Assembly: GCA_020073465.1 (NCBI GenBank)
Contig: JAIQFC010000002.1
Location: 186,001-250,000, forward strand
DNA length: 64,000 nt
Source of the DNA: Terriglobia bacterium
GTDB lineage: Bacteria; Acidobacteriota; Terriglobia; Terriglobales; Acidobacteriaceae
Direction of reading: 5' to 3'
Position numbers and translations under genes: made by a program
Part shown: positions 1-64,000 of the stretch, piece after piece
Layout: each line of letters starts with the position of its first letter
Position numbering within the stretch: the stretch's first letter is position 1
The notes under the pieces: model-generated
What the model saw: only the letters and a program-made list of their open reading frames with translations
Told to the model about the DNA's origin: nothing
Databases searched by the model: none

Positions 1-748
1 CGCGGCCCTGGTCGACGACCGCCAGCTTCGACCACCACCGTTTGGGCGTGCCGTCGGTGTAGGTCTCCTCTCCGGTTGAGTCGCAACGTACGGCGAAGGG
101 CATGGATTTCACGGCGCCACTGCGTAACGCGACTTCGTTGCTCTGTGAGCCAGGGGTCAGCGTGAGGAATCCGTGCCAGCCGTAAAGCGCGTCCACGATG
201 CCTCCGAGAAAGATCAGCAGGAGGCTGGCGTGCACGATGTATACCGCCATCTCTGAAATGCGGTTGCGCTCGGCGAAAAGCGAGAAGCTCCGGGTCCGCA
301 CAATTCTTTCCGACCTCAAGCCCAGGTGCCGCAACGCATGTTCGGCCGCGCCCAGCCCTTGCTCCTCATCGGCGATCGGAATCTGGGCTTGCGTCGGCAA
401 TACTCGACGGAAATTCTCGTCGGGACTCTTGTAGGGACGAGCGAAGTACCGCCAGGAGTTGGGGAAGCGCTGCACCGACGCCGCGATGATGCTCAGGCTA
501 ACCAAAACCAGCAAAGAGACGAACCAGCGGGCATGGAACACGTCGGTGAGCCCAGTAATATCGAGGATGCGCAGCATCTGCGGCGAGTAGGCGCGCTGCA
601 TGTCGTCTGGCTCCGTCATCGGACGCTGCAGAATCACCGTGCCAGCAGCGGAGAAAATCACGACCAGGATGATGAGAACCACGCCAGTCTTGATGGAACT
701 GAGGGTTTGCCAGATTTTGCGATACCCGGAGCGAAGTGACAGAGCCAT
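1..748 (-). CDS. resB: Cytochrome c biogenesis protein ResB, N-terminal part (runs off left edge)
   Basis: ResB is the inner-membrane partner of ResC/CcsA in system II cytochrome c maturation, which keeps apocytochrome thiols reduced and helps attach haem outside the membrane. About 249 codons are visible from the ATG at 746-748 on the minus strand, preceded by GAGGAAAG as ribosome binding site. The start of the protein reads MALSLRSGYRKIWQTLSSIK, then a hydrophobic helix (VVLIILVVIFSAAGTVIL), a second helix (WFVSLLVLVSLSIIAASV) followed by QRFPNSWRY, and a third near the left edge (YIVHASLLLIFLGGIVDALYG). This helix-helix-soluble-helix order fits ResB. The frame stays open to base 1, so the C-terminal half lies outside. 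It is divergent from the multihaem cytochrome cassette, whose products need haem attachment. Confidence 0.88.
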   Translation of the reverse strand, partial: MALSLRSGYRKIWQTLSSIKTGVVLIILVVIFSAAGTVILQRPMTEPDDMQRAYSPQMLRILDITGLTDVFHARWFVSLLVLVSLSIIAASVQRFPNSWRYFARPYKSPDENFRRVLPTQAQIPIADEEQGLGAAEHALRHLGLRSERIVRTRSFSLFAERNRISEMAVYIVHASLLLIFLGGIVDALYGWHGFLTLTPGSQSNEVALRSGAVKSMPFAVRCDSTGEETYTDGTPKRWWSKLAVVDQGR

Positions 749-1143
749 GACTTTCCTCGTCTCGCTTGGGCGAATGCACGTTCCGCGCCAGAGTCAGGCG
801 CTCCAGTCAAGTCGTGTAGGATCAATGAGTTGACATCGTGCTGGGCGCTGTAAGGAGTCTCTGCGTGAGGCATAACACTCATTCGCAGGCGGTAGGGCTG
901 CGAATTTCACCCAGTACGCGCAAGCCTGTGATTTCAATCACAAATCTCAAAATGACGTGCGTTATTTCACCAGCGTCAGTGTGGGAGAAGGCCCATTCTG
1001 GGGCTAACAAAGGTTCTGTGGAAATCCTCAGCAGCGAGGGTTAGCTTTGTAACATGCCTTTGTTGCAATAAGTTACAGGTCGAAGATCGGAATCAGGAGG
1101 GGTACGAAACTAAGGTCGGGCTCGTGCACATACATGGTCGGCA
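749..1143. other. Divergent intergenic region between resB and the cytochrome cassette
   Basis: This 395-base stretch has no convincing gene. It holds a perfect CRP/FNR-type palindrome (927-942), an AGGAGG at 1095-1100 with no start codon at a usable distance, and a loose TGTAAC/GTTACA pair (1049-1054 and 1072-1077). It probably contains promoters for both divergent units. Confidence 0.6.
927..942. promoter_or_regulatory. CRP/FNR-type binding palindrome
   Basis: The sequence TGTGATTTCAATCACA is a perfect inverted repeat of TGTGA and TCACA with a 6-base spacer. This is exactly the CRP half-site arrangement and close to that of FNR (TTGAT-N4-ATCAA). It lies 179 bases upstream of resB and 202 bases upstream of the first cytochrome gene, so one regulator could control both. 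No CRP/FNR-family gene is in the window. The identity of the binding protein is inference. Confidence 0.6.
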
Positions 1144-2619
1144 ATGCTACGCGGATGCACAAGCCGACCGAGTTCGAGCCTGCGGGCGAGCTGCCAGCGA
1201 ACCACGGCTATTCTGCCCTCCCTCATTCTGTCCCTTGTCGCCGCGGTTACGCCGACATTTGCCAAGACCCACCCGGTTCCGCTCGACAAGAACGTTGATG
1301 CGGCGAAGTGCCTCGAGTGTCACGAAGATAAGACCAATGGAAAAGCAGTTCACTCGGCGATCGCTGCGGGATGCCTGAGCTGTCACGAAGTTCGCACGGT
1401 TCGCGATGTCACGCATATCAAGCTGACGGAAGTCACGCCGGTCAAGCTCTGTCTCCAATGCCACGCCGACAAAGATGCGACACAGATTAAGGGACAGATC
1501 CACCCGCCCGCAGTTCGAGACTGCCTCAAGTGCCACGACCCCCATACTTCCGCCAATAAGAATCAGTTGCTGAAGCCTGTATCCGGAAGCAAAGGCGAGA
1601 ACCTCTGTCTGCAATGCCATGCGATTGGCGTGAACTCACCGGAGAAGGGCAGCCACCACGCCGCGCTCGACATGGGATGCGACACGTGCCACGTCACGCA
1701 CAAGACCGGCGCCAGCTCGGAGCGCGAATTCAAGTTCCACCTGACCAAGACCTCTCCCGCTCTGTGCCTTGATTGCCACGACGCGAAGGACGCGGCCCTG
1801 GCAAAGGCGCATCACGGTCAGCCATTCGAGAAAGCGGACTGCCTGGCTTGCCACGATCCTCACGAGTCAGCCCGTCCGAAGCTGATCCAGAAGTTCGTGC
1901 ACATGCCGTTCGGCGAGGGACAATGCGAGGTCTGCCACCAGGCGCCGAAGGACGGCAAGGTGGTTCTGACCGCCGCCAACGCGAAAGCCCTCTGCGTAAC
2001 CTGCCACGACGAGCAGGCCAAGCAGATTGACAACGCCAAGTTTCCACATCCGGGAGCCGCTGGCGATTGCACCGATTGCCACAGCCCGCACGCTGGGAAG
2101 ACGCCGGGATTTCCCAAGCCTGATCCGGTGAATGCATGCCTTGGCTGCCATTCCGACCTAAGCGATCAGTCCAAGAAGCACGTGCTGCATCAGCCTGCGT
2201 TTGGGCAGGGCTGCGCGACTTGCCACCAGCCGCATGGCGGAGACAACGACCACCTATTGCGGGTGAACGGCAATGCCCTCTGTCTGGAGTGCCACGGAGC
2301 CGACTCGCGGCCACAGAGGCTCGAGGCCGAGCATGTGCTCACGATTTTCAACGGAAAAGTGAAGCTGCCGGAGGATTACTACCAGAAGAACAAGGTCGTA
2401 GTTCTCCCTCTGAGATATGGACTCGGACACCCGGTGCAGCTTCACCCGGTTCAGGACGTGATGGACCCGACCAACATCGGGAAGATCAAGACTTCCATTA
2501 ACTGTATGACCTGCCATCAGCCGCATTCCTCGGCGAAACCGGGATTGCTGGCGAAGGATCAGGAAAACAACATGGCTTTCTGCGACAACTGCCACAAGGA
2601 CAGAACCCAACTGCGCTAG
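1144..2619 (+). CDS. 16-haem periplasmic/outer-surface cytochrome c
   Basis: This is a 491-residue secreted multihaem cytochrome. I count sixteen CXXCH haem-attachment motifs, many followed by D/S/Q-P-H as in doubled CXXCH (paired_CXXCH) repeats, for example CLKCHDPH, CLACHDPH, CTDCHSPH, CATCHQPH and CMTCHQPH. The N-terminus has a signal-peptide core (ILPSLILSLVAAVTPTFA), with cleavage predicted near residue 40. The frame is closed by a stop at 1111, so the ATG at 1144 is the first available ATG, though its ribosome binding site is poor. It heads a cassette with NHL propellers, more cytochromes, a chaperone and an outer-membrane barrel, so an electron-transfer role across the cell envelope is inferred. 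The closest named relatives cannot be settled here. Confidence 0.9.
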   Translation: MLRGCTSRPSSSLRASCQRTTAILPSLILSLVAAVTPTFAKTHPVPLDKNVDAAKCLECHEDKTNGKAVHSAIAAGCLSCHEVRTVRDVTHIKLTEVTPVKLCLQCHADKDATQIKGQIHPPAVRDCLKCHDPHTSANKNQLLKPVSGSKGENLCLQCHAIGVNSPEKGSHHAALDMGCDTCHVTHKTGASSEREFKFHLTKTSPALCLDCHDAKDAALAKAHHGQPFEKADCLACHDPHESARPKLIQKFVHMPFGEGQCEVCHQAPKDGKVVLTAANAKALCVTCHDEQAKQIDNAKFPHPGAAGDCTDCHSPHAGKTPGFPKPDPVNACLGCHSDLSDQSKKHVLHQPAFGQGCATCHQPHGGDNDHLLRVNGNALCLECHGADSRPQRLEAEHVLTIFNGKVKLPEDYYQKNKVVVLPLRYGLGHPVQLHPVQDVMDPTNIGKIKTSINCMTCHQPHSSAKPGLLAKDQENNMAFCDNCHKDRTQLR

Positions 2620-2639
2620 GTCTGTGGAGGAGAATCGAG

Positions 2640-3911
2640 ATGTTTACGGTTTGCTCAAATTCGATTCGCAGGGGCAAGGCGGCGGTGACCCTGATCATCC
2701 TGCTGGCTCTCGCACTGGCATCGCCGGTTTCGCTCTACGCCAAGAAGAAAAAAGTCGCGCCGGAGAAACCCAAGCAGCCGGACCGGCGAGCGATGCTGGC
2801 CAAGATCGACACTTCCAAGCTGGTCTGGCCCAGCCCGCCCAACATCGCCCGCATCCGCTACATGAACTACTACGCGGGCATGAAGATCGACTACAGCCGG
2901 GACACCAAGAAACCAAAGCAGAGCTGGATGGATCGTCTGGCCGGCACCGAGACCAAGGGCCAGAGGCAGATCGAGAAGGACTTCCCCTTCCAACTCCTTG
3001 GTCCTTACGGCATTGCCATCGATTCCAAGGGCCTGGTTTACGTAGCTGACCAGAAGGTGGGCGCGATCTTCATCTTCAACACGGAGACGCGTGATGTTCA
3101 GCTGATTCGCAACGGGTACGAGGCGCATTTCGGACTGGTCAACGGTGTAGCCGTCGACGATGACGACCGTCTGTTCGTTTCCGATGGAAAGTTTCACAAG
3201 GTGCTGGTCTTCAATCCCAAGCATGAGGTGGAGAACCAGATCACGGAAGGTTTGGTGGATCCGGTCGGTCTGGCCATCGACACCGAAAACCGAATTCTTT
3301 ACGTCGTGGATACCCAGCAGGACCAGGTGATTGTTTACGACGCGGACAGTTTGAGGCTCCTGCGCCGGATTGGTACCGGCGGGAAGACTCACTATCTGAC
3401 CACCCCCGGGGATTTTGCCGCGCCGTCGAACGTGGCGCTCGACCAGGATGGAAATGTTTACGTCACCGACACGTTGAACAACCGCGTGGAAATCTTCGAC
3501 GCCGAAGGCAAATTCATCCGTGAGTTCGGCAAGCACTGCGATGGTCCGGGATGTTTCGCGCGCCCCAAGGGAATCGCCATCGACAGCGATGGCCATGTCT
3601 GGGTGGCCGATGCCTACCTGGATGCGGTGCAGGTCTTCACTCAGGACGGGGAACTCATGGGCTATATGGGCGGACACGGGGACCTTCCCGGACAGTTCGC
3701 GGCGCTGATGGGCATCGCCGTCGACAAACAGAATCGCGTTTTCACCACCGAGCAGTATCCGGGGCGCATGCAGATGTTCCGCTACATCACCGACGCCGAA
3801 GCGGCCGCAGAAAAGGCGCGCCGCGAGGTGGAACAAAAAAAGAAAGCGGACAGCACCACCGGAAAGAAAGTCGAGGCACAGGCTAATGTGCAAGAGCCGG
3901 CAAGACAGTAG
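2640..3911 (+). CDS. Secreted NHL-repeat beta-propeller protein (first of two)
   Basis: This 423-residue protein has a signal peptide (hydrophobic core TLIILLALALASPVSLYA, then a lysine-rich stretch). From about residue 120 it has repeated NHL strands of the type GIAIDSKGLVYVADQ, GVAVDDDDRLFVSD, NVALDQDGNVYVTDTLNN and GIAIDSDGHVWVADAY, about six blades. The C-terminal tail is charged and Lys/Ala-rich. GGAGGAGAATCGAG precedes the ATG by a good distance. It follows the 16-haem cytochrome by 20 bases. NHL propellers are protein-interaction scaffolds. Their repeated presence beside multihaem cytochromes suggests a role in assembling or docking the conduit, which is inference. Confidence 0.88.
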   Translation: MFTVCSNSIRRGKAAVTLIILLALALASPVSLYAKKKKVAPEKPKQPDRRAMLAKIDTSKLVWPSPPNIARIRYMNYYAGMKIDYSRDTKKPKQSWMDRLAGTETKGQRQIEKDFPFQLLGPYGIAIDSKGLVYVADQKVGAIFIFNTETRDVQLIRNGYEAHFGLVNGVAVDDDDRLFVSDGKFHKVLVFNPKHEVENQITEGLVDPVGLAIDTENRILYVVDTQQDQVIVYDADSLRLLRRIGTGGKTHYLTTPGDFAAPSNVALDQDGNVYVTDTLNNRVEIFDAEGKFIREFGKHCDGPGCFARPKGIAIDSDGHVWVADAYLDAVQVFTQDGELMGYMGGHGDLPGQFAALMGIAVDKQNRVFTTEQYPGRMQMFRYITDAEAAAEKARREVEQKKKADSTTGKKVEAQANVQEPARQ

Positions 3912-4023
3912 CGCGAGAGTTCCCGGGCTGCCTTGGGGCAGGCGGAACGGAGATGGGCATAGCCGGCAAAAGCCCAAATCCGAGACGTAGCAGTAGGCAC
4001 TAGTCGTACTGAGTAGAAGTAAC

Positions 4024-4035
4024 GTGTTGCAACAC
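4024..4035. promoter_or_regulatory. 12-base perfect palindrome upstream of the tetrahaem cytochrome gene
   Basis: GTGTTGCAACAC is a perfect dyad six bases before a strong AAGGAGGT ribosome binding site (4041-4048) for the gene at 4058. It could be an operator or a small mRNA hairpin. No matching regulator is identified. Confidence 0.35.
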
Positions 4036-4057
4036 ATCATAAGGAGGTCTTAAAGCA

Positions 4058-4942
4058 ATGAGGAAAACGTTCATGGTACTGCTGATGGTCTTCGCCATCG
4101 CAGGCCTTGCAGTGGCGCAGATTCAGGCTCCGACATCGGACGTCCTGGGCGCGCACCTGAACTATGGTCGCGGTTGCGCAGCATGTCATGCTCCGCACAG
4201 CGGCGTATACGGCAACGGCGGCGCCAAGACGGCTGACACCACCGCGGGCAACATCGCGCTGTGGGGCCAGGACGTAGGCGACTTGTTCGGAAAGACGATC
4301 GTTACCGGTCAGAGCGAGCATGGAAGCTACAGCGAAACTCTGCCCGCGAGTTGGGATCAAACCCGGCCCGACACCGCAAATCTCCTGACCTGCTTGAGCT
4401 GCCACGACGGCAACTACGCACAGGGCGCCATGATGAAGAACACGGTGTGGGAGAGTCTGCCCAGCACCTACGGCACCTACAACACCATTCCCACCCTGCT
4501 CGGGGCTGACCCCACGGGGACGGGCAACTACCTGAACGACCACCCGGTGGGCACCAACGCCATTGTCGGCTGCGGTGGCACCTATGACTGGGACTGCACC
4601 ATCGACGCCACGGGCAAAATCCTGATGACGGGAACCGGTTCCTCTGCATTCGTGAAGAACTATGGTTTCTTCGTCTCGACTAAAGCCTACAACAACCAGC
4701 CAACGGTCATGTGCACCACCTGCCACAACCAGCACTTGATGAATGCCTTCACCATCAAGAGCGGCGCGACCAACACCGGCCTGCCGGCAGGGACCTACGC
4801 GACCATGTTCTTCCTGCGTGGTCCGTATAACCCCTGGAGCGCTGGCGCGAACGTGAACCAGACGGCGCAGTTCTGCCGTCAGTGCCATGGTGGCGAGGCC
4901 AACGAAATGAACGGTGGCCTGAACATTCCAACCACCTTCTAA
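4058..4942 (+). CDS. Tetrahaem cytochrome c, secreted
   Basis: This 294-residue protein begins with a clear signal peptide (MRKTFMVLLMVFAIAGLAVA). It has four CXXCH sites: CAACH at residue 40, followed by APHSG, then CLSCHDG, CTTCHNQH and CRQCHGG near the C-terminus. Its first two haem sites match the start of the larger cytochrome at 8971 (CLYCHAPHSG, CLSCHDG), so the two are probably paralogous in their N-terminal parts. A strong AAGGAGGT precedes the ATG and the 146-base gap upstream may hold a separate promoter. It is part of the cytochrome/NHL/barrel cassette. It is likely a periplasmic or surface electron carrier, exact partner unknown. Confidence 0.88.
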   Translation: MRKTFMVLLMVFAIAGLAVAQIQAPTSDVLGAHLNYGRGCAACHAPHSGVYGNGGAKTADTTAGNIALWGQDVGDLFGKTIVTGQSEHGSYSETLPASWDQTRPDTANLLTCLSCHDGNYAQGAMMKNTVWESLPSTYGTYNTIPTLLGADPTGTGNYLNDHPVGTNAIVGCGGTYDWDCTIDATGKILMTGTGSSAFVKNYGFFVSTKAYNNQPTVMCTTCHNQHLMNAFTIKSGATNTGLPAGTYATMFFLRGPYNPWSAGANVNQTAQFCRQCHGGEANEMNGGLNIPTTF

Positions 4943-5008
4943 CCATTCACTGGGGAGAGCGAAAGCTCTCCCCACTTCTTAAGTTTGTGGCAGGAGTGAG
5001 GAGGAGCG

Positions 5009-6028
5009 ATGAGGCAACAGTTAACACTGATCGTCCTGGTCCTGGCGGGACTGAATCCGCTGTCGGCCCAGCTCATGTCCTCCCACGCTCCCACTCCAGT
5101 AACAAAGCCCAGCACCGCCAGCATGCAATCAGCCGGCAAGCCGGTGGCACGGGTGAACGGCACGATTCTGACGGAGCGCGACCTCATGCGTGAGGAAATG
5201 ACCATCTTCCCGTACGCGCGGCAGCACAACGGCAGCATCCCCAAAGAGATGGAGCCGGGCATCCGCAATGGCGCGATGCAGATGATCGTCTTCGAAGAAC
5301 TGGTTTACCAGGAAGCGTTGCGCCGCAAGTTAACGGTGACACCGGTGAAGCTGCAACGCTCCGAAGCACAATTCCGTGCCCAGTTTCGCAGCGAGCAGGA
5401 GTTCCAACAATTTCTGCAAGGTGAGTGTCAGGGTTCGCGGCAGTTGCTGCGTGACCAGATCCGCCGCTCACTGCTGATCGATACACTGCTCAAGGCCGAG
5501 GTGGAAAGCAAGTCGGCGGTTTCGTTGGTCGAAATGAGAGCGTACTACGACCAGAATCCCATGGCATTTGAGTACCCCGAATCATTCGCCATCCAGACAA
5601 TTTCCTTTATCCCGCCGCAGAACGCGACGTCCGAGCAAGTAAAGGAAGCGCGGAAGCGGGCGGAGAGCGCGCTCCCACAGGCCAGGGCCACCAAGAGTTA
5701 CGAAGAGTTTGGGCTGTTGGCCGAGAAGATTTCGGAAGACGACTACCGCGTGATGATGGGCAATCACAAAGCCGTGGATCGGGCCAAGATGGCGCCTCAA
5801 TTGGTGCAGGCATTGTTGGCCCTGCAGCCCGGCCAGGTCAGCGACATCATCCAGGTCGAGCAGATCTACACCATCGTGCGTCTGAACCAGCACATTCCCG
5901 CGGGCAAGACGAAATTCGAAGCTGTGAAGGATCAGATCAAGACGGAACTCGAGAAGAAGAAGACGAATCAAGTTCGCGCCGCTTTCGGAAAGAAGCTGCG
6001 GCAGAGCGCAAAGGTCGAAATTCTGTAA
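5009..6028 (+). CDS. SurA/PpiC-like periplasmic peptidyl-prolyl isomerase
   Basis: This 339-residue secreted protein has a signal peptide (LTLIVLVLAGLNPLSA), a SurA_N-like chaperone region (VARVNGTILTERDLMREEM near residue 50) and a C-terminal parvulin-like region (about 185-300, ending in LQPGQVSDIIQVEQIYTIVRL). Such proteins help fold and insert outer-membrane barrels or secreted proteins. It lies directly upstream of a barrel gene, so a dedicated chaperone for that barrel or for the cytochromes is a reasonable inference. GGAGTGAGGAGGAGCG precedes the ATG. Catalytic residues of the isomerase fold are not obvious, so it may act mainly as a chaperone. Confidence 0.82.
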   Translation: MRQQLTLIVLVLAGLNPLSAQLMSSHAPTPVTKPSTASMQSAGKPVARVNGTILTERDLMREEMTIFPYARQHNGSIPKEMEPGIRNGAMQMIVFEELVYQEALRRKLTVTPVKLQRSEAQFRAQFRSEQEFQQFLQGECQGSRQLLRDQIRRSLLIDTLLKAEVESKSAVSLVEMRAYYDQNPMAFEYPESFAIQTISFIPPQNATSEQVKEARKRAESALPQARATKSYEEFGLLAEKISEDDYRVMMGNHKAVDRAKMAPQLVQALLALQPGQVSDIIQVEQIYTIVRLNQHIPAGKTKFEAVKDQIKTELEKKKTNQVRAAFGKKLRQSAKVEIL

Positions 6029-6050
6029 CGCGGCGAAAGGTTGGCATGCA

Positions 6051-7889
6051 GTGCGCGGTCCTCGACAAAACGCCGGCTGGTGGCTGACCGGGTTCCTGCT
6101 GTTGACCCTGCCGGCGGCAGCGCAGGTGCAGGTCGGCGACAATCTGAGCCTGAATCTGAAGGGAGTTGTGGACGGCGGGTATTCCGGAGCTTATGGAGAC
6201 CTCATCAGTTCCTCTCACAGTCTGAACTTCGGCGGCGACGGCGCCCTGACCGGTTCTTACTACAGTCCTAACTTTCTGAACTTCAACTTTTCTCCTTACT
6301 ACAACCGGTCGGGAGCCAGCTCGAACTTCCAGTCGATCACCCGGTCGAGCGGCTTCGATTTCTCGAGCGGGATCTTCAGCGGCAGCCATTTCCCCGGTTC
6401 GGTCAGCTTCGCTAAGGCTTACAACAGCCAGGGGAGCTTCGGCGTTCCGGGACTCGCGGATTTCACCACGCATGGGAACAGCAGTACCTTTGCCATCAAC
6501 TGGAGCGAACTGATTCCCGGTCTGCCCAGCCTTACCGCCGGTTTCCACAAGGGGAGCAGCGAATATTCCATCTACGGGGCCGATGGGACCAGCAGCAGCA
6601 CGAATCAGGGGTTGAATATCCAGTCCGGATACACGCTTGCCGGATTCAATATGAGCGCCAACTACACGAACGGCACTTCGGAGGCGGCGTTTCCCGAACT
6701 GCTCAGTGGCTCATCGCAGGTCGAGAAGACGCACATGAACAACAATGGGTACGGTGTAGGAGTTGGGCACCGTCTTCCGCTGCGTGGCCAGTGGTCGCTG
6801 AACTTCAACCGGATGAATATGGACGATGATTTTTCCGGCTACCACTTCAATGGCACCGTCGACACCGTTTCCACCGGCGCGGGCGTGCAGCCGACGAACA
6901 AGCTGCGCTTGCTGTTCAGCTCGAATTATTCCGACAATTTGAGCGCCACTTTGAATCAATCGGCGGAGAGTTCGGGCGTGCTTCTGGTTGTGCCCAACCA
7001 GCAATCGTCCTCTCATGCGATGGATATAAGCGGCACCGCGATATACGACATCGTACGAAATCTGCAAACCCAGGGCTTTGTCGAACGCCGCATGCAGTCT
7101 TTCCTGGGCCAGACTTTCGGAGCCAATACCTACGGCGGCGGAATCACGTTCGCGCACGGGTTCCTCGGCGGCAACTTCAACACTTCGGTCACGGTCGCCG
7201 AGAACACGATTGATCAGGCCGATGTGAAGACGCTCGGTTTCACTACGAGCGCGAACTACAACCGCCGCATTGGAGCCTGGTACGTCGGGTCCTCGTTCAG
7301 CTATGCCCAAAACGTGCAGACCCTGCTCATCACCTATATGAACTCGTACTACAACTACTCGGGTCACGTGAAACGCCGGGTCGGAAAATTTGTCTGGAGT
7401 ACGGGAGCCTCCTTTGCCAAGACCGGCCTGACGGCCCAGCACGGCACCGACAGCAGTAGCGAGAGTTTCTCCATGGGTATGGGGTACAAGAATTGGGTCA
7501 GCGCGAACGGCAGCTACGCGAAAGCGACTGCCAACGGGCTAGTGACTGCCACGGGGGTGATACCGACTCCGCTGCCGCCGGTCATTCCTTCCGATCTACT
7601 GATACTCTACGGCGGCACCAGTTACTCGGTTGGATTGTCAAGTTCAGCGTTTCGGGGATTCACCGCTTCGGGAAGCTTTTCGCACGCTTTGAGCAACACG
7701 CTGAACACTGGAGTCGGAAGCTGGAACAAGACCGAACAGTATAATTTCCTGGTGCAGTATCAGTTTCGCAAGGTTTACCTGACGGGCGGGTATGCGCGGT
7801 TGTTGCAGGGGTTCAGCGCTTCTTCAACCCCGCCCGGCACAGCATCGTCATTCTCGATTGGGGTATCCCGGTGGTTCAATTTCTTCTAG
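6051..7889 (+). CDS. Outer-membrane beta-barrel protein of the cytochrome cassette
   Basis: This 612-residue protein has a signal peptide (WWLTGFLLLTLPAAAQ), then long stretches of alternating polar/aromatic strands rich in Ser, Gly, Asn, Tyr and Phe (for example GSYYSPNFLNFNFSPYYN). It ends in SIGVSRWFNFF, a terminal Phe as expected for BAM-inserted barrels. A GTG start at 6051 is used. It has no CXXCH. It lies between the PPIase and the second NHL gene, 22 bases after the former and overlapping the latter by 19 bases. By analogy with porin-cytochrome conduits (MtrB or OmbB with their cytochromes) it may be the sheath that lets haems span the outer membrane. Homology to those families was not tested. 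Confidence 0.85.
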   Translation: MRGPRQNAGWWLTGFLLLTLPAAAQVQVGDNLSLNLKGVVDGGYSGAYGDLISSSHSLNFGGDGALTGSYYSPNFLNFNFSPYYNRSGASSNFQSITRSSGFDFSSGIFSGSHFPGSVSFAKAYNSQGSFGVPGLADFTTHGNSSTFAINWSELIPGLPSLTAGFHKGSSEYSIYGADGTSSSTNQGLNIQSGYTLAGFNMSANYTNGTSEAAFPELLSGSSQVEKTHMNNNGYGVGVGHRLPLRGQWSLNFNRMNMDDDFSGYHFNGTVDTVSTGAGVQPTNKLRLLFSSNYSDNLSATLNQSAESSGVLLVVPNQQSSSHAMDISGTAIYDIVRNLQTQGFVERRMQSFLGQTFGANTYGGGITFAHGFLGGNFNTSVTVAENTIDQADVKTLGFTTSANYNRRIGAWYVGSSFSYAQNVQTLLITYMNSYYNYSGHVKRRVGKFVWSTGASFAKTGLTAQHGTDSSSESFSMGMGYKNWVSANGSYAKATANGLVTATGVIPTPLPPVIPSDLLILYGGTSYSVGLSSSAFRGFTASGSFSHALSNTLNTGVGSWNKTEQYNFLVQYQFRKVYLTGGYARLLQGFSASSTPPGTASSFSIGVSRWFNFF

Positions 7890-8971
7890 GCCGACCGCGC
7901 AGGAGATCCCTGTATATGGTTCTCAGCCTGGTCTGTGCCTCGGTGCTGTTGTCGACACCGGCCTGGGGAGCGCGTCAACCCAAGGTTAAGTCGGCAGAAC
8001 CGGCCCCGCCCGACCTTTTGCTCGAAGGTGGGCGCAGGCTTACATTCGAGCGTACCTTTGGCTCGGAACGGGAAGTCAAGCCGAAGCGCGGCTTCTGGAA
8101 GCGCATGCTGGATGTCGTCGCCGGCGAACCCAACTTCAAGGTCTTGATCCGTCCCTACAGCGTAGTCACCGATTCCCGCGGGCGCATCATCGTGACCGAC
8201 CCGGGGGCAGCCGGGATCCACATCTTCGACTTTGCGGGGCAGAAGTACAAGTTCTTTTCGCGCCGCGATAAGGAGAAAGACGCGATGCTGGCGCCGCAGT
8301 GTGTCGCGGTCGATACGGAAGACAACATATATGTGACCGACTCGGAAGCGGGGAAGATCTTTGTCTTCGACTCCAACGGAAAATACCAGCGGGCGATCGG
8401 CAGCATTAAAGGCGGGGAAGGCTACTTCAAGCGTCCCACCGGAATCGCCGTGGATTCCGCCGCACAGCGCATCTATGTGACCGACACTCTGCGGAACAAG
8501 ATCTTCATGCTCGACCTGCAGGGAAGCGTTCTGCAGGTGATCGGACAAAACGGCGGTGGCAACGGAGAATTCAACTTTCCCACGGAAGTGCGCCTCGACG
8601 AGCAGAATCTGATCGTTGTGGACGCCATGAATTTCCGCATTCAAACGCTGGACCGTTCCGGAGCTTTCCGCTCCTCCATCGGACAACTCGGCGACAGCAG
8701 TGGCGCGATGTTCCGGCCCAAAGGCGTCGCGATTGATTCCGAAGGCGATCTCTATGTGGTGGAGGGCTTGTGGGGAATCGTGCAGGTCTTCAACCGCCAG
8801 GGCGATCTCCTCTACTACTTCGGTAAGCGGGGGACAGGCGCGGGACAGTTCCAACTTCCGGCGGGACTGTTCATTGATCATGACGACCGCATCTTTGTGG
8901 TTGATTCCATCAACCGCCGTATCCAGGTCTTCCACTACTTCGGAATTAAGCACGGGAAGGAAGGAATGTAG
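7871..8971 (+). CDS. Secreted NHL-repeat beta-propeller protein (second of two)
   Basis: This 366-residue protein has an N-terminal signal/anchor (MVLSLVCASVLLSTPAWGA) and at least five NHL strands, such as CVAVDTEDNIYVTDSEAGK, GIAVDSAAQRIYVTDTLRN, GVAIDSEGDLYVVEGLWG and GLFIDHDDRIFVVDSINR. Its start overlaps the end of the barrel gene by 19 bases and its stop overlaps the next cytochrome start by one base, so barrel, propeller and cytochrome are translationally coupled. It is shorter than the first NHL protein of the cassette and lacks the charged C-terminal tail. Probably a periplasmic or surface scaffold; function inferred from context only. Confidence 0.87.
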   Translation: MVQFLLGRPRRRSLYMVLSLVCASVLLSTPAWGARQPKVKSAEPAPPDLLLEGGRRLTFERTFGSEREVKPKRGFWKRMLDVVAGEPNFKVLIRPYSVVTDSRGRIIVTDPGAAGIHIFDFAGQKYKFFSRRDKEKDAMLAPQCVAVDTEDNIYVTDSEAGKIFVFDSNGKYQRAIGSIKGGEGYFKRPTGIAVDSAAQRIYVTDTLRNKIFMLDLQGSVLQVIGQNGGGNGEFNFPTEVRLDEQNLIVVDAMNFRIQTLDRSGAFRSSIGQLGDSSGAMFRPKGVAIDSEGDLYVVEGLWGIVQVFNRQGDLLYYFGKRGTGAGQFQLPAGLFIDHDDRIFVVDSINRRIQVFHYFGIKHGKEGM

Positions 8972-10881
8972 TGCGGCCGCGATATCAATTTGCGAGTCTG
9001 ATGATCGTGCTCACCGCAGGAAACCTGCTGGCACAGGTTACCGGAGACGTAATTGGAGTCCACAATCTGGGGCCGGGAAGCAAGTCTCCGGTGACCGGAG
9101 CGCGGCCGGACTTTTGCCTCTACTGCCATGCTCCGCATTCCGGCATCGGGGGCAGAACGCCGCTGTGGAATCAAACGCTGTCCACCCAGGTCTATACGAC
9201 TTATACGAGCACCACCGAGCAGAACAAGGGCGCACAACCGGTTTCGGGCGCTGACACCAGCCTCTGCTTAAGTTGCCACGATGGCACCGTCGCGCCCGGT
9301 ACGACGGCCGTCTTTGGCAACGTGACCACGAGTGGGGCCATGTACACCTCAGATATTCTTGGGACCAACCTGCAACCGTCGCATCCCGTCAGCCTTGCCC
9401 TGCCGCTGAAGGACTCGCCGGACCTGGTGGCATCATTGGTGCCGCAGGGAAAAACGGCCGATCCAACTGGGGCGGTGAGGCTGGTGCAAGGGAACATCGA
9501 ATGCACCAGCTGTCATAATCCGCACGTTCAGACAAAGGATGTGATCTCGCAGAACTTTCTGGTTCGGGATAGTTCCAACGGGCAGATGTGTCTGGCCTGC
9601 CATGATCCAACCCGCCAGACTCCGGGGCAGGTGAACATTCTGACCGGATGGCCGACCAGCATCCACGCTACGGCCTCCAACAAGGTAACGCCCCAGGCGA
9701 ATGTGGGAAGCTATCCGACCGTGTCCCAGGCGGCCTGCATTGGCTGTCATATGCCGCACAACGCGCCAGGCTCGTCGCGGTTGCTGCGCGGCGCCAATGA
9801 ACAGGATTGCCTGGCCTGCCACAGCGGAGGCTCCAATATCACGCCCGCGCCGCTGAGTGTGGCTGCCGAGTATGCGCAACCCAAGATCGGGCATCCTCTG
9901 CCTTCGGCGAACAACCAGCACGACGCTTCCGAAGCTGCTCTTCTCAATACGAACCGGCATGCCACCTGCGTAGACTGCCATAATGCGCACTCGTCGATTA
10001 ACGTCGCGACCTTCACGCCACCGCCAGCGGTACGGCTGTCCCAGAGCGGCGTCACTGGTATCAGCGCGACGGACGGCGTGACCGTTCTGAATCCTGCTGT
10101 CAATCAGTACGAAAACTGCCTGCGCTGCCACGGCACGAGCGCGGGAAAAGCGGGGAATGCAATCTTCGGATATCTGCCGATACGCGCGGTGTCTGCCGGA
10201 GATCCGCTGAACCTGATTCCTCAATTCGCCAACACGGCGTCTTCCAGTCATCCCGTGATGCATGTACGCAGCAGCTTGTTTCCACAGCCCAGCCTGATTC
10301 CGAACATGCTGAATCTCGATGGGGTCACGCAGGGACGGGCGATGGGTACGCAGCTGTTCTGCACCGACTGCCACAATAGCGATGACGCTCGTGAGTTCGG
10401 CGGCACGGGCCCCAACGGTCCGCACGGCTCCAAGTGGACGCACATCCTCGAGCGGCAATACCTGTTTAGCCAGGCGCCCGCGCCGGGGCAGATGATTACC
10501 AACTTGTATCCCACGCCCGATCTAAGCGTGAACGGACCTTACGCGCTGTGTGGAAAGTGTCACGACCTGCCGAACCAGATTCTGAGAGACACCAGCTTCA
10601 AGGAGCACGCAGAGCACATCAATACCGGGTTCAGCTGCTCGGTGTGCCACACCGCTCATGGCATGGGTGCGACCAGCGCAACCATCAGCGGCGAACGGCT
10701 GGTGAATTTTGACGTTGGTGTCGTGGCGCAGAATGGGGCCACGCCGATCTCTTATAGCCGGGCTGCCAATACCTGCGTGCTCGCTTGCCATGGCGCTGCT
10801 CACAATCCGGACGGCACTGTGACCCCCGCCGCAACTCCTACCAAGATACAAGGCAGTCCTCCGGTGCGAATCCTGAAATAG
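8971..10881 (+). CDS. Large multihaem cytochrome c (11 CXXCH plus one CX3CH)
   Basis: This is a 636-residue protein with a GTG start, one base overlap with the upstream NHL gene, and a signal peptide (ASLMIVLTAGNLLAQ). Haem sites in order: CLYCHAPHSG, CLSCHDG, CTSCHNPH, CLACHDP, CIGCHMPH, CLACHSG, CVDCHNAH, CLRCHG, CTDCHN, CGKCHD, CSVCHTAH and finally CVLACHG, a CX3CH variant. Long Ser/Thr/Asn/Pro-rich spacers separate the sites, unlike the compact 16-haem protein at the start of the cassette, which suggests a surface-exposed terminal reductase. It resembles the tetrahaem gene at its N-terminus. It ends the cassette; no terminator is evident. Confidence 0.9.
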   Translation: MRPRYQFASLMIVLTAGNLLAQVTGDVIGVHNLGPGSKSPVTGARPDFCLYCHAPHSGIGGRTPLWNQTLSTQVYTTYTSTTEQNKGAQPVSGADTSLCLSCHDGTVAPGTTAVFGNVTTSGAMYTSDILGTNLQPSHPVSLALPLKDSPDLVASLVPQGKTADPTGAVRLVQGNIECTSCHNPHVQTKDVISQNFLVRDSSNGQMCLACHDPTRQTPGQVNILTGWPTSIHATASNKVTPQANVGSYPTVSQAACIGCHMPHNAPGSSRLLRGANEQDCLACHSGGSNITPAPLSVAAEYAQPKIGHPLPSANNQHDASEAALLNTNRHATCVDCHNAHSSINVATFTPPPAVRLSQSGVTGISATDGVTVLNPAVNQYENCLRCHGTSAGKAGNAIFGYLPIRAVSAGDPLNLIPQFANTASSSHPVMHVRSSLFPQPSLIPNMLNLDGVTQGRAMGTQLFCTDCHNSDDAREFGGTGPNGPHGSKWTHILERQYLFSQAPAPGQMITNLYPTPDLSVNGPYALCGKCHDLPNQILRDTSFKEHAEHINTGFSCSVCHTAHGMGATSATISGERLVNFDVGVVAQNGATPISYSRAANTCVLACHGAAHNPDGTVTPAATPTKIQGSPPVRILK

Positions 10882-10982
10882 GCGCATTGTGTCGGCTGCT
10901 TACTGATGCAGGCACACGCCGCCGGGACCGGAGTCCGTCCGAGTGGGACCGGGAAAGCGCGGTCTCTAGTTGTTTATGACTC

Positions 10983-11441
10983 TTAGCGACTATTCGTCAG
11001 GAGCGCCGGACCCAGGTGCTGGCGCGATGGCTGAGCCGCTTCCTCTTCTTCGGCCCGCTGGTGGGCGCGATCCCATTCTGCCCGCAGGACCATCTCTTTG
11101 ATGTGGAAACGTGATTCGTGTCGGGCATCGTCAACCCGAATCAGCAACTCATTCTTCTGCAGGTGGTACTTGGTGTACTCGGCCAGCGGGATCAGCTGAT
11201 CCGAACTCTTTCCCACGATCAGGTAGACCACCTTCTCTGTGACTAGGACATATTCCGGACACAGTTCGCCCGTCTGAACCCGTCCCGACCCGGACATTGC
11301 GGCCATCCATCCGTGCTGTGCGCCAATGCACTCGGCCATACGCATACGGACGATGGTTCCTTCCTGGTGAGTGCGGGTCTGCGCGACGGTGGAGACGGTC
11401 ACACTCGCGAACAAGAGCAGCAACAACACAGCGCGTTTCAT
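10983..11441 (-). CDS. Hypothetical small secreted protein
   Basis: This 152-residue protein has a signal peptide (AVLLLLLFASVTVSTVAQ), a compact middle region with two cysteines (AECIGAQHGW, ELCPEYVL) and a charged Glu-rich stretch (RAEEEEAAQ) near the C-terminus. I do not recognise the family. It is 10 bases downstream of the VWFA gene on the same strand, so the two are probably co-transcribed. Confidence 0.72.
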   Translation of the reverse strand: MKRAVLLLLLFASVTVSTVAQTRTHQEGTIVRMRMAECIGAQHGWMAAMSGSGRVQTGELCPEYVLVTEKVVYLIVGKSSDQLIPLAEYTKYHLQKNELLIRVDDARHESRFHIKEMVLRAEWDRAHQRAEEEEAAQPSRQHLGPALLTNSR

Positions 11442-11451
11442 AGGCCCCCAA

Positions 11452-12366
11452 TTACCGGACAGTGCCGGGATAGTAGTAACCGCCTTGGCAGCGGAATGTC
11501 AGGTTCAGGTTGTGAGTGGGAAGGATGCGGACGTTGTGATAACCAGCCGCGCGGCTCGGCAGTTGATAGGTGACGGTGTAGGTTGCGTGGAAGTCTTCGA
11601 GCACCGCATTCAGAACTTTGCCGGCGTCGTCTACTGTGTAGTAGCGGCCACCGGTGGCGTTCGCGAATCTCCGAAGAACGGACTCTCCGCCGGAACTCGA
11701 ACTGGCCGTAGCAACAGCGTAGATCTGGATTTCGTTCGCCATCGCCGCCTGCAACGCGTCGGCAGCGGCATGTTGGCTGATGGTGTCCTCACCGTCGGAA
11801 AGCAGAATGAGTACCTTCCGGGCATGGGCGTCCGCCCGTTGCGCAAGCAAGTCCACCGCGAAAACAACGCTGTCGTACAGCGGCGTCAATCCCTCCGGCC
11901 GCGCTGGAAGCTGCCCGGAGGCATGCCCTGTCCGGCAGTTTCCCGCGCAGGCGAGCGTAGGCCGTTGACGTTGGAAGGACACGATCGAGAAATTCTCTTC
12001 CGGTACACCCTGGGTTTGATTCACGAACCACGTAACGTTGGCAATCTCGCGGGGAAGCTGTGTGCGGATCGATCCGCTGGCGTCGACCAGGATTACGAGT
12101 TCGAGCCGGGTGAATTCGGCCCGCTGGAAACTGCGCGGATGACGGACGATCCGGTCTGTGTCAACAATGGCGAAATCACCCGCCTGGAGAGTGGCGATCC
12201 CGTGGTCGTTCTGATCGGTCGCAGAAAACGTCAGCTGCACCTCCGCCACGGTGGTGTGGTAGGTGGACTCGGGAGCATCTCCCGGGTTGCCAAGCGCGAG
12301 GCCGCAAGCGGTGAGGAACACCAGAGGGAGGGTCCAAGCGCGCCTGTTTGTGAGAGACACACCCAC
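11452..12366 (-). CDS. VWFA-domain protein, probable lipoprotein
   Basis: This 304-residue protein has a von Willebrand A domain with an intact MIDAS metal site: DASGS (DxSxS), a Thr in GLTPLYD, and an Asp in LLSDGEDT. The N-terminus (WTLPLVFLTACG) has a plausible lipobox, so it may be membrane-anchored facing the periplasm. It belongs to a secreted VWFA-related type that is frequent in Acidobacteriota. Role unknown, likely adhesion or protein-protein contact. It is followed closely by the small secreted gene. Confidence 0.82.
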   Translation of the reverse strand: MGVSLTNRRAWTLPLVFLTACGLALGNPGDAPESTYHTTVAEVQLTFSATDQNDHGIATLQAGDFAIVDTDRIVRHPRSFQRAEFTRLELVILVDASGSIRTQLPREIANVTWFVNQTQGVPEENFSIVSFQRQRPTLACAGNCRTGHASGQLPARPEGLTPLYDSVVFAVDLLAQRADAHARKVLILLSDGEDTISQHAAADALQAAMANEIQIYAVATASSSSGGESVLRRFANATGGRYYTVDDAGKVLNAVLEDFHATYTVTYQLPSRAAGYHNVRILPTHNLNLTFRCQGGYYYPGTVR

Positions 12367-12549
12367 ACCGAGAACATCGGCCTTCGGTGCAAAACTTTAG
12401 GCTCTGGCGCGACCGTGAGTACTACGTTCGGGAGGGTTACTGTGTGTGTCCTTCCGGCGAAAGCACGCCGGTCGGGTTGTTCTCTGAGACTCCTATAACC
12501 TTCTGTGACCGTGTCCAGCGAATACGCCTCTCATCGAGCGAAAAAGCCG

Positions 12550-13221
12550 CTATTGGGCTGAGGACTGGGCCGCTGTTCCGGGCTTCACGCCGGCATGCTT
12601 CTTTGCCTGGGCCATCAACTGCTCGACTTTGTCTCTGGCTTCGTAGTTTGGATTCGTATCCAGCAACTTCTGCCAAGCCGCTACAGCGCCGTCGATGTCC
12701 ATCTTTCCCTGCCACTTCACGATCCCCAGGTTGAAGAGCGTATTCGGTTTCTGCGGTTCGTAGGTGAGAGCCTTGTTGAATTCGTCGATCGCGGTGTCGG
12801 GGTTACCCAGATACCAGTAGGCGGTCGCCATGTCGGTCCGAATCGCCGCATCCGATGGCCGGGACTTCAGCGCGCGCTGGTAATACTCGATCGCCGGCTG
12901 GTATTGCTGTGCGTCGTAGTAGAAGTTTCCTATGCTGGCCAGCAGTTCCGCATTGTTGGGATCGCTTTTCAGTTTCTCAAGTAACGGCGCTGCCTGCACG
13001 TCCGCCATTCTCTTGAGTTGATCGGGCGTGGGCTGGGCGCCTGCGTCCATCGACACCGGCGGGGCCGCACTTGCGCTGTTTACTGGCGCCGCGGATGCCG
13101 GAGACTGCGACCCACGAAACAACCATCCGCCCCCTACTCCTACAAGCAGGCAGATTACAGCCAGCGTGTACGCTTGCACGCCGGTCCAGTTCTCGGAAGC
13201 TGCGTTCTTCTGATCTGACAT
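12550..13221 (-). CDS. TPR protein with N-terminal membrane anchor (paralogue 1)
   Basis: This 223-residue protein has a short cytoplasmic tail, a transmembrane helix (AYTLAVICLLVGVGGGWLF), a Pro/Ala/Ser linker, then TPR helices from about residue 85 (LLASIGNFYYDAQQYQPAIEYYQRAL and following repeats). It shares its plan and many residues with the next gene: MSD start, xxxAV.CL.VG...G.LFRGS.SP, and tails with NPNYEARDKVEQL versus NPKLADDKKVEVQKL. The gap between the two is 13 bases. Tandem duplication is likely. TPR anchors scaffold complexes; the partner is unknown. Confidence 0.82.
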   Translation of the reverse strand: MSDQKNAASENWTGVQAYTLAVICLLVGVGGGWLFRGSQSPASAAPVNSASAAPPVSMDAGAQPTPDQLKRMADVQAAPLLEKLKSDPNNAELLASIGNFYYDAQQYQPAIEYYQRALKSRPSDAAIRTDMATAYWYLGNPDTAIDEFNKALTYEPQKPNTLFNLGIVKWQGKMDIDGAVAAWQKLLDTNPNYEARDKVEQLMAQAKKHAGVKPGTAAQSSAQ

Positions 13222-13234
13222 GGACTCGCACTCC

Positions 13235-13909
13235 TTATGGTTCTGCGCTGTTGTTCAGGCCACTATGCCGCTTCGCCTGGGCAATCAACTTCTGGACTTC
13301 GACCTTCTTGTCGTCGGCCAGCTTGGGATTCGATTTCAGCAACTGCTGCCAGGCGGCCACCGCCCCGCCCGCGTCCTTCTTTCCGTGCCACTTGATCATG
13401 CCGAGATTGAACAGGGAATTGGCATCCTTGGGGTCGTACTTCAGTGCCTGCTGCAACTGGCTGATGGCGCCGTCGATATCGCCTTCGTAGTACAGGCATG
13501 AGGCCAAATCCGCCCGCACCGCAACGTTCTTTGGATCGGCTTGCAGGGCCCTCTCGTAGTACGCAGCAGCTGCCTTGAACTGATGGGTCGCTTTGTAGAG
13601 TGTGCCGACCTGGTTCAGCAGCGCCGGATTATCAGGATCGGCCTTGAGTTTTTCCAGGAAGGGTTCGGCCTTCTTGTCGGCCATCTGCTTCATCTGCTCG
13701 AGGGTCGGCATCCCGCCCATGCCGGTACTTGCAGTAGCCGCCGCGGTCGCAGTGCCAATCGATGGCAGAGCGGGAGCATAAGGCGACTCTGAACCCCGAA
13801 ACAGATAGCCCAGCGCGAGCCCGACTGCCAGGCAGACGACTGCCATGGCGTAGGCGTGTGCGGGCTTCCACTGCGCTCCGACCTTAGAGGGGATCGATGG
13901 GTCGCTCAT
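13235..13909 (-). CDS. TPR protein with N-terminal membrane anchor (paralogue 2)
   Basis: This is about 224 residues if translation starts at the ATG ending at 13909 (MSDPSIP). That start matches the MSD start of its paralogue; a start 12 codons further upstream is possible. It has one transmembrane helix (AVVCLAVGLALGYLFRG), an Ala/Thr-rich linker, and then TPR units (LLNQVGTLYKATHQFKAAAAYYE and following). It is upstream of, and probably co-transcribed with, its paralogue. Function unknown. Confidence 0.8.
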   Translation of the reverse strand: MSDPSIPSKVGAQWKPAHAYAMAVVCLAVGLALGYLFRGSESPYAPALPSIGTATAAATASTGMGGMPTLEQMKQMADKKAEPFLEKLKADPDNPALLNQVGTLYKATHQFKAAAAYYERALQADPKNVAVRADLASCLYYEGDIDGAISQLQQALKYDPKDANSLFNLGMIKWHGKKDAGGAVAAWQQLLKSNPKLADDKKVEVQKLIAQAKRHSGLNNSAEP

Positions 13910-14200
13910 AGGAATCACAACAGCAAATCGCACGCAGACTGCCAATTGCGCGTATGCAGCGTCGTCCTAACTTGTGTCATTGCAGTCGCTTAGAGGGTCT
14001 CTGAGGAGGGTCCGCTGTCCGGGGACCAGTTGCTCGCGCCTTTCCGCGCAGCCCTTGGGCCATTTCCCCCTCCTCGACGGAGAATCTCAGCGGATGGGAA
14101 GGATCGAGACTGGCTTGCATCCGGCATTGTCTTGACGAAGCGTGCGTGCGGGTGTACCGTTCGCCTCCGCTGGCAAATTCCGACAATTGAGGAGGCTGTT

Positions 14201-15115
14201 ATGCAGCGGAAAGCTGTAGCTATGTTTGTGTTCGTGTTGCTTGGGGCGCTCGCTGTCGGTCAAGCTCAGCAGGCGCAAGAAGAATATCTCGATGTCGAAA
14301 CCGTACAGGTAAAACCAGAGAAGCGGGCTGAATTCGATGCCATCGTGAGCAAGATGACGGCGGCGAACCGGAAGAACAAGGGCGACACATGGCTGACCAT
14401 GGAGTCCGTTTATGGACCGGGGAATCGGGTCAGCTTTATCAGCACCCGCCACAGCTATGCGGATGTGGAAGTGGGCATGGGAGCATTTGAGCAGGCGTTA
14501 CAGAAAACGTACGGAAAAGCGGGCAGTGAGAAGTTGTCGCAGGATTTCAGCCAATGTGTGATCAGTATGCGGTCTGAAATCCGGCGCCGGCGCTGGGACC
14601 TGAGCAGCAACACGCCCTCCGATCCGGAGGCGTTTGCCAAACTGGTCGCGGACTCTCGGTGGCTGCGCACGACGGCCGTCCATGTGAGGCCGGGAGAGGC
14701 CGCCACTTTCGAGGCGCTGTTGAAAGACGTGAAGGCTGCGCGCGAAAAGTCCTCTCCACCTCTGACCGTCCTGGTCTCTCAGGCCGTGGCCGGGCAGGAG
14801 GGTACCGTTTACTACGTCTCAACCCTGGAGAGTTCACTGGGCGGCTTTGACGCGATCCCGCCGATTCAGCAGACGCTGGGGGACGAGGGATACGCCAAGT
14901 TCCTGAAGGCGAATGCCGAGGCGGTTTCAGGCACGGAGACGGTCATCAATCGCTTCCTGCCCGATCTCAGCAACGCGCCCGAGCAGGTTGCTGCGGCCGC
15001 GCCGGATTTCTGGCGACCGAAGTCCACGGTGGCCGCTGCCAAGTCCGCCACGAAACCACCGGCAGTGAACGCCGCGGAAAAGGGCAAGATGGAGGACAAA
15101 GACAAGAAGCACTAG
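14201..15115 (+). CDS. Hypothetical secreted protein with two similar halves
   Basis: The ATG at 14201 has GAGGAGG eight bases upstream and gives 304 residues with a clean signal peptide (AVAMFVFVLLGALAVGQAQ). A start 57 codons upstream is open but lacks these features. Two halves show a similar pattern: VETVQVKPEKRAEFDAIV in the first and TAVHVRPGEAATFEALL in the second, as in ferredoxin-like ABM or NIPSNAP-type folds. The tail is Ala/Lys-rich. I do not recognise a characterised family. It is followed by a clear terminator. Confidence 0.72.
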   Translation: MQRKAVAMFVFVLLGALAVGQAQQAQEEYLDVETVQVKPEKRAEFDAIVSKMTAANRKNKGDTWLTMESVYGPGNRVSFISTRHSYADVEVGMGAFEQALQKTYGKAGSEKLSQDFSQCVISMRSEIRRRRWDLSSNTPSDPEAFAKLVADSRWLRTTAVHVRPGEAATFEALLKDVKAAREKSSPPLTVLVSQAVAGQEGTVYYVSTLESSLGGFDAIPPIQQTLGDEGYAKFLKANAEAVSGTETVINRFLPDLSNAPEQVAAAAPDFWRPKSTVAAAKSATKPPAVNAAEKGKMEDKDKKH

Positions 15116-15139
15116 TTGGCCGAGGTCGTAGATCGTCCA

Positions 15140-15166
15140 GGGGGCATCCGTGCCCCCTTTCCTTTT
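15140..15166 (+). terminator. Rho-independent terminator after the 304-aa secreted protein gene
   Basis: GGGGGCA, loop TCCG, TGCCCCC, followed by TTTCCTTTT. It lies 24 bases after the stop at 15115 and just before the convergent Fur gene. Confidence 0.75.
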
Positions 15167-15187
15167 GCCTGCAGTGACCCTCGTCTA

Positions 15188-15661
15188 CTAGTTGTGAGCC
15201 ATGGGGCGGGCGGCTTTGTCCCTGAATCTCGATGCGTGGCTGCAACTCCGGCAAAGCCCTACGAACTCAACCAGGTGATATTCGAAGCTGGCTCCGTGGG
15301 GCAGGTCGGTGTTTGCAGGGCGCGCTAGTTCGGTGTGCTTTTCCAGATCGAAGACGCGGCGGCACACTCTGCATACGAAATGATCGTGCGGGGTGGATGC
15401 CGATTCGATTCTCCGGCTTCCGTAGTTCGGGCTGATGTCCCGGATTATCCTGTGGTCCACGAATGTGTCGATATTCTTGTAAACCGTTGCCAGAGAAATG
15501 CCCGGAAGACTCCGCCGGACACGCTCAAATACTTCTTCTGGAGTGGGATTGTCACCCAAGGAAACGATCGTCTGAAAGATGAGATACCGCTGGTGCGTCG
15601 CGATGAAACCCGCGCGCCGGCAGAGGCTCTGGAACTCTTCGAAGGGAATCGTCTTACTCAT
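15188..15661 (-). CDS. Fur-family regulator, PerR-like
   Basis: This 157-residue Fur-family protein has a winged-helix DNA-binding region (TPEEVFERVRRSLPGISLATVYKNIDTF) and a metal-binding dimerisation half with HDHFVCRVCRRVFD and GLCRSCS, the two CXXC pairs of the structural zinc site. Such proteins sense Fe/Mn or peroxide. It overlaps the ferredoxin gene by four bases (ATGA) and is downstream of a Dps-like gene, opposite an OxyR gene. That context favours a peroxide-sensing (PerR) rather than an iron-uptake role, but the distinction cannot be made from sequence alone. Confidence 0.88.
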   Translation of the reverse strand: MSKTIPFEEFQSLCRRAGFIATHQRYLIFQTIVSLGDNPTPEEVFERVRRSLPGISLATVYKNIDTFVDHRIIRDISPNYGSRRIESASTPHDHFVCRVCRRVFDLEKHTELARPANTDLPHGASFEYHLVEFVGLCRSCSHASRFRDKAARPMAHN

Positions 15662-16023
15662 ATCGATCCCTCACTCCACGAATACGGGGCCAGCAGTCCC
15701 TTCTGTTTGCGATGCTCGCGCATTTTCGGAGCCTGGTGAGTGCGAATGCGCAGATCCGATCGCGGCTTTCCGGTGCACAGCAAGACGAATCCCGCCTCGC
15801 GGTCTTCCGGGAAATAGGAGAGCGAATCCTTCTGATCGGCTTCTCCTCCGTTTTCCAGTCGTCCTGCACACGTCAGGCAATAGCCCTGATGACAGAGAGC
15901 GGGCAACTGAATGTCTGCGGAGAACGCCGCGTCCCAAATGTGCTCTTCCGCGCCAACCTCGATCGTGGCCTCGCGATCCGGCATCAGCAAAACGACCTTG
16001 AACGCTTCTGATTTTGGGTCCAT
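15658..16023 (-). CDS. 2Fe-2S ferredoxin, plant type
   Basis: This 121-residue protein has the chloroplast-type cluster pattern CHQGYCLTC (C-X4-C-X2-C) and a fourth cysteine in VLLCTGKP. It carries electrons, probably for a detoxification or ferritin reaction given its position between a Dps-like ferritin gene and PerR. Residues after about 95 (QAPKMREHRKQKG) form a basic tail beyond the usual fold. It overlaps the downstream Fur gene by four bases, so the two are translationally coupled. Confidence 0.88.
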   Translation of the reverse strand: MDPKSEAFKVVLLMPDREATIEVGAEEHIWDAAFSADIQLPALCHQGYCLTCAGRLENGGEADQKDSLSYFPEDREAGFVLLCTGKPRSDLRIRTHQAPKMREHRKQKGLLAPYSWSEGSI

Positions 16024-16034
16024 GCGTTTGTACC

Positions 16035-16070
16035 GTGATCCTGCCTGACCAGGGAGCCAGGCAGGATCAC
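16035..16070 (-). repeat. Perfect 13-bp hairpin between the ferritin-like and ferredoxin genes
   Basis: GTGATCCTGCCTG (16035-16047) pairs with CAGGCAGGATCAC (16058-16070) around a 10-base loop. It sits in the 59-base gap after the ferritin-like gene and 11 bases before the ferredoxin start, with no T tract on either strand. It may slow decay or reduce read-through into the ferredoxin and PerR genes rather than terminate fully. Confidence 0.6.
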
Positions 16071-16082
16071 GTGAGATGGAGT

Positions 16083-16703
16083 TTACGGGTTGTAGAAGCC
16101 GGCGTTCTTGCTGTAGGGGGCATGACCCGGATCTCCGCGGCGGAAGTGCCCGGAGGGAATGCTCTTCCCGTCACGCTCGTGGGCCAGCAACTCGATGAAC
16201 CAGGCTTCGTGCTCGATCTCTTCGTTGAGAATGCGCGAAGCCATGTCGTAGGTGCGTGGGTCTTTGCCGAAAGTTATGTCGCAGATTTCGATCCAGCTGC
16301 GGATGGCACAGCGCTCCGACTCCAGCAACAGAGTGAGGATATTCACAGCCGTAGGCGGATCCGGCAACTTCGCGGCCTTGCAGCCGGCCTGATCGTGGAA
16401 CGCGGGCAGGTCGTTGGGCAGTTCTCCACCCAGTTCATAAATGCGAGGCACGATCAACTCCCAGTGAGCGCGATCTTCCAGACGAGCGTCTTCGCAAATC
16501 TCTTTGTAGTCTTCGTGACCTGCAAGATGCATTCTTAGGATGGTGTAGTAGTAGTAGGTGCTGGCAAATTCTGCGGCGGCATTCGCGATCAACATCTTGA
16601 TGAGTTTGTCTACGTCGACGCCTCGTGCCTTGATCACTTCGACCCCGACACGCTGGGTGACGTCGCCGGCTTTGACGACAGGAACTTTTTGCTTGTCTGC
16701 CAT
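16083..16703 (-). CDS. Dps-like (DPSL) ferritin-like protein
   Basis: Starting at the ATG ending at 16703 (GAGGAGGAAG ribosome binding site upstream) gives about 206 residues. A longer ORF starts 14 codons earlier but has no such site. The four-helix ferritin fold has carboxylate/His ligands visible in [26 protein letters not shown] and NEEIEHEAW. Cysteines near the site (AGCKAAK, ESERC, EIC) resemble the Dps-like thioferritins. It likely oxidises and stores iron while consuming peroxide. It heads a DPSL, ferredoxin, PerR unit and is divergent from OxyR. Confidence 0.82.
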
Positions 16704-16815
16704 GGACTTCCTCCTGCCCGTCACTCTAGCGCGTGGCCTCAGCATAGGTCTAAGATATAGTTTCTATCTTAGGCATAGCGTTTTCCTCTGATAGGAATTC
16801 TCTTGGCAAGACCTC
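16704..16815. promoter_or_regulatory. Shared DPSL/oxyR promoter region with a LysR/OxyR-type dyad
   Basis: The 112-base divergent region contains a perfect 8-base dyad, CTAAGATA (16750-16757) and TATCTTAG (16765-16772), with a 7-base spacer. It includes ATAG and CTAT elements typical of OxyR sites. The arrangement suits an OxyR that controls both directions. The exact OxyR consensus spacing is not fully met. Confidence 0.6.
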
Positions 16816-17730
16816 ATGCAGATTCATCAGCTTAAGTATTTTTGCGCAGTGGCCCGCACCGGCAGCTTCACCCGGGCGGCTCAACAAGAGCACATCGCGC
16901 AGCCCTCGCTCTCGCAACAAGTCCGCAAGCTGGAAGATGAACTGGGCAGCCGGCTATTCGATCGGCTAGGGCGAACCGTCCGCCTCACGCAGTTGGGCGA
17001 AGCCTTTCTTCCCCGTGCCGAGGCGATTCTGAGACAGGTGGCCGATGCCAAAACAGAAATCCAGGAGATGGCGGGAACGGAGCGAGGGAAGCTGGTGATC
17101 GGCTCGATCCCGACAATTGCGCCCTACTTCCTGCCTTCCTACCTCGCCAGCTTCGCCCGCAAATTCCCTCAGATTCAAGTCAATGTCGTCGAGGAGGTTA
17201 CCAGCGAACTGTTGACTCGCCTGCAGAATGGCGTCATCGATCTGGCGCTGGTCGCCCTGCCGGTTCCGGCTATGAACTGCCTGTGTCAGGAGCTATTCCG
17301 CGAGCGCCTCTACCTGGTCGTTCCACAAAATCACCGCTTCGCCTCGCAGCGGGCCGTACGCTTGCAGCAGATTGAGAACGATCCATTCTTGCTGCTGAAG
17401 GACGGACACTGTTTTCGCGACAATACTCTCTCCATGTGCGGCCGCGCCAGGCTGCAACCGAACGTCGTGTTTGAAAGCGGCCAATTCGCAACTATCCTGG
17501 CGATGGTCGCTGCCGGAACCGGAGTCTCGATCGTGCCTGAAATGGCGATCGATCCGCGTGAAGGATGCTCCTTTGTGCCGCTGGCGGACGAGAGTGCCTA
17601 CCGCCGTATCGGAGTCGTGCAACTCAAACAGCATTTCCGCAGCCGTCTTCACTGCGCCTTCCTGAAGCATTTGCAGCAAAGTCGTACGCCAGGCTCGATT
17701 CCCCTACGGACCCGGCGCTCAGTCGCTTGA
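16816..17730 (+). CDS. oxyR: Peroxide-sensing LysR-family regulator OxyR
   Basis: This 304-residue LysR regulator has an N-terminal winged HTH (HQLKYFCAVARTGSFTRAA, then QPSLSQQVRKLEDELGSRLF). The sensing loop DGHCFRDNTLSMC places cysteines at residues 199 and 208, the same numbers and 9-residue spacing as the redox pair of E. coli OxyR. That makes a peroxide-sensing role likely. It is divergent from the DPSL, ferredoxin, PerR unit across a 112-base shared region with a dyad. The ATG lacks a clear ribosome binding site. Confidence 0.85.
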   Translation: MQIHQLKYFCAVARTGSFTRAAQQEHIAQPSLSQQVRKLEDELGSRLFDRLGRTVRLTQLGEAFLPRAEAILRQVADAKTEIQEMAGTERGKLVIGSIPTIAPYFLPSYLASFARKFPQIQVNVVEEVTSELLTRLQNGVIDLALVALPVPAMNCLCQELFRERLYLVVPQNHRFASQRAVRLQQIENDPFLLLKDGHCFRDNTLSMCGRARLQPNVVFESGQFATILAMVAAGTGVSIVPEMAIDPREGCSFVPLADESAYRRIGVVQLKQHFRSRLHCAFLKHLQQSRTPGSIPLRTRRSVA

Positions 17731-18297
17731 ACCAAGGCGCGCGCAAACGACGGTTCGCTGGCCCGCAGTCTCCGCAGCAAGTGCAAATCACGCAGCTTCA
17801 GGTTCGCCTGCCTCTTCGGGGATGAGCACTCTCGAAGACTCATCTGTTCCATTGTCGCGACTGACCAAGGGCTGCACAGTGTGCCGAGCGTTGCCCGGAT
17901 CGACTGACGAGGGCCAGTTACCTGGCTTCACCCCACCTTCATCTATAGAAAAGTTTTATGAGATGTATTGCAAGCTGCCACAAGCGGCCTCAACTGGATC
18001 GGCCATGAGTCAGAGTGACAGGAGGCGCACGGGCTGCGGCAGAGACCTCGGCAGTCTCTCTGAAGGCCCCAAGCGCGCCTCCAACCAGCTCTTGGAACAG
18101 GATGAGGCACGCTGACAACGACACAATATAAGCAGACTTTATCGCGCTCATAAATCGTGAGGCACAAGAGAAATTTCTATGGGTCACAGAAGAAAGATTC
18201 ATTGGACGCCAGCTTCGATGCTCGCTAAGGTCGGCGTGCTGGGGCGGCGCACCTGGTCCCGTTGCCCACACCAAGAGAGAGAAAGCGAGGAACTCCA
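17731..18297. other. Intergenic region, no supported gene
   Basis: In this 567-base stretch short ORFs exist on both strands (17822-18115 plus, 17943-18167 minus), but none has a signal, motif or good ribosome binding site. It contains AT-richer patches around 17950 and 18120-18190 that may hold the porin promoter. I see no clear riboswitch or repeat. Confidence 0.5.
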
Positions 18298-19644
18298 ATG
18301 AGGTATTGTTTCCGCGCAGGGGCTGTGATTGCTCTTGCAAGCTTCTGGCTGGCGTCCATCAGTTATGCACAGGACCAGGCGAGTGCGCCACCGCCAACCA
18401 ACGACACCATCCTGCGCCAAATGCAAGAGCTACAGGAAGAAGTCAAGGCGCTCCGTGCCGAAGTCAGCGCGTTGAAGGGCGCGCCGCCCTCCACGCCAGC
18501 CTCACCATCGGCGCCAGCACCTGCGGCGGCGGTGCCGGCACAGGCTGCGGTAACGTCGGCGAGCGCGCCTGCTACCACGCCGGTGCCCACGGGGTTGGCC
18601 GGCTTGCTGGGACCGACCACGCTCAGCGGCTTCGTGGACACCTACTACGGGTTCAACCCGAACCATCCATCGACGCGGCAGAATGGGTTGCGCAATTTTG
18701 ACGTCAATTCCAACCAATTCAGTTTGAACATGATCGAGTTGGTCGCTGACAAGTCCGTCGACACCACCAACCGCCTTGGCTATCACTTGGCGCTCGGCTT
18801 TGGCCAGGCCATGAACATGGTGAACTCGGCGAGTCCGACCGAGCTAGGCTTCGACCAGTACCTCAAAGAGGGCTATCTCGAATATATGGCGCCAGTCGGC
18901 AAGGGCCTACAAATCAACGTCGGGAAATTCGTCACCCCGAATGGCGCCGAAGTCATCGAGACTAAGGACAACTGGAACTATTCGCGAAGCCTGCTGTTTT
19001 CCTGGGCCATTCCGTACTTCCACTTTGGGGCCAGCGCCAAGTACGCCTTTAACAGCAAGTTTGCGGTCACCGGATATTTGGTTAACGGCTGGAACAACAG
19101 CATCGACAACAACACCGGCAAGACCCTGGGCGCGAGTTTCGCATGGACTCCGAACGCGAAGTTCAGCGTGATTGAGAACTATATGGGTGGACCGGAGCAG
19201 TCCAACGACAACCAAGACTGGAGACATCTGTTGGACACGGTGATCACCTACAACCCGACTCCGAAGCTTTCGTTCATCGCCAACTACGACTACGGCCACG
19301 AGGACATCGGTGCAGCGCAAGAGCGCCCGTTCACGCTTGCCAAGTGGAGTGGCCTGGCCGGCTATGTGAAGTACGCCCCCAACGACAAGTGGGCGATCGC
19401 CCTGCGCGCCGAGTACTTCGACGACAACCAGGGATGGACGACGGGGACGGCTCAGGAGCTCAGCGAATTCACCGCAACCCTGCAGCGCGCATTCTCCAGC
19501 AAACTCATCAGCCGCCTTGAGTTCCGGCGGGACATGACTGACTCGCGGACGTTCCTTCGAGGCCCCGCGAATACACCTGTCTCAGGACAGAATACCGTGG
19601 CGCTCGGCTTGATCTACGCCTTTAGCAGTGCAGATGCCAAGTAG
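18298..19644 (+). CDS. Outer-membrane porin-like barrel at head of ammonium module
   Basis: The ATG at 18298, with GAGG seven bases ahead, gives 448 residues. It has a signal peptide (AVIALASFWLASISYAQ), a short coiled-coil (ILRQMQELQEEVKALRAEV), a Pro/Ala-rich linker, and a barrel with strands such as TLSGFVDTYYGFNPNHPS and LQINVGKFVTPNGAEVIE. It is of the acidobacterial outer-membrane beta-barrel type with an N-terminal periplasmic coil. The last residues are not a classical terminal Phe (YAFSSADAK). Neighbours are Amt and PII, so it may admit ammonium or small nitrogen compounds; substrate unproven. Confidence 0.82.
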   Translation: MRYCFRAGAVIALASFWLASISYAQDQASAPPPTNDTILRQMQELQEEVKALRAEVSALKGAPPSTPASPSAPAPAAAVPAQAAVTSASAPATTPVPTGLAGLLGPTTLSGFVDTYYGFNPNHPSTRQNGLRNFDVNSNQFSLNMIELVADKSVDTTNRLGYHLALGFGQAMNMVNSASPTELGFDQYLKEGYLEYMAPVGKGLQINVGKFVTPNGAEVIETKDNWNYSRSLLFSWAIPYFHFGASAKYAFNSKFAVTGYLVNGWNNSIDNNTGKTLGASFAWTPNAKFSVIENYMGGPEQSNDNQDWRHLLDTVITYNPTPKLSFIANYDYGHEDIGAAQERPFTLAKWSGLAGYVKYAPNDKWAIALRAEYFDDNQGWTTGTAQELSEFTATLQRAFSSKLISRLEFRRDMTDSRTFLRGPANTPVSGQNTVALGLIYAFSSADAK

Positions 19645-19859
19645 GGAAGGGAAGCGGGCAACAAGCTGCGCCTCCGCGGGACAGAACTGCGTGGACGGTC
19701 GCAATCCCAGGGGGGAAATGCGGAGGCAAAAGATTTTTTGATGGCGATCAGAAAAAGTATCAATTGGACTATCCCGGGTGAGGCTTGTACGTTGGCCTCC
19801 ATTCAACAGTCCACAGCTTTTGTGTGCCACCGAAACAATTGGGGTTAAGGAGCGACTGC

Positions 19860-20030
19860 ATGGCTGCTAATTCGCAACAGGGGAAGTACCTGGCAACAAC
19901 GTTGACCGGGTTCACCGCTTTCACGGCCGGATTCTACAAAGGCGGCGGCCTCGGGGTCGTGATTGCAATCGTAGGGCTCGGGCTGCTGCTGCTATCGGCA
20001 GCCGGCTTTTACAAGATCAAGAACGCTTGA
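19860..20030 (+). CDS. Small membrane protein, 56 aa
   Basis: An AAGGAG ribosome binding site and ATG give MAANSQQGKYLATT, then an amphipathic stretch and a transmembrane helix (LGVVIAIVGLGLLLLSAAGFY). It has no recognised family. It lies between the porin and a second tiny membrane gene, upstream of amt and in the same direction, so it is probably an accessory of the ammonium module. Confidence 0.68.
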   Translation: MAANSQQGKYLATTLTGFTAFTAGFYKGGGLGVVIAIVGLGLLLLSAAGFYKIKNA

Positions 20031-20064
20031 TCGAAAAACGGACCGAAAACAGGAGAGGAAGCAC

Positions 20065-20247
20065 ATGAGAATCGTCGGAATCCTGCTGGTGCTGGCTGGA
20101 TGGCTGATACCGGTGGTAGGGATCGCGATCACGCAGTCGAGGGCAGCCAGGTTCGTTCTGGTGTTGTTGGGGATTGCCGTGACGTTGTTTGGAATCGTTG
20201 GGGTCCTCAACAAGGCCCATCTTAAAAATGCGATCTGGAAGGTGTAA
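20065..20247 (+). CDS. Small membrane protein, 60 aa
   Basis: Two transmembrane helices (IVGILLVLAGWLIPVVGIAI and FVLVLLGIAVTLFGIVGVL) are separated by a short basic loop, with AGGAGAGGAAG before the ATG. It is 34 bases after the 56-aa gene and 75 bases before the amt start. Family unknown. Probably part of the amt operon. Confidence 0.68.
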   Translation: MRIVGILLVLAGWLIPVVGIAITQSRAARFVLVLLGIAVTLFGIVGVLNKAHLKNAIWKV

Positions 20248-20322
20248 AGCCGGGCTATCCGCAAAATTTCTCGGAGGGAAATGCTCCACATGAAGCAAAC
20301 GGTCGTAAGGAGACAACAACAC

Positions 20323-22029
20323 ATGAGATCACGGGTGCGAATGACGACTTGTTGTTTATGGGCAGCCATATGTCTGCTGCTTCTATGTGGGTTCCCGGCG
20401 TTGGGTCTGGCTCAATCGGCGAGCAGCACGCAGGCTGCAGCGGCCAAGCCGGCACCAGCACCGGCACCGGCAATGGACGCGCCACTTGACGTTAAGGCCG
20501 CCCAACCTCCTTCCACCGACGACTTGGCTGCCAAAGGTGATCCGGGGGGTACGAGTACCGGCACCGTGAGTGATGTAGTAGTTTCCGATTCCAAGAAGGG
20601 GCTGACACTTGCAGACGTGGTCAACCAGGTCGGCCAGAACCGCATTGGCATCAACTTCACATGGACGCTGATCACTGGCTTCCTGGTCATGTTTATGCAG
20701 GCCGGCTTCGCAATTGTCGAAACAGGTCTGTGCCGCGCCAAGAACGCGAACCACACCATGATGATGAATTTCATGGTGTACGGGTTCGGCTTGTTCGCTT
20801 TCTGGGTTTGTGGGTTTGCCATTCAGATGGGCGGCGGTGCGCCGTACGCCACGCTGGGCGGCATCTATCCGCTGAACTCCGAGCATGTGGTTACTTTCCT
20901 GGGCAAGCCTTGGGGCCTGTTCGGCACGCATGGCTTCTTCTTGAGCGGTGCCAGCTACGATGTCGGCGTGATGGTGCTGTTTCTGTTCCAGATGGTCTTC
21001 ATGGATACGGCATTGACCATCGTCACCGGATCTTGTGCGGAACGTTGGAAGTACGTGGCGTTCGCGGTTTCCTCGATCTTCATGGGCGCCATCACTTATC
21101 CTCTGTTCGCCAATTGGGCATGGGGTGGCGGGTGGTTGTCGCAACTCGGGGGCAACTTCGGGCTGGGACACGGTTATTGTGACTTCGCTGGATCGGGTGT
21201 GGTTCACGCGGTCGGAGGTATCACCGCGCTGGCACTTTCCATGATCATCGGGCCAAGGATAGGAAAGTACAACCGCAACGGCACTCCCAATGCGATGCCG
21301 GGACACGATCTTCTGGTCGTGCTCACCGGATGCTTCATCCTGGCGTTTGGCTGGTTCGGCTTCAATCCAGGAAGCACCCTGGGGGCATCGGGCAACGGCG
21401 CACTCCGCATCGGCTCTATTGCGGTGAACACGATGCTTGCCGGCTGCACGGGCTCGTTTGGCGCAATCCTTTATATGTGGATTCGCTACGGCAAGCCGGA
21501 TGCTTCGATGACCGGCAATGGCCTTTTGGCTGGGCTGGTCGCGATTACGGCCCCGAGCGGATTTGTGAATACGGTGGGTTCTGCCATCATCGGGCTCGTC
21601 GCAGGTGTGCTGGTCTGCATTAGTGTGGAATACATTGAGCGTGTGCTGAAGGTTGACGATCCGGTGGGGGCGATTTCAGTCCACGGGGTAAACGGGATCT
21701 GGGGCGTTATCTCTGTGGGTCTGTTTGCCGATGGAGCCTCGAACTACGGAGGCAGTTGGAATGGCGTAAGTGGATCCGTCCGCGGACTTTTCTACGGAGA
21801 TGCAAGCCAATTAATTGCGCAGTTAATTGGCGTCGGTACTCTGATCGGCGTGATCTTTGCCATTTCCTATGTGGCGGGCTGGGTCATGGACGTCATCATC
21901 GGTCAACGGGTTTCCGCCGAGGACGAACTCGAAGGCTTGGATATCCCAGAAATGGGGGCTCTGTGCTATCCAGAATTTGCCCTGCAACACCAGGGCGTGG
22001 CACCAAGCGGAGGGATGGCGGCCGATTGA
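20323..22029 (+). CDS. amt: Ammonium transporter Amt with signal peptide and N-terminal extension
   Basis: Amt/Rh channel for ammonium uptake across the inner membrane. From the ATG at 20323 (AAGGAG upstream) it is 568 residues; a start at 20281 adds 14 residues but has too short a ribosome-binding spacing. The order is signal peptide (LWAAICLLLLCGFPALGLAQ), an Ala/Pro-rich periplasmic stretch of about 80 residues, then about 11 helices. Signatures: QAGFAIVETGLCRAKN, DFAGSGVVHAVGGITALAL with the first pore His, and SVHGVNGIWGVI with the second. A PII gene lies 2.2 kb downstream in the same direction. The long extension is unusual relative to E. coli AmtB. Confidence 0.93.
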   Translation: MRSRVRMTTCCLWAAICLLLLCGFPALGLAQSASSTQAAAAKPAPAPAPAMDAPLDVKAAQPPSTDDLAAKGDPGGTSTGTVSDVVVSDSKKGLTLADVVNQVGQNRIGINFTWTLITGFLVMFMQAGFAIVETGLCRAKNANHTMMMNFMVYGFGLFAFWVCGFAIQMGGGAPYATLGGIYPLNSEHVVTFLGKPWGLFGTHGFFLSGASYDVGVMVLFLFQMVFMDTALTIVTGSCAERWKYVAFAVSSIFMGAITYPLFANWAWGGGWLSQLGGNFGLGHGYCDFAGSGVVHAVGGITALALSMIIGPRIGKYNRNGTPNAMPGHDLLVVLTGCFILAFGWFGFNPGSTLGASGNGALRIGSIAVNTMLAGCTGSFGAILYMWIRYGKPDASMTGNGLLAGLVAITAPSGFVNTVGSAIIGLVAGVLVCISVEYIERVLKVDDPVGAISVHGVNGIWGVISVGLFADGASNYGGSWNGVSGSVRGLFYGDASQLIAQLIGVGTLIGVIFAISYVAGWVMDVIIGQRVSAEDELEGLDIPEMGALCYPEFALQHQGVAPSGGMAAD

Positions 22030-22066
22030 TGGCGGTTCGATGGCAGAACCAGAAGGAAAGGGCAGA

Positions 22067-22621
22067 ATGACCATGTCATCGCATGCGGGCGAACTGCTGG
22101 AGTTTCCGGGGGAACTTGGACCTGCGCGCACCACGGCCCTGTCGGCCAATGCCTTGGGGTGTTTTCAGCAGGGGTTGGCGCGGTTGCAAGCGGGGGAGTC
22201 TGGTCCGGCGGTACTTCTACTTAAGCAGTCTGTAGAAATGGCGCCAGCTTTTGCAGACGCGCGGATTTTTCTTGGAATTGCACATTCCCTGAGTTGTGAG
22301 ATTTACCCGGCGATCGACCAGCTTGAAAAAGCGACGGAACTGGAACCAGACAGTTTCGTCGCTCAATATGCACTGGCGCAGCTGTACTTCAAGCTGCGTA
22401 TTGTCGAAAAAGGGTACGAACGGGCTGAATGTGCGCTTCGGTGCGTGACCAACATCGAGCAACGCAAGATGTTGACTCAGTTACTCCGGGAAGAGAAAGC
22501 GCGCGAACGCAATGGTATTCCGCGGCCCTCGTTCAACAAGCCATTCAGCACTCCCGCACTCTTCATCGCGGGGAGCGGATTGGCTGTAGCTGTGGTGGCA
22601 ATTCTTTTACATTTGCACTGA
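22067..22621 (+). CDS. TPR protein with C-terminal membrane anchor
   Basis: The start at 22067 (GAAGGAAAGGGCAG upstream) gives 184 residues. TPR-like helices include ALGCFQQGLARLQAGESGPA, then SLSCEIYPAIDQLEKATELE and SFVAQYALAQLYFKL. The C-terminal helix FIAGSGLAVAVVAILLHLH anchors it. It sits between amt and a tiny membrane protein, so a scaffold for the ammonium module is inferred. Family assignment is only to TPR level. Confidence 0.72.
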   Translation: MTMSSHAGELLEFPGELGPARTTALSANALGCFQQGLARLQAGESGPAVLLLKQSVEMAPAFADARIFLGIAHSLSCEIYPAIDQLEKATELEPDSFVAQYALAQLYFKLRIVEKGYERAECALRCVTNIEQRKMLTQLLREEKARERNGIPRPSFNKPFSTPALFIAGSGLAVAVVAILLHLH

Positions 22622-22650
22622 GTGTGGAAGTGCCGGCAGAAGGAGTGAGT

Positions 22651-22878
22651 ATGGCGTACCTGATGGAAGCACGAGCAAGAGTGCGATCGTTTTATGAGCT
22701 AGTGAAGGGGCAGCGGCTGGCTTGGTCGTGCGCCGTGATTGTCGGTCTTTTCCTGGTGTTCATCGGGCATGTTCCCTTTTTCCCGGTGCTGGCCGGCTGT
22801 CTTCTGGCTGTGACGCTTTCCATCGTGAGATCTAACCCTCGACTGAAACCGAAACCGGTAGTTCGGGGAGGGCGATGA
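22651..22878 (+). CDS. Small membrane protein, 75 aa
   Basis: From the ATG at 22651 (AAGGAGTGAGT just upstream), the residues give a soluble start (ARARVRSFYELVKGQRLAW) and one long hydrophobic region (AVIVGLFLVFIGHVPFFPVL and beyond). It overlaps the antiporter start by four bases (ATGA), so it is likely translationally coupled to the antiporter. Family unknown. Confidence 0.68.
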   Translation: MAYLMEARARVRSFYELVKGQRLAWSCAVIVGLFLVFIGHVPFFPVLAGCLLAVTLSIVRSNPRLKPKPVVRGGR

Positions 22879-24176
22879 GTACATCGCTGCAGATCCTGCT
22901 CTGCGTCGCGGTGATTATTATTTCGGCCAAGCTCGCGGGCGCGCTGACCGCGCGCCTCGGACTGCCGCTCGTGTTGGGCGAGTTGCTGGCCGGCGTGGTA
23001 TTAGGCCCGACGATTCTGAACATCTGGGGCTCGTCCTGGTTTATCCCTGGCGCGGCGTCGGGCGGCGTATCAGTTGCGGTTGTATTTAAGGTCCTGGCCC
23101 AAATTGGCGTCGTTCTGCTGATGTTTGTGGCCGGCCTGGAGACTGACATCGCAATGATGCGAAGCGCAGTCGCCCCGGCTTTCTGGGCGGCTACGGGTGG
23201 TGTCATCCTTCCCATGGTGGGTGGCTGTCTGCTCTCCCATAAGTTTGGTTTCACCTGGCCGGAAGCGATCTTCATTGGCACGATCCTTACGGCCACGAGT
23301 GTTACGATCACCGCTCAAACGTTGATGAACCTGCAGCAACTCCGCTCTAGGGCAGGGTCGACGATTCTGGGAGCTGCCGTCATTGACGATGTCCTCGGCC
23401 TGATTGTTTTGTCCCTGGTCATTGCGCTAACTCCGCAGATAAAGTCGGGAGAGGCCATATCTTTGCGGTCTCTCTTGCTCACCTTGGGCAAGATGCTGTT
23501 GTGCCTGGTGACGATGTTTTGGTGGGGACCGCCGGTGACCCGCTGGGTTTTCCGGCAAGCGGAAAAGCTCCACGGGCACCACAAAGAAGTCGCGGCCGCC
23601 CTGATCCTCGCGTTTCTGCTGGCCTTCGATGCAGAGTGGCTGGGAGGAATGGCGGCTATCACAGGAGCGTATCTAGCCGGGCTCTTTGTGGCCGCGACGC
23701 CTGCGCACGCGAAGGTGACGCAGGAAATCCATCCCATGATCAATGCTTTCTTTGGTCCGATTTTCTTTGTCTCGATCGGACTGGAGGTCAATGCGCGGCA
23801 CCTCGCCGGCGGCATCGGATTCTTCGTCTTGCTGTTGTTGATTGCGATTGCGGGAAAGATCGCTGGATGTGGCCTGGGTGCATTCACCACCGGCTTCAGC
23901 AAGCGGGAGTCTCTGGTGGTGGGTGTGGGGATGATCCCACGTGGCGAAGTCGGCCTGATCACTGCGAGTCTGGGTTTCGCGGCGGGACTGGTAGCGTCGA
24001 ATGTTTACGCTCAGGTGGTGATTCTGGTTCTGATGACAACACTGATCACTCCCGTGCTATTGCGATTCGCCTTTCCGGGGCGGCCCATTGAATCCACTGT
24101 CGACAGTCTGGGTGGGGTTGAGATTCGTGACGTTGACGCGATGCCTTCCGCTCTGGACGGCCTCGCCGACGCGTAG
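22875..24176 (+). CDS. CPA2-family cation/proton antiporter
   Basis: This 433-residue membrane antiporter of the Kef/NapA superfamily has about 12-13 helices. The transport site reads AAVIDDVLGLIVL, a DD pair as in electrogenic Na+/H+ exchangers such as NapA, rather than the QD of Kef. An unwound-helix motif TATSVTITAQT precedes it. It has no RCK domain, so it is the membrane part only. It overlaps the 75-aa gene by four bases and is 76 bases upstream of glnK. Its ion is unproven; Na+ or K+ are both possible. Confidence 0.85.
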   Translation: MSTSLQILLCVAVIIISAKLAGALTARLGLPLVLGELLAGVVLGPTILNIWGSSWFIPGAASGGVSVAVVFKVLAQIGVVLLMFVAGLETDIAMMRSAVAPAFWAATGGVILPMVGGCLLSHKFGFTWPEAIFIGTILTATSVTITAQTLMNLQQLRSRAGSTILGAAVIDDVLGLIVLSLVIALTPQIKSGEAISLRSLLLTLGKMLLCLVTMFWWGPPVTRWVFRQAEKLHGHHKEVAAALILAFLLAFDAEWLGGMAAITGAYLAGLFVAATPAHAKVTQEIHPMINAFFGPIFFVSIGLEVNARHLAGGIGFFVLLLLIAIAGKIAGCGLGAFTTGFSKRESLVVGVGMIPRGEVGLITASLGFAAGLVASNVYAQVVILVLMTTLITPVLLRFAFPGRPIESTVDSLGGVEIRDVDAMPSALDGLADA

Positions 24177-24252
24177 GGTTCGCTTTGGACGGGGCTGGCA
24201 TTTGTATACAGGGCGAAGTGAATTTAAAGTGCGTTGCTAAGGACAAAAACCA

Positions 24253-24591
24253 ATGACCAAAGTAGAAGCGGTTATTCAGCCGAACAGATTGGAAGCGGTC
24301 AAGGAAGCGTTGGTTGGACAAGGCGTGGAGGGAATGACAGTCTCCGAAGTGCGCGGCCATGGAAGGCAGAAAGGCCACACGGAGATGTACCGTGGCCGGG
24401 AGTACGGGGTGGACTTGCTGCCAAAAATCAAGCTGGAACTCGTGTTGCCCGACAATCTGGTGGCCGGTGCCGTTGACGCAATCCTGAAGACCGCTTCTAC
24501 CGGGAAAATCGGTGACGGCAAGATCTTCCTGTACAAGGTTGACGAAGCCATCCGTATCCGTAACCAGGAGCGTGGAGATGCCGCACTCTAA
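24253..24591 (+). CDS. glnK: Nitrogen regulatory protein PII
   Basis: This 112-residue PII protein has the T-loop GRQKGHTEMYRGREYGVDLL with Tyr51 at the uridylylation position and Tyr46 also present. The ATP/2-oxoglutarate site is visible in KIGDGKIFLYKVDEAI. PII binds Amt to block ammonium entry when nitrogen is plentiful. Here it is separated from amt by TPR, a small membrane gene and an antiporter, so the antiporter may also be a PII target (inference). AAGGAC precedes the ATG. No sigma-54 site was recognised. Confidence 0.93.
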   Translation: MTKVEAVIQPNRLEAVKEALVGQGVEGMTVSEVRGHGRQKGHTEMYRGREYGVDLLPKIKLELVLPDNLVAGAVDAILKTASTGKIGDGKIFLYKVDEAIRIRNQERGDAAL

Positions 24592-24680
24592 GCTCGGGTG
24601 TGAGCTGCGTGCGAAGCAGTTGATATCGGCTGCCAGAGATGCCGGCAACGTTGCCCAGCAAGGTTGCAGTCCGGAGATAG

Positions 24681-25049
24681 TGGTGGAGGCGGCGGGAGTC
24701 GAACCCGCGTCCGAAAATGTTACTGGTCAAGAGACTACATGCTTATTCGCGTTCATGCCCCAGGCATTACCCTGAGACGTTCGCGGCCGGCGCTCAGAAC
24801 GGACAAGAAACGCAAACCGCTAGCCTGAGATCTTAGCCTTCCGGCCCAGACGTAGCCGGAAAGAGCAGCCCGCTGTGTGACGTCCTTCGGAGGCCCACGG
24901 GCGAAGCCTCCTGGGACGGCTGCCTAAACTAGTTAGGCTGCGTATGCCATCTGTTGATTGGCAATTATCATTTTGCCCACGATTACGGGTGTGTGCACCC
25001 CGGCATGCCTCTTGGCCGCAAGCATCTCCGTCGAAGCCGTGACGCCCCC
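24681..25049 (-). ncRNA. ssrA: Transfer-messenger RNA (tmRNA)
   Basis: tmRNA rescues stalled ribosomes and tags the truncated protein. The minus strand starts GGGGGCGTCACGGCTTCGAC and ends with a T-arm (GGGTTCGACTCCCGC) and CCGCCTCCACCA. The acceptor stem GGGGGCG pairs with CGCCTCC using one G-U, and CCA is encoded. The tag frame lies at 24933-24980 and reads GKMIIANQQMAYAA, ending in TAA, with GTG just upstream in the usual resume-codon position. Length is about 369 bases, in the one-piece tmRNA range. Exact ends may vary by a base. Confidence 0.93.
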
Positions 25050-25083
25050 ACTGGTGGGAATGGCCTTGCAAAGAACTACTTCC

Positions 25084-25112
25084 AATCTAGGTGTGAAGTG
25101 ACTGGAAGTCAA
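25084..25112 (-). promoter_or_regulatory. Promoter of ssrA
   Basis: On the minus strand, TTGACT, a 17-base spacer and TAGATT give a good -35/-10 pair. The predicted start is some 25-30 bases before the mature tmRNA 5' end, so a short leader removed by RNase P is expected. Confidence 0.6.
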
Positions 25113-25202
25113 ACGTTGTAACGCTTACCAAAGATTAGATGCAGTAAGGTCCTTCCAGGAGGCCCTAATCTGCAGCGCGTTCGGCTTCAGGATCGTCACG
25201 AT

Positions 25203-25817
25203 CTACCGGCGCAGCTTAGCTTCCAGCCTCGCTTTCACCTCGGGCCACTCCAAGTCCAGAACGCTGAAGTAGACGGTGTCTCGCACCCTGCCGGTCCACG
25301 TGATCAGGTGCCTGCGCAGCGTGCCTTCCTCTTTCGCGCCGATCCGCAGGATGGCGTTGCGGGATTTCTGGTTCAAAGCATCGGTCTTGAGTTCGACGCG
25401 AATGCATTTCCACACTTCGAAGGCGTGCCGCAGCATCAGGTATTTGGCTTCCGTGTTGACGGCGGTGCGCTGCCACGCGGGTGCGATCCAGGTGGAGCCG
25501 ATTTCGACGCGGCGATTTACCCGGTCGATGTTCATAAAACGCGTGCTGCCAATCACGCGTCCCGTGCCGCGCTCGACCGTGGTAAAGACGACTGATTCGC
25601 CCCGGTCTTGCTCGGCAAAGGCTTTGTCGACGACTTGCAGGAAATCCTCCAAAGTTCGCATGGGATAGGGAATCCAGCGGAAGATATCCTCGAGGGCATC
25701 TTTGGCAACGTCCCAGAAGAGTCCCGCATGCTCACGGCGAATGGGCTCCAAGCGAACCTTCGGGCCTTCCAGAGTAACTGGGGTCACGATATCCAGCGGA
25801 GTAGCGGCAACACTCAT
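25203..25817 (-). CDS. GNAT N-acetyltransferase, RimJ/RimL type
   Basis: This 204-residue GNAT protein has VRLEPIRREHAGLFWDVA at the start, GRVIGSTRFMNIDRVNRRVE as the strand-rich core, and WIAPAWQRTAVNTEAKYLML in the place of the acetyl-CoA binding region. RimJ/RimL-like enzymes acetylate ribosomal or other N-termini or small amines; the substrate is unknown. It is convergent with nothing and divergent from bshC, with a 181-base gap. Confidence 0.85.
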   Translation of the reverse strand: MSVAATPLDIVTPVTLEGPKVRLEPIRREHAGLFWDVAKDALEDIFRWIPYPMRTLEDFLQVVDKAFAEQDRGESVVFTTVERGTGRVIGSTRFMNIDRVNRRVEIGSTWIAPAWQRTAVNTEAKYLMLRHAFEVWKCIRVELKTDALNQKSRNAILRIGAKEEGTLRRHLITWTGRVRDTVYFSVLDLEWPEVKARLEAKLRR

Positions 25818-25998
25818 GCTGCGTTTTCCTTTTTCGTAAGCCTCACCACAGAGGTTCCTGAGCGGAGGCTTTCATTATCTTGCATCTTGCCGCGATTTGG
25901 GGCATCTCAACTACGACGCCGAGTCTCTGAATCGTGCGTTGACATGCCATGATCTGGCGCGTCCAAATGTCTGCGGTGATGACCTGTACAATCATGCG

Positions 25999-27645
25999 AT
26001 GTCAGGAGAAGAGTTAGTGAAGGCACACTGTCTGCCGTTCACACAAATCCCGCACACGACACGCCTTTTCACCGACTTCCTGGCATATTCCCCCCAGGTG
26101 CGGCCCTTTTATCCTCGTTCTCCTCATTTCCGGGACTGGCTGGTCGAAGAAGCCTCCGCGATTAACTACGATGAGACCCGGCGCGAGGTCGTGAGCGCCA
26201 TCCTTGAGCGACAGAACAAGTCCTGGGGTGCGTCGCCGCAGACCCTCGCCAATCTGGATCGTCTGCGCAAGGGTGCCGCCGCGGTGATTACGGGTCAGCA
26301 AGTGGGGCTGTTCGGCGGACCCACGTTTGCCCTCTACAAGGCGATGACTGCCGTCAAGTTGGCCGAGGAGGCCACCGCCGCGGGGCAGGATTGTGTGCCA
26401 GTGTTCTGGCTTGCCACCTACGATCACGATCTGGCCGAGATCAACCACATCTCCATTCCGGGGTCCGAGGGCTCTCTGCAGGTACTCGAAGCGTCATGCC
26501 ACGATGTCCCCGGTGCTCCGGTCAGCAATGTGCGCCTGGGAGAAGAGATACATGCCGTCCTTGAGCAAGCTGCAGGCTTGCTCGGTGACTCGGAAGCGAT
26601 GCAGGTCCTGCGCGAGTCGTACCGGCCGGGAGAGAGTCTGGGCACAGCATTTGCCCGGCTGTACGCGCGACTTTTTGCGGAATGGGGAGTGATCCTGCTC
26701 GATGCCTCGGACGCGGAACTGCATCGCATTGCCGAGCCGGTCTACCGAGCAGCGGTCGAACGCGCCGGCGAACTCAAAGATGCGCTGTTGGCTCGCGGCG
26801 AGGCCCTCGAAGCGGCCGGATATCACCAACAGGTAAGGGTAACGGAGTCGTCAGTTCTTGTGTTCACCTTGCAGGACGGCGCGCGCACGCCCGTTCATCG
26901 CGCCGCCAATGGCGGGGCGGCAGAATTTGCGATCGGGAGCGAAGCAGGCGCGGAGAAGATTTCGCAGGCTGATCTGGTGAGCCGCATCCGGTCGCATCCC
27001 GAACAGTTCAGTCCCAACGTGCTGCTGCGCCCCGTCGTGCAGGACTACCTTCTGCCCACGCTCGCCTATACCGGTGGAGCTGCGGAGGCTGCTTATTTCG
27101 CGCAGACCGGAGCAGTGTACGAATTGCTCCTCAGGCGGGTGACGCCCCAGGTGCCTCGTTTCTCGGCGACTTTGGTGGAGCCGAAGATGCAGCGATTGCT
27201 GGAGCGGCATGCTCTCACAGTGCGCGACGTGTTCAGTGGACCGGAAGCGCTGAGGCAGCAGTTGGCGGAGCGCAACTTGCCCCACGAGTTGCAGGCGGCG
27301 TTCGACGTGGCGAACAAGTCTCTGGAGGCCAGTCTGGCCACAATCCGCGAAAAACTGGCCAAGCTTGACCGGACGCTGGTCGACGCGGCGCAAACCGCCA
27401 CCTCGAAGATGCAGTACCAAATGGAGCGCCTCTACACGCAGGCAGCGCGGGCGGAGTCACAAAAAGGCGAACTTGTGGGCCGTCATGTCGAAACGCTCAG
27501 CCAGGCGTTGTACCCGAACAAAGGCCTGCAGGAGCGCAGCCTTGGCGGCATCTATTTTGTGGCTCGCTACGGACCCGACGTCCTGCGGCAAATTCACGAC
27601 GTGATCCAGCCTGACTGTCACGACCATCAGATCCTCGAACTGTAA
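25999..27645 (+). CDS. bshC: Putative cysteine ligase BshC, bacillithiol biosynthesis
   Basis: BshC adds cysteine to glucosaminyl-malate, the last step of bacillithiol synthesis. The 548-residue protein from the ATG at 25999 has the typical run HTTRLFTDFLAYSPQVRPFY, AAVITGQQVGLFGGPTFALY, VFWLATYDHDLAEINHIS, LRPVVQDYLLPTLAYTGGAA and GGIYFVARYGPDVL, which match the family along the whole length. Bacillithiol is known from some Acidobacteriota, Deinococcus and Firmicutes. bshA and bshB are not in the window. The upstream ORF extension (34 codons) has no support. Confidence 0.92.
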   Translation: MSGEELVKAHCLPFTQIPHTTRLFTDFLAYSPQVRPFYPRSPHFRDWLVEEASAINYDETRREVVSAILERQNKSWGASPQTLANLDRLRKGAAAVITGQQVGLFGGPTFALYKAMTAVKLAEEATAAGQDCVPVFWLATYDHDLAEINHISIPGSEGSLQVLEASCHDVPGAPVSNVRLGEEIHAVLEQAAGLLGDSEAMQVLRESYRPGESLGTAFARLYARLFAEWGVILLDASDAELHRIAEPVYRAAVERAGELKDALLARGEALEAAGYHQQVRVTESSVLVFTLQDGARTPVHRAANGGAAEFAIGSEAGAEKISQADLVSRIRSHPEQFSPNVLLRPVVQDYLLPTLAYTGGAAEAAYFAQTGAVYELLLRRVTPQVPRFSATLVEPKMQRLLERHALTVRDVFSGPEALRQQLAERNLPHELQAAFDVANKSLEASLATIREKLAKLDRTLVDAAQTATSKMQYQMERLYTQAARAESQKGELVGRHVETLSQALYPNKGLQERSLGGIYFVARYGPDVLRQIHDVIQPDCHDHQILEL

Positions 27646-27698
27646 AGCGCCAGAACCGGCGACCCTGGCGAATCAGGGTAGTAAGAATATTTGCCGGA

Positions 27699-28250
27699 TC
27701 AAACCGGTGTGAGAGTCGCCGCTGGAATCTTGATCCAGCGTTCGTCCTTACCTCGACATATTCGGACACAGGTCAGTTCTTTCGGGCTGCAAGCGCTTTC
27801 TATCAGCACGGCGTAACCCACGAAGTCGCACGCCACTATGCGGTTCGATGTATCTCGTAACCATTGAATGTCTGACTCGTGCTCACGGCGATTTTTCGCG
27901 TGGTCCCGACTATTCTTGACGTAGTTTGCCTTCCACTCGAGCACCGCCATCGGCTCGCGGCAAAGGTCGAACTTATCGTTCCAACATGTCATTTTATCTT
28001 CGGGCCAGATCACCAAGTCTTTGCATACGTCCTTCTTCTTGCGCTCACCTGGCAACTGGGGCACGGCAACCTCAATACCCATCTGAGTCAGGCGCAACGG
28101 GCCGTTTGGATAGCAGTGTTGAGCAAGATGGCCGAGCGCAAACAGGGACACCATCTCTCGTTCCCGACCGCACCATCCTAGAGAGCAGATTTCGGAATAA
28201 AAGGAACGAAGTGATTGTTCGACAATCGAATCCAGTTCGGAAATCTGCAT
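27699..28250 (-). CDS. Hypothetical protein, possible PD-(D/E)XK nuclease fold
   Basis: The ATG ending at 28250, with AAAGGAAA as ribosome binding site, gives about 183 residues. A D...ExK pattern (CKDLVIWPE, then AVLEWKANY) resembles the PD-(D/E)XK nuclease core. The rest (LHS: RSFYSEICSLGWCGRE; RHS: VACDFVGYAVLIESA) is not a recognised family. Base composition looks lower in GC than neighbours, so recent acquisition is plausible. It is flanked by bshC and a LysE exporter on different strands or with different functions. Function not proven. Confidence 0.6.
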   Translation of the reverse strand: MQISELDSIVEQSLRSFYSEICSLGWCGREREMVSLFALGHLAQHCYPNGPLRLTQMGIEVAVPQLPGERKKKDVCKDLVIWPEDKMTCWNDKFDLCREPMAVLEWKANYVKNSRDHAKNRREHESDIQWLRDTSNRIVACDFVGYAVLIESACSPKELTCVRICRGKDERWIKIPAATLTPV

Positions 28251-28311
28251 TGCGAAAAATTTCCTTTCAGTGCGGTATGTAAAGTATACCTCGCCCGAAT
28301 CAGGGCCGTTT

Positions 28312-28962
28312 CTATTTACTGTCACTCGCCGCCAGGTAAGTCCCCAGCCCAATCATGATCGCCCCGGTTGCCGTCCGCTGCCGGCGGCGGAATGTCGCCG
28401 AAGAGCGGATACGATTGCCGAGTGGGCCCGCCAGCATGATCACGATCAGATCGCCAGAGGTATTCAGGCACACGGAGATCGTTCCCAGCAGGACGAACTG
28501 CACGAAGAGGTGGCCGCTCGCCCGGTTCACGAACTGCGGAATGAACGACAGGAAGAACAGAGCGGTCTTGGGATTGAGCACCTCCGTCGCCACGCCCTGC
28601 CATAAGGGATTGCGAGACGGCTTGGTGGCTGCGAGTGGAGGCTCATCTGGGGGCAACGGGTCCGCATTGTCCGTCCGCGCGTCCAGGATCATCCGTACCC
28701 CGAGAAAGCACAAGTACGCGGCCCCCACATACTTGACCGCTGCGAAGGCCATTGCAGACTTGGCCAGGATGATTGAGATTCCCAAGGCAGCCGCGAGCAC
28801 ATGGACCATGCCGCCCAGGAACGTTCCGAACGCCGACAGTACACCTTCCCGCTTGCCACCCGCCAGGCTGCGTGCCAGCACGTAGAGCATCCCCGGACCA
28901 GGAGCGATTGCAAGGAGCACAGCGGCGGTAAGAAAGAGAAAGAATCGAGGCGAATCGAGCAT
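28312..28962 (-). CDS. LysE/RhtB family amino-acid exporter
   Basis: This 216-residue membrane protein has about six helices. The N-terminal signature AAVLLAIAPGPGMLYVLARS, followed by GFLGGMVHVLAAALG-type helix text (GTFLGGMVHVLAAALGIS) and a FLGVRMI stretch, fits LysE/RhtB. Such carriers export amino acids or homoserine lactones; substrate unknown. GTCACCAT precedes the start and no strong ribosome binding site is seen. Confidence 0.87.
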   Translation of the reverse strand: MLDSPRFFLFLTAAVLLAIAPGPGMLYVLARSLAGGKREGVLSAFGTFLGGMVHVLAAALGISIILAKSAMAFAAVKYVGAAYLCFLGVRMILDARTDNADPLPPDEPPLAATKPSRNPLWQGVATEVLNPKTALFFLSFIPQFVNRASGHLFVQFVLLGTISVCLNTSGDLIVIMLAGPLGNRIRSSATFRRRQRTATGAIMIGLGTYLAASDSK

Positions 28963-28988
28963 GGTGACCGATATTTTACGGCAGAGAC

Positions 28989-29663
28989 CTACTGCTTGAG
29001 CCAGGCTTCCAACTCTCTCAGCGACTCCACGCGTGGCAAGTCGCGATCGCGATAGGCTCCGGCGACGTCGAACAGAACCGCCTCCATCCCGGCGTTCCGA
29101 GCGCCCAGGTAATCGACCGAGTAGACATCCCCGACATACAGGCTTTCCGAGGGCTTCGCATGCATTTCACGCAATGCGGCCTCGAAGATTGCAGGGTGCG
29201 GTTTTTCCGAGCCAACGATTCCTGAGTCTGTAATGCTGTGAAAGCAATCCGCGATGCCACAGCGGCGCAGCACGTCCTCGATTCGTCCGTCGGCGTTCGA
29301 GATCACGGCTGTTGGGTATTCAGTCCCGATGCGTTGCAGAGCTTCGCGGGTTCCGGGGAGGATCCGATCCCAGTTTCCTGAGTTCTGGGTGTTTTGAACC
29401 AGGGCATCGCGCACGCTGTCCTCTGGGGAGAGGCCAAGGCTCTCCAGCAGTTGCGTGTAGAAGCTCCACCAGAATCCGTGATCGACCTTCGCGCCGGCTT
29501 GCACGATCTGGTCAAACTCCGGCTTGGTCTTGCGCTCGACCTGCAGCCACTGTTCGTGAGTTGGCTTCGGTCCGCGTTGGTGGAGCGGTTCGAGAATCCG
29601 TTCACGGTTGGGGAAGAGGAGAGTATTGCCAACGTCGAAGAAAATGACTCGCGGGGATGCCAT
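28989..29663 (-). CDS. HAD-superfamily hydrolase (subfamily IA-like)
   Basis: This 224-residue HAD protein has motif I FFDVGNTLLFP, in which the second Asp of DxDxT is Gly (DVGNT), motif II in TAVISNADGR, the lysine in GSEKPHPAIF and motif III in YVGDVYSVDYLGA. The lost second Asp suggests altered chemistry (dehalogenase-like or regulatory) or a distinct substrate. It is 26 bases after the LysE gene start region and transcribed with it. Substrate unknown. Confidence 0.87.
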   Translation of the reverse strand: MASPRVIFFDVGNTLLFPNRERILEPLHQRGPKPTHEQWLQVERKTKPEFDQIVQAGAKVDHGFWWSFYTQLLESLGLSPEDSVRDALVQNTQNSGNWDRILPGTREALQRIGTEYPTAVISNADGRIEDVLRRCGIADCFHSITDSGIVGSEKPHPAIFEAALREMHAKPSESLYVGDVYSVDYLGARNAGMEAVLFDVAGAYRDRDLPRVESLRELEAWLKQ

Positions 29664-29738
29664 GAATCCATACTAACCGGACGAGCCGAGTTGTGGCACA
29701 ACGCGCAGAAGGAAGGGCGTGAAACGACCAGCTGACCC

Positions 29739-30170
29739 GTGACCCGAGGGCGAAAAAAAGGTAATATCCAAGTTCGGCTCGGGCGGCAGATCAGCCTTCC
29801 GGGCCTCTTTTGCGCGGTCATCGTGTTGCCTTCTGCCATCTCGCTGTTCGCGGGCATCACCCGGACGAGCCGGGCTGCGCTCGCCGCCTGCCCATTGGTC
29901 CGCAGCCAGGCGCCCGTCTTTTTGGGGTTTCTGTTGGCGCTGCAGCATCGCGGTTCCCGGAATGACCTTTACAACATTCTCTGGGCGGTGGTGTTCGGCT
30001 TTGCCACATTGAACATTCTCAGCCTGGCCGCCAAGCGTTTTGAACCGAATCGCCGCGGTCTGAGCTTTGGTGAGCTGATGGCGGTCATGGTGGTGCTGCT
30101 CTCGGTGTTTTTGCTGGGATGGGAGATGCTGAACCTGTTCCACATCTTCCCGATCCGGCTCAAGCGCTGA
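29739..30170 (+). CDS. Hypothetical membrane protein, start uncertain
   Basis: The frame from 29739 (GTG) encodes 143 residues. The C-terminal 70 look convincing: helix LYNILWAVVFGFATLNILSL, a basic loop, then LMAVMVVLLSVFLLGWEMLN. The first 70 have one hydrophobic patch (LFCAVIVLPSAISLFAGI) and may be a poor start; a shorter form from an internal TTG is possible. No ribosome binding site was seen. Family not recognised. Confidence 0.5.
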   Translation: MTRGRKKGNIQVRLGRQISLPGLFCAVIVLPSAISLFAGITRTSRAALAACPLVRSQAPVFLGFLLALQHRGSRNDLYNILWAVVFGFATLNILSLAAKRFEPNRRGLSFGELMAVMVVLLSVFLLGWEMLNLFHIFPIRLKR

Positions 30171-30198
30171 TGGATACCTAACCTCACCTCCAACGGGG

Positions 30199-30249
30199 GC
30201 GTCATCCTGAGTGGAGCCGTTCTTCAGGCGGAGCGAAGGGTCTTGCGTG
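30199..30249 (+). repeat. Single REP-like repeat (member of GTCATCCTGA family)
   Basis: GGCGTCATCCTGA, a central hairpin-forming stretch and GCGAAGGGTCTTGCGTG. It is like one arm of the paired elements at 34316 and 48105. It sits between the hypothetical membrane gene and the zinc-ribbon gene. Confidence 0.5.
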
Positions 30250-30362
30250 TAACGCCCAACCCTCATGCGTGTGGTTACTGCCGTCCGCCGAGACTAGAGC
30301 CTGTTCAATCGTGATTCAATGACCAGTCCTTGTACCCGCTTTTGCGATATGATTCGGATGAG

Positions 30363-30671
30363 ATGGCCAAGAGTCCCTCGAATTTCGAAGTCTCCTGCCC
30401 CTGCTGCGGCGCGGTGATGAAGGTCGACACCGAGACGCGCGCCGTAATCTCACACACTGCCCCCAAGCAACCCAAGATGTTCAATGACATTGAAGAGGCC
30501 GCCCGTGCGATGAAAGAGCAAGATAACCGCCGCGAATCCATCTTCCGGCAGTCGGTGGAGGCTCAGAAGCATGCCTCCGACCTGCTCGAGAAGAAGTTTC
30601 AGGAGGCGGTCCGGAAGGCCAAAGAGTCGCCCGATACCGGCAAGCCCATCCGTGACTTTGATCTCGACTGA
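30363..30671 (+). CDS. Small hypothetical protein with CPCCG zinc-ribbon start
   Basis: The ATG at 30363 gives 102 residues. The start is FEVSCPCCGAVMKVD, a CXXC pair that probably binds zinc, and the rest is a charged, predicted helical region (EEAARAMKEQDNRRESIFRQ). It is 18 bases ahead of the GDPD gene, likely one transcript. Function unknown; small zinc-ribbon proteins of this plan occur in Acidobacteriota. Confidence 0.68.
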   Translation: MAKSPSNFEVSCPCCGAVMKVDTETRAVISHTAPKQPKMFNDIEEAARAMKEQDNRRESIFRQSVEAQKHASDLLEKKFQEAVRKAKESPDTGKPIRDFDLD

Positions 30672-30689
30672 TTTCTCTGAGGAGCGTCC

Positions 30690-31352
30690 ATGAGCGGTCG
30701 CCCTCTCCTTCTCGGCCACCGTGGTGCCCGTGCCGTCACATCGATTCCCGAGAACACGCTGGCATCGTTCGACCGCGCCCTGGCGGACGGTTGCGATGGC
30801 TTTGAGTTCGATGTGCGGCTCACCGCCGGCGGGGAAGCGGTGGTTTGCCACGATCCAAAGATCGGGAGCCTTGAAATCGCTGGGGCCGGCGGGGAAGCGG
30901 TCAGGACATTGCCGCGACTGCAGGACGTACTCGAACGCTACCAGCAAGCCGCGTTTCTCGACATCGAGCTGAAAGTGTCTGGACTGGAGAAAACGGCGCT
31001 AAGGCTGCTGGGAAAATGCGCGCCACGCAGGGGATTTGTGCTTTCTTCATTTCTTCCTGAGGTGCTGCGAGCCATCCGCCGCGCTAACTCTGCGTTTCCG
31101 CTGGGAGTAATCTGCGAAAACCGAGCCGAACTGGGGCGTTGGCGCGAGCTCCCGGTCAAATACGTTATTCCGCATCGAAAGCTCGTTACGCGGCGGCTTC
31201 TGGACGAGTTCAAAGCGGCAGACCGTAAAGTCCTTGTCTGGACGGTCAACGAACGCGAAGAGATGAAGCGTCTGGCAGAGTGGGGAGCGGACGGCATTAT
31301 TTCCGACGATGCGCGCCTGCTCGGGAAAGCTTTCGAGAAATTAGGCTGCTGA
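30690..31352 (+). CDS. Glycerophosphodiester phosphodiesterase
   Basis: Hydrolyses glycerophosphodiesters to sn-glycerol 3-phosphate and an alcohol. The 220-residue protein has the GDPD signature LLGHRGARAVTSIPENTLASF, then FEFDVRLTAGGEAVVCHDPKI, with the metal-binding HRG, PENT, E/D and HD residues, and a C-terminal VWTVNEREEMKRLAEWGADG. It is convergent with glpD, 13 bases apart; glpD oxidises its product. Cytoplasmic as no signal peptide is seen. Confidence 0.92.
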   Translation: MSGRPLLLGHRGARAVTSIPENTLASFDRALADGCDGFEFDVRLTAGGEAVVCHDPKIGSLEIAGAGGEAVRTLPRLQDVLERYQQAAFLDIELKVSGLEKTALRLLGKCAPRRGFVLSSFLPEVLRAIRRANSAFPLGVICENRAELGRWRELPVKYVIPHRKLVTRRLLDEFKAADRKVLVWTVNEREEMKRLAEWGADGIISDDARLLGKAFEKLGC

Positions 31353-31365
31353 GCCGTGGGCTGGA

Positions 31366-33012
31366 TCAATCCGCGGCTGCTTCCAGCGCGGTTGTTCCCC
31401 GGGGAGAAGGTCTCCGCAGGAACGCAGCCCGCTCCATTTCGAAGGATTCCAGGTTCTCTCCCAGGGTGTGCTCGTTCCAGCCCAGCACTGCACCAACGCG
31501 CAGCGCGGCCTCCCGGCTGCAGGATTCCGACCAGCAGGGGCCGAGCGCCACCGGGACACGACGCAGCAGCACATCGCCCAGGGTGACAGCGCACTCGTTG
31601 CGGTAAGCTTCAACCACTTCGGCAACGATGTGCGAGGTGTGCGGGCAGATGGGCGCGCGCAATTCCGCGCTGACCAGTGCCATGCGTGCGATGTCCATGG
31701 CGCGCTTGCCATGCCATTCCACGATGCCGCGCGCGGATTCCTCGCTGACCGAGCCGGCCCGAGCGATCTCGACGACTGCGTTGTCCAGCAGCGGATCGAG
31801 GTTATGGCCAGGACCAACCGCGATGGCCTTCGGCTCAGGGACGGAGATACCGACCTTGCGCGCACATTCCCGTGCCAGCGACGCCGCGGTAGTTAGCTTT
31901 CCTCCGATGACGGAGATCATGCGCGCCGCGCCTTCACTGCTGTGATCGTGCAAGAAATGCCGCCGCGTTACGGCAGAGGGACTCTTGCGTTCCGCGTAGG
32001 GCAGAGGACGAATTCCGGCAAAAGCGTACTTGATGTCGTGCGCCGAAATCTTTGCCTTCGGGAACAACTGCGTTACTGCGCGAAACAGGTACTCGGTTTC
32101 CTCGGCAGAAGGAGCGGTTTTCCCCGGATCGCTGGTATCGGGAACTTCAGTGGTCCCGACGAGGACCTGGTCGTTCCACGGGAGAACAAAAATAGGGCGT
32201 CCGTTGGCCGCCTCGGTATAGAGCGCTGCAGTCGGCGCGCCAGAAAAGCGTCCGATCACAATATGCGAGCCACGAACCCCGCCAACCATCGGGTGAGAAG
32301 TTCGCACCGACGACCTTTGGCAGATCCGGTCCGCCCACGGTCCGGTGCAGTTCAGGACCCATGCGGCATCGATCCGCTCGTCTTTTCCGTTGGTACGATC
32401 GCGCAAGAGCACGCCGCGTGCCCGGCCGTGAACTACATCGACGGCAAGTACTTCCGAATGATTGCGGACCACGGCTCCCGCTTCGATCGCCTCCCTCAGC
32501 CACTCCGCGACCAGGCGCTCGGGGAATTCGCACTGCGCGTCCTCGTAGCTGAACATTGACCACTGGTGGCCCGCGTCCAGAGCGCGCTGCACGCGCTTCA
32601 ATTCCATTTCGCCGACGCTCGCGCTCGATTTCCTGCCCGCAAAACGGTTGTACAGCCACAATCCGGCGCGCACCTTCATTGCGCTGCGCTGGCTCTGTTC
32701 GTTCAGCAGCACGACAAAGTGCATCGGATGCACCAGGTGCGAGCGCTCGCGCAGCAGCCGTTCCCGCTCCCGCAGCGACTCACGTACCAGCTCGAGTTCG
32801 CCATGTTCCAGATAGCGCAGGCCGCCATGGATGATTCGGGTCGACCGGCTGGTTACACCGGAAGCAAAGTCGTTCTGCTCGACGAGCAGGGTGCGTTTCC
32901 CGGATCGGGCGCACTCCCGCGCCACCGCGACGCCGTTTATTCCACCGCCGATAATGACGGCATGGAAGTGCTGGCCTTCCAGGGACGCCCGAGGCTTTAC
33001 TGCTAAGGTCAT
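31366..33012 (-). CDS. glpD: FAD-dependent glycerol-3-phosphate dehydrogenase
   Basis: Oxidises glycerol 3-phosphate to DHAP with quinone reduction at the membrane. The 548-residue protein starts with the FAD-binding AVIIGGGINGVAVARECARS, then TLLVEQNDFASGVTSRST, IIHGGLRYLEHGELELV and the C-terminal domain. The GHNLDPLLDN and HTSHIVAEVVEA regions follow the family. It is convergent with the GDPD gene, so the pair converts glycerophosphodiesters to DHAP. Confidence 0.92.
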   Translation of the reverse strand: MTLAVKPRASLEGQHFHAVIIGGGINGVAVARECARSGKRTLLVEQNDFASGVTSRSTRIIHGGLRYLEHGELELVRESLRERERLLRERSHLVHPMHFVVLLNEQSQRSAMKVRAGLWLYNRFAGRKSSASVGEMELKRVQRALDAGHQWSMFSYEDAQCEFPERLVAEWLREAIEAGAVVRNHSEVLAVDVVHGRARGVLLRDRTNGKDERIDAAWVLNCTGPWADRICQRSSVRTSHPMVGGVRGSHIVIGRFSGAPTAALYTEAANGRPIFVLPWNDQVLVGTTEVPDTSDPGKTAPSAEETEYLFRAVTQLFPKAKISAHDIKYAFAGIRPLPYAERKSPSAVTRRHFLHDHSSEGAARMISVIGGKLTTAASLARECARKVGISVPEPKAIAVGPGHNLDPLLDNAVVEIARAGSVSEESARGIVEWHGKRAMDIARMALVSAELRAPICPHTSHIVAEVVEAYRNECAVTLGDVLLRRVPVALGPCWSESCSREAALRVGAVLGWNEHTLGENLESFEMERAAFLRRPSPRGTTALEAAAD

Positions 33013-33377
33013 GTTATTTCAATAGGATACGCCTTGCCGAGGTGGGTCGCACGGGAAGGCTGGTGATCCCGGCCGACACTCCGTCAACTCCAAGTTTGCG
33101 CCCAGCCTTACACCCACAGAAAGTAACGTTAGTGCCATGCTGAGCGTGGCCCAAAACCTGAACGAGTGGGGATCAACGCGTTCCGAAAGTAACCAAGGAC
33201 ATTGCCCGCTCGGCGATCCCGAGCCGGCTCTCCCGATTTGAGAGATGGAATCAACTGACCGTGCTGGCGACCCCGTGTCGCCCACGCAGTCTGCAAAACA
33301 ACGAAATCACGTCCCGATTGAATGCTGGGAAGTCCTCATTGCTTGTTGCACGAAGCGTCATTTAGAGTGTTTTCCGA
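33013..33377. other. Intergenic region, no supported gene
   Basis: A 365-base stretch between glpD and mazG. The short ORF at 33019-33285 on the minus strand has no signal, motif or support. No repeat, terminator or RNA structure was identified. Confidence 0.45.
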
Positions 33378-34304
<927 letters not shown>

Positions 34305-34315
34305 GAATCGGCATC

Positions 34316-34455
34316 GGCGTCATCCCGAGGCCCCGCGTTCTCACCAGCGGGGCGAGGGATCTCGCGTGCAGCCTCTGAAGCGTAACCACAACTCGGCAAC
34401 GGCCCGCGCGAGATCCCTCACCCGGCTGGAATGCGCCGGGTTTCGGGATGACGCC
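34316..34455. repeat. REPIN-like paired inverted repeat
   Basis: Two arms face each other over about 30 bases: GGCGTCATCCCGAGGCCCCG...GGGATCTCGCGTG (34316-34368) and, inverted, CGCGAGATCCCTCACCC...TTTCGGGATGACGCC (34407-34455). Each arm has its own internal hairpin (CCCCGC with GCGGGG; CCCGGC with GCCGGG). The layout matches REP doublets (REPINs). Confidence 0.65.
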
Positions 34456-34508
34456 TGCGGTGGACGGCAGAAATCCGAACTGCAGAATCATGACCCGGAG
34501 AGGCAACT

Positions 34509-35279
34509 GTGACTACGGACTCCATCGTCGTCCGCAACTGCCACGGCCTTGATGAGTTGCGCACCTGCGTCACGCTGCAGAAAGAAGTCTGGAACTTCAC
34601 CGATGCCGAACTCGTCCCGTTGCGCATGTTCGTGGTGGCCGAGAAGGTCGGAGGCCAGGTGATGGGCGCCTTCGAGGGCAGGGAGATGGTTGGGTTCGCG
34701 CTCTCCGTCCCCGGCACGCGATCCGGCCATGTCTATCTCCACTCGCACATGCTGGCCGTACGCAAGGATCATCGCAACAGCGGCCTCGGCCGCCGCCTCA
34801 AACTGCTGCAGCGCGAAGAGGCCCTGAGCCGCGGAATCGAGTTGATTGAGTGGACCTTCGATCCGCTGGAAATCAAGAACGCGTACCTCAATATCGAGAG
34901 GCTGGGTGCCATCGCGCGCCGCTACAACATCAATCAGTACGGGATTACGTCGTCGCCGCTGCAAGGTGGATTGCCCAGCGACCGCCTGATCGCGGAATGG
35001 TGGCTGAAGTCAAAGCGCGTCGAATCGCTACTCGCGGCGGGGAAGGTTCCTGCGGGCGAGCACAAAGGAACGATCGAGGTGCCGGCACAAATCTACGAGT
35101 GGAAAGCCACTCCGGAGACCCGTGTCAAGGCCCAGCAGGTGCAGGAGCGCAATCGCGAGCAGTTTCTCCGAGCGTTCTCCAAAGGGCTCGCCGTGCTGGG
35201 TTACGACCGCGACACCGAAGGCAATGGTAAGTTCCTGCTCGGGCACTGGGACGAGAAATGGTCCTATGCGTCAGATTGA
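34509..35279 (+). CDS. GNAT acetyltransferase linked to a MenC/NSAR enolase
   Basis: This 256-residue GNAT-fold protein has VCVTLQKEVWNF-type start (RTCVTLQKEVWNFTDAE), the acyl-CoA region VRKDHRNSGLGRRLKLLQRE, and the tail CEHKGTIEVPAQIYEW-like stretch (GTIEVPAQIYEWKA). It resembles the COG3375 acetyltransferases, which are commonly next to MenC-like racemases, as here (next gene 35498). It may acylate an amino acid that the neighbour then racemises. Substrate unknown. Confidence 0.82.
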   Translation: MTTDSIVVRNCHGLDELRTCVTLQKEVWNFTDAELVPLRMFVVAEKVGGQVMGAFEGREMVGFALSVPGTRSGHVYLHSHMLAVRKDHRNSGLGRRLKLLQREEALSRGIELIEWTFDPLEIKNAYLNIERLGAIARRYNINQYGITSSPLQGGLPSDRLIAEWWLKSKRVESLLAAGKVPAGEHKGTIEVPAQIYEWKATPETRVKAQQVQERNREQFLRAFSKGLAVLGYDRDTEGNGKFLLGHWDEKWSYASD

Positions 35280-35487
35280 TTTCACTACGGAGGCACGGAG
35301 ACACGGAGAAGACGAGCGTTGCCTGCCGGAGCCATGCTGCCGCAATTGAGAATGTCGCGCAAATGGTTAAGGAAGGGCACGGCTTCCAGCCGTGCGGTAA
35401 GTGCAGCAAAATCATCCACGGCTTTAGCCGCGGAGGTGAATACAATTGGTTTTGTTTCTTTTCGAGCCTCCCTGTCTCCGTGGTGAA
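35280..35487. repeat. Octamer-arm inverted repeat between GNAT and enolase genes
   Basis: The left arm (35280-35309) holds tandem near-8-mers (ACGGAGGC, ACGGAGAC, ACGGAGAA) after TTCACT; the right arm (35467-35487) holds CTCCCTGT, CTCCGTGG then TGAA. Between them are small hairpins: GCACGGCTTCCAGCCGTGC (about 35374) and CCACGGCTTTAGCCGCGG (about 35417). It is noncoding. Confidence 0.55.
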
Positions 35488-35497
35488 TGAACTTTTC

Positions 35498-36613
35498 ATG
35501 AAGATTGAAGCCATCACGCTACGCGAAATCCAGATGCCGCTTGTCCAGTTTTTCGAGACAAGCTTTGGCCGTCTCTACAACCGCCGCATCCTCCTGGTCA
35601 CCGTAGACGCCGAGGGCGTGCGCGGCTGGGGCGAATGCGTCGCTGGCGAAGATCCCTTCTACAGCAGCGAATGGATCGACAGCGCCTGGCCAACGATTAC
35701 GCGATACCTTGCTCCCGCGCTTTTGGGCCGCACCGTCGAATCGGGCCGGGAGATCCCCGCGCTCTTCACCAAGGTTCGCGCCCACCGGATGGCGAAAGCT
35801 GCGCTCGAAAATGCTGTGTGGGACGCTGAAGCGCAGCAGAAGCAGCAGCCGCTCTGGAAGTTGCTGGGCGGCACCCGTCGCGAGATTGCGTGTGGCGTCT
35901 CCATCGGCATACAGGATTCCATCGACCAACTGCTCGACAAGATTCAAACCGAGTTGGCCGCCGGTTACCGCCGCATCAAGGTCAAGGTCAAACCGGGATG
36001 GGACGTCAAGGTACTGGAAAAGATCCGGTCACGCTGGGCCGATATCACTCTGAGCTGCGATGCGAATTCTGCTTACACGCTCGATCAGGTTGAGCACCTT
36101 CGCAGTTTCGATCAATTCAACCTGCTGATGATCGAGCAGCCGTTGTGGGACGATGAGATCTACTACCACGCCCGGCTGCAGAAACAGCTGCGCACCGCCA
36201 TCTGCCTGGATGAATCTATCGTAGGCTCTCGCGCTGCCGCCTTCGCGCTCGAGATTGATGCCTGCCGCATCATCAATGTGAAGGTCGGGCGCGTCGGAGG
36301 GTTTACTGAAGCCCTCAAGATTCATGACATCTGCCATCAGCAAAATATCCCCGTATGGTGTGGCGGCATGCTCGAGTCTGGCATCGGCCGCGCCCACAAT
36401 ATCGCCCTCTCCACGCTGGAGAGCTTCCGCCTTCCCGGCGATGTCTCCGCCTCCAAACGCTACTGGAAGGAAGATATTGTCGATCCCGAGGTGAAGGTTT
36501 CCGCGCAAGGCATGATCGCCGTATCAGACCAGTCCGGCTCCGGTTACCGCGTCAAAGAGGATTTGATCGAGAAGCTGACAGTAAAGAAGGAGACGCTCAC
36601 AGCAGGGAAGTAG
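35498..36613 (+). CDS. Enolase-superfamily MenC/N-acylamino acid racemase-like protein
   Basis: From the ATG at 35498 the protein is 371 residues. Features: start KIEAITLREIQMPLVQFF, GWGECVAGEDPFYSSEW, the active-site lysine in AGYRRIKVKVKPGWD, the metal ligands in LSCDANSAYTLD, LLMIEQPLW and AICLDESIVG, and the second lysine in IINVKVGRVGGF. o-Succinylbenzoate synthase and N-succinylamino acid racemase share these signatures and cannot be separated here. The GNAT neighbour suggests NSAR; menC of menaquinone synthesis is the alternative. No other men gene is present. Confidence 0.87.
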   Translation: MKIEAITLREIQMPLVQFFETSFGRLYNRRILLVTVDAEGVRGWGECVAGEDPFYSSEWIDSAWPTITRYLAPALLGRTVESGREIPALFTKVRAHRMAKAALENAVWDAEAQQKQQPLWKLLGGTRREIACGVSIGIQDSIDQLLDKIQTELAAGYRRIKVKVKPGWDVKVLEKIRSRWADITLSCDANSAYTLDQVEHLRSFDQFNLLMIEQPLWDDEIYYHARLQKQLRTAICLDESIVGSRAAAFALEIDACRIINVKVGRVGGFTEALKIHDICHQQNIPVWCGGMLESGIGRAHNIALSTLESFRLPGDVSASKRYWKEDIVDPEVKVSAQGMIAVSDQSGSGYRVKEDLIEKLTVKKETLTAGK

Positions 36614-36625
36614 CCGGCCAACCGA

Positions 36626-37615
36626 TCATCGCCGGTCGCTGCTGGCGCTGGCGTTTTCCGGCCCTGTATTCTGCATTCTGGCGACTTCGCTCTTCAACAA
36701 CTCAACGCCTTTGGCAAACGTCAAATCACTCGCCACGCGCCGAAAATCGCTCAAGACCTCATCTGACTTGACCGCGATACTCTTGAACAGCAGAATCTTG
36801 CCGGTCATGTTCAATTGCATGTGCGTGATCTCCCACGCCCCGTCGCTGACTTCTGCCTGACACACCGTAAAGGTGCCGCCTTTGTCGAGATGTCCCAGGA
36901 TCCCCCAACCAAAAGTGACGTCCCGAAAGAGCCGCGCATCAATTTTCCCAATGCGGAGAGCGCCTTTATCGATCAGCAAATATCCTTCCATCCCTGAAAG
37001 CACCTGCTCCACGCGCGACGGTGGAGAGTAGCGAGGATTGGGACGGAACTTCAGCCGAACCAGCGCATCGCCCGGTCTCCCGACACCTGGCTGGCTCTGT
37101 TCCTGCCCTTCGTACTCATAGAGGAAAGCATCTGGCAGCGCCTTCACAATGCGCAACGTGCGGTCCGCATCGTCACGTTCCTGCTTCTGTTTTCGGCGAA
37201 GAGCGTCGTGATCGTTGTTCAAGTAATCCAGATGTCCCAGTTCCCCATCCATCTGCTGCGAAGAGATTGGCTTATCGTCGATGGCGATAAGCATTCCCGC
37301 CATAGCTTCGGTCGTCTGCACATACAGCTTGGTTTGGGAGCCACGCAGCCCTTGTTTGCGAGAGCGGAAAAGGTGTTTGACGGAGGGGCTCTGCGCGTCC
37401 GAGACTTCGCGGGCTACCGCCAGACGGACCAGTTCACCCGGCGGCTGTTCCGGGGCCGCGTTTTGCCCTCCACCAGAGAGGGAGGTCGGAATGATCGCCA
37501 GACAGGCGACCAGCATGACGACATCCAAGCCCAGCCGCGACCCACGGCGCTGCCAGCTCATATAGCTTTGCACCAGCATTAGTGTAGCAACTACGGTATC
37601 GCCGTTCCTCTTCAC
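36626..37615 (-). CDS. Hypothetical secreted or anchored protein
   Basis: This 329-residue protein has a hydrophobic N-terminal segment (GLDVVMLVACLAIIPTSL) that acts as signal or anchor, then a soluble region with no known motif (for example GELGHLDYLNNDHDALRRKQ, PDAFLYEYEG, GMEGYLLIDKGALRIG). The start could be 18 codons further downstream at the ATG ending at 37561. It ends 12 bases from the convergent MenC-like gene. Family not recognised. Confidence 0.6.
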   Translation of the reverse strand: MKRNGDTVVATLMLVQSYMSWQRRGSRLGLDVVMLVACLAIIPTSLSGGGQNAAPEQPPGELVRLAVAREVSDAQSPSVKHLFRSRKQGLRGSQTKLYVQTTEAMAGMLIAIDDKPISSQQMDGELGHLDYLNNDHDALRRKQKQERDDADRTLRIVKALPDAFLYEYEGQEQSQPGVGRPGDALVRLKFRPNPRYSPPSRVEQVLSGMEGYLLIDKGALRIGKIDARLFRDVTFGWGILGHLDKGGTFTVCQAEVSDGAWEITHMQLNMTGKILLFKSIAVKSDEVLSDFRRVASDLTFAKGVELLKSEVARMQNTGPENASASSDRR

Positions 37616-37805
37616 CCGTCCGGGTGGATGAGAAACGCTCCCTCAATCGGATGGCCAATCCGATGGGAAGTGGCGCTCGGCACGAATCCGGCTTTCCACA
37701 GCGTCGCGACGGAAAGTGGTCCTTCATCCCTATATAATGACGCGGACTCAAAGCATGTGACTTCCGCACCTGGGAACCGCCTTGCTGGGGGGCATCCTCC
37801 TCGAT

Positions 37806-38588
37806 ATGGCAGTCGATCGCAAAACCGCAAGACCGGGCATGGAGGTAGCGAACCTGACGGATATTGGGCGCGTGCGCCGAAATAACGAAGACTCCTACCT
37901 CTATTGGGAGCCCGAGGAGGAGGAGGAGTTCCGGCGCAAGGGGCGGCTGGCGGTGATTGCCGACGGCATGGGTGGATACGAGGGTGGGCAGGAAGCCAGC
38001 CGGATCGCTGTCGAGACTGTGCGCGAAGTGTATGACAAAAGATTCCAAAACAATCCTCAGGCAACTCTCGTTGAGGCCTTTGCTGTGGCCCACGAGCGGA
38101 TCCGGGGTTATGCAGAGGAGCACCCTTCTCTTCATGGGATGGGCACTACCTGCACGGCGCTGGTCACCGTCGGACGCCGGCTTTATTTTGCCCACGTAGG
38201 CGATAGCCGCCTGTACCTGGTCCGTGGCGATGAGATCTCGCGTCTGACCCGCGATCATTCTTACGTGGGCCGACTGGTGGAGAGCGGGATTGTACGGTCC
38301 GAAGATGCAGAGACGCATCCACAACGCCACATCCTGACAGCTGCCCTGGGATCAGGAACGGAAACGGCGGCCGATGTCTCGCAGGACGCGGTCGACCTGC
38401 AAGAGGGCGACACCCTCGTCCTTTGCACCGACGGACTGTGGGGAGTCGTTGGCGAACAGGAAGTTGCGGCTACAGTGAAAGCCAACACCCCGGCTGATTC
38501 GTGCGCCGCGATCGTGAGAATGGCACTGCAGAGGGGCGGTCCCGATAACATCACGGTTCAGATACTCCGAGTCACCAGCCCGGATTGA
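37806..38588 (+). CDS. PP2C-type Ser/Thr protein phosphatase
   Basis: This is a 260-residue PPM/PP2C phosphatase with all metal-binding motifs: RRNNEDSYLYW, IADGMGGYEGGQEA, YFAHVGDSRLYLVRG, LVLCTDGLWGVVG and GGPDNITVQI. It probably reverses a Ser/Thr kinase (PknB-like); no kinase is in the window. The start at 37806 lacks a clear ribosome binding site; an upstream TTG (37782) or the ATG at 37839 are alternatives. Confidence 0.9.
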   Translation: MAVDRKTARPGMEVANLTDIGRVRRNNEDSYLYWEPEEEEEFRRKGRLAVIADGMGGYEGGQEASRIAVETVREVYDKRFQNNPQATLVEAFAVAHERIRGYAEEHPSLHGMGTTCTALVTVGRRLYFAHVGDSRLYLVRGDEISRLTRDHSYVGRLVESGIVRSEDAETHPQRHILTAALGSGTETAADVSQDAVDLQEGDTLVLCTDGLWGVVGEQEVAATVKANTPADSCAAIVRMALQRGGPDNITVQILRVTSPD

Positions 38589-38806
38589 GCGCCTTCCATC
38601 GTCGTTCAAAGCAAGTTTCCTTTCCTAAGACTGCAACGAAATGCACATTCCGCGCCTGCAGCGACTCGCCTGAAGTGCCGTAAGTCACTCAATCTAAACG
38701 ACCAAATGGCTCAGCGAAGGACATGCGTGGCAGGGAACCTGCTAATGTCCCAACTGTCGATAAAGTCTATTATTTAAGTCGAGTTTTATGTAATAATCCG
38801 CAGACC
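38589..38806. promoter_or_regulatory. Leader and promoter region of the Rrf2/ABC transporter unit
   Basis: The 218-base gap is AT-richer near 38755-38800. It holds ATTATT (38769-38774) and AATAAT (38792-38797) as a loose dyad and two AAGTC repeats (38763, 38776), close to the start of the Rrf2 gene. Likely an autoregulated promoter. Exact operator is unproven. Confidence 0.4.
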
Positions 38807-39316
38807 ATGAAGATCTCGCAAAAAGGACTCTACGCCCTACAAGCCATGATGATGCTCGCTCGCCGTCACCGGCAGGGCGCCATCAAGATTCGTGACATTG
38901 CCTACGAGGAGAGCCTTCCGGAGAAGTTTCTGGAATTGATTCTGCTCGAACTCAAGAACGCTCGGATCGTGGAGAGCGTTCGCGGAGCAAAAGGCGGATA
39001 CCAGCTGCGGCGCGACCCAGCCGACATTCGGCTGAGCGAAATCATTCGTCTGATTGACGGGCCACTGGCTCCGTTTGGCGATGCCGAGCAGTTGCGTGTC
39101 CTGATCGACCGCGATGTGCCCCACCGCGCGTTGTACCAGGTCTTTCTGGATGTGCGCGATGCGGCGGCCCGCATTCTCGAAAACACTACCTTGGCTCAGT
39201 TGATCTCTGGTCCCGCCCCCCGGGCCGCCAAGGCCAACAAGAAGCAGCGCGATCCGAAAAAGAAAGAATCGGCCGGCGTGCTCAGCATGGTGGTCGGGGG
39301 GAACAAGGGTGAATAA
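38807..39316 (+). CDS. Rrf2-family transcriptional regulator lacking cysteines
   Basis: This 169-residue Rrf2 protein starts MKISQKGLYALQAMMML, with a winged HTH (IKIRDIAYEESLPEKFLELI) and RIVESVRGAKGGYQLRRDP as recognition wing. It has no cysteine, so it cannot bind the Fe-S cluster of IscR/NsrR; it resembles CymR of cysteine metabolism. It overlaps the ABC substrate-binding gene by eight bases, so it is probably regulating that uptake system in response to sulfur status (inference). Confidence 0.88.
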   Translation: MKISQKGLYALQAMMMLARRHRQGAIKIRDIAYEESLPEKFLELILLELKNARIVESVRGAKGGYQLRRDPADIRLSEIIRLIDGPLAPFGDAEQLRVLIDRDVPHRALYQVFLDVRDAAARILENTTLAQLISGPAPRAAKANKKQRDPKKKESAGVLSMVVGGNKGE

Positions 39317-40328
39317 GAGGACGTTAGTCGGGCTAGCCGCATGGCTGACACTGGCCGTGACGGGCGGGGCTCAGGGGGGAGCGACCACCATCCGTGTGGG
39401 TGCGTTTCCGAACATCACACATTCGCAGGCCATGGTAGGGAAGGCCAACGGGTTTTTTGAGAAGGCACTGGGGCCGGGAGTGAAGGTGGAGTGGAAAACC
39501 TTCAATGCCGGTCCGGCGGCCATTGAAGCGCTCTTCGCGGGCGCGATCGATATGACCTACATCGGCCCGAACCCTGCGATTCAGGGCTACGTTCGGTCGA
39601 ACGGAGAAGCGTTGCGCATCGTTGCCGGCGCCACCAGCGGCGGTGCGGCTCTGGTTGTCCGCCATGATTCCGGCATTCAAAAGCCGGAAGATTTTCACGG
39701 GAAGAAGGTTGCATCGCCCCAACAGGGAAATACGCAGGATGTTGCCCTGCGCGCCTGGTTGCTGGCGCACGGCATGAAGACCATCGACAAGGGCGGGGAC
39801 GTCCAAGTGATCCCCATGGCCAATCCCGACCAGCTGACTCTGTTCCTGAAGAAAGAACTGGACGCAGCCTGGGCACCCGAGCCGTGGGCCACGCGCCTGG
39901 TCCACTTGGGCAACGGGCGTTTGTTTCTGGACGAACGCGACCTGTGGCCCAAAGGACAGTTCATCACTTGCCACTTGATCGTGAGCACGAAGTTCCTGCA
40001 CGACCATCCGGAACTGGTGAAGAAATGGATTCGCGCCCACGTGGAATTGACCGACTGGATCAACGGTCACCAGCCCGAAGCGAAAAAGCTGCTGAACCAC
40101 CAGGTCCAGGCCGAAACTGGCAAGGCTCTTCCTCCCGCCGAGTTGGACGAAGCGTTTGGCCGGCTGCAAGTGACTTACGATCCGCTGAGCCCTTCGTTGA
40201 TGACCGCCGCGAAGTCATCGTTTGATGCGGGTTTTTTGGGACGGCAAATGCCTGACCTCTCCCGTCTTTATGACTTGAACCTGCTGAACCAGGTTCTGGC
40301 GGAGAAGGGAAAGAGAGCAGTCCAATGA
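39309..40328 (+). CDS. ABC transporter substrate-binding protein, sulfonate/nitrate type
   Basis: This is a 339-residue periplasmic binding protein with signal peptide (LVGLAAWLTLAVTGGAQG), then TIRVGAFPNITHSQAMVGKA, VEWKTFNAGPAAIEALFAG, DMTYIGPNPAIQGYV, and VASPQQGNTQDVALRAWL. These are SsuA/TauA/NrtA features. A GTG start is used. It is translationally coupled upstream and downstream (ATGA overlap with the ATPase). The substrate (alkanesulfonate, taurine or nitrate) cannot be told; sulfonate is favoured by the CymR-like regulator. Confidence 0.88.
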   Translation: MNKRTLVGLAAWLTLAVTGGAQGGATTIRVGAFPNITHSQAMVGKANGFFEKALGPGVKVEWKTFNAGPAAIEALFAGAIDMTYIGPNPAIQGYVRSNGEALRIVAGATSGGAALVVRHDSGIQKPEDFHGKKVASPQQGNTQDVALRAWLLAHGMKTIDKGGDVQVIPMANPDQLTLFLKKELDAAWAPEPWATRLVHLGNGRLFLDERDLWPKGQFITCHLIVSTKFLHDHPELVKKWIRAHVELTDWINGHQPEAKKLLNHQVQAETGKALPPAELDEAFGRLQVTYDPLSPSLMTAAKSSFDAGFLGRQMPDLSRLYDLNLLNQVLAEKGKRAVQ

Positions 40329-41278
40329 GCTCAAACGCACAGAATGTTCCCGCAGAGTTTCCGATTCCGATCGATCACGACCATCGTGTTCCGGTGCGGT
40401 CCGGCGGCAAGGCGGCGGTGGCCACCCTCATGCGTCCGGTGGATGCGGTTTCCGCTGACATCCCGAAGGTTGCACTCAGTGACATCTGCCTGAGTTACCG
40501 CACGGCGAAGGGTGAACGGTTGCTGGCCCTTGACAACATCAACCTGCAGGTGAGGGCCGGAGAATTCCTCTGCATCGTCGGGCCCTCGGGTTGCGGCAAG
40601 TCGACTCTTCTGCATTTGATCGCCGGGCTGCATCACCAGACTTCAGGGCAAGTGCTAGTCGACGGCAAAGCGGTTCAAGGGCCAGGCACCGATCGCATCC
40701 TGATCTTTCAGGAGTTGGGACTTTTCCCCTGGCTTACGGTGGGCCAGAACGTCGAATTCGGCATGAAGATGAAGGGCATGAGCAAGGCGGCAAGGGAAGA
40801 GAAGGTCCGCTACTACTTGCGTCTCGTGCACCTGTCGCAATTCAGAGACAGCTACACGCACCAGCTTTCCGGCGGGATGCGGCAGCGCGTGGCGTTGGCC
40901 CGCGCCCTCGCCACCGAGCCTGACGTCCTGCTGATGGATGAGCCCTTCGCCGCGCTGGACGCACAGACCCGCGACCTGCTGCATGATGAACTTGAACGCA
41001 TCTGGGCAGAAACCGGGCGCACCATTATTTTTGTGACGCACAACGTACGCGAAGCGATTCGGCTGGGTGATCGCGTGGCGCTGCTCACCTTCCGTCCCGG
41101 CCGTGTGAAAAGCCAATTTCCTGTCGATCTACCGCGACCGCGTCACTTGGAAGATATCGCCGTCGCCCGCGCGGCCCGCGAAGTGCTCGACGAACTGCGA
41201 GAAGAGATCAACCGCTCTCTGGAAGTCGAGTACCACGACGGCATCAAGCCTCATGTGAAGACTGAGGTGGAGCTATGA
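40325..41278 (+). CDS. ABC transporter ATP-binding protein, SsuB/TauB type
   Basis: This 317-residue ATPase has Walker A CIVGPSGCGKSTLLHLIAGL, Q-loop LIFQELGLFPWLTV, signature HQLSGGMRQRVALARAL, Walker B VLLMDEPFAALDA and the H-loop IIFVTHNVREA. The N-terminal 50 residues (before IPKVALSDICLSY) are an extension beyond the family. It overlaps both neighbours by four bases. Drives uptake by the SsuABC-like importer. Confidence 0.92.
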   Translation: MSSNAQNVPAEFPIPIDHDHRVPVRSGGKAAVATLMRPVDAVSADIPKVALSDICLSYRTAKGERLLALDNINLQVRAGEFLCIVGPSGCGKSTLLHLIAGLHHQTSGQVLVDGKAVQGPGTDRILIFQELGLFPWLTVGQNVEFGMKMKGMSKAAREEKVRYYLRLVHLSQFRDSYTHQLSGGMRQRVALARALATEPDVLLMDEPFAALDAQTRDLLHDELERIWAETGRTIIFVTHNVREAIRLGDRVALLTFRPGRVKSQFPVDLPRPRHLEDIAVARAAREVLDELREEINRSLEVEYHDGIKPHVKTEVEL

Positions 41279-42033
41279 AACGCGCAGCCCGCTACTTCAT
41301 TTTCTACGCCGCGCTGTTTGGCTTGTGGGTGCTGCTGGCCAAGCTCAAGATCTGGCCACCCTATTTGTTTCCCACGCCGTGGGGCGTCGGCGAGTCGCTG
41401 TGGGCTGGGTTCTCGGATAACAGCTACTGGATCGCGATTATGGTGAGCATGCGGCGCGTGTTGATTGGCTATGGCATTTCCGTAGTTCTCGGCATGCTGC
41501 TTGGCTTGGGCGTGTCGAGCAATAAATTCCTGGAAGAAACCATGGGCGGTCTGCTGGTCAGCCTGCAGAGCTTGCCCAGTATTTGCTGGTGGCCGCTGGC
41601 GCTGCTCTGGTTTGGACTGAATCAGAACGCCATTCTTTTCGTCGTGATCATGGGATCGCTGCTGTCGGTCACTATGGCGATGGAAGACGGGCGCAAGCAG
41701 ATGCCCAAGATCTTTGGGATGGCTGGACGCAACCTCGGGGCTCACAGATTCCAACTGTTTTGGTATGTCCTGCTGCCCGCTAGCCTTCCGTACATCGTGT
41801 CCGGATTGAAGCAGGGCTGGGCGTTCGCCTGGCGCTCGCTCATCACGGCCGAGATGCTTTATGTCAGCCTGGGCTTGGGCCAAGTGTTGATGATGGGTCG
41901 CGAGACCAGCGACATGAATGCCGTCATTGCGGTCATGATTCTGATTATTGCCATCGGCTACGTCGTGGATGGGATCGTCTTCAAGTCGATGGAGCGTCAC
42001 CTGCAGCACAAGTGGGGGTTAGCCCCCGCGTAA
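41275..42033 (+). CDS. ABC transporter permease, SsuC/TauC type
   Basis: This 252-residue inner-membrane permease has about six helices (for example YFIFYAALFGLWVLLAKL, VLIGYGISVVLGMLLGLGV, AIGYVVDGIVF). The EAA loop is MAGRNLGAHRFQLFWYVLLP, the ABC contact. The start overlaps the ATPase end by four bases. It completes the importer; no terminator was seen after it. Confidence 0.92.
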   Translation: MKRAARYFIFYAALFGLWVLLAKLKIWPPYLFPTPWGVGESLWAGFSDNSYWIAIMVSMRRVLIGYGISVVLGMLLGLGVSSNKFLEETMGGLLVSLQSLPSICWWPLALLWFGLNQNAILFVVIMGSLLSVTMAMEDGRKQMPKIFGMAGRNLGAHRFQLFWYVLLPASLPYIVSGLKQGWAFAWRSLITAEMLYVSLGLGQVLMMGRETSDMNAVIAVMILIIAIGYVVDGIVFKSMERHLQHKWGLAPA

Positions 42034-42273
42034 ACCAATTTTGTGCCAGAGCTGTCTTCGCTTTGGTCTAGGCGATAAACGCAGCTGGACCGCACATTGA
42101 AGGTTCTGTATTCCCCGGTTTATGCATTGCCTCTAGTCGGACAGCGCCTTTGAATACAACTTAGTAGATAGAGATACTGATATATCGTTGGACTTTGCCG
42201 GATTCCTGCTCGCGCGCCAGACCGAACAGGATCCCGCAAACAGGTGGTAATGCCAAATCCCAGGAGACCATGT

Positions 42274-43869
42274 ATGCGTAAGGTTGTGATCGTTGTGGCG
42301 GTTTTGTTGTCCGTGAATTCGCTCGTCCAAGCACAAGCGGCACCCCCAGGAGACGCGGATCTTCGTTCCGAGGTGGAGCAACTGAAACAACTGGTTCGCG
42401 AACAACAAAACCGCATCGATGCTCTCGAGAAGGAGCACCAAACCCCCGCGCCTTCCAATTCCGCCGGTCCTTCAGCGGCACGACCTGCCGACAGGCAAGC
42501 ATCGGACTCGGCCGCAACAGTCGCGACCAACCTCCAAGCGACACCAGCCGACAAGAGTGCCCAGAACGCTGGTAGCTCGGATGAACGTATTCGGAACCTT
42601 GAGAGACAAATCAAAGGCATCGGCCCGATCTCTTTCAGCGGCGACGTGCGTCTTCGCGCAGAACCCTTCTTCGGTGGACCCTCGGATCAATCGCTTGATC
42701 GTGCGCGCGCCCGTGTTCGTGCCCGCTTTAATGCGATCGCTAATCTCGGCGAGCAATTCCGTGCTGGTCTCACACTCGCCAGCGGTGACATCAACGACCC
42801 CATATCGACGAACCAGAACCTTACCGGCTTCTACGCCCGCAAGGCGGTTGCTTTAGACCAGGCATTCGTGGAATTCACGCCAAAGCAGTTCAAGCCCCTT
42901 ACTCTCATAGGCGGAAAATTTCGCTATCCGTGGTACAACACCGAACTTACCTGGGATAAAGACTTGAATCCTGAGGGTGCAGCCGAGACCCTGGCCTTCA
43001 ACCTGGATACGCCCGTCCTGAAGCGGGTTGCGCTGGTCGGGTTTCAATTGCCCTTCGCCGAGATGGTTGGTACCGCAACCACTGACAAAAGAATTACGCA
43101 AGCCATCACTTACGGTGGGCAACTGCAGACGTCGTGGCAGCTTGCGCCACGGCTGAAACTGAGCGCCTACACCGGCTACTATGACTTTCGGAGCTCCGAC
43201 TCCATTGCGCTGGCTCTCTCGCGTGCCAGCAGCAGGAATCCGCAGACTCCATTTACAGGCGTGCTCCCGTTGGCTTCCGGAAACCCGGTTCAGGACTCAA
43301 CGTACACGACCACTGCGAGCACCATCATCACGATAGGCGGAACAGCCTATCCGACCGGAGTTACATCCATCACGAATGCGCAGTTTGCCTCCAAGTTCGG
43401 GTTGTTCGACAACATTGCTCGTTTCGACATCGATACCGGACATCCTCGTCTCCCGCTGACTTTCATCGGGGACTACGTCCAGAATACCGAGGCCTGCGGC
43501 AACCTACCGAACATCGTTGCTGTTCCGTCGAACACCTCCACACAGACGTTCAAACAGACGCTCAATGCCCCGTGCAACTCGCATCAACGGCGCGGGTATT
43601 GGGCCGAAGGAACCGTCGGCCGCCTGCAGAGGAAAGGGGACCTGCAGCTCGGATATGCCCGCATCTACATCGAGCGCGAAGCAGTGTTGGGTAATTTCAA
43701 TTACAGCGATATTCGCCAGGGGACGAACGTCACGCAGCACCGGTTCATCTCCTTCTACCAATTGGACAGGAGCGTGCAGTTAGGTTTCACTGCCCTGGTC
43801 GGGCGTCCGCTCGGCACTACCGAGCCTTGGCTGACACGCTTGCAGTTTGACACGATTTACATCTTCTAA
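42274..43869 (+). CDS. Outer-membrane porin (porin_5-like) downstream of the ABC importer
   Basis: The ATG at 42274 with AGGAG nine bases before it gives 531 residues. It has a signal peptide (VVIVVAVLLSVNSLVQA), a coiled-coil (LRSEVEQLKQLVREQQNRI), a low-complexity linker, then a barrel with ISFSGDVRLRAEPFFGGP and a final LQFDTIYIF, a C-terminal Phe as needed for BAM insertion. It is in the same direction as and 240 bases after the permease, so it may help the importer's substrate cross the outer membrane (inference). Confidence 0.83.
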   Translation: MRKVVIVVAVLLSVNSLVQAQAAPPGDADLRSEVEQLKQLVREQQNRIDALEKEHQTPAPSNSAGPSAARPADRQASDSAATVATNLQATPADKSAQNAGSSDERIRNLERQIKGIGPISFSGDVRLRAEPFFGGPSDQSLDRARARVRARFNAIANLGEQFRAGLTLASGDINDPISTNQNLTGFYARKAVALDQAFVEFTPKQFKPLTLIGGKFRYPWYNTELTWDKDLNPEGAAETLAFNLDTPVLKRVALVGFQLPFAEMVGTATTDKRITQAITYGGQLQTSWQLAPRLKLSAYTGYYDFRSSDSIALALSRASSRNPQTPFTGVLPLASGNPVQDSTYTTTASTIITIGGTAYPTGVTSITNAQFASKFGLFDNIARFDIDTGHPRLPLTFIGDYVQNTEACGNLPNIVAVPSNTSTQTFKQTLNAPCNSHQRRGYWAEGTVGRLQRKGDLQLGYARIYIEREAVLGNFNYSDIRQGTNVTQHRFISFYQLDRSVQLGFTALVGRPLGTTEPWLTRLQFDTIYIF

Positions 43870-44140
43870 TTCCGGAGCTTGAAACGATCACAACGAATGG
43901 TTGACTCGACACGACGGTCTCGGGCTCGAGTCCGATTTGGGGGCTCTGGGAGTTGGCTGAGGAGCCGCCGCAGAGAAAGCAAAGCGCTACCGACCCAGTG
44001 TCCAGGAGCGTTCATGGACGCTACGGCAGCGCTGCCACTTCGGAGCCCAAACTGAGCCCAGTATAGGAATACATTTGCACCACAACTAGTGCATTTTAGG
44101 GTACTGGGGAGTTAATACCTCGACCGACAGCAACGGCGGT
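43870..44140. other. Intergenic region between porin and lysS, no supported gene
   Basis: A convergent 271-base gap. No ORF with support, no clear terminator. It has a weak palindromic stretch (GGAGCCCAAACTGAGCCC-like) and AT-rich patches around 44065-44110. Confidence 0.4.
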
Positions 44141-45715
44141 CTAGGGCTTCTTCTCTGCGTCGCCAGTGTCCTCTGTGGTTGCGACTTTCTCCGGTCGCAG
44201 CAAAGGAAAGAGAATCACGTCGCGAATGGTATGCGAGTCGGTCAGCAGCATACACAGGCGGTCCACTCCCACTCCTACGCCGCCTGCTGGGGGCATTCCG
44301 TAGGACAGGGCGCGGATGTAGTCTTCATCCATCTGATGGGCCTCTTCGTCGCCGCGCTCACGCTCCTTCAGTTGGGCCTCAAACCTTCGCCGCTGATCTT
44401 CCGGATCGTTGAGTTCGCTGAAGCCGTTGGAAATTTCCATTTGCCCGGCAAAGATCTCGAAGCGCTCAGTCCAGTCGGGCTCGTCCGGCTTCTGCTTCGA
44501 CAACGGCGAGACCGCGGTAGGGAATTCGTAGATGATTGTCGGCTGCGTGAGATGTTCCTCGGCGACGGCTTCGAAGATCGCCGCAATCGTCGCACCCACC
44601 GGTTTGGCCAAGTCATGGGCAAGCTTGACACCTGAATTAAGAAGCTGCCCGATCATTGATTTCACTATGACGGGCGATGCAAACTCATTTAGCTGTGGTT
44701 TGGCTCCGGCCTTCTCGGGCCAGAATTTGATGATCGCCTCCCGCATCGTCATGCGTTGCCACTTGGCCCAGTCAATTTCCTGATCGCCCCACTTTGCCTG
44801 GGTGCTGCCGTTCACGTCCTTGGCCGCTTGGGTGATCAACTCTTGGGTTAAATCCATGACGCCCCGGTAGTCGGTGTACGCCTGATAGAACTCCAGCATC
44901 GTGAACTCAGGATTCCAACGCCAACCCAATCCCTCGTTGCGGAAGTTGCGGTTAATCTCGTACACCCGATCGAAGCCGCCTACTAGAAGGCGCTTCAGGT
45001 AAAGCTCGGGTGCGATGCGCAGGTAGAGATCCATGTCGAGGGTATTGTGGTGGGTCATGAATGGCCGTGCCACAGCACCTCCAGCGATAGGCTGCATCAT
45101 CGGAGTTTCTACTTCGATGAACCAGCGTTCATCCAGAAAGCGCCGCATGGATTTTATTAGTTCCGTGCGCTTCAAAAAGACTTCCCGCACCTCGGGGTTC
45201 ACAATCAGGTCGACATAGCGCTGCCGGTAACGCAGCTCGACGTCGGTCAGTCCGTGCCATTTCTCGGGAAGCGGTAGCAGATCCTTAGCTAGGAACGTGA
45301 GTTCTTCGACATGAATTGTAAGTTCGCCTGTCTTCGTACGGAATAGATAGCCGCGGGCACCGATAACGTCGCCGATATCAAGCAACTTGTAGAGTTCGAA
45401 TCCCTTTTCACTAACAGCGTCTTTTTTCACGTAGATCTGGATCTGTCTGCTTCCGACTCGATCTCGTCGCGATGTTGATTGCAAATGTGCAAAGCCAGCC
45501 TTGCCCATTAGACGGATCCCGGTAATACGCCCGGCCACTTGCACGTTGGGGCGTTCCGAGTCGAGTTGCTCGGCTGATGCGTCCTTGTACGAGTCCCGCC
45601 AGTAGCCGATCGTATGCGGCACCTCGTACTTCGTGGGATAAGCCCGCTGGCCCAGGGCTTCAATCTGCTTCAGTTTCTCCCGCCGCAGTTCGTAAATTTT
45701 GTCGTCGAGTGCCAA
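44141..45715 (-). CDS. lysS: Lysyl-tRNA synthetase, class II
   Basis: Charges tRNA-Lys. The 524-residue protein has an N-terminal OB-fold ([20 protein letters not shown], then [10 protein letters not shown]), motif 2 [20 protein letters not shown] with its RNE, and motif 3 [20 protein letters not shown]. The C-terminal tail after LLRPEKVA ([12 protein letters not shown]) extends beyond the family. GGACACCAT precedes the start. Confidence 0.95.
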
Positions 45716-45819
45716 TGGTGTCCTTGTCTAAGTAGAAGAGAGAACTGCGATTATAAACAATGGCTTCACCGTGTCGCGGCTGAACCGCTGGCGGTCGACC
45801 TCTGCCGAGTCACATTGAG

Positions 45820-45855
45820 TTGCTTTTAAACTGGTACCATGGTACATTGGTACAC
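45820..45855 (+). promoter_or_regulatory. Promoter and triple TGGTAC operator of the RHH gene
   Basis: TGGTAC occurs three times at exactly 8-base spacing (45832-45837, 45840-45845, 45848-45853). TTGCTT (45820) and TACATT (45843), 17 bases apart, could be -35/-10, which would put the RNA start at about the GTG at 45856 (leaderless). The repeats fall within and around that -10. Ribbon-helix-helix dimers bind tandem short sites of this kind, so autoregulation is inferred. Confidence 0.55.
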
Positions 45856-46149
45856 GTGACGGACGACCCCAAATTGCTGGTTGAACGGGTGCAGACGGGA
45901 GTGCGCATCGAAAAACGCATACTCAAGGTCCTCAAGGCCTTCGCGGAATATCACGACATCACTCTCGGCGATCTGCTGGAGGGCATCGTGCTGCATGCTT
46001 TCGACGGGAAGACTCCGTTCAGTCCTGCATCGCTGGAGCGCATCCAGGAGCTGAAGAAGTTCTACGAACTGGAACTTGACTCCAGCGCCAGCCACCGCCT
46101 TAAAGAAACCAAGCCCAGAGCCGCGCGGAAGCGCGCGGCAGAGAAGTAG
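45856..46149 (+). CDS. Small ribbon-helix-helix-like DNA-binding protein
   Basis: The GTG at 45856 gives 97 residues; a TTG at 45820 would add 12 residues that overlap the repeat operator. The core VRIEKRILKVLKAFAEYHDI, then TLGDLLEGIVLHAF, shows the strand-helix-helix of RHH (MetJ/Arc) regulators. The C-terminus is Lys/Arg/Ala-rich (KPRAARKRAAEK), also fitting DNA contact. It is 12 bases ahead of a DoxX-like gene, probably one transcript. No toxin is recognised beside it. Confidence 0.72.
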   Translation: MTDDPKLLVERVQTGVRIEKRILKVLKAFAEYHDITLGDLLEGIVLHAFDGKTPFSPASLERIQELKKFYELELDSSASHRLKETKPRAARKRAAEK

Positions 46150-46161
46150 GAGCCTTCGCCG

Positions 46162-46512
46162 ATGAGCGACTTGCGCATGAAGAACGCCCTGACCATCCTG
46201 CGGTGGACCGTGGGCCTGGTGATTCTGCTCGAAGCGGTCCTGTTCGTGATACCGAGCGCACGCCACGATTTCGCCAGAACCCACCTGCCGGAGGTTCTTC
46301 GACTGGTGCTGGGCTGGGGTGAGATCGCCGGCTCGATTCTCTTTCTGATACCGCGGACCGTGGTGCGAGGTACCTGGGTACTGATCGCCGTCTTCGCCCT
46401 GGCGATCGTGACTCACCTGCTGCACGGCATGTACAACGTCGGCAATCTGGTCATCTACATCGCGGCGGTGTGGGCGGTCGCCGCAGGCAAGGAAAGTTTA
46501 CCGGCGGCATAG
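46162..46512 (+). CDS. DoxX-like small membrane protein
   Basis: This is a 116-residue four-helix membrane protein: LTILRWTVGLVILLEAVLFV, then VLRLVLGWGEIAGSILFLIP and two further helices. It resembles the DoxX/DUF-type group, of unknown or redox-linked function. It follows the RHH gene by 12 bases. Confidence 0.68.
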   Translation: MSDLRMKNALTILRWTVGLVILLEAVLFVIPSARHDFARTHLPEVLRLVLGWGEIAGSILFLIPRTVVRGTWVLIAVFALAIVTHLLHGMYNVGNLVIYIAAVWAVAAGKESLPAA

Positions 46513-46562
46513 ATTCAGTGATCGTTCTGGTTTCCAACCGGGATCCACGGAGGAACAGTCTT

Positions 46563-47129
46563 GTGTTGGCTTTCAAATTAGTTATCGCGAGCGGGCTTAT
46601 CGCCCTGGCAAACACGGTTTTCGCACAGGAAACTGCGCAGCAGGTTAGCCGTACCGGGAGCTTTGATCTGGCGTGCAGTGCCGACACGGCGTTCCCCCTG
46701 TTCAGTCCCGAGGGAGAGCTGGAATGGGTGAAAGGTTGGGCTCCCACACCCGTGTTTCCGAGCCGGATCGAATTCAAACGCGACACTGTCTTTCGAGAGG
46801 GGCATGACGGCGAGGAAGCGGTTTGGACGATCGTGGACGCAGACTGGCAATTTCACCGGGCGGAGTATGTCCGTCTTGCTCCTCATTCCCATACGGGACG
46901 CATCGTGGTAAAGGTCGAACCTCTCGGAGCCGAGCGCAGCAAGGTGGTCGTGAGCTACACCGTTACCGCCTTCGGCGAGCATGCAGGCAGTCTCATGGCC
47001 GCATTTTCCGAAGAGGCATATGCCGCGAAAATGCGGGACTGGCAGCAACGGATCAGCGCTTACCTTGAGGGCCGCAAGTTACGAGTGATGGGCCCCTCTG
47101 CTGCACCGCAGACAGAGAAGGTGCGATAG
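46563..47129 (+). CDS. Secreted START/SRPBCC-like protein
   Basis: The GTG at 46563 with GGAGG nine bases before it gives 188 residues. It has a signal peptide (LVIASGLIALANTVFAQ), then a region like the SRPBCC fold (FDLACSADTAFPLFSPEGEL, VWTIVDADWQFHRAEYVRL) and a C-terminal helix (EEAYAAKMRDWQQRISAYL). Ligand unknown. The family assignment is tentative. Confidence 0.65.
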   Translation: MLAFKLVIASGLIALANTVFAQETAQQVSRTGSFDLACSADTAFPLFSPEGELEWVKGWAPTPVFPSRIEFKRDTVFREGHDGEEAVWTIVDADWQFHRAEYVRLAPHSHTGRIVVKVEPLGAERSKVVVSYTVTAFGEHAGSLMAAFSEEAYAAKMRDWQQRISAYLEGRKLRVMGPSAAPQTEKVR

Positions 47130-47280
47130 ACGACGGGGGATCCATGAGCAACGTTTGCTGACTTCGTTCGTCTAACGCGTCATGCGCGGCATCAGGCCGC
47201 CCAAGCTACGCCTCGCTTGGAGAGCTCTTTGCCCGAATAGCGTAGGATCTCTGCTGCCACTGACCAAAAGGAAGGTCCAA

Positions 47281-48039
47281 ATGAGATTTGTCCGACAGTT
47301 GTTACTCGTGCCCATTCTGCTGACCTGGACTCTGGCTCATGCCGCTGAGCTCCGCAGCGGCGAAGACGTGCTGCGTGCCATGCACGATCGCTACAAGGCG
47401 TCGTGGTACGAGACACTCACCTTTACACAGAAGAGCACCACCTATAACGCAGACGGCAGTACCAAGGTTGAGACCTGGTACGAGGCTGCTCTGTTGCCGG
47501 GGAAGTTACGCATCGACATAGGGCCAGCGAAAGACGGAAACGGCTATGTATTGGCGGACGGGTCAGTGACGATCCTGCAGAACGGCAAAGTGACCGGAAC
47601 TCGTCCTCTAGTGAATATGCTGCTGGTACTCGGATTTGACGTTTACCGGCAAGAACCGGAGACCACCTTCGCCGTCGTAAAAGGTGAAGGCTACGATCTG
47701 ACCAAATTGCGCTCGGATACCTGGGATGGCCATGCGGTGTACGTGGTTGGCGCCGACAAGGGAGACTTGAAGTCCAGGCAGTTCTGGGTGGAGAAAGACA
47801 CGCTGTTGTTCGTGCGGGAGCTTGAGTCTTCCCGCGGCGATCCTAAGGCATTCGATGACATTCGATTCACCGACTACCGCAAAGTCACGGGTGGCTGGGT
47901 GGCCGCACGGGTCGAGGTGCACGTCGACGACAAGATGGTGTTCAGCGAGGAGTATTCCGACATCCAGGTTAACCCGAAGCTCTCTCCGGCTGTTTTCGAT
48001 CCTCAGCAATTCGGCTCCACCCACTGGGAGAAGCCGTAA
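47281..48039 (+). CDS. Secreted LolA-like protein
   Basis: The ATG at 47281 (AAAGGAAGG upstream) gives 252 residues with a signal peptide (LLLVPILLTWTLAHA). The pattern RYKASWYETLTFTQKSTTYN and later RFTDYRKVTGGWVAARVEV resembles the LolA/outer-membrane lipoprotein-sorting fold, a half-barrel that carries a lipid. Many Acidobacteriota have such paralogues. Function not proven. It precedes the nuo operon. Confidence 0.7.
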   Translation: MRFVRQLLLVPILLTWTLAHAAELRSGEDVLRAMHDRYKASWYETLTFTQKSTTYNADGSTKVETWYEAALLPGKLRIDIGPAKDGNGYVLADGSVTILQNGKVTGTRPLVNMLLVLGFDVYRQEPETTFAVVKGEGYDLTKLRSDTWDGHAVYVVGADKGDLKSRQFWVEKDTLLFVRELESSRGDPKAFDDIRFTDYRKVTGGWVAARVEVHVDDKMVFSEEYSDIQVNPKLSPAVFDPQQFGSTHWEKP

Positions 48040-48104
48040 ACACTGCGGGAATTCCTACTCGACCCTGTGGCGATGCGGTTTGGAAGTTTGGAGCTTTTGT
48101 CAAA

Positions 48105-48234
48105 GGCGTCATCCCGAAACCCGGCGTTCTTCAGCCGGGTGAGGGATCTCGCGTGGAGCTTCTTCGAACTCTTTGCCGGGCATGCGCAAGATCCTTCGCT
48201 CCGTCTGAAAAACGGCTGCGCTCAGGATGACGCC
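48105..48234. repeat. REPIN-like paired inverted repeat upstream of nuoA
   Basis: One arm GGCGTCATCCCGAAACCCGG...GAGGGATCTCGCGTG (48105 onward), the other inverted, GCGCAAGATCCTTCGCTCC...CTCAGGATGACGCC (to 48234). Each arm has an internal hairpin (ACCCGGC with GCCGGGT; AGCCGTTTTTCAGACGG-like on the right). Same family as 34316-34455. Confidence 0.6.
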
Positions 48235-48358
48235 CTTGGAAATGGAAACTGCCGGAACTCAAACTGCACCACCACCCCTCACCCAAGAGTCTTGAAGCTT
48301 CCCGCAGACGGCGATACTATGGGTGGTCCTTACGCCGTACTTGGGTGCGCAAGACTCT

Positions 48359-48715
48359 ATGCCGCAAAACTACGTTCCCATCTTCATCTTCATCGCCGTG
48401 GTCGGAACTCTGCTGCCCATCACCCTGTTGCTGGCGAAGCTCGTGCGCCCGGATAATCCCAGCAAGACGAAGCTGATGCCCTACGAGTGCGGCATTGATC
48501 CCATCGACAGTGCGCGGGGACGCTACACCGTGCGCTACTACATCATCGCCATCCTGTTCGTGGTGTTTGACGTGGAAACCATCTTCCTGTTTCCGTGGGC
48601 GGTTAGGTTCAAGGCTTTCGGCTTGTTCGGGCTGATCGAGATGCTGATCTTCCTCGCCATCCTGATCGTGGGCTACATTTGGGTCTGGAAAAAGGGCGCG
48701 CTCGAATGGGTGTAA
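48359..48715 (+). CDS. nuoA: NADH-quinone oxidoreductase subunit A
   Basis: This 118-residue three-helix subunit of the complex I membrane arm starts MPQNYVPIFIFIAVVGTLLP. The family signature PYECGIDPIDSARGRYTVRY and FVVFDVETIFLFPWA identify it. An upstream GTG (48323) is possible but does not look like NuoA. It is first in the operon and overlaps the next gene by 10 bases. Confidence 0.95.
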   Translation: MPQNYVPIFIFIAVVGTLLPITLLLAKLVRPDNPSKTKLMPYECGIDPIDSARGRYTVRYYIIAILFVVFDVETIFLFPWAVRFKAFGLFGLIEMLIFLAILIVGYIWVWKKGALEWV

Positions 48716-49041
48716 CGCCAGACGCTCCCATGGACAGCTCTCCGGCGGATACCTTCACTGCCAGCCGCTGGACGCAAGGCAACTTCCTGTTCCCCACCCG
48801 TCTGGTCATCAGCCCCCAGCGGGTCAGCCGGATCAAGTCACGTTTTTTTGGCAGCAACGAAGAGAGCATCGCCATGTCGAAGGTAGCCTCGGTGCACATC
48901 TCGACCGGAGTGTTCTGGGCGGAAATCCGCATTGAGTCCACAGGCGGCACTGACCCCATCACCAGCCACGGCCACCGCAAAGCCGACGCGCAGCGCATCC
49001 GCGATCTCATCGAAACTTACCAGGCGCAATCCCGCGTGTAA
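48706..49041 (+). CDS. Hypothetical protein, PH-like, in the nuoB position
   Basis: The ATG at 48706 gives 111 residues and overlaps nuoA by ten bases. It has no cysteines of a NuoB (N2 cluster) and no membrane helix. The middle RLVISPQRVSRIKSRFFGSN and IAMSKVASVHISTGVFWAE resemble a short bacterial PH-domain pattern, with a helical C-terminus ADAQRIRDLIETYQ. Function unknown; a regulator or assembly factor of the operon is conceivable. Confidence 0.65.
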   Translation: MGVTPDAPMDSSPADTFTASRWTQGNFLFPTRLVISPQRVSRIKSRFFGSNEESIAMSKVASVHISTGVFWAEIRIESTGGTDPITSHGHRKADAQRIRDLIETYQAQSRV

Positions 49042-49385
49042 GCCGAGAACATGCTCCTACTCGCTGTCACCCTGAGCGGAGTTGTCGTCCGCGAAGCGGA
49101 CGACAACGCAGTCGAAGGGTCCCTACCTGTGCCCGTCAAGTTTAGGAATTAGGAGTTCTCTCCGCGTCTCAAACCAGCGCCATATTTTCTACGAACGCGT
49201 CGTGTGAGTAGGGATTCTTCGACTCCGTGATTGCTTCGCTAGGCGAAGCAATCACTCCGGTCAGAATGACAGAAAGAAGAGATCAACAATCGCAGCCCCC
49301 GCCGTTGACACCGTTTCCTCAAGCTGATAGAAGTTATCGTTCTTCGCAACGCAGAGCTGGCCGGAGGTTTGCCCGTTCGCGAGCT
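49042..49385. repeat. Intergenic REPIN-like element between the nuoB-slot gene and nuoC
   Basis: This 344-base gap has no gene. Left arm: GTCACCCTGAGCGGA then a perfect 12-bp hairpin (GTTGTCGTCCGC 49081-49092 with GCGGACGACAAC 49096-49107) and GCAGTCGAAGGGTCCC (49064-49122). Right arm, inverted: GGATTCTTCGACTCC, a 13-bp hairpin (GTGATTGCTTCGC 49227-49239 with GCGAAGCAATCAC 49243-49255), then TCAGAATGAC (to 49271). The rest is featureless. Confidence 0.65.
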
Positions 49386-50027
49386 ATGCCGGACGAAACC
49401 AAATCGCCTTCTTCACCGCCGCCGGGAGTTGAGCCGAAACCGACGGCGGATCAGCCCGCGACTCCAGCCGCGAAGCCCGCTGCACCTGCGGCCGCACATC
49501 CTGCTCCCCCAAAGCCAGCCGGTCCCGTACCCACTCCCTGGGAATCGCCCATGGTGGCCAAGCTCAAGGGTGAGTACGGCTCGGGAATCGAGCCGCTTAC
49601 ATATTTGGGCCAGAACTACATGGTGGTCGACCGGTCGCTGATTCCGGAGATTCTGCAGATCCTTCGCAACGAAGAGCAGTTCGACTATTGCGTGGACATC
49701 ACCGCGGTGCATTATCCCAAGCGCGAAAAGCAATTCGACGTGGTCTGGGTCCTCTATTCGTTTCCGCGCAATGAGCGTATCCGCGTAAAAACGCAGATTG
49801 CTGAAGGCGAGAGCCTGCCCAGTTCTGTTCCGATTTGGGCGACGGCCAACTGGCTGGAGCGCGAAGTCTTCGACATGTTCGGCATCAGGTTCGATGGACA
49901 TCCCGACCTGAAACGTATTCTGCTGCCCGATGGCTGGAAGGGATACCCCCTGCGCAAGGACTACGGCATCCTGCAGCAGGACAACGAGTGGGTGCAGATC
50001 AACCTGGGAATTGAAAGCGGCCAGTAG
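49386..50027 (+). CDS. nuoC: NADH-quinone oxidoreductase subunit C
   Basis: This 213-residue peripheral-arm subunit has its core GIEPLTYLGQNYMVVDRSL and the signatures WLEREVFDMFGIRFDGHPDL and YPLRKDY near the C-terminus. The first 60 residues are a Pro/Ala-rich extension (TPAAKPAAPAAAHPAPPKPA), unusual for NuoC. The ATG at 49386 was chosen over an upstream start at 49227 because the latter would lie in the repeat element. Confidence 0.92.
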   Translation: MPDETKSPSSPPPGVEPKPTADQPATPAAKPAAPAAAHPAPPKPAGPVPTPWESPMVAKLKGEYGSGIEPLTYLGQNYMVVDRSLIPEILQILRNEEQFDYCVDITAVHYPKREKQFDVVWVLYSFPRNERIRVKTQIAEGESLPSSVPIWATANWLEREVFDMFGIRFDGHPDLKRILLPDGWKGYPLRKDYGILQQDNEWVQINLGIESGQ

Positions 50028-50036
50028 ACAAGATCA

Positions 50037-51188
50037 ATGACCGACCCGAACACGCTCTCGCCCCTCGACCTCGAAACCCCCGAGAAGCCGTTTCTCGATG
50101 CGAACGAACTCGTCATCAACATGGGGCCGCAGCATCCCGCCACTCATGGCGTGCTGCGCGTTATTTTGCGATTGGATGGTGAGAAAGTTCTCGGGCTCGA
50201 GTGCGTCATCGGCTACCTGCACCGCGGCGTCGAAAAGATCGCCGAGAACCGCACCTACACGATGTTCAATCCCTACGTCGACCGCATGGATTACGTCGCT
50301 GCGGTTTCGAATGGACTGGGATACTGCGAGGCCGTCGAAAAGCTGCTCAGCGTGGAAGCCCCGCCCCGGGCGCAATACATCCGCGTCATCCTGACGGAAC
50401 TGAACCGCATCGCGAGCCATCAGCTCTGGCTGGGCACGCACGCGCTCGACATCGGAGCCATCACGCCGCTCTTCTATACCTTCCGCGACCGGGAAGAGAT
50501 TCTCAAGATTTTCGAAAAATATTGCGGCGCCCGTCTCACCACGCACGCGTTCCGCATTGGCGGCCTGCAGTACGAGGCCTACGACGGATTCGAGAAGGAC
50601 GTAAAGAACTTCCTCCTGTTCTTCGCGCCCAAGATCGACGAGTACGAAGAGCTGCTCACCACCAACCGTATCTGGTTGGAGCGCACGAAGAAAGTCGGCA
50701 TAATTTCCGGCAAAGACTGCATCGCGCTCGGTGTGACCGGACCGGTGCTGCGCGCCAGCGGAGTGAAGTGGGATATCCGCAAAGCCCAGCCCTACGCCAA
50801 CTACAAGAATTTCGACTTCGAAATCCCCACCGGCCAGAATGGTGACACTTACGACCGGTACCTGGTGCGCATGGCTGAGATGCGGCAATCGCTGCGCATC
50901 ATCCAGCAGGCCGTTGACGGAATTCCTGAAGGCCCCATCATTGCGAAAGTCCCCAAGGTCATCAAGCCGCCGGTGGGCGAGATCTATCACTCCATCGAAG
51001 CGCCCAAGGGCGAGCTCGGATACTTCATCGTCAGCGACGGTTCTACACAGCCTTACCGCGTGCGCGTACGCCCACCGTCCTTCGTGAACCTGCAGGCTCT
51101 CGACGTGATGTGCCGTGGCCAACTCGTCGCGGATGTGATCGCCGTGATCGGCACGCTCGACATCGTTCTCGGCGAGGTAGACCGCTGA
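50037..51188 (+). CDS. nuoD: NADH-quinone oxidoreductase subunit D
   Basis: This 383-residue quinone-site subunit has the family start [19 protein letters not shown], then [35 protein letters not shown] and the final [20 protein letters not shown]. It is nine bases after nuoC and overlaps nuoH by one base (TGATG), so the pair is coupled. Confidence 0.95.
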
Positions 51189-52474
51189 TGCACGCGTTCA
51201 TCCAGTACATCCAGTCCTATCTCGACAGCAACCAGACGCCCGGCGCCGCCGGGAACGTCTTCTGGGCCTTCATCTACATTCTGCTGGTGTTCGTCGGCCT
51301 CTCCGTTGCTGTGATCGCGATGAACTGGCTGGAGCGCAAGATTCTGGCGCACATGCAAGTGCGTCTCGGTCCCATGCGTGTGGGCCCGCACGGCTTGCTG
51401 CAGCCCATCGCCGACGCACTCAAGCTCCTGATCAAAGAAGACATCATGCCGGCCGAAGCCGACGGCTTCGTGTTTTGGGTTGCACCGTTCATTGTGGTAC
51501 TGGCTGCCTTTACGGTGTTTGTGGTTGTTCCCTTTGGTCCCACGCACGCCATCACCGACATGAACATCGGAATCCTCTTCATGCTTGGCGTGTCGTCGCT
51601 GAGCGTCCTTGGGATCGTGATGGCCGGCTGGGCCTCGAACTCGCACTACCCGTTGATCGGTGCGCTGCGCTCGAGCGCGCAGATGGTTTCCTACGAAGTC
51701 GCTATGGGACTCGCCGTGGTTTCCGCCATTCTGATGACCAGCCTGAATGAGCAGGGAACCGGCACTCTCAGCATGATCGGCATTGTGCAGGCGCAGCAGA
51801 CGCAGGGGATGTGGTTCATCTTCAAGTTCTTCCCGCTGGGACTGATTGCGTTTTTCATCTTCGCCGTGGCGATGATCGCCGAAACCAACCGAGCACCTTT
51901 TGATCTGCCCGAAGCCGAGTCCGAGTTGACGGCTGGCTTCCACACCGAGTACAGCGGCTTCCGCTGGTCGTTGTTCTTCCTAGCGGAATATTCCGCCATG
52001 ATCGCGGTGTCATCGATCGCGGTCACGCTGTGGCTGGGCGGATGGCTGCGTCCCTTTCCGAACTTCCTGACCGGGCCGACATGGGATCTGGTGTTTTCGC
52101 TTTTCCCAGGATTCACGTTCCTGTTTCTCGCAGGGATGTGTTTCTACAGCACAGCGCGCATGCCGAAGCATCCTCTTTTCCGAATTCAAACCATGGGATT
52201 GGCGGGATTCGGAGCGGCGCTGGCGCTGATTGGGCTGGTCCTGTTTCACCCGCAGGTGCGCCTCCGCATCGAAGACATTTATTGGTTTTGCGCCAAAGTT
52301 GCCGCGTTCATGTACCTCTATATCTGGTATCGTGGCACGTTCCCGCGTTACCGCTTTGACCAGCTCATGAAAGTAGGGTGGAAGATTCTCCTGCCCATGG
52401 GGTTGGGCGTACTCATACTGACGGCCACGGTTGGGTTGTGGCCACTCATAAAGCAAACGATATGGCACCCGTAG
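51188..52474 (+). CDS. nuoH: NADH-quinone oxidoreductase subunit H
   Basis: This 428-residue membrane subunit at the quinone end of complex I has about eight helices. Signature MNWLERKILAHMQVRLGPMR, followed by PHGLLQPIADALKLLIKED and APFDLPEAESELTAGFHTEY. An extra hydrophobic C-terminal region (ILLPMGLGVLILTATVGLW) ends it. It overlaps nuoD by one and nuoJ by 13 bases. Confidence 0.95.
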   Translation: MHAFIQYIQSYLDSNQTPGAAGNVFWAFIYILLVFVGLSVAVIAMNWLERKILAHMQVRLGPMRVGPHGLLQPIADALKLLIKEDIMPAEADGFVFWVAPFIVVLAAFTVFVVVPFGPTHAITDMNIGILFMLGVSSLSVLGIVMAGWASNSHYPLIGALRSSAQMVSYEVAMGLAVVSAILMTSLNEQGTGTLSMIGIVQAQQTQGMWFIFKFFPLGLIAFFIFAVAMIAETNRAPFDLPEAESELTAGFHTEYSGFRWSLFFLAEYSAMIAVSSIAVTLWLGGWLRPFPNFLTGPTWDLVFSLFPGFTFLFLAGMCFYSTARMPKHPLFRIQTMGLAGFGAALALIGLVLFHPQVRLRIEDIYWFCAKVAAFMYLYIWYRGTFPRYRFDQLMKVGWKILLPMGLGVLILTATVGLWPLIKQTIWHP

Positions 52475-52971
52475 CCACACCATTTTTCTTTTACCTGCTC
52501 TCCGGGACCATGCTCATCGGGGGCATCCTGGTGATCACGCGCAAGAACGCGGTCCACTCCGCGCTGGCGCTGATCGTGACTCTGCTCGCGCAGGCCGCGA
52601 TCTACCTGATGCTGTATGCCCCGTTCGTCGCCGGCGTTCAAATCATCCTCTATGCCGGCGGCATCATGGTGTTGTTCCTGTTCGTGATCATGCTGGTCAG
52701 CATTGAACGCACCATGAAAGAGCGACAGTTCAACAAGCAGTGGCTGGTCGGGATCGCAGCCGCCGGCGCCCTGGGAGGCCTGTTCATGGCGGTCTACACG
52801 AAAGGGAAGGGGATTTTCCCTGAACACGCCCTGCCCACCGCAGAGGCCCAGAACACGCAGGCCGTCGGCAGTTTGCTGTACGGGCAATACATGTTCGCCT
52901 TCGAGATCGCCTCACTGCTGCTGCTGGTGGCGATCATCGGCGCTGTGGTTATGGCGAAGAAGAGGATTTGA
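52462..52971 (+). CDS. nuoJ: NADH-quinone oxidoreductase subunit J
   Basis: This 169-residue membrane-arm subunit starts at the ATG at 52462 within the end of nuoH. Five helices are visible, including PFFFYLLSGTMLIGGILVIT, then NAVHSALALIVTLLAQAAIY and VQIILYAGGIMVLFLFVIML, the NuoJ signature. NuoI, which is usually between H and J, is absent. Confidence 0.93.
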   Translation: MAPVATPFFFYLLSGTMLIGGILVITRKNAVHSALALIVTLLAQAAIYLMLYAPFVAGVQIILYAGGIMVLFLFVIMLVSIERTMKERQFNKQWLVGIAAAGALGGLFMAVYTKGKGIFPEHALPTAEAQNTQAVGSLLYGQYMFAFEIASLLLLVAIIGAVVMAKKRI

Positions 52972-52975
52972 AATG

Positions 52976-53076
52976 AGCAGCTGGCAATTGGCAATTAGCA
53001 GTTAGCCATGAATGATTCTTGCCGAGATTGGAAGGGCGCGACACGGCTAATTGCTAACTGCCAATTGCTAATTGCC
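52976..53076. repeat. Heptamer-arm inverted repeat between nuoJ and nuoK
   Basis: The left arm (52983-53007) reads as tandem 7-mers GCAATTG, GCAATTA, GCAGTTA; the right arm (53045-53076) as GCTAATT, GCTAACT, GCCAATT, GCTAATT. The two are imperfect reverse complements, and a 37-base loop lies between them. It could form a long hairpin in the mRNA. Confidence 0.7.
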
Positions 53077-53100
53077 GGCCGCTAGAAGCTGGATACTGAT

Positions 53101-53436
53101 ATGGACGCCATGCTCCACATCTCGACGCTGCACTACCTGGTCCTCGGCGCCGCTCTGTTCCTTCTGGGAGTGATCGGCGTGCTCACCCGGCGTAATGTCG
53201 TGATCGTGCTGATGTCGATCGAGTTGATCTTGAACGCTGTGAATCTGAACCTGGTGGCGCTATCGCGCTATTGGCAGGGTGTTTATGGGCCGAACGCCCT
53301 CCACGGCCAGGTCTTCGCGATTTTCGTAATCACCGACGCCGCCGCCGAAGCCGCGGTCGGCCTCGGCATCCTGATCGCCTTCTTCCGCAATAAGGAGACG
53401 ATCAACGTAGACGAAGTGAATTTGCTGAAGTGGTAG
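53101..53436 (+). CDS. nuoK: NADH-quinone oxidoreductase subunit K
   Basis: This 111-residue, three-helix membrane-arm subunit (MrpC-like) has the signatures [20 protein letters not shown], then [20 protein letters not shown] and [20 protein letters not shown] with the conserved Glu residues. It is flanked by heptamer-repeat gaps on both sides. Confidence 0.94.
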
Positions 53437-53439
53437 AAA

Positions 53440-53527
53440 GTCAGCTCTTAGCCATTAGCTCTTGGCCTTTAGCTAGTCAGACGCTAGCGCCAAGTGCTGA
53501 GAACTGAGAACTGAGAACTGAGAACTA
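53440..53527. repeat. Heptamer-arm inverted repeat between nuoK and nuoL
   Basis: The left arm reads AGCTCTT, AGCCATT, AGCTCTT, GGCCTTT, AGCTAGT; the right arm reads GCTGAGA, ACTGAGA, ACTGAGA, ACTGAGA, ending one base before the nuoL ATG. Both keep a 7-base period; the arms pair only loosely. Confidence 0.65.
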
Positions 53528-55621
53528 ATGTTCCTTTCCCACATCTGGCTGATCCCGCTGCTGCCCGCCCTGGGCGCGACGCTGATGTTCTTCTTCGGGC
53601 GTAGGCTGCAGAAGTCGTCGGTGAGTGCGGTCTGCGTCGGCGTCGTCGTGCTGGCGTTTCTGATGGCCTGCGGCGCGGTGTGGCAATACACAGCCTGGTC
53701 GTCCACCGCGGAACACCTCCACCAGCCTTATCAGACCATCCTTTACACCTGGCTCGGCACCGACACAGGACATCTCACCTACGCCACCCACGACGGCACA
53801 CCCGCTTCATTGCAGGCTGACGCAGGCTTTCTACTCGATCCTCTTTCCAGCATCTGGCTGCTGTTCGTCACCGGCGTCGGCATGCTGATCCACGTCTATT
53901 CCATCGGCTACATGGGGCATGAAGGCGGCTACTACCGTTTTTTTGGATATCTCAACCTGTTCATGTTCTCGATGCTCACGCTGGTGCTGGCCAACAACTA
54001 TGCGCTCATGTTTGTCGGCTGGGAAGGCGTGGGCCTGTGCTCGTATCTGCTGATCGGCTTTTACTTCCACCGCAAGTCCGCCAGCGACGCCGCCAATAAG
54101 GCCTTCATCGTCAACCGCATCGGTGACGCTGGGTTTCTTTTGGGGATGTTCTTCATCGCTTGGTATTTCGGCTCGCTCCGTTTTGTGGATGTAACCGCAG
54201 CCGCCCGTAGTGGGCACTTTGCCATCGGCGACCCCATCATCACCGCCGCAACTCTTCTTCTCTTCGTAGGAGCCTGCGGTAAATCAGCGCAGCTTCCACT
54301 CTATGTTTGGCTGCCGGACGCCATGGAAGGCCCCACGCCGGTTTCCGCTCTGATTCACGCCGCGACGATGGTGACGGCGGGCGTCTACATGGTCGCGCGC
54401 TCGAACGCGTTGTTCGTACTGGCGCCGAAGTCGATGATGGTCGTCGCCGTCGTCGGCGCGCTGACTGCCATCTTCGCCGCCTCGATCGGCCTGGTGCAGA
54501 ACGACATCAAGCGCGTGCTGGCTTACTCCACGGTCTCGCAACTCGGATACATGTTCCTCGCGCTCGGCGTTGGAGCCTTCGCTGCCGGCGTCTTCCACGT
54601 TTTCACTCACGCGTTCTTCAAAGCGCTGCTCTTCCTCGGCGCCGGTTCCGTGATCCATGCCATGAGCGGCGAGCAGGACATCCGCAATATGGGCGACCTG
54701 GCAGGAAAGATCCCCACTACTTTCCGCACCATGTTTGTGGCCACTCTGGCCATCGCGGGCATCCCGGGCCTGGCCGGCTTCTTCTCCAAGGATGAAATTT
54801 TGTGGCAGGCCTGGAAGTACAACCACTATCTCTGGGCCATCGGTTTCGTCACGGCGCTGATGACCGCGTTCTACATGTTCCGCCTGGTCTATCTCACCTT
54901 CTACAGCAAGCCGCGGATGAGTCACGAAGTCGAGCACCACGTCCACGAATCGCCCAAGTCGATGACCTGGCCGCTGGTGGTGCTGGCGTTCTTTTCGGTG
55001 ACTGCCGGCTACCTGGGAGTTTCTCCGAGTCTGGGCGGTTCGAACCACTTTGAGAAATTCCTCGAGCCGGTGTTTGCCAATGGCGCGGAGACCGTGGAAG
55101 CCCCACCCGCTGGCGAAGAAGGGAACCGTGGGATCGAGTATCTGCTGATGGTCCTTTCCGTGGCCGCCGCGGGCGCTGGCTGGTTCATGGCCTCACGCGC
55201 CTACGGCAACGCCGACAAGGGTTTTACCGAACCGATTGCCGCCGCCGCACCGCCCGTCTACAACACGCTGCTTAACAAGTATTACGTCGACGAAGGCTAC
55301 GACTACGTTTTCACCGGACGCCGCAAGCTGGGCGATGTGCGCCTGGGCACGATGGGCTTGGGTGAGGCGAGTTCGTGGTTCGATGCGAACATTGTCGATG
55401 GCGCGGTCAACGGCGCCGGCTGGATCACGCGCCTTACCGCGACGCTCTCCAGTTGGTGGGACAAGTGGATCATTGACGGCATTGGCGTCAACGGCCCAGC
55501 GATTCTGGCTCGCATGTTGTCGTATCCCGCGCGCCTGTTCGAGTGGGGCCTGGTGCAATGGTACGCACTGGTGATGACCGCGGGATTAGTAGGGTTTGTG
55601 TTTTATTACGTGTACCACTGA
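53528..55621 (+). CDS. nuoL: NADH-quinone oxidoreductase subunit L
   Basis: This 697-residue antiporter-like subunit at the far end of the membrane arm has 14-16 helices and a lateral helix. Features: LMFVGWEGVGLCSYLLIGFY, the conserved Lys/His region KSAQLPLYVWLPDAMEGPTP with SALIHAATMVTAGVYMVAR, and VLAYSTVSQLGYMFLALGVG. The C-terminal 150 residues contain the lateral helix region and extra helices. Proton (or Na+) translocating. Confidence 0.95.
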   Translation: MFLSHIWLIPLLPALGATLMFFFGRRLQKSSVSAVCVGVVVLAFLMACGAVWQYTAWSSTAEHLHQPYQTILYTWLGTDTGHLTYATHDGTPASLQADAGFLLDPLSSIWLLFVTGVGMLIHVYSIGYMGHEGGYYRFFGYLNLFMFSMLTLVLANNYALMFVGWEGVGLCSYLLIGFYFHRKSASDAANKAFIVNRIGDAGFLLGMFFIAWYFGSLRFVDVTAAARSGHFAIGDPIITAATLLLFVGACGKSAQLPLYVWLPDAMEGPTPVSALIHAATMVTAGVYMVARSNALFVLAPKSMMVVAVVGALTAIFAASIGLVQNDIKRVLAYSTVSQLGYMFLALGVGAFAAGVFHVFTHAFFKALLFLGAGSVIHAMSGEQDIRNMGDLAGKIPTTFRTMFVATLAIAGIPGLAGFFSKDEILWQAWKYNHYLWAIGFVTALMTAFYMFRLVYLTFYSKPRMSHEVEHHVHESPKSMTWPLVVLAFFSVTAGYLGVSPSLGGSNHFEKFLEPVFANGAETVEAPPAGEEGNRGIEYLLMVLSVAAAGAGWFMASRAYGNADKGFTEPIAAAAPPVYNTLLNKYYVDEGYDYVFTGRRKLGDVRLGTMGLGEASSWFDANIVDGAVNGAGWITRLTATLSSWWDKWIIDGIGVNGPAILARMLSYPARLFEWGLVQWYALVMTAGLVGFVFYYVYH

Positions 55622-55623
55622 AG

Positions 55624-55693
55624 TGCCGCTCTCAGCCATTGGCTTTTAGCTCTTAGCTAGAGCCAAAGGCCAAGAGCCAAGAGCCAAGAGCTT
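55624..55693. repeat. Heptamer-arm inverted repeat between nuoL and nuoM
   Basis: The left arm reads GCTCTCA, GCCATTG, GCTTTTA, GCTCTTA; the right arm reads AGCCAAA, GGCCAAG, AGCCAAG, AGCCAAG. The central stretch GCTAGAGCC separates them. Left and right are near reverse complements and would form a hairpin just before nuoM. Confidence 0.7.
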
Positions 55694-55695
55694 CT

Positions 55696-57348
55696 ATGTA
55701 CAACCACATTCTCTCCATCATTCTCTTCACGCCGCTGGTGGGCGCGATCCTGCTCCTGTTTGTCCCCAAGGACAACAAGGAGGCCATCCGCTGGATCGCC
55801 AACATCTTCGCGTTCGTCGGCTTCCTGGTCTCAATCCCGCTCGTGCCCTGGTTCTGGGCGCTGGTCCAGCGGCAAGACAAGGCCCCCTTCAAGTTCATCG
55901 AGGGCGCGGTCAACAACTGGATCCCTTCCATCGGCGCGGGTTACGTGCTGGGCATCGACGGCATCTCATTCCTGCTGATCATGCTGACCACGCTGCTGGG
56001 CTGGGTCTCGATCCTGTCATCCTGGACTGCCATCGAGAACCGCGTGAAGGAATACTACATCTGGTTTCTCGTGCTCCAGACGGGCATGCTCGGCGTCTTC
56101 ATGGCGCTGGACTTCTTCCTCTTCTTCGTCTTCTGGGAAGCCATGCTGGTGCCGATGTACCTGCTGATCGGCATCTGGGGGGGGCCGCGCAAACTTTATG
56201 CCGCCATCAAGTTCTTCCTCTACACGCTGGCCGGCTCGGTCCTGATGCTGCTCGGCATCCTGTTCCTCTACTTCAATCACCACGCGGTCACCGGCGTCTA
56301 CACGTTCAGCATTCAGGAACTGTATAAAACCGCGCCTCACGTTCCATTCCACTACGCGGTGTGGCTCTTCTTTGCCTTCTTCGTCGGATTCGCCATCAAG
56401 GTGCCGATGTTTCCCTTCCACACCTGGCTGCCCGATGCGCACGTGGAAGCGCCTACGGCCGGCTCCGTCATCCTGGCTGGTGTGCTGCTGAAAATGGGGA
56501 CGTACGGCTTCGTCCGCTTTTCACTCCCGTTCTTCCCGCAAGTGCTGTCGAATCCGGCAACCTTCCTCAACGTGACCGTCCGCGGCTGGATGATCGGCCT
56601 TTCTCTCGTCGCCATCATCTACGGCGCTCTGGTCTCGCTGATGCAGAAGGACATGAAGAAGCTGGTGGCCTATTCTTCGGTCAGCCACCTCGGCTTCTGC
56701 ACTCTGGGGATATTCGCGCTCACTCCGCTTGGCCTGAGTGGATCAGTCTTGCAGCAGATCAACCACGGGATTTCCACGGGCGCGCTGTTCTTGATCGTCG
56801 GTATCCTCTACGAGCGCCGCCACACGCGCGAAATTGCCGAGTACGGCGGCATCTCGAACGTGATGCCCGTTTACGCCACGATCACGATGATCATGTTCCT
56901 CTCCTCGATGGGACTGCCTCTGCTGAATGGTTTTGTCGGCGAGTTCACCATCCTGCAGGGAACGTTCATGGAGAACTGGAAGTGGGGCGCGTGGGCCGTC
57001 CCGGGAGTCGTGCTTGCGGCCGCGTATCTGCTCTGGCTCTACCAGCGTGTCTTCTTCGGCACCGTGACGAATCCGAAAAACGAGAAACTGCACGACCTGA
57101 CGCCGCGCGAGGTCGCCACCTTTGTCCCGCTGATCATCATGGCCTTCTGGATCGGCCTTTATCCCAAGCCGTTCTTCCAGATCCTCGAACAGCCCGTAAG
57201 TCAGATCGTTGCGACCGTGCGGCCCGACTATCCACAACCTAAGGGCGCCGTGAATGCTGAACAGCAACCGGCATCGCCGGCATCTGCGTCCGCAACCGTG
57301 GTGGTTCCAGCCGCTGTCGTCCCGAAAACTGCGGGAGGAAAGCAATAG
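55696..57348 (+). CDS. nuoM: NADH-quinone oxidoreductase subunit M
   Basis: This 550-residue antiporter-like subunit has 14 helices. Family features: FFVFWEAMLVPMYLLIGIWG, VPMFPFHTWLPDAHVEAPTA with SVILAGVLLKMGTYGF, and LVAYSSVSHLGFCTLGIFAL. The C-terminal tail is Ala/Pro-rich (QQPASPASASATVVVPAAVV), beyond the usual end. It overlaps nuoN by one base (TAGTG). Confidence 0.95.
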   Translation: MYNHILSIILFTPLVGAILLLFVPKDNKEAIRWIANIFAFVGFLVSIPLVPWFWALVQRQDKAPFKFIEGAVNNWIPSIGAGYVLGIDGISFLLIMLTTLLGWVSILSSWTAIENRVKEYYIWFLVLQTGMLGVFMALDFFLFFVFWEAMLVPMYLLIGIWGGPRKLYAAIKFFLYTLAGSVLMLLGILFLYFNHHAVTGVYTFSIQELYKTAPHVPFHYAVWLFFAFFVGFAIKVPMFPFHTWLPDAHVEAPTAGSVILAGVLLKMGTYGFVRFSLPFFPQVLSNPATFLNVTVRGWMIGLSLVAIIYGALVSLMQKDMKKLVAYSSVSHLGFCTLGIFALTPLGLSGSVLQQINHGISTGALFLIVGILYERRHTREIAEYGGISNVMPVYATITMIMFLSSMGLPLLNGFVGEFTILQGTFMENWKWGAWAVPGVVLAAAYLLWLYQRVFFGTVTNPKNEKLHDLTPREVATFVPLIIMAFWIGLYPKPFFQILEQPVSQIVATVRPDYPQPKGAVNAEQQPASPASASATVVVPAAVVPKTAGGKQ

Positions 57349-58892
57349 TGGGCCTGCTCTCCCAATTCTCGTGGACGGACTACCTGCTGGCTCTGCCCAT
57401 CATCCTGCTTACTCTGTTTGCCCTCGGCATCCTGCTGATCGACTTCATGCTGCCCGCAGAAATGAAGTGGGCCAACGCTGTCACTGCCTTCATCGGCGTG
57501 CTGTTCGCTGCCGCCGGCGTTGTCAAGATTCAGCTGTGGATGCACGCCAACGCTCTGCCAGGCTCTTACGGTTTCATGCGCACCTTGCTCGTGGACCGCT
57601 TCGCCATCTATTTCTTCTACCTGTTCCTTGGGGGCACCGCCGTCGCTATTCTCATGTCGATGCGCTACCTGGAAGCCGAGCATGAGAACCATGGCGAGTA
57701 CTACGCCCTCATGCTGCTCTCGGTTGTGGGCATGATGTGCATGGCGGCGGGTTTCGACATCGTTCTCATCTTCATTGGACTGGAGTTGATGGCCATCTCC
57801 ACCTACGTGCTTGTCGGATTCCTGCGCCGCGACCGCCGCTCCAACGAAGCCGCCTTAAAGTATCTGCTGCTGGGGGCATTCTCCTCTGGAATCTTCGCTT
57901 ATGGGCTATCGCTTATTTACGGATTGACTGGCAGCACGAATCTCTACGAGATCGCCCGGCATCTTCCGGCGGTCCTGCAGGACGAGCGCAAGCCTATCGC
58001 CATCATCGCCCTGCTGACCACCATTACCGGACTCTTGTTCAAGATTGCCGCTGTACCCTTCCACCAGTGGGCCCCCGACGCCTACGAAGGCGCGCCCACC
58101 AGCATCACCGGATTCATGTCCGTCGCGGTCAAAGCGGCCGGATGGGCCATGTTGCTGCGTATCCTGATCGGCAGCCCGTTTCTCCTCAGTGGCCTTCTGG
58201 CAATGCGGTCTACCTGGGTTCCGCTTCTGGTATTCGTCTCCATCGCTACCATGACTGGGGCGAATTTCGCGGCCCTCACCCAGACCAACACCAAGCGCCT
58301 GCTGGCCTACTCCTCGATCGCGCACGTCGGCTACATGCTGCTCGGCCTGATCGCCGGAACCGTGACCCAGCTCAGCCCCGATGGCATCAAGGGCATCCTG
58401 GTCTACCTGCTGGTCTATACCTTCATGAACCTGGGCGCATTCGGCGTGATCACCTCGCTGCGGCACAAGAATGTGATTGGCGACGAACTCGACGATCTGA
58501 ACGGCCTCTACTCGCGGGCTCCAGTAGAAGCGGTGCTGATGCTTGTCTTCCTGCTCTCGCTGGCCGGGATTCCGCCTCTGGCCGGATTCTGGGGCAAGTA
58601 CTTCATCTTCCTCAGCCTGATTTCATCAGGGCACTACGTGCTGGCCGCGCTGGGCGTTCTCTATTCCGTCTTCGGCCTCTACTACTACCTGAAGATGGCG
58701 AATGCCATGTTTATGGGTAAGGTAGAGACAGGCGAAGAAACGCTGCCCGTAAGCCTGACCATGCGCGCCGCCCTGGGCGTGACCGGATTCGCCACGCTCT
58801 TCATCGGCATCATGCCCGACCGCTTCATTCAAATGGTGAACTGGGCGCTGGGCATCGCACAGAATCCAGCGATCGCGAAACTGATGCACTAG
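57348..58892 (+). CDS. nuoN: NADH-quinone oxidoreductase subunit N
   Basis: This 514-residue antiporter-like subunit has a GTG start and one base overlap with nuoM. Signatures: FIGLELMAISTYVLVGFLRR, AVPFHQWAPDAYEGAPTSIT and LLAYSSIAHVGYMLLGLIAG. It closes the nuo operon; the next 140 bases hold a hairpin (58908-58926) and no T-tract terminator. Confidence 0.95.
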   Translation: MGLLSQFSWTDYLLALPIILLTLFALGILLIDFMLPAEMKWANAVTAFIGVLFAAAGVVKIQLWMHANALPGSYGFMRTLLVDRFAIYFFYLFLGGTAVAILMSMRYLEAEHENHGEYYALMLLSVVGMMCMAAGFDIVLIFIGLELMAISTYVLVGFLRRDRRSNEAALKYLLLGAFSSGIFAYGLSLIYGLTGSTNLYEIARHLPAVLQDERKPIAIIALLTTITGLLFKIAAVPFHQWAPDAYEGAPTSITGFMSVAVKAAGWAMLLRILIGSPFLLSGLLAMRSTWVPLLVFVSIATMTGANFAALTQTNTKRLLAYSSIAHVGYMLLGLIAGTVTQLSPDGIKGILVYLLVYTFMNLGAFGVITSLRHKNVIGDELDDLNGLYSRAPVEAVLMLVFLLSLAGIPPLAGFWGKYFIFLSLISSGHYVLAALGVLYSVFGLYYYLKMANAMFMGKVETGEETLPVSLTMRAALGVTGFATLFIGIMPDRFIQMVNWALGIAQNPAIAKLMH

Positions 58893-58907
58893 TGATGCTC
58901 ACGTAGC

Positions 58908-58926
58908 GACAGCCGCCTCGGCTGTC
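58908..58926. repeat. Short REP-like hairpin between nuoN and atp genes
   Basis: GACAGCCG, loop CCT, CGGCTGTC. A related hairpin, GGACAGCCG with CGGCTGTCC, occurs at about 59330-59352 between atpZ and atpI, so it is a small dispersed family in this region. Confidence 0.55.
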
Positions 58927-59032
58927 AAGGCCAGAGCCTGCCCTGAGCGAGCGCAGCGAGAAGGGGCGAAGTCCGGCCGGCCCCAATCTCAAGGCCTGGA
59001 GTAGAATCTGCCTTGCCAATCTGGAATTCCGA

Positions 59033-59293
59033 ATGTCTCCTCCCAGCCCAGCTCCCAAAGACCAGAAATCCGAGGACCAGAAATCCGAGCAGAAGAAAAG
59101 CTTGTGGTTGCAAGTCGCCCGCTACAGCCAGTTGGCCTTCGTTCTCCCCGCAGCGCTTGTCGTGGGATGGCTTTTCGGTGCACTTCTCGACAAATGGTTT
59201 CACACAACCTGGCTGTACATGGCCGGGATCATTCTGGGCATCGTAGCCGGTTTCGTCGAACTGATTCGTACCGTCTCACGAGACATGCAATGA
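59033..59293 (+). CDS. AtpZ/AtpI-like F0 accessory protein
   Basis: This 86-residue protein has a charged start with a tandem 15-base repeat (DQKSE, DQKSE), then two helices: LAFVLPAALVVGWLFGALLD and YMAGIILGIVAGFVELI. This matches AtpZ (F0F1 assembly, Mg2+ related) proteins that are found upstream of atp genes. No clear ribosome binding site. Confidence 0.8.
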   Translation: MSPPSPAPKDQKSEDQKSEQKKSLWLQVARYSQLAFVLPAALVVGWLFGALLDKWFHTTWLYMAGIILGIVAGFVELIRTVSRDMQ

Positions 59294-59329
59294 GCGGAGT
59301 GCCACAGCCCCCAAGGTTCACATGTGGGG

Positions 59330-59352
59330 ACAGCCGCCCCCGGCTGTCCGGC
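59330..59352. repeat. Short REP-like hairpin between atpZ and atpI
   Basis: GGGACAGCCG, loop of C residues, CGGCTGTCC; related to 58908-58926. It lies in the 174-base gap between the two genes, with no T tract. Confidence 0.5.
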
Positions 59353-59467
59353 CGAGCGAAGCTCGGCTTCTTGGGTGCACCTCCACAAGCCACGCCCCAG
59401 CCTATGGGAAGGTTTCTGCGCACACACCGCCGACCTTGTTTACCATGAGCACTGCTGCAGTCATTGC

Positions 59468-59920
59468 ATGGAATCCGACCAAGCCAAACCCGGGACCCCC
59501 GACGCAGCTTCCGACTCTGTCGCCCAGCACTTCTATTCCGGCGCTTTGGAGCGCATCCGCCGATTCATGTTGGTTCTCGGCCCGTTGGTGGTCGTGGCGA
59601 TCTGGTTTGCGTTTGGACTACGCTCTGCCCTCGGCTTGGCTGTCGGATGCGCTATTGCCTACCTCAATTTCCACTGGCTCAAGCGCGTCGTAAGCGCCCT
59701 GGGAGACCGCGCCACTGGAACCAATACAACGCAGTCCGGAAAGGGCGTCGTGCTCCGGTTCCTCCTGCGCTACGTTTTGATGGCTCTCGGCGCCTATGGT
59801 ATATTGACTGTTTCTCCCGCGAGCCTCAACGGCCTCCTTGCGGGCTTATTTTTGCCCGTCGGAGCGATTGTCTGCGAAGCTGGCTATGAACTATACGTAG
59901 CGCTGGCGCGCGGACTTTGA
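59468..59920 (+). CDS. atpI: ATP synthase subunit I
   Basis: The ATG at 59468 gives 150 residues. Four hydrophobic helices (VLGPLVVVAIWFAFGLRSAL, GLAVGCAIAYLNFHWL, FLLRYVLMALGAYGILTV and SLNGLLAGLFLPVGAIVCEA) match the F0 I-subunit family, which assists c-ring assembly. It precedes atpB by 30 bases. Start chosen because the upstream frame has no ribosome binding site. Confidence 0.8.
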   Translation: MESDQAKPGTPDAASDSVAQHFYSGALERIRRFMLVLGPLVVVAIWFAFGLRSALGLAVGCAIAYLNFHWLKRVVSALGDRATGTNTTQSGKGVVLRFLLRYVLMALGAYGILTVSPASLNGLLAGLFLPVGAIVCEAGYELYVALARGL

Positions 59921-59950
59921 GGCAACTCGAACGGATCTGGAAGCCGCTTC

Positions 59951-60682
59951 ATGCCGGAAGAACTTTGGTTTACCGAAATCCTGAACAGGCTGTTCGCTGG
60001 GCCGGTGACGGCCCTGCTGCGGAGCCTGAGTATCGAACCGAAGTATCCACGGGCGCCCATTCCCAATGCCCTCGCGATGGAGTTGCTGGTTTTCATGTTT
60101 CTTGTAGTCGCATTCCTGCTAGTGCGTTCGCGTCTTTCCGCGGACCGGCCCGGCGCCCTGCAGCATGTGTTTGAAGGTGTCGAAGGCTTCATCCAGCACC
60201 AGAGCCACGAGATCATCGGACACCACAGTGAGGGCTACACGCCTTTCCTCGCGGCGCTCGGCTTGTTTATCCTATCGTGCAACCTGATCGGGGTCATCCC
60301 CGGTTTCGAGTCGCCTACCGCCGTTCCGATGGTCCCACTGGGCTGCGCCCTCTGCGCCTTCGTGTACTACCACACCCAGGGATTCAAGCACGCTGGAGTC
60401 AGCTACCTGAAGCATTTTGCCGGGCCCATGCTCTTTCTGGCTCCGCTGATGATTCCGATCGAGATCATCAGCCATCTGGCCCGCGTGCTTTCCCTGACCA
60501 TCCGTCTGTTCGCCAACATGTTCGCCGGTGATATGGTCACGCTAGTGTTCTTTTCCCTGGTGCCCGTGGGGGTGCCAATCTTGTTCCTCGGCCTGCACGT
60601 CGGCGTTTCGTTGCTGCAGACCTACATTTTTGTCCTGCTCACAACTGTGTATCTGGCAGGCGCAGTTGCAGAGGAGCACTAG
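59951..60682 (+). CDS. atpB: ATP synthase F0 subunit a
   Basis: This 243-residue membrane subunit forms the ion half-channels of F0. Signatures: helix MELLVFMFLVVAFLLVRSRL, LIGVIPGFESPTAVPMVPLG, and the conserved Arg in SHLARVLSLTIRLFANMFAG. It is 30 bases after atpI and 158 bases before atpE. Only atpB and atpE of the F0 genes are here; atpF and F1 genes are elsewhere. Confidence 0.95.
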   Translation: MPEELWFTEILNRLFAGPVTALLRSLSIEPKYPRAPIPNALAMELLVFMFLVVAFLLVRSRLSADRPGALQHVFEGVEGFIQHQSHEIIGHHSEGYTPFLAALGLFILSCNLIGVIPGFESPTAVPMVPLGCALCAFVYYHTQGFKHAGVSYLKHFAGPMLFLAPLMIPIEIISHLARVLSLTIRLFANMFAGDMVTLVFFSLVPVGVPILFLGLHVGVSLLQTYIFVLLTTVYLAGAVAEEH

Positions 60683-60684
60683 GT

Positions 60685-60775
60685 TCGGATTTCAAGTTTC
60701 GAGTTTCTAGTTTCGATTGACCGCCGTGATGCCTGACCGAAACTGGAAACTGGAAGCTGGAAACTGCCGCAAGCG
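60685..60775. repeat. Heptamer-arm inverted repeat between atpB and atpE
   Basis: The left arm reads ATTTCAA, GTTTCGA, GTTTCTA, GTTTCGA; the right arm reads GAAACTG, GAAACTG, GAAGCTG, GAAACTG. The arms are near reverse complements with a spacer of about 30 bases, so the transcript could form a long hairpin before atpE. Confidence 0.7.
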
Positions 60776-60840
60776 TGAGGGCGTCTGCACGGTTGACGTC
60801 AACCACCCACTGGCGGCAATTCATAACGAGGAGAGAAACA

Positions 60841-61143
60841 ATGCGCAACCTGAGTAAGCTGTTCCTGGTGCTGTCTGCCCTGTGCTTCGCCATGCCGGCG
60901 TTCGCGCAAGGCGGAGCCAGCGCCCCCGTCAACTGGGTCGCCATCGCTGGCGGCTTTTCCATGGCCATCGCCTCCGCGGTCTGCGGCCTGGCGCAGGGAA
61001 AAGCCACTGCGGCTGCGGCGGAAGCCATGGCGCGCAATCCTGCCGCCCGCCCCGGCATTCAATTCGCCCTGATTCTGGGTCTGGCGCTGATCGAGTCGCT
61101 GGCCCTCTACACCTTGGTCATCATCTTCGCCAAGGTGAAGTGA
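60841..61143 (+). CDS. atpE: ATP synthase F0 subunit c
   Basis: This 100-residue c subunit has an N-terminal signal-like helix (LFLVLSALCFAMPAFA) before the two-helix hairpin. Helix 1 contains Gln52 (GLAQG) and helix 2 reads ALIESLALYTLV, with the ion-binding Glu85, Ser86 and Tyr90. Gln-Glu-Ser-Tyr are part of the Na+-binding pattern of Ilyobacter; the usual Pro of that pattern is Cys48 here. GAGGAGAGAAAC precedes the ATG. It is followed by a terminator. Confidence 0.93.
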   Translation: MRNLSKLFLVLSALCFAMPAFAQGGASAPVNWVAIAGGFSMAIASAVCGLAQGKATAAAAEAMARNPAARPGIQFALILGLALIESLALYTLVIIFAKVK

Positions 61144-61160
61144 GTCTCCGAAACCAGAAA

Positions 61161-61190
61161 GCCTCTGCTCGCTGAGCAGAGGCTTTTTCT
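61161..61190 (+). terminator. Rho-independent terminator after atpE
   Basis: GCCTCTGCTC, loop GCT, GAGCAGAGGC, followed by TTTTTCTTTG. A 10-bp stem and T-run, 17 bases after the atpE stop. It closes the F0 cluster. Confidence 0.88.
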
Positions 61191-61218
61191 TTGTTCCTTC
61201 GCGGCGCGGGATTGATCT

Positions 61219-64000
61219 CTACACTTTCCTCTGCCCGTTCCAGTCGTGGTCTTTGTTCTGCGGAGCGTGGTTCATGGCATCGACCAGGATTCGGCGCAGC
61301 CGGTAGCGGCTTTCCAGGTCGGTGTTGACGATTTCGAAACCCACTTCGTTGACGCGTGCCCGGCGCAACAGCACGTGGGCCCGAATCTTCGACCGCATGC
61401 CCATCGCAATCTCCAGGTCGGCTTCGCTGCCAATGCGCAGGTTATCTTCCTTCGTGCCCATGCCGCCGCCCAGGCTCAATTCGCGAATCAGAATCCTTGA
61501 TTTGCCCCACGAGCTGCCAATCGTGGCCGGCACTGTCTTCGAAAGCACCATGCGCTCGTAGCGGCGCTGCCGCACCCACGGACACGCGGGAGCCATATCC
61601 AGCGGCGCGATGGCCAGTTCCGCCGGCTCCAGGCCGCTGTCGGAAAGAATCTGCGAACTGTAACGGGGATCGGTCTTCGACAACGCCTGTGCCGCCGCAA
61701 TGCGCAATTCGCGATGGTGCAGCCAGCCAAATGTCTTCTTCGTCTCCAGAATGTCGCGCAAGGTTGACACCGATTCTAGGTCTCTTAAACGCCCCAGCGA
61801 TTCGATGGCTTTGAGTTGCACGAAGGGCGACCGTGAGGCCGACTCGCCGGGCCGCGCCATCGCGATCAGCGGCGCACCTGCGGTTAAATCGCCGCTCATG
61901 CCGATCTCATCGACTGCCTCGGGCAAGACCACAGAATCCAAAACCTCGGCCAGTTCCAGCAGCGTGCGCCCACGATCCGCCGCGGCCCCGTAGGCGATCT
62001 GCCGGACGGCAATGTCGTGGTAGAAGCGGTTCCACTCCGGCAAGCGTGCAGGCAGAAGCTCCAGCAGCGTGCCCACGTCCAGCCGACTCATCAGCCCGAC
62101 CACCGCGGAAGCCTGACGCGGCTGCCCCGTGCGCAGAATCTCACGCAACTGCGTCAATGCGGCTGACCCCAACTCCTTGACCAGTTCGATCATGCGGTCG
62201 CATTCATCGCGCCGCATGCAGCGGAAGAAGCGGTCGGCCAGATGTTCTGCCCCGGCCAGGCAGGTCCGCCGCAGTACGCCCAGCAATTCCGCTGGCACCG
62301 GTTCACACCGTAAAGCTTCTTCGATAAACTCGGGAAGGCGGTTCTCAACGCCCACGCGCGGCCTCAAATCGTTTACCAGCACAGGACGGTGTTTACCCAC
62401 CGTCTCCATGCCCGCGCACACTTCGTTCACCGCTGCATAATTCTTAGAGGCGCTCGCCTCCTGGCTGAGCCTCACAAACGCGGCACTCAGCAGGCTCTGC
62501 AGCTCGGGATCTTTTTCCACGCTCAACTGCTCGCTCAGCTTACGCAGGGCGCCACCCATCGAAGGTCCACCCAGGCGCGAATACAGATCCGCCAGTTGGC
62601 TCAAGCCAATCGCAGTCTTGCGGCGTGGCTCGATATCCCGGGCTCCCAGGCAGCCGTAATAGTTGTCGAGGATTTCCGCGGCCGACTGTTTGTCGTCGCG
62701 GTCGAGCAATACTTCCACGAACTGCCGCACGTTCCGCGGAGGAACACACGGAGCCTCATGCGACATCAAAACGCTTTTCTTGCCCGACTCCGGAACCTCT
62801 GCCCAGAACATGCGGTCCAGGATGTCGGCGTGCGACTCCACCAGGATCCCGGCCTTGCTCATCTTGTCTTCCTGCAGCTTCAGGATCCCGCGCAACGAGT
62901 CCATCTGACGGCTCATGTGCTCCATCATCTGGTGGACAGCGTTGACCTTCACCTCACCCTTCTGGTAACGCTCCAGGGCGAAGCGGATCGCCATGTGTTC
63001 CGCTGCCTTCATCAGCAGCGGAGTGTCTTCCTGCTGCGCATTCGCCTGCGCCGCCAGGCTTCCCAGGAGTTGCTGCAGATTCAGCCGGGTGTTGGGATCG
63101 ACCTCGCTGATTTCTTTCTGTAACTCATCGGTCGCAGACTGCGGATCGGTCTGCACCTGTCCGAATCGTGTCAGCAGTCGGATGGCTTGAATCACTTCCG
63201 CTTCCTGGAGCGGGACGACTCCCCCAGTCCAGGCGGGTGCAGTGCCAGTTCCCGTCCCCGTCCCTGTGCCAGTCCCGGTTCCCGTTCCCGAACCACCCTT
63301 GCCACCGCCGCGGTAATTCGGCACGCTCCCCAACGGCACCATGGGCACTCCACCGGGAGCAGCCTGCCCGCTGCCCGAGTTTGCTCCCTCGGCTGCGGCA
63401 ATCAACTGCAAGAGTTTCTGCGGATCATTCAACCACTGCTTGAACTCGGGCCCCAGCGTCTGCGCGGCGATCTGTGCCGCCACACTGACATCCCCGGTCA
63501 GCGGATCAGCTGCGACAAACTTCACCTCGTTGATTTTAATCGTGCCGTTCTTGCTCGCGTTCAGCGCCTCTTTGATCTGCTTGGCGACATCCTGGGCCTT
63601 CGATCCGGCCAGCGTAAATGCGCGCACCAGGCGCGTGAAATCTTCGACGGTAACGTCTTTGGAAAAATGCAGGCTGGCCAGACCGGCAGCGGTCAGAAGT
63701 TGCGCGAAGCTGCGTTCTGCTTGCCCGGTTTCGAGCGGAATCCCGTCGAGCAGCAGCTTGTTGTCGGAGACGCCCAGCAGGAACCCGGCGTCACCCGCCG
63801 TCGGCAGGCCTTGCTGGAGTTCATTCCACGCGACCTCAAACTGCGCTTCGGTGCGCTTGTGCTCAAAGCCGTACATCCGCGTGTACTTAATGAGGATGTT
63901 CAGGCTGTGCACGAAGGCGCGTGCGGAGGCTGCCCGGTTCTCCTGAGATGTGTTGATGTTGGCGATAAAAAACTCCTGTGCCCGCAGCTCTTCTGAGCTA
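61219..64000 (-). CDS. Large HEAT-like/PilZ-domain protein, start outside the window
   Basis: About 926 codons are visible; the frame stays open past the right edge (residues SSEELRAQEFFIANINTSQE precede the GTG at 63912), so the true start is outside. Parts: an N-terminal helical region, a Gly/Thr dipeptide run (GTGTGTGTGTG) in a linker at about 63250, long helical HEAT-like repeats (for example AAALTQLREILRTGQPRQ-type), and a C-terminal PilZ domain with RQRRYERM and IRELSLGGG, the RxxxR and (D/N)xSxxG c-di-GMP motif in part. It may link c-di-GMP to a membrane or motility complex. Exact function unknown. Confidence 0.8.
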   Translation of the reverse strand, partial: SSEELRAQEFFIANINTSQENRAASARAFVHSLNILIKYTRMYGFEHKRTEAQFEVAWNELQQGLPTAGDAGFLLGVSDNKLLLDGIPLETGQAERSFAQLLTAAGLASLHFSKDVTVEDFTRLVRAFTLAGSKAQDVAKQIKEALNASKNGTIKINEVKFVAADPLTGDVSVAAQIAAQTLGPEFKQWLNDPQKLLQLIAAAEGANSGSGQAAPGGVPMVPLGSVPNYRGGGKGGSGTGTGTGTGTGTGTGTAPAWTGGVVPLQEAEVIQAIRLLTRFGQVQTDPQSATDELQKEISEVDPNTRLNLQQLLGSLAAQANAQQEDTPLLMKAAEHMAIRFALERYQKGEVKVNAVHQMMEHMSRQMDSLRGILKLQEDKMSKAGILVESHADILDRMFWAEVPESGKKSVLMSHEAPCVPPRNVRQFVEVLLDRDDKQSAAEILDNYYGCLGARDIEPRRKTAIGLSQLADLYSRLGGPSMGGALRKLSEQLSVEKDPELQSLLSAAFVRLSQEASASKNYAAVNEVCAGMETVGKHRPVLVNDLRPRVGVENRLPEFIEEALRCEPVPAELLGVLRRTCLAGAEHLADRFFRCMRRDECDRMIELVKELGSAALTQLREILRTGQPRQASAVVGLMSRLDVGTLLELLPARLPEWNRFYHDIAVRQIAYGAAADRGRTLLELAEVLDSVVLPEAVDEIGMSGDLTAGAPLIAMARPGESASRSPFVQLKAIESLGRLRDLESVSTLRDILETKKTFGWLHHRELRIAAAQALSKTDPRYSSQILSDSGLEPAELAIAPLDMAPACPWVRQRRYERMVLSKTVPATIGSSWGKSRILIRELSLGGGMGTKEDNLRIGSEADLEIAMGMRSKIRAHVLLRRARVNEVGFEIVNTDLESRYRLRRILVDAMNHAPQNKDHDWNGQRKV

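Follow-up and report, generated by a model that had tools for sequence, protein, structure and literature searches.

A divergent Uet-like cytochrome cassette with an OmcE-like tetrahaem gene in an acidobacterium

Results

Gene content of the cassette

The locus, from a soil acidobacterium, lies in a stretch of 64,000 nucleotides that was analysed as a whole (the window) and consists of seven open reading frames, here called A to G, that run in one direction on the plus strand from position 1144 to position 10881. An earlier note, made from the DNA letters, had described a seven-gene cassette with short or overlapping spacing, and an ORF check recovered every frame in its place, with intergenic gaps from A to G of 20, 146, 66, 22, −19 and −1 bp. 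Among six-frame stop-to-stop frames of at least 60 aa across the whole window, 31 of the 33 CXXCH motifs belong to A, C and G, a concentration that chance does not explain. The 16 and 4 haems proposed for A and C were both found, whereas the 12 proposed for G resolve into 11 CXXCH motifs and one CXXXCH. The CXXCH scan found no trihaem genes in the cassette. A divergent resB (2–748, minus strand; PF05140, E 1.4e-46), which the note had proposed to serve cytochrome maturation, does adjoin the cassette, but the window edge truncates it to 249 of its 484 aa; the whole gene is visible in region L103 of the same genome, where ccsB and then a sensor histidine kinase follow resB on the minus strand beyond the window edge. 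In a promoter and terminator scan both site counts stayed below the means of shuffled sequence (1 versus 3.1; 7 versus 9.8). The single terminator-like site 3′ of G, at 10945, carries no weight in the argument.

The A gene (1144–2619, plus strand) encodes a 491-aa cytochrome with a signal-peptide-like start and 16 CXXCH motifs. It is DmsE/MtrA-like by profile, scoring 170 bits against TIGR03508, below the profile cut-off of 192, and its 16 haem histidines and 17 further histidines are conserved in all eight aligned sequences. NHL β-propellers are encoded by B (2640–3911, plus strand; 423 aa; PF01436, E 5e-26), in which a simple pattern search found no lipobox, and by F (7871–8971, plus strand; 366 aa; PF01436, E 1e-23), which overlaps both E and G. 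The D gene (5009–6028, plus strand) encodes a 339-aa PpiC/SurA-type peptidyl-prolyl isomerase with Pfam rotamase and SurA_N matches (PF13145, E 1e-13; PF13624, E 7e-9).

The E gene (6051–7889, plus strand) encodes a predicted outer-membrane barrel of 612 aa that ends in a C-terminal Phe, and its structure model has 28 long strands (counted manually from the DSSP line) and a mean pLDDT of 81.5. The closest solved fold is MtrB (Z 15.5 over 454 residues), with a slim lead of 1.7 Z over VDAC and 1.9 over LptD; the match is not read as homology, as both of these folds lie within 2 Z. Pfam and NCBIfam gave no family match and the PDB no profile match, so membership of the MtrB family by sequence was rejected, and an Ext-type or OmcB-type conduit was set aside on the same grounds. 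Nor was a sequence link found between E and the presumed Mtr-like barrel of its own genome, in which a DmsE-family decahaem gene adjoins a gene of 785 aa, to which Pfam assigns no family, on contig C13 (the presumed Mtr-like pair). Profile–profile comparison of E with the barrels of Uet-like loci gave a probability of 98.2, against less than 1 for control barrels used as single sequences (a PF16930 porin and the presumed Mtr-like barrel), and on this comparison E is related to the barrels of Uet-like loci.

C and the start of G are OmcE-like in sequence

The C gene (4058–4942, plus strand) encodes a 294-aa cytochrome with four CXXCH motifs, a divergent OmcE-like family member and putative filament subunit. 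Its four haem histidines and four other histidines are conserved in seven of seven subfamily sequences, and 18 distant OmcE-like tetrahaems likewise have four fully conserved histidines outside the haem motifs. One N-terminal residue that is invariant in the alignment, His33 (codon at 4154–4156, plus strand), is a candidate inter-subunit haem ligand; OmcE and OmcS are described as using an inter-subunit histidine in the available text of PMC12307469. An hhalign comparison of the C subfamily with the 18 distant tetrahaems gave a probability of 98.8 (E 7e-17), against 28 for a 16-haem control, and BLASTP connected C with the tetrahaems of loci L063, L075 and L078 (E 2e-6 to 8e-6). The tetrahaem of L078, a Uet-like locus, in turn matches OmcE (7tfs) at E 8e-27, and for the tetrahaem family OmcE and 9yuq are the top two hits in the PDB. 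Searched directly against the PDB, the C subfamily profile matched 9yuq (E 2e-5), 7tfs was absent from its matches, and C as a single sequence gave no OmcE match. These comparisons place C in the OmcE-like tetrahaem family by way of intermediates. A strict OmcE orthologue was rejected for want of a direct match to 7tfs, and C is called OmcE-like, not OmcE, because OmcE is reached only through intermediates. In the tree a long branch leads to the subfamily, and the monomer model of C is weak (pLDDT 66), its fold search having returned only chance PDB matches. Judged by its family, the 4-haem protein looks less like a simple component of a conduit than like the subunit of a filament, a likeness that had gone unnoticed when its gene was first taken as part of a conduit.

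The G gene (8971–10881, plus strand) encodes a UetJ-like cytochrome of 636 aa with 12 candidate haems. Its single CXXXCH (residues 602–607; 10774–10791, plus strand), the candidate twelfth haem site, lies near the C-terminus and is kept in every one of the 77 homologues that have exactly 11 CXXCH motifs among the best 80 of at least 556 relatives. Residues 4–214 (8980–9612, plus strand) aligned with the OmcE-like set over 200 columns (hhalign probability 99.9, E 2e-36), which identifies the start of G as an OmcE-like tetrahaem module. In the PDB search the G profile matched 9yuq at E 9e-16, and 7tfs was unlisted at E 1e-5.

Gene order is retained among relatives

Locus counts were taken from the best 80 of at least 556 relatives of G and describe the loci closest to it. 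In 74 of these 80 cases the 11/12-haem gene has an NHL gene immediately 5′ of it. Synteny, on which the earlier note had staked its reading, is retained: among 29 barrel-bearing loci the order ABCDEFG (plus-strand labels) occurs in 13, with A split into two frames in L021, and the order CDEFG in 23. In nine of the 13 complete loci resB adjoins A, and in five of the 29 (L014, L016, L017, L019 and L020) A and B are placed after G. An A with 16 CXXCH motifs shares the locus with the barrel in 17 of the 29; among the other barrel-bearing loci, several have their DNA cut or carry A elsewhere (L018). Where only the distant barrel type is present, the isomerase profile matched in 4 of 39 loci. A barrel profile made from the 29 sequences, some of which come from the same family as the searched genomes, matched 84 of 300 genomes of that family. 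In the record of Occallatibacter savannae strain AB23, C to G are present, and an A-like gene lies away from them beside a B-like NHL gene; in the sequence as recorded, an in-frame TGA breaks this A-like gene.

Discussion

On balance, we favour reading the cassette as an Acidobacteriota form of a Uet/OmcE-type extracellular-cytochrome locus, a nanowire-plus-conduit system that most likely exports electrons; polymerisation, barrel cargo and flow direction are the parts of it that we infer. An electron route across the outer membrane, as first suggested for these genes, is still the likeliest reading, with MtrB narrowly the nearest fold and resB adjoining, but the filament side had been missed. 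In such a system, ResBC would load haem and the isomerase D would help to fold the secreted parts, while E in the outer membrane would hold the MtrA-like 16-haem A as a wire, export C, or both. Outside the cell, C would polymerise into a bis-His tetrahaem filament, which the propellers B and F may shape or anchor, and G, which joins an OmcE-like head to eight more candidate haems, could act as an adapter or cap between filament and membrane. The electrons would probably leave the cell, with iron or humic matter among the possible acceptors.

A conduit that works without filaments is a less probable account, in which A would sit inside E as MtrA does in MtrB, and C and G would be surface cytochromes passing electrons singly, as proposed for Uet. 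The DmsE/MtrA-like profile of A and the fold of E agree with it, as does the description of Uet as a porin–multihaem complex in the available part of PMC10734462; however, OmcE, one of the top two PDB hits for the tetrahaem family, is a filament protein, and the isomerase and propellers recall the osc nanowire operon as outlined in PMC13194489. No more probable is the view that E serves solely to secrete the filament subunit, with no cytochrome inside and electrons crossing elsewhere, for instance through the presumed Mtr-like pair on C13. The presence of that pair in the genome would allow for this, and PMC13194489 speaks of a proposed part for OscE, OscF and OscG in the secretion of OmcS, but the sharing of one locus by A and the barrel in 17 of the 29 barrel-bearing loci closest to G suits a partnership of the two. 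Electron uptake, with the cassette oxidising Fe(II) or taking in outside electrons, the role put forward for Uet in Tenderia and Gallionella, is improbable: Uet is discussed in connection with cathode- and iron-oxidising bacteria in PMC10734462 and PMC13386937, but the genome (99.99% completeness) has no RuBisCO match, a search that covered RuBisCO only and leaves room for uptake without carbon fixation.

The nanowire-plus-conduit reading would bring Uet undecahaem clusters and OmcE nanowires, which have been described apart from each other, into one family of loci. No statement of such a link was found in the literature searched, although one may be published. More tentatively, the UetJ-type 12-haem protein might be a general nanowire socket, an OmcE-like module plus eight haems, onto which the filament of the locus's own tetrahaem paralogue would dock head-on and so be wired to the conduit; the free and fused pair would stem from an ancient duplication kept across many phyla, with the Acidobacteriota cassette strongly diverged. 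A metagenome study proposed iron reduction for such soil and peat Acidobacteriota and reported that neither MG-RAST annotation nor TBLASTX turned up genes for OmcE, OmcS or OmcZ (PMC3669403). The cassette offers a concrete candidate for extracellular electron transfer in soil and peat Acidobacteriota and suggests a way of attaching a nanowire to the membrane.

Comparison with known systems

With MtrCAB the cassette shares a large barrel whose nearest solved fold is MtrB and an MtrA-like multihaem gene close by. It differs in having no MtrC-type decahaem and in E itself, which has 28 predicted strands against the 26 of the MtrCAB barrel and is without a sequence match in Pfam, NCBIfam or the PDB. 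The osc factors of Shen 2025 are said to be an isomerase, channel proteins and a propeller. The osc (omcS companion) operon, proposed for the folding, secretion and morphology of OmcS, is alike by description in supplying factors of these three kinds to a nanowire (PMC13194489, available text), but OmcS is a hexahaem cytochrome; GSU2495 (oscI) is given 26 haems in the available part of PMC12977616.

Ten Geobacteraceae regions of 15–18 kb each were hand-picked among the 31 of 60 genomes with a match, and the HMM profiles applied to them were built from our own best-hit labels, the A profile mixing cytochromes of different haem number. Eight of the ten have a 9-haem and an 8-haem cytochrome, an NHL gene, an OmcE-like tetrahaem and a second NHL gene; the match to OmcE reaches E 8e-60 in one of the tetrahaems and 5e-62 in another, and ResB and a cytochrome assembly gene were confirmed by Pfam in the one region tested. 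These loci share with the cassette an OmcE-like tetrahaem flanked by NHL genes and an A-like 9-haem cytochrome. They differ in that the ten regions yielded neither an isomerase nor an 11/12-haem gene, and in carrying a 740–807-aa protein of their own without detectable kinship to E or the Uet-like barrels; a relationship of this protein to E was unsupported (probabilities of 8.6 and 10.4 in two tests against E and Uet-like barrels).

In gene content the cassette has a counterpart in Uet (undecahaem electron transfer) of Ca. Tenderia and Gallionella, which is described in PMC10734462 with a tetrahaem, an isomerase, a barrel, NHL proteins and an 11/12-motif cytochrome. The cassette likewise holds a tetrahaem, an isomerase, a barrel, two NHL proteins and an 11/12-haem cytochrome together, the Tenderia side being known by description only, and the Uet-like gammaproteobacterial loci L063 and L075 carry related C, E, F and G genes. 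On that gene list, as far as the available text gives it, and on these related loci, a wholly new kind of conduit was rejected: the earlier proposal of a kind not obviously MtrCAB, OmcB or Ext does not hold in that sense, as the Uet cluster and OmcE-type nanowire loci, gene sets of a few metal-cycling bacteria, are known counterparts. The cassette departs from Uet in the strong divergence of C and E and in having one 16-haem protein where the available description of Uet has the three trihaems UetDEG, and because of this exchange it is classed as Uet-like.

Organization of the cassette

The cassette comprises seven plus-strand open reading frames (A to G; window 1144–10881) with intergenic gaps from A to G of 20, 146, 66, 22, −19 and −1 bp, in agreement with the earlier note, which had described seven co-directional genes with short or overlapping spacing. 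Profile searches identified B and F as NHL propellers and D as a PpiC/SurA-type isomerase, and no family was found for E in Pfam or NCBIfam. The cytochromes A, C and G contain 16, 4 and 11 CXXCH motifs, respectively, and hold 31 of the 33 CXXCH motifs of the window (frames of at least 60 aa); the proposed haem counts of 16, 4 and 12 stand for A and C, while the twelve of G are reached only by adding one CXXXCH. A divergent ResB gene abuts the cassette, as had been noted, and the genes that follow it, outside the window, encode CcsB and a sensor kinase. The source genome is 5.9 Mb in 67 contigs, with 99.99% completeness.

The region past resB (L103, 3888–10249, minus strand) carries ccsB, the sensor histidine kinase, a MazE/PemK toxin-antitoxin pair and a sigma-54 response regulator; response regulators, judged by sequence start, also occur near some loci resembling the undecahaem electron transfer (Uet) cluster of Ca. 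Tenderia and Gallionella. Downstream of the cassette are a TIGR03436-type acidobacterial VWA-domain gene (window 11452–12366, minus) and two adjacent tetratricopeptide genes (window 12550–13221 and 13235–13945, minus) with weak CcmH-type TPR matches, which look like a tandem duplication.

Conservation and gene order

As a single query, E matched 6 of 396 phylum genomes, including its own, and all five relatives found in this way contain all seven genes; in one (G171), A-B lies downstream of G and a second tetrahaem gene is present. A 29-row barrel profile, some rows of which were drawn from the family searched, matched 84 of 300 family genomes (62 of 208 good genomes; 33 of 79 genera), the 84 including three weak matches (G399, G257 and G539, 1e-12 to 5e-9) and two partial ones (G073 and G526, 1e-30).

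A wider sample consisted of the best 80 of 556 G relatives in named genomes, that is, the loci nearest to G, and spans Acidobacteriota, Verrucomicrobiota, Planctomycetota, Bacteroidota, Pseudomonadota, desulfobacterial groups, Nitrospirota and others. BLAST detected an E-type barrel in 29 of these loci, among which the labelled plus-strand order was ABCDEFG in 13 (including L021, with A split across two frames) and CDEFG in 23, so that the synteny suggested earlier as a check is retained across relatives. A-B is placed after G in L014, L016, L017, L019 and L020. Gene calling gave a complete A in 17 of the 29 barrel loci, and every one of these has 16 CXXCH. Opposite-strand resB accompanies 9 of the 13 ABCDEFG loci; L027 and L044 have <650 bp of DNA on that side, and no resB match was found in the 1.8 and 2.4 kb available there in L038 and L041. 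L032 and L044 were judged repeats of L012 and L010 in the other locus set, and the two sets were never summed.

In 74 of 80 usable cases the 11/12-haem gene comes directly after the end of an NHL gene; in four others (L034, L051, L060 and L080) an NHL gene is present and overrun by the called start of the G frame, and in L055 and L074 none was found directly before the 11/12-haem gene. Profiles detected a barrel in 73 of the 80 loci (E type, 34; distant-locus type, 44), and the seven loci lacking a match cover 4.9–12.4 kb each in six cases and 21.8 kb in L040. The isomerase profile matches 32 of the 80 loci and only 4 of the 39 with the distant barrel type alone; in this sample, therefore, D is found mainly beside the E-type barrel. 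By profile comparison the two barrel types are related (hhalign probability 98.2, E 4e-14, 298 columns). In single-sequence controls, which are weaker than profile-profile comparison, E scored <1 against the presumed Mtr-like barrel from its own genome and against a PF16930 porin encoded in the window.

Extra tetrahaem copies near G occur in several Acidobacteriota (L008, 8187–9083, minus; L014, L015, L016, L018 and L020), inverted in all except L020. In Occallatibacter savannae (L151, G714:C1 near 164957), a B-like NHL gene comes after the 16-haem gene, which is broken in the record by an in-frame TGA, possibly a sequencing error.

Relationship of C and G to OmcE

Proteins of exactly four CXXCH, with CXXCHxPH ahead of CXXCHDG, number 55, in 50 of the best 80 loci. 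One of them, from the Uet-like locus L078, matches the Geobacter nanowire subunit OmcE (PDB 7tfs) over nearly its full length (E 8e-27; 9yuq, 2.5e-20). C as a single query found neither structure, and a profile of its seven-member subfamily found 9yuq (E 2e-5) and not 7tfs. Among solved structures, the window's tetrahaem family has its nearest relative in PDB 9yuq (218 aa, 16 chains), which is titled 'putative multiheme cytochrome c'. A 56-row tetrahaem profile matched both (7tfs, 1e-43; 9yuq, 1e-41) but includes the closer relatives, and the fairer test is the C subfamily against 18 distant tetrahaems (probability 98.8, E 7e-17; 16-haem control, 28). Exactly four non-motif histidines are conserved at ≥95% in the C subfamily, as are four in the distant tetrahaems, which would suffice to give four haems bis-His ligation. 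In OmcE one histidine ligand reportedly crosses between subunits (PMC12307469), and by analogy C may share such a ligand. The AlphaFold model of C is weak (pLDDT 66), and its fold search gave no meaningful match.

Residues 4–214 of G align with OmcE-like tetrahaems (probability 99.9, E 2e-36, 200 columns), and its profile matches 9yuq at E 9e-16, with 7tfs absent at 1e-5. The C-terminal CXXXCH is present in all 77 G homologues with exactly 11 CXXCH in the best 80 loci, a count that leaves out homologues with 9, 10 or 12. In a 78-sequence alignment the twelve haem histidines are conserved at 1.00 (rounded), together with 14 to 16 others at thresholds of 0.97 to 0.90. The motif count agrees with that described for the Gallionellaceae cluster of UetJ, the Uet 11/12-motif cytochrome (11 and 12 motifs, CXXXCH included; PMC10734462). 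A tree of 143 tetrahaem modules, whose deep forks are weakly resolved and whose root is drawn for display only, separates free, OmcE-type and G modules with three label changes (minimum, two; shuffled mean, 48.8), with one G module (L069_Gn9869) outside the main G group. An old duplication most simply accounts for this pattern.

Barrel E and the 16-haem protein A

The 612-residue E, proposed as a barrel, was indeed modelled as one with 28 long strands (pLDDT 81.5). Its top fold match is MtrB (Foldseek E 1.4e-9; runner-up, 1.2e-7), with a Z of 15.5 over 454 residues and VDAC (13.8) and LptD (13.6) close behind. A is DmsE/MtrA-like at 170 bits, below the 192-bit cut-off. We therefore consider the seating of A inside E no more than plausible.

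Elsewhere in the genome (G000:C13, L104 4356–7694, minus), a DmsE-family decahaem gene (TIGR03508, above cut-off) adjoins a 785-aa gene lacking a Pfam family, presumably a second, Mtr-like conduit; the cassette therefore need not be the only one. Another region (G000:C15, L107 7513–11741) carries genes that Pfam assigns to a Rieske protein and cytochrome b, with 9-haem and 4-haem cytochromes after them; electrons from quinol may enter multihaem cytochromes here.

Function and comparison with known systems

The cassette is genuine and conserved, and it is a variant on a type of locus already known. The omcS companion (osc) operon has been proposed to supply OscH for the folding of OmcS, OscE, OscF and OscG for its secretion, and OscD for its morphology (PMC13194489; PMC12977616), and by analogy with these roles the cassette may combine assembly with a conduit. 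Electron export is mildly favoured, since RuBisCO had no match in the genome. Acidobacteria were proposed as iron reducers in an Arctic peat study (PMC3669403), and a 2026 cave study describes porin-cytochrome complexes in Acidobacteriota and one complex group built around undecahaem or larger cytochromes, its phyla unstated in the available text (PMC13264449). Three points may be new: that a Uet-like cluster is linked to OmcE, that the 12-haem protein has an OmcE-like head and an invariable CXXXCH, and that Acidobacteriota carry a variant with a 16-haem protein.

An OmcE-like match was found in 31 of 60 Geobacteraceae genomes (the family of L071). Among ten regions of our choice from the 31, eight (L141, L142, L144, L145, L146, L148, L149 and L150) have a tetrahaem with an NHL gene on either side and 8-haem and 9-haem genes adjoining; the other two hold a lone tetrahaem (L143) and a Uet-like set (L147). 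Two of the tetrahaems from the eight regions match OmcE at 8e-60 and 5e-62. Pfam confirmed ResB together with a cytochrome assembly gene in one region, and in others the two were recognised by sequence start. Unlike the cassette, the eight regions yielded no isomerase or 11/12-haem gene, and their 740–807-aa protein (five aligned) has no detectable relation to E (probability 8.6) or to Uet-like barrels (10.4). Like the cassette, they place a tetrahaem between NHL genes with an A-like multihaem protein nearby, their 9-haem proteins scoring 230–243 bits with the A profile.
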